Positions 1 to 7,359 of a stretch of DNA of 7,359 nt are shown piece by piece. The notes beneath the pieces were generated by a model, which ran no database searches, was not told the DNA's origin, and saw nothing but the letters and a program-made list of their open reading frames with translations. The first letter of the stretch is position 1, and the number at the start of each line of letters is the position of its first letter. The translations under genes were made by a program, and so were the position numbers. Source of the stretch: Bacillota bacterium (GTDB lineage: Bacteria > Bacillota > Bacilli > Alicyclobacillales > SLC66); assembly GCA_021820825.1 (NCBI GenBank), contig JAKADD010000124.1, forward strand, positions 1-7,359, written 5' to 3'.

Positions 1-200
1 GAGGCGTACGCGCGCAGCGCAGCCACCAGCTTTGTTCGCGCCGCATCGTCAAACTGGGCTTCCACCTGCGCTGCGCGTCGCGCCATGTCAGCCGGATCGG
101 CGGCCATGTAATCATAGCGGCAGCGCACTTTCGGATCACCGGACAGATAGGCGTCCGTGAGTGGATTCCCCGTTGTCTTCTCCACTTGCCAGATATCCAT
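1..200 (-). CDS. bshC: BshC, bacillithiol biosynthesis cysteine-adding enzyme (N-terminal fragment)
   Basis: Partial gene: 66 codons from an ATG at 200 run off the left edge. The N-terminus begins MDIWQVEKTTGNPL and continues DAYLSGDPKV...YDY. This fits the start of BshC proteins, where a short beta strand is followed by a 'Y.SG...V..FF.Y' segment and then an arginine/glutamate-rich helix. BshC adds cysteine to glucosaminyl-malate in the last step of bacillithiol synthesis in the cytoplasm. A TCCTC block on the plus strand (GAGGA on the coding strand, 211-215) lies 10 nt before the ATG and supports this start. The gene follows namA on the same strand after a 64-nt gap with no terminator, so co-transcription is plausible. 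In Bacillus, bshC precedes mraZ-rsmH, which would lie beyond the left edge. The call rests on a short N-terminal similarity recognised from memory. Confidence 0.72.
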   Translation of the reverse strand, partial: MDIWQVEKTTGNPLTDAYLSGDPKVRCRYDYMAADPADMARRAAQVEAQFDDAARTKLVAALRAYA

Positions 201-231
201 TACCGTATACTCCTCACATCATGCGTTCATC

Positions 232-262
232 AAATGGTTCATTCGCAAAATGGTTCATTCGC
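232..262. repeat. Tandem 15-bp direct repeat (period 16) between namA and bshC
   Basis: AAATGGTTCATTCGC occurs twice, at 232-246 and 248-262, with one base between copies. A third, degenerate copy (ATGCGTTCATC) lies at 221-231. The repeats fill most of the 64-nt gap between the namA stop codon and the bshC start. They sit where a bshC promoter or operator would be expected, but I see no convincing -35/-10 pair there. A replication-slippage duplication is equally possible. Confidence 0.8.
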
Positions 263-264
263 GA

Positions 265-1287
265 TCAGGACAAGTAGGCGCGCGCATATGATTTGGGCAC
301 GCGAGGAGCAATATGCAACGCTTCTGCGGCCGAATGCCCCCAGTGCTTGTCGCGGAGAAATCCGCGCGCAATCGCGACTGCGTCAGCCTCTCCGCTGCGC
401 ACAACATGCTCCGCCAACAGCGGGTCCTCAAGCATCCCCACGGCAATTACCGGCACAGTGACGGCGCGCCTGATCAAATTGGCAAACGGCGCCTGATATC
501 CCGGAAATACTGGCGGCGCCACGGGTGCGTTGCCGCCCGAACTGACATCGATCACAGCGACGCCGTGCTCGACAAAAACCTTGCAGAATTCCACCATATC
601 CACTTCATTGTAACCTTCGGGGATGTAATCGGTGGCAGACACCCGAATGCCAACCGGTATCCGATTCGCCGCCGTCTGTTTGACGGCGTCAATCACCTGC
701 AACGGAAAACGCGCCCGATTGTGCTCCGATCCGCCGAATTCATCCGTCCGCCGATTGGAAAACGGGGACAGGAACTGATGCAGCAAGTAGCCATGCGCCA
801 TGTGAATCTCTATTATATCAAAACCGCAAGCGATCGCCCGTTGTGTCGCAGCGCGAAACGCCGCGAGCACTTCATCCATCTGCGCGCGGGACATTTCCTG
901 CGGCGTCTGATAGTGATCGCTGAATTTGATCGCAGAAGGGGCCAGGATTGGTTCAGGCAGATCGGCCTTACGCCCCGCATGGGCCAGTTGAACGCCGATC
1001 CTGACTCCCTGTTGATGGACAAAGTCGACAATCCTGCGCAAACCGTCCATATGCTTATCGTCATACAGACCCACATCGTTCATAGAAATACGGCCTCTGG
1101 CTTCCACACCTGTCGCTTCAACGATTACGAGAGCCGGACCACCCATAGCCATGGAACCGTAATGCACAATATGCCAGTCCGTGACTTCTCCTGTATCCAG
1201 AGCCATGTACTGGCACATGGGCGAAACGACAATGCGATTCTGCAGTTCCAGTTGTCCAATCGACCAAGAATCAAACAGACCTGGCAT
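265..1287 (-). CDS. namA: NADPH dehydrogenase, Old Yellow Enzyme family (YqjM/NamA class)
   Basis: A 340-residue FMN-dependent ene-reductase that reduces activated C=C bonds of alpha,beta-unsaturated carbonyls and nitro compounds with NADPH in the cytosol. Its length matches B. subtilis YqjM (338 aa). Visible family features are SPMCQY at 22-27 (the YqjM-type redox-tuning Cys25 plus Tyr27), QLAHAGRK at 100-107, and the substrate-binding HMAHGY at 162-167 (His162, His165, Tyr167). FMN-phosphate segments lie near VSSGG (248-252) and AIARGFLRD (305-313). Arg336 near the C-terminus matches the 'arginine finger' of YqjM-type dimers. The start at 1287 was chosen over an in-frame ATG at 1329 because GAGGAGG (1296-1302) lies 8 nt before it and because family members begin just ahead of the LQNRIV segment. 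The gene has its own promoter and is followed by bshC, another thiol/electrophile-defence gene. Confidence 0.95.
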   Translation of the reverse strand: MPGLFDSWSIGQLELQNRIVVSPMCQYMALDTGEVTDWHIVHYGSMAMGGPALVIVEATGVEARGRISMNDVGLYDDKHMDGLRRIVDFVHQQGVRIGVQLAHAGRKADLPEPILAPSAIKFSDHYQTPQEMSRAQMDEVLAAFRAATQRAIACGFDIIEIHMAHGYLLHQFLSPFSNRRTDEFGGSEHNRARFPLQVIDAVKQTAANRIPVGIRVSATDYIPEGYNEVDMVEFCKVFVEHGVAVIDVSSGGNAPVAPPVFPGYQAPFANLIRRAVTVPVIAVGMLEDPLLAEHVVRSGEADAVAIARGFLRDKHWGHSAAEALHIAPRVPKSYARAYLS

Positions 1288-1509
1288 TATTGCGACCTCC
1301 TCATTGCTTTTAAGCGCACGATTGAGCAAGCTTATTTCAAAACATACTATACCCGCGCAACTAGGGAAAGTAAAGTTTCTAACATTAAACAGGCCTTTGG
1401 TTGCAGCGTCAAAAATGGCGTCTGATCAACCATTTGCCGCCTTCCCGAATCGCTGGGGCATACTACCGAATACAACAGAATCAACCCGTTGCGCGAAGGA
1501 GATGACTGT
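1288..1509. other. Divergent intergenic region between namA and the P-type ATPase-like gene
   Basis: A 222-bp gap between divergently read genes. It holds the namA ribosome site (GAGGAGG, 1296-1302) and namA promoter on the minus strand, and the ribosome site AAGGAG (1496-1501) for the plus-strand gene. For the plus-strand gene I see no strong sigma-A pair. CATACT (1459-1464) is a possible -10 but has no good -35 at the right distance. A 6-bp inverted repeat TGGTTG/CAACCA (1398-1403/1427-1432) has a 23-nt loop and is weak. Confidence 0.6.
1346..1374 (-). promoter_or_regulatory. Predicted sigma-A promoter of namA
   Basis: On the minus strand, TTTACT (1374-1369; 4 of 6 to the -35 consensus) is followed by a 17-bp spacer and TATAGT (1351-1346; 5 of 6 to the -10 consensus). 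Transcription would start near 1339, giving a leader of about 50 nt before the Shine-Dalgarno site and the ATG at 1287. A small GTTT/AAAC inverted repeat (1375-1378/1387-1390) abuts the -35 but is too short to call an operator. Confidence 0.7.
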
Positions 1510-2850
1510 ATGGAAGACGTGCTGTGCCAGCAGCGCATTCGCATCCATATCCGGGGATTACAGGACAATCAGACGGGGCGACTGCTGGAGTCGCTTCTGC
1601 AAATGGTTGAAGGTGTCATCGCGGTCAGGGCGAATCCCTTTTCCGAACGGCTGGCCGTCGATTATGACAACCGCAAAATTCACGCCTGGCAACTGACGGC
1701 GCTTGCCGGGCGTTTACAGACCGCTCCCTTTTCCTCTGTGCCGACGGCGGCCTACGCATTGCGGCGTCACCAGATGTATCTGACGCTGCCCGTCGTTCTT
1801 TTCGCTGCACTGTTGGTGCGCCGCCTGTTGCGAGGAAAAACGGCCTTCGCCAACAGTGTGATCATTTATGAACTCGCCACGACTGTCGCCGTTTTTTCTG
1901 GATATCCATTACTGCGAAAGCGTGTCGACAGCCTTGCCAGGCGATTGGGGGTGAGCGACGAACTGATTCTTGGCAGCGCAGCGCTGTTCGTTGCTGTCCT
2001 GCGCGAATCATTGCTTGTGTTTGCGGCGTTATTTCTCCTTAGCTATAATTCCTATCGCAAGCGCAACAGCACGGTCTCGGCCGTCGCCAAGGCAGGAGAC
2101 GCGGTCGCCGACATCGACAGCGAGAACCGGGAACCGCGGTCAGTGTCGCTGTACGCTGAGAAGTCTTCAAGAATCGGACTGATCGGGGCAATGCTGACCG
2201 GCCTGATGACCAGAAGTCCTGTTGCAGCCAGCAGCGTCCTCGTCGCCGCCAATCCTCGTCCCGCCGTGCTCGGGGCCCGTTACAGCCTGAATCACGCGGA
2301 GATACTGACGCATGAAGACTGTCGGTATATACCCATGCATACTGGCATGGATTTGTACGAATTGCCGGAAGCGCGCGAAATTGTCGTTCTCCATGCGCGG
2401 ACGCCCGGTTGCGAACCAATTGCCGATCCAGACCTGCTGATTTATGCTGCAAAGCGCACCATGGTTCTGCGCACACCCATACACAGCGAAACCTTTCCGG
2501 AAAGCGCACCCACCTCTCGCCAGCGCCAAGCACGGGAGAGGCTGCGCAGAATCATCCTGTTGGGAGACGAAGTAAACTTTCCCGCGATCCATCAACGGCA
2601 GGATCATACAATCTATCTGCGCGGGTCCCAGTCCGCTTTGCTCCAGACACTGCGACTATCTGAAAACCTGCATCAGTTCCTGGCCGTTTCTACACGACAC
2701 AGCATGTTTTTTGCCGGTTTTTTGGCGGGTCTCGCCGCGTTTGGACTGAACGCCAACGCTGTCAATCTGCTGGCTGACGGATTCACGATCGCAACTCTGG
2801 CCAGGGGGGAACGGCTGGAACACCCCCAGGCGCAGAGCAACCATCCGTGA
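1510..2850 (+). CDS. Degenerate heavy-metal P-type ATPase-like membrane protein (probable pseudoenzyme)
   Basis: A 446-residue protein. Residues 8-75 look like an HMA-type ferredoxin fold ('RIRIHIRGL...GVIAVRANPFSERLAVDYD', HMA_2-like) without CxxC. Hydrophobic segments follow at about 89-106, 113-133, 152-180 and 222-247, with a further one at about 397-424. The order and local motifs parallel CtpC-like P1B ATPases: GYPLLRK (131-137), LRESLLVF (164-171), and a C-terminal LRLSENL...LNANAVNLLADGFTIA (381-429). The catalytic parts are missing. About 30 polar residues replace the actuator domain with TGE. The CPC position reads NPR (248-250). The DKTGT position appears to be HARTP (295-299). The hinge GDGxND appears as GDEVNF (352-357). 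Families with activity are usually 600-800 aa. The frame is intact, and AAGGAG (1496-1501) sits 8 nt before the ATG at 1510, so it looks maintained. Function is unknown; a regulatory or scaffold role is only a guess. Motif alignments were made by eye. Confidence 0.72.
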   Translation: MEDVLCQQRIRIHIRGLQDNQTGRLLESLLQMVEGVIAVRANPFSERLAVDYDNRKIHAWQLTALAGRLQTAPFSSVPTAAYALRRHQMYLTLPVVLFAALLVRRLLRGKTAFANSVIIYELATTVAVFSGYPLLRKRVDSLARRLGVSDELILGSAALFVAVLRESLLVFAALFLLSYNSYRKRNSTVSAVAKAGDAVADIDSENREPRSVSLYAEKSSRIGLIGAMLTGLMTRSPVAASSVLVAANPRPAVLGARYSLNHAEILTHEDCRYIPMHTGMDLYELPEAREIVVLHARTPGCEPIADPDLLIYAAKRTMVLRTPIHSETFPESAPTSRQRQARERLRRIILLGDEVNFPAIHQRQDHTIYLRGSQSALLQTLRLSENLHQFLAVSTRHSMFFAGFLAGLAAFGLNANAVNLLADGFTIATLARGERLEHPQAQSNHP

Positions 2851-2880
2851 CCGCAGAGCAGAGCATACATCCGTGAGCGC
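2831..2880 (+). repeat. Imperfect tandem duplication spanning the stop codon of the ATPase-like gene
   Basis: CGCAGAGCA occurs at 2831-2839 and 2852-2860, and CATCCGTGA at 2842-2850 and 2868-2876. The order is CGCAGAGCA, CATCCGTGA, CGCAGAGCA, CATCCGTGA, then CGCA. The two units differ only in a spacer of 2 versus 7 nt. The first TGA is the stop codon of the gene, so the last codons (the AQSNHP end) lie inside the duplicated unit. Confidence 0.75.
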
Positions 2881-2882
2881 AC

Positions 2883-2915
2883 AAAAGAGGGCGGAACGTC
2901 AGACGTCCTGCCCTC
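2883..2915 (-). terminator. Intrinsic terminator for the minus-strand 215-aa gene
   Basis: On the minus strand an imperfect 13-bp stem (2915-2903 with 2899-2887) has GAGGGC/GCCCTC at its base, ACGT/ACGT at the top and a 3-nt loop. TTTT (2886-2883) follows immediately. It lies 52 nt after the stop codon at 2968. On the plus strand the same hairpin lies after the ATPase-like gene but has no T-run behind it. Confidence 0.72.
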
Positions 2916-2967
2916 GTCATACTGAGCACACCGCACTGGCGGACGCGTTCCGTTCCAGTGTTCCGTT

Positions 2968-3615
2968 CTAGTCGCTGTCACGCTTCAACATATCGACAAG
3001 GCTGTGATAATCCGGTTTGAAATCTGCTCCCACATGCGCTACATCGTCCACGAAGTGACGCAACGCCTGGCTATTTTTATTTTTGACGGAAAAATCGTCC
3101 GGCGCCCCGTGCTGAGGATAGTGTTTGCGCGTCTGCGCACCCGCCGTCTGCGGCAACAGATGGGCGGGCAGAAGCGATCCGCCGGAGTTCGCAGTGTCCG
3201 TTCCCATCTGGCCGATCTCAGTGGAACCCGCAGTTCTGGCCTTCCGCATCCAGCCCCTCGTTCCTTCGACAACGCCCTCAGTCGCATTCATCGTCGAGGC
3301 GAGCCCATTCACCACGGCTTGACGCAACCATGGTCGTTTCTGATCTGTTCGCGTCTCACTCTGATCGTGAGTATGCAGGCTGTTCGCAGCAGAGTTTGGC
3401 AGTCCGGCGTCAGTCTGCACAGTTCCGTCATTTTTGCCGCCTCCCAGACGTTTGACGCCATCCCCAAACGCCATGACGCCAACCGCCGCATTCACTGTGG
3501 CCGAACGAAGCGTTCGCCGGATTGCCGGAACAGCCAAAATACTGGCGACTCCGAGAGCGATCCAACCCACTGGATTCCCGGCTGTGAAAGAACTCCTTAG
3601 CATACGGATCACCAT
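2968..3615 (-). CDS. Hypothetical membrane-anchored protein with DUF5132/YtxH-like N-terminus
   Basis: A 215-residue protein I cannot assign a function. One hydrophobic segment (about 15-31, GWIALGVASILAVP) follows a short basic N-terminus. An arginine-rich, small-residue helix (33-57) ends in FGDGVKRL. The rest, from about 58, is polar and low in hydrophobic content (Gly/Ser/Thr/Asn/His), with a second possible amphipathic helix at 97-127 and a more ordered C-terminal tail at 182-211. Residues 22-57 align without gaps to residues 17-52 of the divergent 85-aa neighbour, so the two are probably related. The start at 3615 is supported by AGGA (3630-3627), 11 nt upstream within a purine run AAGGAAAGGGGGG; an in-frame ATG at 3603 is less well placed. 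A minus-strand terminator follows the gene. The coding call rests on the membrane segment, the ribosome site, the terminator and the homology. The plus-strand frame over the same stretch has none of these. Confidence 0.68.
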   Translation of the reverse strand: MVIRMLRSSFTAGNPVGWIALGVASILAVPAIRRTLRSATVNAAVGVMAFGDGVKRLGGGKNDGTVQTDAGLPNSAANSLHTHDQSETRTDQKRPWLRQAVVNGLASTMNATEGVVEGTRGWMRKARTAGSTEIGQMGTDTANSGGSLLPAHLLPQTAGAQTRKHYPQHGAPDDFSVKNKNSQALRHFVDDVAHVGADFKPDYHSLVDMLKRDSD

Positions 3616-3754
3616 GAGCCCCCCTTTCCTTTATACAAGGTTTAGAATCCCCACTCGGTTCATCGCCATGCGAACTGCATCCTGTATGAATGTCCGATTT
3701 ATTGCAAAAGCTATGATCCTCGAATCCATACGTCAAGCGGGAGGAATGCGCTGC
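3616..3754. promoter_or_regulatory. Divergent promoter region for the two small membrane-protein genes
   Basis: This 139-bp gap separates divergent genes. On the plus strand TATGAT (3712-3717; 5 of 6 to the -10 consensus) lies 37 nt before the ATG at 3755, but no convincing -35 sits 16-18 bp upstream. On the minus strand TTGCAA-like and CATACA-like blocks are visible within 3680-3706 in minus-strand reading, too weak to assign a sigma factor. No hairpin or repeat stands out. Confidence 0.4.
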
Positions 3755-4012
3755 ATGCAAAGAACAATTACAATTGAAGGCCTGTTACTGGGTATTGGCA
3801 TCGGAGTTTTGGGAACGATGATGGCGCCGCTTGTCAGACAGCGCTTTAAACCTGCCGCCGCTACTGTGACAGAAGGCCTGTCGGCAATTGGGGAGGGCGC
3901 AAAAAAATGGAGTGAGATGGCAAAAGAAGAAGTTCAGGATATTGTGGCTGAAGCGCAGTTTGAACGCATGCGCAGAGCGATTGACAGAGACGATTTGCAG
4001 CCCCCACACTGA
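3755..4012 (+). CDS. Small DUF5132-like single-pass membrane protein
   Basis: An 85-residue protein with one N-terminal hydrophobic segment (about 8-27, rich in Gly: LLLGIGIGVLGTMMAPL). A basic stretch (RQRFK, 28-32) follows, then an amphipathic helix (36-78) ending in acidic and charged residues (KEEVQDIVAEAQFERMRR). The layout 'G..G....P.......P.....G......A......E....DI.AEA' resembles the short DUF5132 family, whose function I do not know. The start at 3755 was chosen because GGGAGGA (3739-3745) lies 9 nt before it. An in-frame ATG at 3746 would be directly on that site. The stop codon lies at the edge of the loop of a 12-bp hairpin. Its neighbours are a divergent homologue and, beyond it, the ATPase-like gene. 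Confidence 0.75.
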   Translation: MQRTITIEGLLLGIGIGVLGTMMAPLVRQRFKPAAATVTEGLSAIGEGAKKWSEMAKEEVQDIVAEAQFERMRRAIDRDDLQPPH

Positions 4013-4027
4013 AGCGGGGGCTGCAAA
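3994..4027. terminator. Perfect 12-bp hairpin between convergent genes (probable bidirectional terminator)
   Basis: TTTGCAGCCCCC (3994-4005) pairs perfectly with GGGGGCTGCAAA (4016-4027) around a 10-nt loop. It spans the end of the 85-aa gene, whose TGA (4010-4012) is in the loop, and lies 5 nt from the stop codon of the convergent carboxyltransferase gene (4033). No U-run follows on either strand, so it is not a textbook intrinsic terminator. Its position and strength still suggest it separates the two transcripts or protects their 3' ends. Confidence 0.68.
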
Positions 4028-4032
4028 GCAAT

Positions 4033-5580
4033 CTAGACGGGATAGACGGGGTGTTTGCGACGGGCAAACTGCACATTCTTGCCGTCGTAATGCCGCAATC
4101 GCGCCGCCAGTTCCGTACGCAGATCCTGCGGAGCCACGACCGCATCGACAACCATTTCTGACGCCAGTCTGAAAACATCAATGTCCTCGCGATACTCAGC
4201 CCGTTTCTGTTCAACAAAAGCGGTGCGCTCCGGCTCCTGCAATTCTGCGATTTTATTGGAATAGACGGCATTAACCGCCGCCTCAGGTCCCATCACCGCA
4301 ATCTGGGCTGTCGGCAGAGCGATGCAAACGTCCGGCTCAAACGCCGGTCCCGCCATGGCATAGAGCCCTGCGCCGTAAGCCTTGCGCACGATCACCGACA
4401 GCTTTTGCACCGTAACGTCTGACATGGCGGCGATCATTTTGGCCCCATGCCTGATGATGCCCGCCCGCTCCACTTTCGTGCCAATCATGAAACCAGGCAC
4501 ATCGGCCAGAAACAGCAGTGGAATCCCATAGGCGTCGCAGAGGGCGATAAAACGGGCGGCCTTGTCAGCCGAATCGCCAAATAACACACCACCCTTGACG
4601 CGCGGCTGATTGGCCACAATTCCCACCGGACGGCCGTCGATCCGCGCCAGACCAGTAATGAGTTCTCCGGCGAACAGGCGCTTCACCTCGTAAAAACTGG
4701 CGTCGTCAATCAGATGGTCAATCAGTTCGTACATATTGAATGGCGCGTTTTGATTGACAGGAATGAGTTCCTCAATGCTTGTCTTCGCCGCTCCAGGTGC
4801 GTGTGGTTTCGCCATCGGTGGAGCAGCCGCATAATTGGCCGGAAAATAGGAGAGATAACGGCGCGCCGATGCGATGGCCGCTTCTTCGTCAGGAACGAGA
4901 ACGTCACCGCAGCCGCTGACCGAACAGTGCATGCGGGCGCCCCCCATCTCCTCCAGGGTGACTTTTTCGCCAATGACCATCTCCGCCATTCGCGGCGAAC
5001 CCAGATACATGCTGGCGTTTCCGTCAACCATGATCACGATGTCGCAAAAAGCGGGAATGTATGCGCCGCCAGCGGCAGAAGGACCAAACAGCACGCATAC
5101 CTGCGGCACCATGCCCGACATTTTGACCTGGTTGTAAAAAATCCGCCCGGCGCCGCGCCGGCCGGGAAACATTTCTACCTGATCCGTGATGCGCGCACCT
5201 GCAGAATCGACAAGATAGACGATGGGTACGCAGAGTTTGATCGCCGTTTCCTGTATGCGAATGATCTTTTCCACCGTTCGCGCGCCCCACGATCCTGCCT
5301 TGACGGTCGAATCGTTTGCCATCACGCAAACTGTTTGTCCGCCAATTCGCCCCAGACCGGTGACGACGCCATCCGCTGGCAAATCGCCGGCAAGCGCATT
5401 GGCAAACTGTCCATCTTCCAGTTCGCACCCTTCATCAAACAGAAGCTGCAACCGGTCGCGCACGAACAATTTTCCTGCTTCCTGGTTTTTCTCGTGATAG
5501 CGGAGCGCCCCGCCCGCCGTTACCTGTGTCTGCAATTCCCGCAATCGCTCCTGATGCGCCGCGTGTTGATCCGCACTCAT
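4033..5580 (-). CDS. yngE: Acyl-CoA carboxylase carboxyltransferase subunit (methylcrotonyl-CoA carboxylase beta-like, YngE)
   Basis: A 515-residue biotin-dependent carboxyltransferase that moves CO2 from carboxybiotin on the carrier protein to an acyl-CoA. By context the substrate is 3-methylcrotonyl-CoA. The two crotonase-fold halves are visible. The N-half has VDSAGARITDQ (124-134) and GPSAAGGAYIPAFCD (166-180), the acyl-CoA/oxyanion site. The C-half has NQPRVKGGVLFGDSADKAARF (about 324-344), LADVPGFMIGTKVER (358-372) with GIIRHGAKM following (374-382), and AYGAGLYAM (401-409). Length matches B. subtilis YngE (about 511 aa). It is the last gene of the operon. Its ATG lies 9 nt after the yngF stop codon, and GAGGTGG, which overlaps that stop codon, provides the ribosome site. 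A strong hairpin lies just past its end. Propionyl- or geranyl-CoA carboxylase beta subunits are alternatives on sequence alone; the neighbours decide against them. Confidence 0.93.
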   Translation of the reverse strand: MSADQHAAHQERLRELQTQVTAGGALRYHEKNQEAGKLFVRDRLQLLFDEGCELEDGQFANALAGDLPADGVVTGLGRIGGQTVCVMANDSTVKAGSWGARTVEKIIRIQETAIKLCVPIVYLVDSAGARITDQVEMFPGRRGAGRIFYNQVKMSGMVPQVCVLFGPSAAGGAYIPAFCDIVIMVDGNASMYLGSPRMAEMVIGEKVTLEEMGGARMHCSVSGCGDVLVPDEEAAIASARRYLSYFPANYAAAPPMAKPHAPGAAKTSIEELIPVNQNAPFNMYELIDHLIDDASFYEVKRLFAGELITGLARIDGRPVGIVANQPRVKGGVLFGDSADKAARFIALCDAYGIPLLFLADVPGFMIGTKVERAGIIRHGAKMIAAMSDVTVQKLSVIVRKAYGAGLYAMAGPAFEPDVCIALPTAQIAVMGPEAAVNAVYSNKIAELQEPERTAFVEQKRAEYREDIDVFRLASEMVVDAVVAPQDLRTELAARLRHYDGKNVQFARRKHPVYPV

Positions 5581-5589
5581 CGTGCCACC

Positions 5590-6366
5590 TCACTGTCCCT
5601 TGTAGTCTGGTTTTCGCTTTTGCGCAAAAGCCAACAGTCCCTCCATCCGATCACTCGTACCAATCACGGATTCATACGCCGTCTGCTCAATGCGCAGTCC
5701 CTCCTTGAGCGACACCTCCGCGCCCTGATCGATTGCCAGTTTGGCCTGGCGAATGGCGATGGGACCGCCGTCCGCAATCTCCTGCGCCAGAGCGCGCGCC
5801 TCGGCCAGAACATCGTCCGCAGCGGCCACATACTGAGCCAGACCCAATGCGCCCGCTTCACGACCCGAGATTCTGCGACCCGTGAAGATGAGATCCTTCG
5901 CCCGCGCAGACCCCACCAGCCGCGCCAGGCGCTGAGTACCCCCAGCGCCCGGAATGATAGCCAGCCGCGTCTCCGTCAGCCCCACAACAGCATCCGCCGC
6001 AACCACGCGCAGATCGCACGCCAGCGCAAGTTCCAGACCCCCGCCGAGCGCCACACCGCGAATCGCCGCGATCGTCGGTATGGGCAAATCCGCAAACCCC
6101 TCAACCACTGCGCGAATGCGCCCCACGGCAAGCCGCACCTCATCTTCGTTCATGGAGCGGCGTTCCTTCAGATCCGCGCCCGCGCAGAAGGCGCGGCTGC
6201 CGGCGCCGGTCACAATCACGCAGCGCGCCTGCGCATCCAGCCGCACCGTGTCCAGCGCCTCAGACAGTTCCCGCAGCAGCGCCGTTGAGAGCGCGTTCAT
6301 GGCCTCTTCGCGATTGAGCATGAGCACACGCAAAGAGCCCTCATGGATGAGATTACAGAGAGCCAC
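5590..6366 (-). CDS. yngF: Enoyl-CoA hydratase/isomerase family protein, methylglutaconyl-CoA hydratase-like (YngF)
   Basis: A 258-residue crotonase. By operon context it hydrates 3-methylglutaconyl-CoA to HMG-CoA, the step between the carboxylase and the lyase encoded beside it. The oxyanion-hole segments are CAGADLKERR (61-70) and IRGVALGGGLELA (102-114). The two catalytic glutamates expected from rat enoyl-CoA hydratase (Glu144, Glu164) correspond to Glu112 and Glu132. PGAGGTQRL (139-147) follows. It starts with GTG at 6366. This start lies inside the preceding gene (14-nt overlap) and is supported by GGGGGG (6374-6379) 7 nt upstream and by alignment of the first beta strand (LIHEGSLRVLMLNR). 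The GTG start and overlap suggest translational coupling to yngG. A general short-chain enoyl-CoA hydratase is possible. Confidence 0.92.
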   Translation of the reverse strand: MALCNLIHEGSLRVLMLNREEAMNALSTALLRELSEALDTVRLDAQARCVIVTGAGSRAFCAGADLKERRSMNEDEVRLAVGRIRAVVEGFADLPIPTIAAIRGVALGGGLELALACDLRVVAADAVVGLTETRLAIIPGAGGTQRLARLVGSARAKDLIFTGRRISGREAGALGLAQYVAAADDVLAEARALAQEIADGGPIAIRQAKLAIDQGAEVSLKEGLRIEQTAYESVIGTSDRMEGLLAFAQKRKPDYKGQ

Positions 6367-7276
6367 AGTCTAACCCCCCATTCGCAAACTGTACGGCGCT
6401 CGCATGGCTGCGCAACGAGTGGCCAACAGCGCGCTGCAATTCAGCAAGCGGCCGTTCCAGCGCCCGACTGCGAACGCCCGAAGAAATTCCGAGACCTTCC
6501 AGCATGTACACAAGATCATCGGTCGCCACATTGCCTGAGGCGCCGGGCGCGTACGGGCAGCCCCCCAAGCCGCCAAGCGCGCTGTCAAACGTCGTGACGC
6601 CCATCATCAGCCCAACCAGGATATTGGCCAGCGCCGTTCCCCGCGTATCGTGCATATGCAAGGCCAACCGGTTGGTAGGGATGTATCTCAGCAATGTTTC
6701 AAGCACCCGCTCCGTATCGCCTGGCGTGGCGACGCCAATGGTGTCTCCAAGCGATATTTCATCCACTCCGTCCTCCAGCAGTTGCATGGCCACACGCACG
6801 ACCTGCTCGACCGCTACGACGCCTTCGTACGGACAGCCAAACACCGTCGACACATAGCCCCTCACATAGGCGCCCTGTTCTTTGGCTGTATTGGCCACAG
6901 CCCGCAGCACGGGGTGGGTTTGCGCAATCGTCTTGTTAATGTTGCGCTTGTTGTGCGTCTCACTCGCAGACATGAAGACTGCAATCGCGTTCACGCCAAC
7001 CGCAAGAGCCCGTTCCAGTCCGCGTTCATTGGGCACCAGCGCACTGTACACAACCCCCGGCTGTCTGCGAATGCAGGCAAACACCTCAGCGGCGTCGGCC
7101 AACTGCGGAATCCAGGCGGGATTGACAAAGCTCGACACTTCAATGAACGGCAGTCCCGCGTCCGTCAAACTGTCAATCCAGGCGATTTTCGCGACCGTCG
7201 GCAAAACCGAGGGTTCATTCTGGAGCCCGTCACGAGGACCGACCTCCCAGATCCGGACCTGCTCAGGCAGTCTCAT
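6353..7276 (-). CDS. yngG: Hydroxymethylglutaryl-CoA lyase (YngG)
   Basis: A 307-residue TIM-barrel enzyme that cleaves (S)-HMG-CoA to acetyl-CoA and acetoacetate, the last step of leucine breakdown. The full set of family residues is visible: EVGPRDGLQNE (11-21) with the Arg15/Asp16 pair, Glu47 in FIEVSSFV, SLGDTIG (175-181), the metal-binding HMHD (207-210), and the C-terminal signature GLGGCPYAPGASGN (236-249) with active-site Cys240 and Asn249. Length matches bacterial HMG-CoA lyases (about 300 aa). The ATG lies 2 nt after the stop codon of the upstream biotinyl carrier gene, with GGAG 5 nt before it inside that gene's end. Its own end overlaps the start of yngF by 14 nt. The spacing indicates one operon. 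Confidence 0.96.
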   Translation of the reverse strand: MRLPEQVRIWEVGPRDGLQNEPSVLPTVAKIAWIDSLTDAGLPFIEVSSFVNPAWIPQLADAAEVFACIRRQPGVVYSALVPNERGLERALAVGVNAIAVFMSASETHNKRNINKTIAQTHPVLRAVANTAKEQGAYVRGYVSTVFGCPYEGVVAVEQVVRVAMQLLEDGVDEISLGDTIGVATPGDTERVLETLLRYIPTNRLALHMHDTRGTALANILVGLMMGVTTFDSALGGLGGCPYAPGASGNVATDDLVYMLEGLGISSGVRSRALERPLAELQRAVGHSLRSHASAVQFANGGLDCGSL

Positions 7277-7278
7277 AT

Positions 7279-7359
7279 CTACTCCAACTCCGCCAAAATA
7301 TCGCCTTCATTGACAAAATCGCCTTCGCCGACGCGCACCTTGGCGACCGTGCCAGACAC
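7279..7359 (-). CDS. yngHB: Biotinyl/lipoyl carrier protein of an acyl-CoA carboxylase (C-terminal fragment)
   Basis: Only the last 26 codons and the stop codon are present; the gene continues past the right edge. The peptide VSGTVAKVRVGEGDFVNEGDILAELE is the C-terminal half of a biotinyl domain: the SGTV turn, VxVGEGDxVxEGDxL and a final beta strand. The biotin-carrying lysine (AMKM) would lie just upstream and is not visible. Small stand-alone carriers of about 70 aa (YngHB type) and the C-terminus of a longer biotin carboxylase fusion both end this way, so the full length cannot be judged here. In B. subtilis the YngHB gene precedes yngG, as here. It would carry CO2 from a biotin carboxylase (YngH-like, beyond the edge) to the carboxyltransferase encoded at 4033-5580. 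Confidence 0.85.
   Translation of the reverse strand: MSGTVAKVRVGEGDFVNEGDILAELE

Follow-up and report, generated by a model that had tools for sequence, protein, structure and literature searches.

Introduction

P-type ATPases normally hold the whole pump cycle in one chain. There are systems, such as the Kdp complex and the Na+,K+-ATPase with its beta subunit, in which a catalytic P-type ATPase works with non-catalytic membrane subunits. CtpH and CtpI (FUPA 24) are twice the normal length, with their motifs in the C-terminal region (PMC3573892), and a 2023 review calls pumps of this type uncharacterised and possibly a family of their own (PMC10654040). The available portions of these two papers do not describe the N-terminal half of CtpH/CtpI as a dead P1B ATPase. 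The PacL/DUF1490 proteins are small membrane proteins encoded with the P-type ATPase CtpC, and have been proposed to be scaffolds of metal efflux platforms (PMC9374683, PMC13043812). A search of open-licence PMC full text for P-type ATPases together with pseudoenzyme or pseudo-ATPase-like phrases returned no paper.

Here, a stretch of 7,359 nucleotides from a member of the Bacilli (the window) is analysed. It carries a gene for a retained, catalytically dead P1B-type ATPase, which is probably a non-catalytic subunit of a P2A-type cation pump.

Layout of the gene and its protein

The gene is an intact open frame of 446 codons on the forward strand. The features of the locus are as follows, with residues numbered as in the 446-residue protein.

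1496-1501, + strand: ribosome-binding site AAGGAG, ending 8 nt before the ATG (from the sequence)
1510-2850, + strand: pseudo-P1B ATPase gene, 446 aa (open frame; conserved in 13 of 59 genomes of the order; dN/dS 0.21-0.23 against the nearest relatives)
1528-1725, + strand: HMA-like domain, residues 7-72, without CxxC
1729-2094, + strand: helices equivalent to MA, MB, M1 and M2, residues 74-195, including Glu166 (model; profile alignment)
2095-2136, + strand: site of the missing actuator (TGES) domain, residues 196-209 (alignment with P1B ATPases)
2137-2316, + strand: helices equivalent to M3 and M4, residues 210-269 (model, alignment)
2251-2259, + strand: NPR, residues 248-250, at the metal-binding CPC site (alignment)
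2296-2385, + strand: most conserved block, residues 263-292, including His268 and Cys271 (pN; residue counts)
2392-2394, + strand: His295, aligned with the Asp that is phosphorylated in DKTGT (alignment; not conserved)
2395-2625, + strand: reduced remnant of the P/N region, residues 296-372
2629-2820, + strand: helices equivalent to M5 and M6, residues 374-437, including Asp423 (model)
2968-3615, - strand: gene converging on the main gene, for a 215-aa protein whose N-terminus has a membrane segment (13 of 13 genomes have a homologue at the locus)
3755-4012, + strand: 85-aa DUF5132-like membrane protein (homologue at the locus in 13 of 13 genomes)

Pfam finds no P-type ATPase domain in the 446-residue protein, and gives only a sub-threshold match to HMA_2 (residues 7-64, E 3.6e-4). 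NCBIfam gave no match for the three proteins tested. The similarity to P-type ATPases is seen both by profile comparison and by VIA-align. Foldseek against the PDB had no match at E<=0.001 for either model, and the support for the fold comes from VIA-align. The two marks of P1B ancestry, an HMA domain and the P1B membrane core, are both present in the protein. A relationship to MFS transporters (Pfam MFS_2, E 0.012) was ruled out, the match being below the cutoff and found in one of 17 homologues.

Several residues stand out. Cys6, just ahead of the HMA-like domain, is kept in 16 of 17 homologues, the remaining one lacking that end. His268 and Cys271 are His and Cys in all 17 short-form homologues and are found only in the clade of the window protein. 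In the P/N remnant, HQR at 361-363 is present in all 15 homologues that retain this stretch.

Two other parts of the window, both on the reverse strand, are ordinary. An FMN-dependent oxidoreductase (Pfam Oxidored_FMN; old yellow enzyme family) is encoded at 265-1329, and 4033-7276 holds carboxyl transferase, enoyl-CoA hydratase and HMG-CoA lyase-like genes, which look like a cluster for breaking down leucine or branched-chain acids.

Loss of the catalytic motifs

The motifs were compared in an alignment of 42 rows, consisting of 37 pseudo-P1B sequences (17 short, 16 tandem and four clustered forms, the latter two described below) and five P1B controls. TGES occurs in all five controls and in none of the pseudo-P1B rows, every one of which has a gap there. 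The CPC site reads CPC in all controls, NPR in 36 of the 37 pseudo-P1B rows and SPR in the other. DKTGT is likewise found in 5/5 controls and 0/37 pseudo-P1B rows, two of these being gapped at the site; an Asp occurs there in a single tandem row (T_L204) and, under profile alignment, also in L051. The window protein has LHART at this site. GDGxND is present in all five controls, and the corresponding hinge of the window protein is GDEVNF. Two acidic membrane residues are retained almost throughout: Glu166 in 37/37 and Asp423 in 36/37 pseudo-P1B rows.

In a tree of the shared region, the pseudo-P1B rows are split from the P1B ATPases with support of 100/100, and the short form is a single clade (100/99). 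The lack of catalytic motifs in the pseudo-P1B rows, together with this separation, implies that the loss of catalysis is old and common to the short, tandem and clustered forms. Profile comparison links the short form to the tandem N-terminal half at 99.8% and to P1B ATPases at 96.3%, with controls below 1%, and links the tandem N-terminal half to P1B ATPases at 99.7% over 553 columns. A profile search also matches a complete P1B ATPase at E 2.9e-13. Lacking the actuator domain, CPC, DKTGT and GDGxND, the window protein cannot, as judged from its sequence, be an active P1B enzyme of the known kind.

A previous sequence-only reading of this DNA had proposed an intact frame with a good ribosome site, an HMA-like domain and membrane core in P1B order, a missing actuator domain, and NPR in place of CPC. 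All of this is borne out, the fold similarity by profile and VIA-align, and the last two points by the profile alignment. It had also read HARTP as the altered DKTGT and GDEVNF as a surviving hinge. His295 does align with the phosphorylated Asp, and GDGxND is indeed absent, but neither set of letters is conserved (the G and the D of the hinge each occur in 3 of 17 homologues at those columns) and they carry no signal. The loss at every catalytic motif holds, but it is not local to this protein, being old and shared with the tandem and clustered relatives. TGES and DKTGT are both absent from all 17 aligned short-form homologues; none is full length with motifs, which rules out a simple deletion in a live pump.

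The shortest homologues (L061:9796-10908 and L062:9221-10357, of 370 and 378 residues) have lost the P/N remnant; their HMA domain and final helix pair remain, and the CPC site reads NPR or SPR.

Distribution and selection

A search of 5.8 billion clustered proteins gave nine matches at 45-100% identity, one of which is the window's own protein with two differences. Two of the nine are named, from Sulfoacidibacillus ferrooxidans and S. thermotolerans, Sulfoacidibacillus being a member of the Alicyclobacillaceae. The profile search adds two homologues from Ferroacidibacillus organovorans, besides the complete P1B ATPase. The plasmid collection has no match to the window protein, and searching it with the tandem N-terminal half gave 14 weak partial matches and no full-length one.

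Among 59 genomes of the order, 19 match: 13 have the short gene, five have open frames of about 1500 residues in which the related part is N-terminal, and one has a weak match to the HMA domain only. The short gene and the long form occur together in none of the 59, some of the genomes searched being incomplete. Both small neighbour genes of the window have homologues at all 13 short-gene loci. The wider surroundings recur as well, with cell-division genes, a BshC-like gene and, at most loci, acyl-CoA genes (names assigned by eye).

All 17 aligned homologues have open frames, at 35-81% identity to the window copy, and 39 columns are invariant across them. By the Nei-Gojobori method, dN/dS is 0.21 and 0.23 between the window gene and its two nearest relatives, 0.19 between those two relatives, and 0.10 for another homologue pair. 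In three pairs of greater distance, the silent sites are saturated (pN/pS 0.26-0.33). For comparison, the neighbouring genes give 0.18 (FMN oxidoreductase), 0.06 (carboxylase), 0.23 (215-aa protein) and 0.09 (85-aa protein). Compared with its two nearest relatives, the window gene is almost unchanged over residues 263-292 (pN 0.000 and 0.014); in the window comparison the final helix pair shows faster change (pN/pS 0.61 and 0.53). These dN/dS values are far from 1, and with the open frames they uphold the earlier view of a retained pseudoenzyme rather than fresh decay. A recent pseudogene is ruled out by dN/dS of 0.10-0.23, by the 17 open frames and by synteny.

Tandem and clustered forms

In the proteins of about 1500 residues, the pseudo-P1B module forms the N-terminal half and is followed by an intact P2A ATPase. 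Five come from the order and twelve from the protein search, some of these being the same or nearly the same as the five; those named are from Alicyclobacillus dauci, Tumebacillus flagellatus and Paenibacillus piri. TGES, PEGL, DKTGT and GDGVND are all present in the six tandem C-terminal halves examined. The window protein is not of this type: it has 446 residues and no C-terminal pump, and is homologous only to the tandem N-terminal half.

In the class as a whole, 28 of 299 genomes match at E<=1e-8. In 21 of them there is a frame of at least 1424 residues, length being the main criterion for this group; two of the 21 have a frame of 630-700 residues besides. The other seven comprise two with only a 639- or 648-residue frame, four with a gene of the window type, and one with a 228-residue frame near a contig end.

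Four other Bacilli genomes with open frames of 616-678 residues were examined at the locus (L199-L202). Here the pseudo-P1B ATPase has its own gene, in a cluster that also contains a P2A pump gene and homologues of the window's 85-aa neighbour. In L199 the pseudo-P1B gene is succeeded on its strand by a DUF5132-like gene and then by a gene of the HMA-P2A type (an HMA-like domain joined directly to a P2A ATPase, with no pseudo half; Pfam HMA_2 E 7.9e-9). In L200 the P2A gene lies upstream, with an MFS gene on the other strand between it and the pseudo-P1B gene. In L201 and L202 the P2A gene is also upstream and is partial in the sequence examined, DKTGT being visible in L202 and only the C-terminal part in L201. 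A DUF5132-like gene comes after the pseudo-P1B gene in all four, followed by a second small gene in L200-L202.

It is worth adding two observations on these clusters. Behind the pseudo-P1B gene of L199 there are two HMA-P2A pump genes in a row (6653-9769 and 9942-11001), the second running past the end of the sequence examined. Upstream of the pseudo-P1B gene there are open genes for pseudo-P2A ATPases of 922-1046 residues (L199:743-3883, L201:1675-4446 and L202:2174-4942). These match Pfam E1-E2_ATPase at E 3e-20 or better, and have lost TGES, DKTGT, TGD and GDGVND, with PEGL changed to PGG.

A catalytic pump at a separate locus

In the clade of the window protein, the pseudo gene and the HMA-P2A pump are at different loci. 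The pump was found in 8 of the 13 short-gene genomes and in one of the 46 others (G050, where no pseudo gene was found), giving a Fisher p of 4.8e-6, uncorrected for kinship. Of those 46 genomes, 31 were classed as SERCA-type by best match, G050 was read directly, and 14 were taken from match tables; the P2A loci L102 and L106 were left out of the best-match classing. In the five short-gene genomes with no HMA-P2A pump found, the tested pump neighbours (exchanger, 347-aa, thymidylate-kinase-like and NYN genes) are missing too; one far pump neighbour is also missing in G002, a genome which has the pump, so that in these five the pump may be either lacking or missed.

Pfam recognises the HMA part of these pumps weakly: against HMA_2, eight of the nine HMA-P2A pumps match at E 0.074 or better, one of them over the cutoff, and L173 has no match. 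A tree of 36 rows places the catalytic part of these pumps as the sister group of its tandem counterpart (100/100), away from the SERCA-type pumps. A DUF5132-like gene linked to that of the window at 95.6% follows the pump in L123 and L125; L125 also has, behind the pump, a 71-aa gene whose homologue lies next to tandem pumps (97.7%, 70 columns). In L123, genes of the Na_Ca_ex, VTT-domain and TerC kinds lie downstream on the strand of the pump (12233-14756) and hint at homeostasis of Ca2+ or Mn2+.

The small accessory genes

The 85-aa protein is linked to the small genes beside clustered and tandem pumps at 99.6% (E 8.7e-24), although its match to Pfam DUF5132 has an E of only 0.042. The literature collection searched has no paper on DUF5132. 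For the 215-aa protein, comparison with a small protein beside tandem and clustered pumps gave 92.3% over 44 columns, covering the N-terminal membrane segment, with seven sequences, and only 32.5% with three, so this link is moderate. DUF1490 has no match at E<=10 in either small protein of the window. The window thus appears to hold three parts of a system, whose catalytic part would be located elsewhere or is not seen.

A further small, soluble-looking family of 71-92 residues, ending in SWISF or a similar motif, recurs beside tandem, clustered and HMA-P2A pump genes (L049:7598-7825, L052:2432-2710, L125:11977-12192, L200:6893-7144, L201:7216-7452 and L202:7351-7581). One member tested, that of L200, has no Pfam match.

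Discussion

The descent of the gene from P1B ATPases, the loss of its catalytic motifs and the selection acting on it are well supported. What the sequence-only reading observed is confirmed, and its interpretation is supported. Among the roles it suggested, that of partner of a real pump gains specific support from the fused and clustered forms, the partnership itself remaining a proposal from gene content.

In related bacteria, the pseudo-P1B ATPase is fused to, or encoded near, a working cation pump, and it is therefore probably a non-catalytic pump subunit. The best reading is that the window protein would serve a P2A cation pump as a subunit or regulator that has no catalytic role and is no longer fused to it. 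We hypothesise that in its lineage the system has been dispersed, the pseudo-subunit sharing one locus with its two accessory genes and the HMA-P2A pump lying at a second, and that the encoded proteins remain associated in the membrane. Pumping by ATP hydrolysis would then not be a function of the HMA domain or of the altered membrane core, in which Arg250 would lie with Glu166 and Asp423; these parts might instead sense the cation, hand it on, or stabilise the pump. The conservation of Glu166, NPR and Asp423 suggests that charged residues have replaced the metal site of the membrane core and that the HMA domain senses or donates the cation, and Cys6, His268 and Cys271 may make up a metal site of more recent origin. 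As to the cargo, the PEGL motif of the pump and its Na_Ca_ex and TerC neighbours give no more than a hint of a Ca2+- or Mn2+-like ion. The co-occurrence of the pseudo gene and the HMA-P2A pump could be plain shared descent.

The three cysteine and histidine residues also bear on a different role, as a free-standing cation or membrane sensor no longer working with the P2A pump, in which they would bind metal and the state would be relayed through the two accessory proteins. Their conservation only in the clade of the window protein, the least changed block around them, the separation of the pseudo gene from the pump, and the 5 of 13 genomes which show no HMA-P2A pump all favour such a sensor. 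Against this, 8 of 13 genomes have the pump, the accessory genes are those of the pump clusters, and no regulator gene is seen adjoining the pseudo gene, so that we regard this role as unlikely.

It is less likely still that the protein is a scaffold or partner of some other pump, for example an ordinary P1B metal exporter or a SERCA-type ATPase. Of the 59 genomes of the order, 51 have P1B relatives of P0012 (E<=1e-60), four genomes with the pseudo gene have 3-7 P-type ATPases each, and there is a precedent in the PacL proteins, which hold CtpC as scaffolds (PMC9374683). However, the fused and clustered forms indicate one particular P2A type, not a P1B or SERCA-type pump. Finally, a slowly decaying relic of a former tandem pump is very improbable: the P/N remnant has indeed disappeared from L061 and L062, and faster change is seen in the final helix pair in the window comparison, but the frames are open in 17/17 homologues over 35-81% identity with 39 invariant columns, dN/dS is low in all four unsaturated pairs, and both neighbour genes are retained in 13 of 13 genomes.

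If the subunit reading is extended to the class, one can tentatively envisage, at somewhat less than even chances, a set of multi-subunit P-type pumps in Bacilli in which dead P-type ATPases are subunits of a live one. Such an assembly would have an HMA-P2A pump as its catalytic member, joined by a pseudo-P1B ATPase, in some clusters by a pseudo-P2A ATPase as well, and by as many as three small membrane proteins, and it would occur in fused, clustered or dispersed form. Fusion would account for the large N-terminal half of the CtpH/CtpI-type ATPases, and the subunit reading would give that half a testable role. If it is true, a dead paralogue serves as a subunit, fused or separate according to species, and P-type pumps can be regulated by pseudoenzymes.

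Comparison with known systems

The proposed arrangement recalls the Kdp complex and the Na+,K+-ATPase, and differs from them in that their non-catalytic subunits are not themselves dead P-type ATPases. The PacL platforms are a functional analogy only; the small proteins of the window have no DUF1490 match at E<=10, and PacL is not a dead ATPase. With the P1B metal-transporting ATPases of the CopA, ZntA and CtpC type, the window protein shares the HMA domain, the extra N-terminal helix pair and the six-helix core, whereas it lacks their actuator domain, CPC, DKTGT and GDGxND. The tandem ATPases of Bacilli, which are like CtpH/CtpI (FUPA 24, TC 3.A.3.24) by described architecture alone, have as their N-terminal half the same pseudo-P1B module, with NPR at the CPC site. 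The difference is that their module is fused to a catalytic P2A half, whereas the window protein stands alone and retains little of the P/N region.
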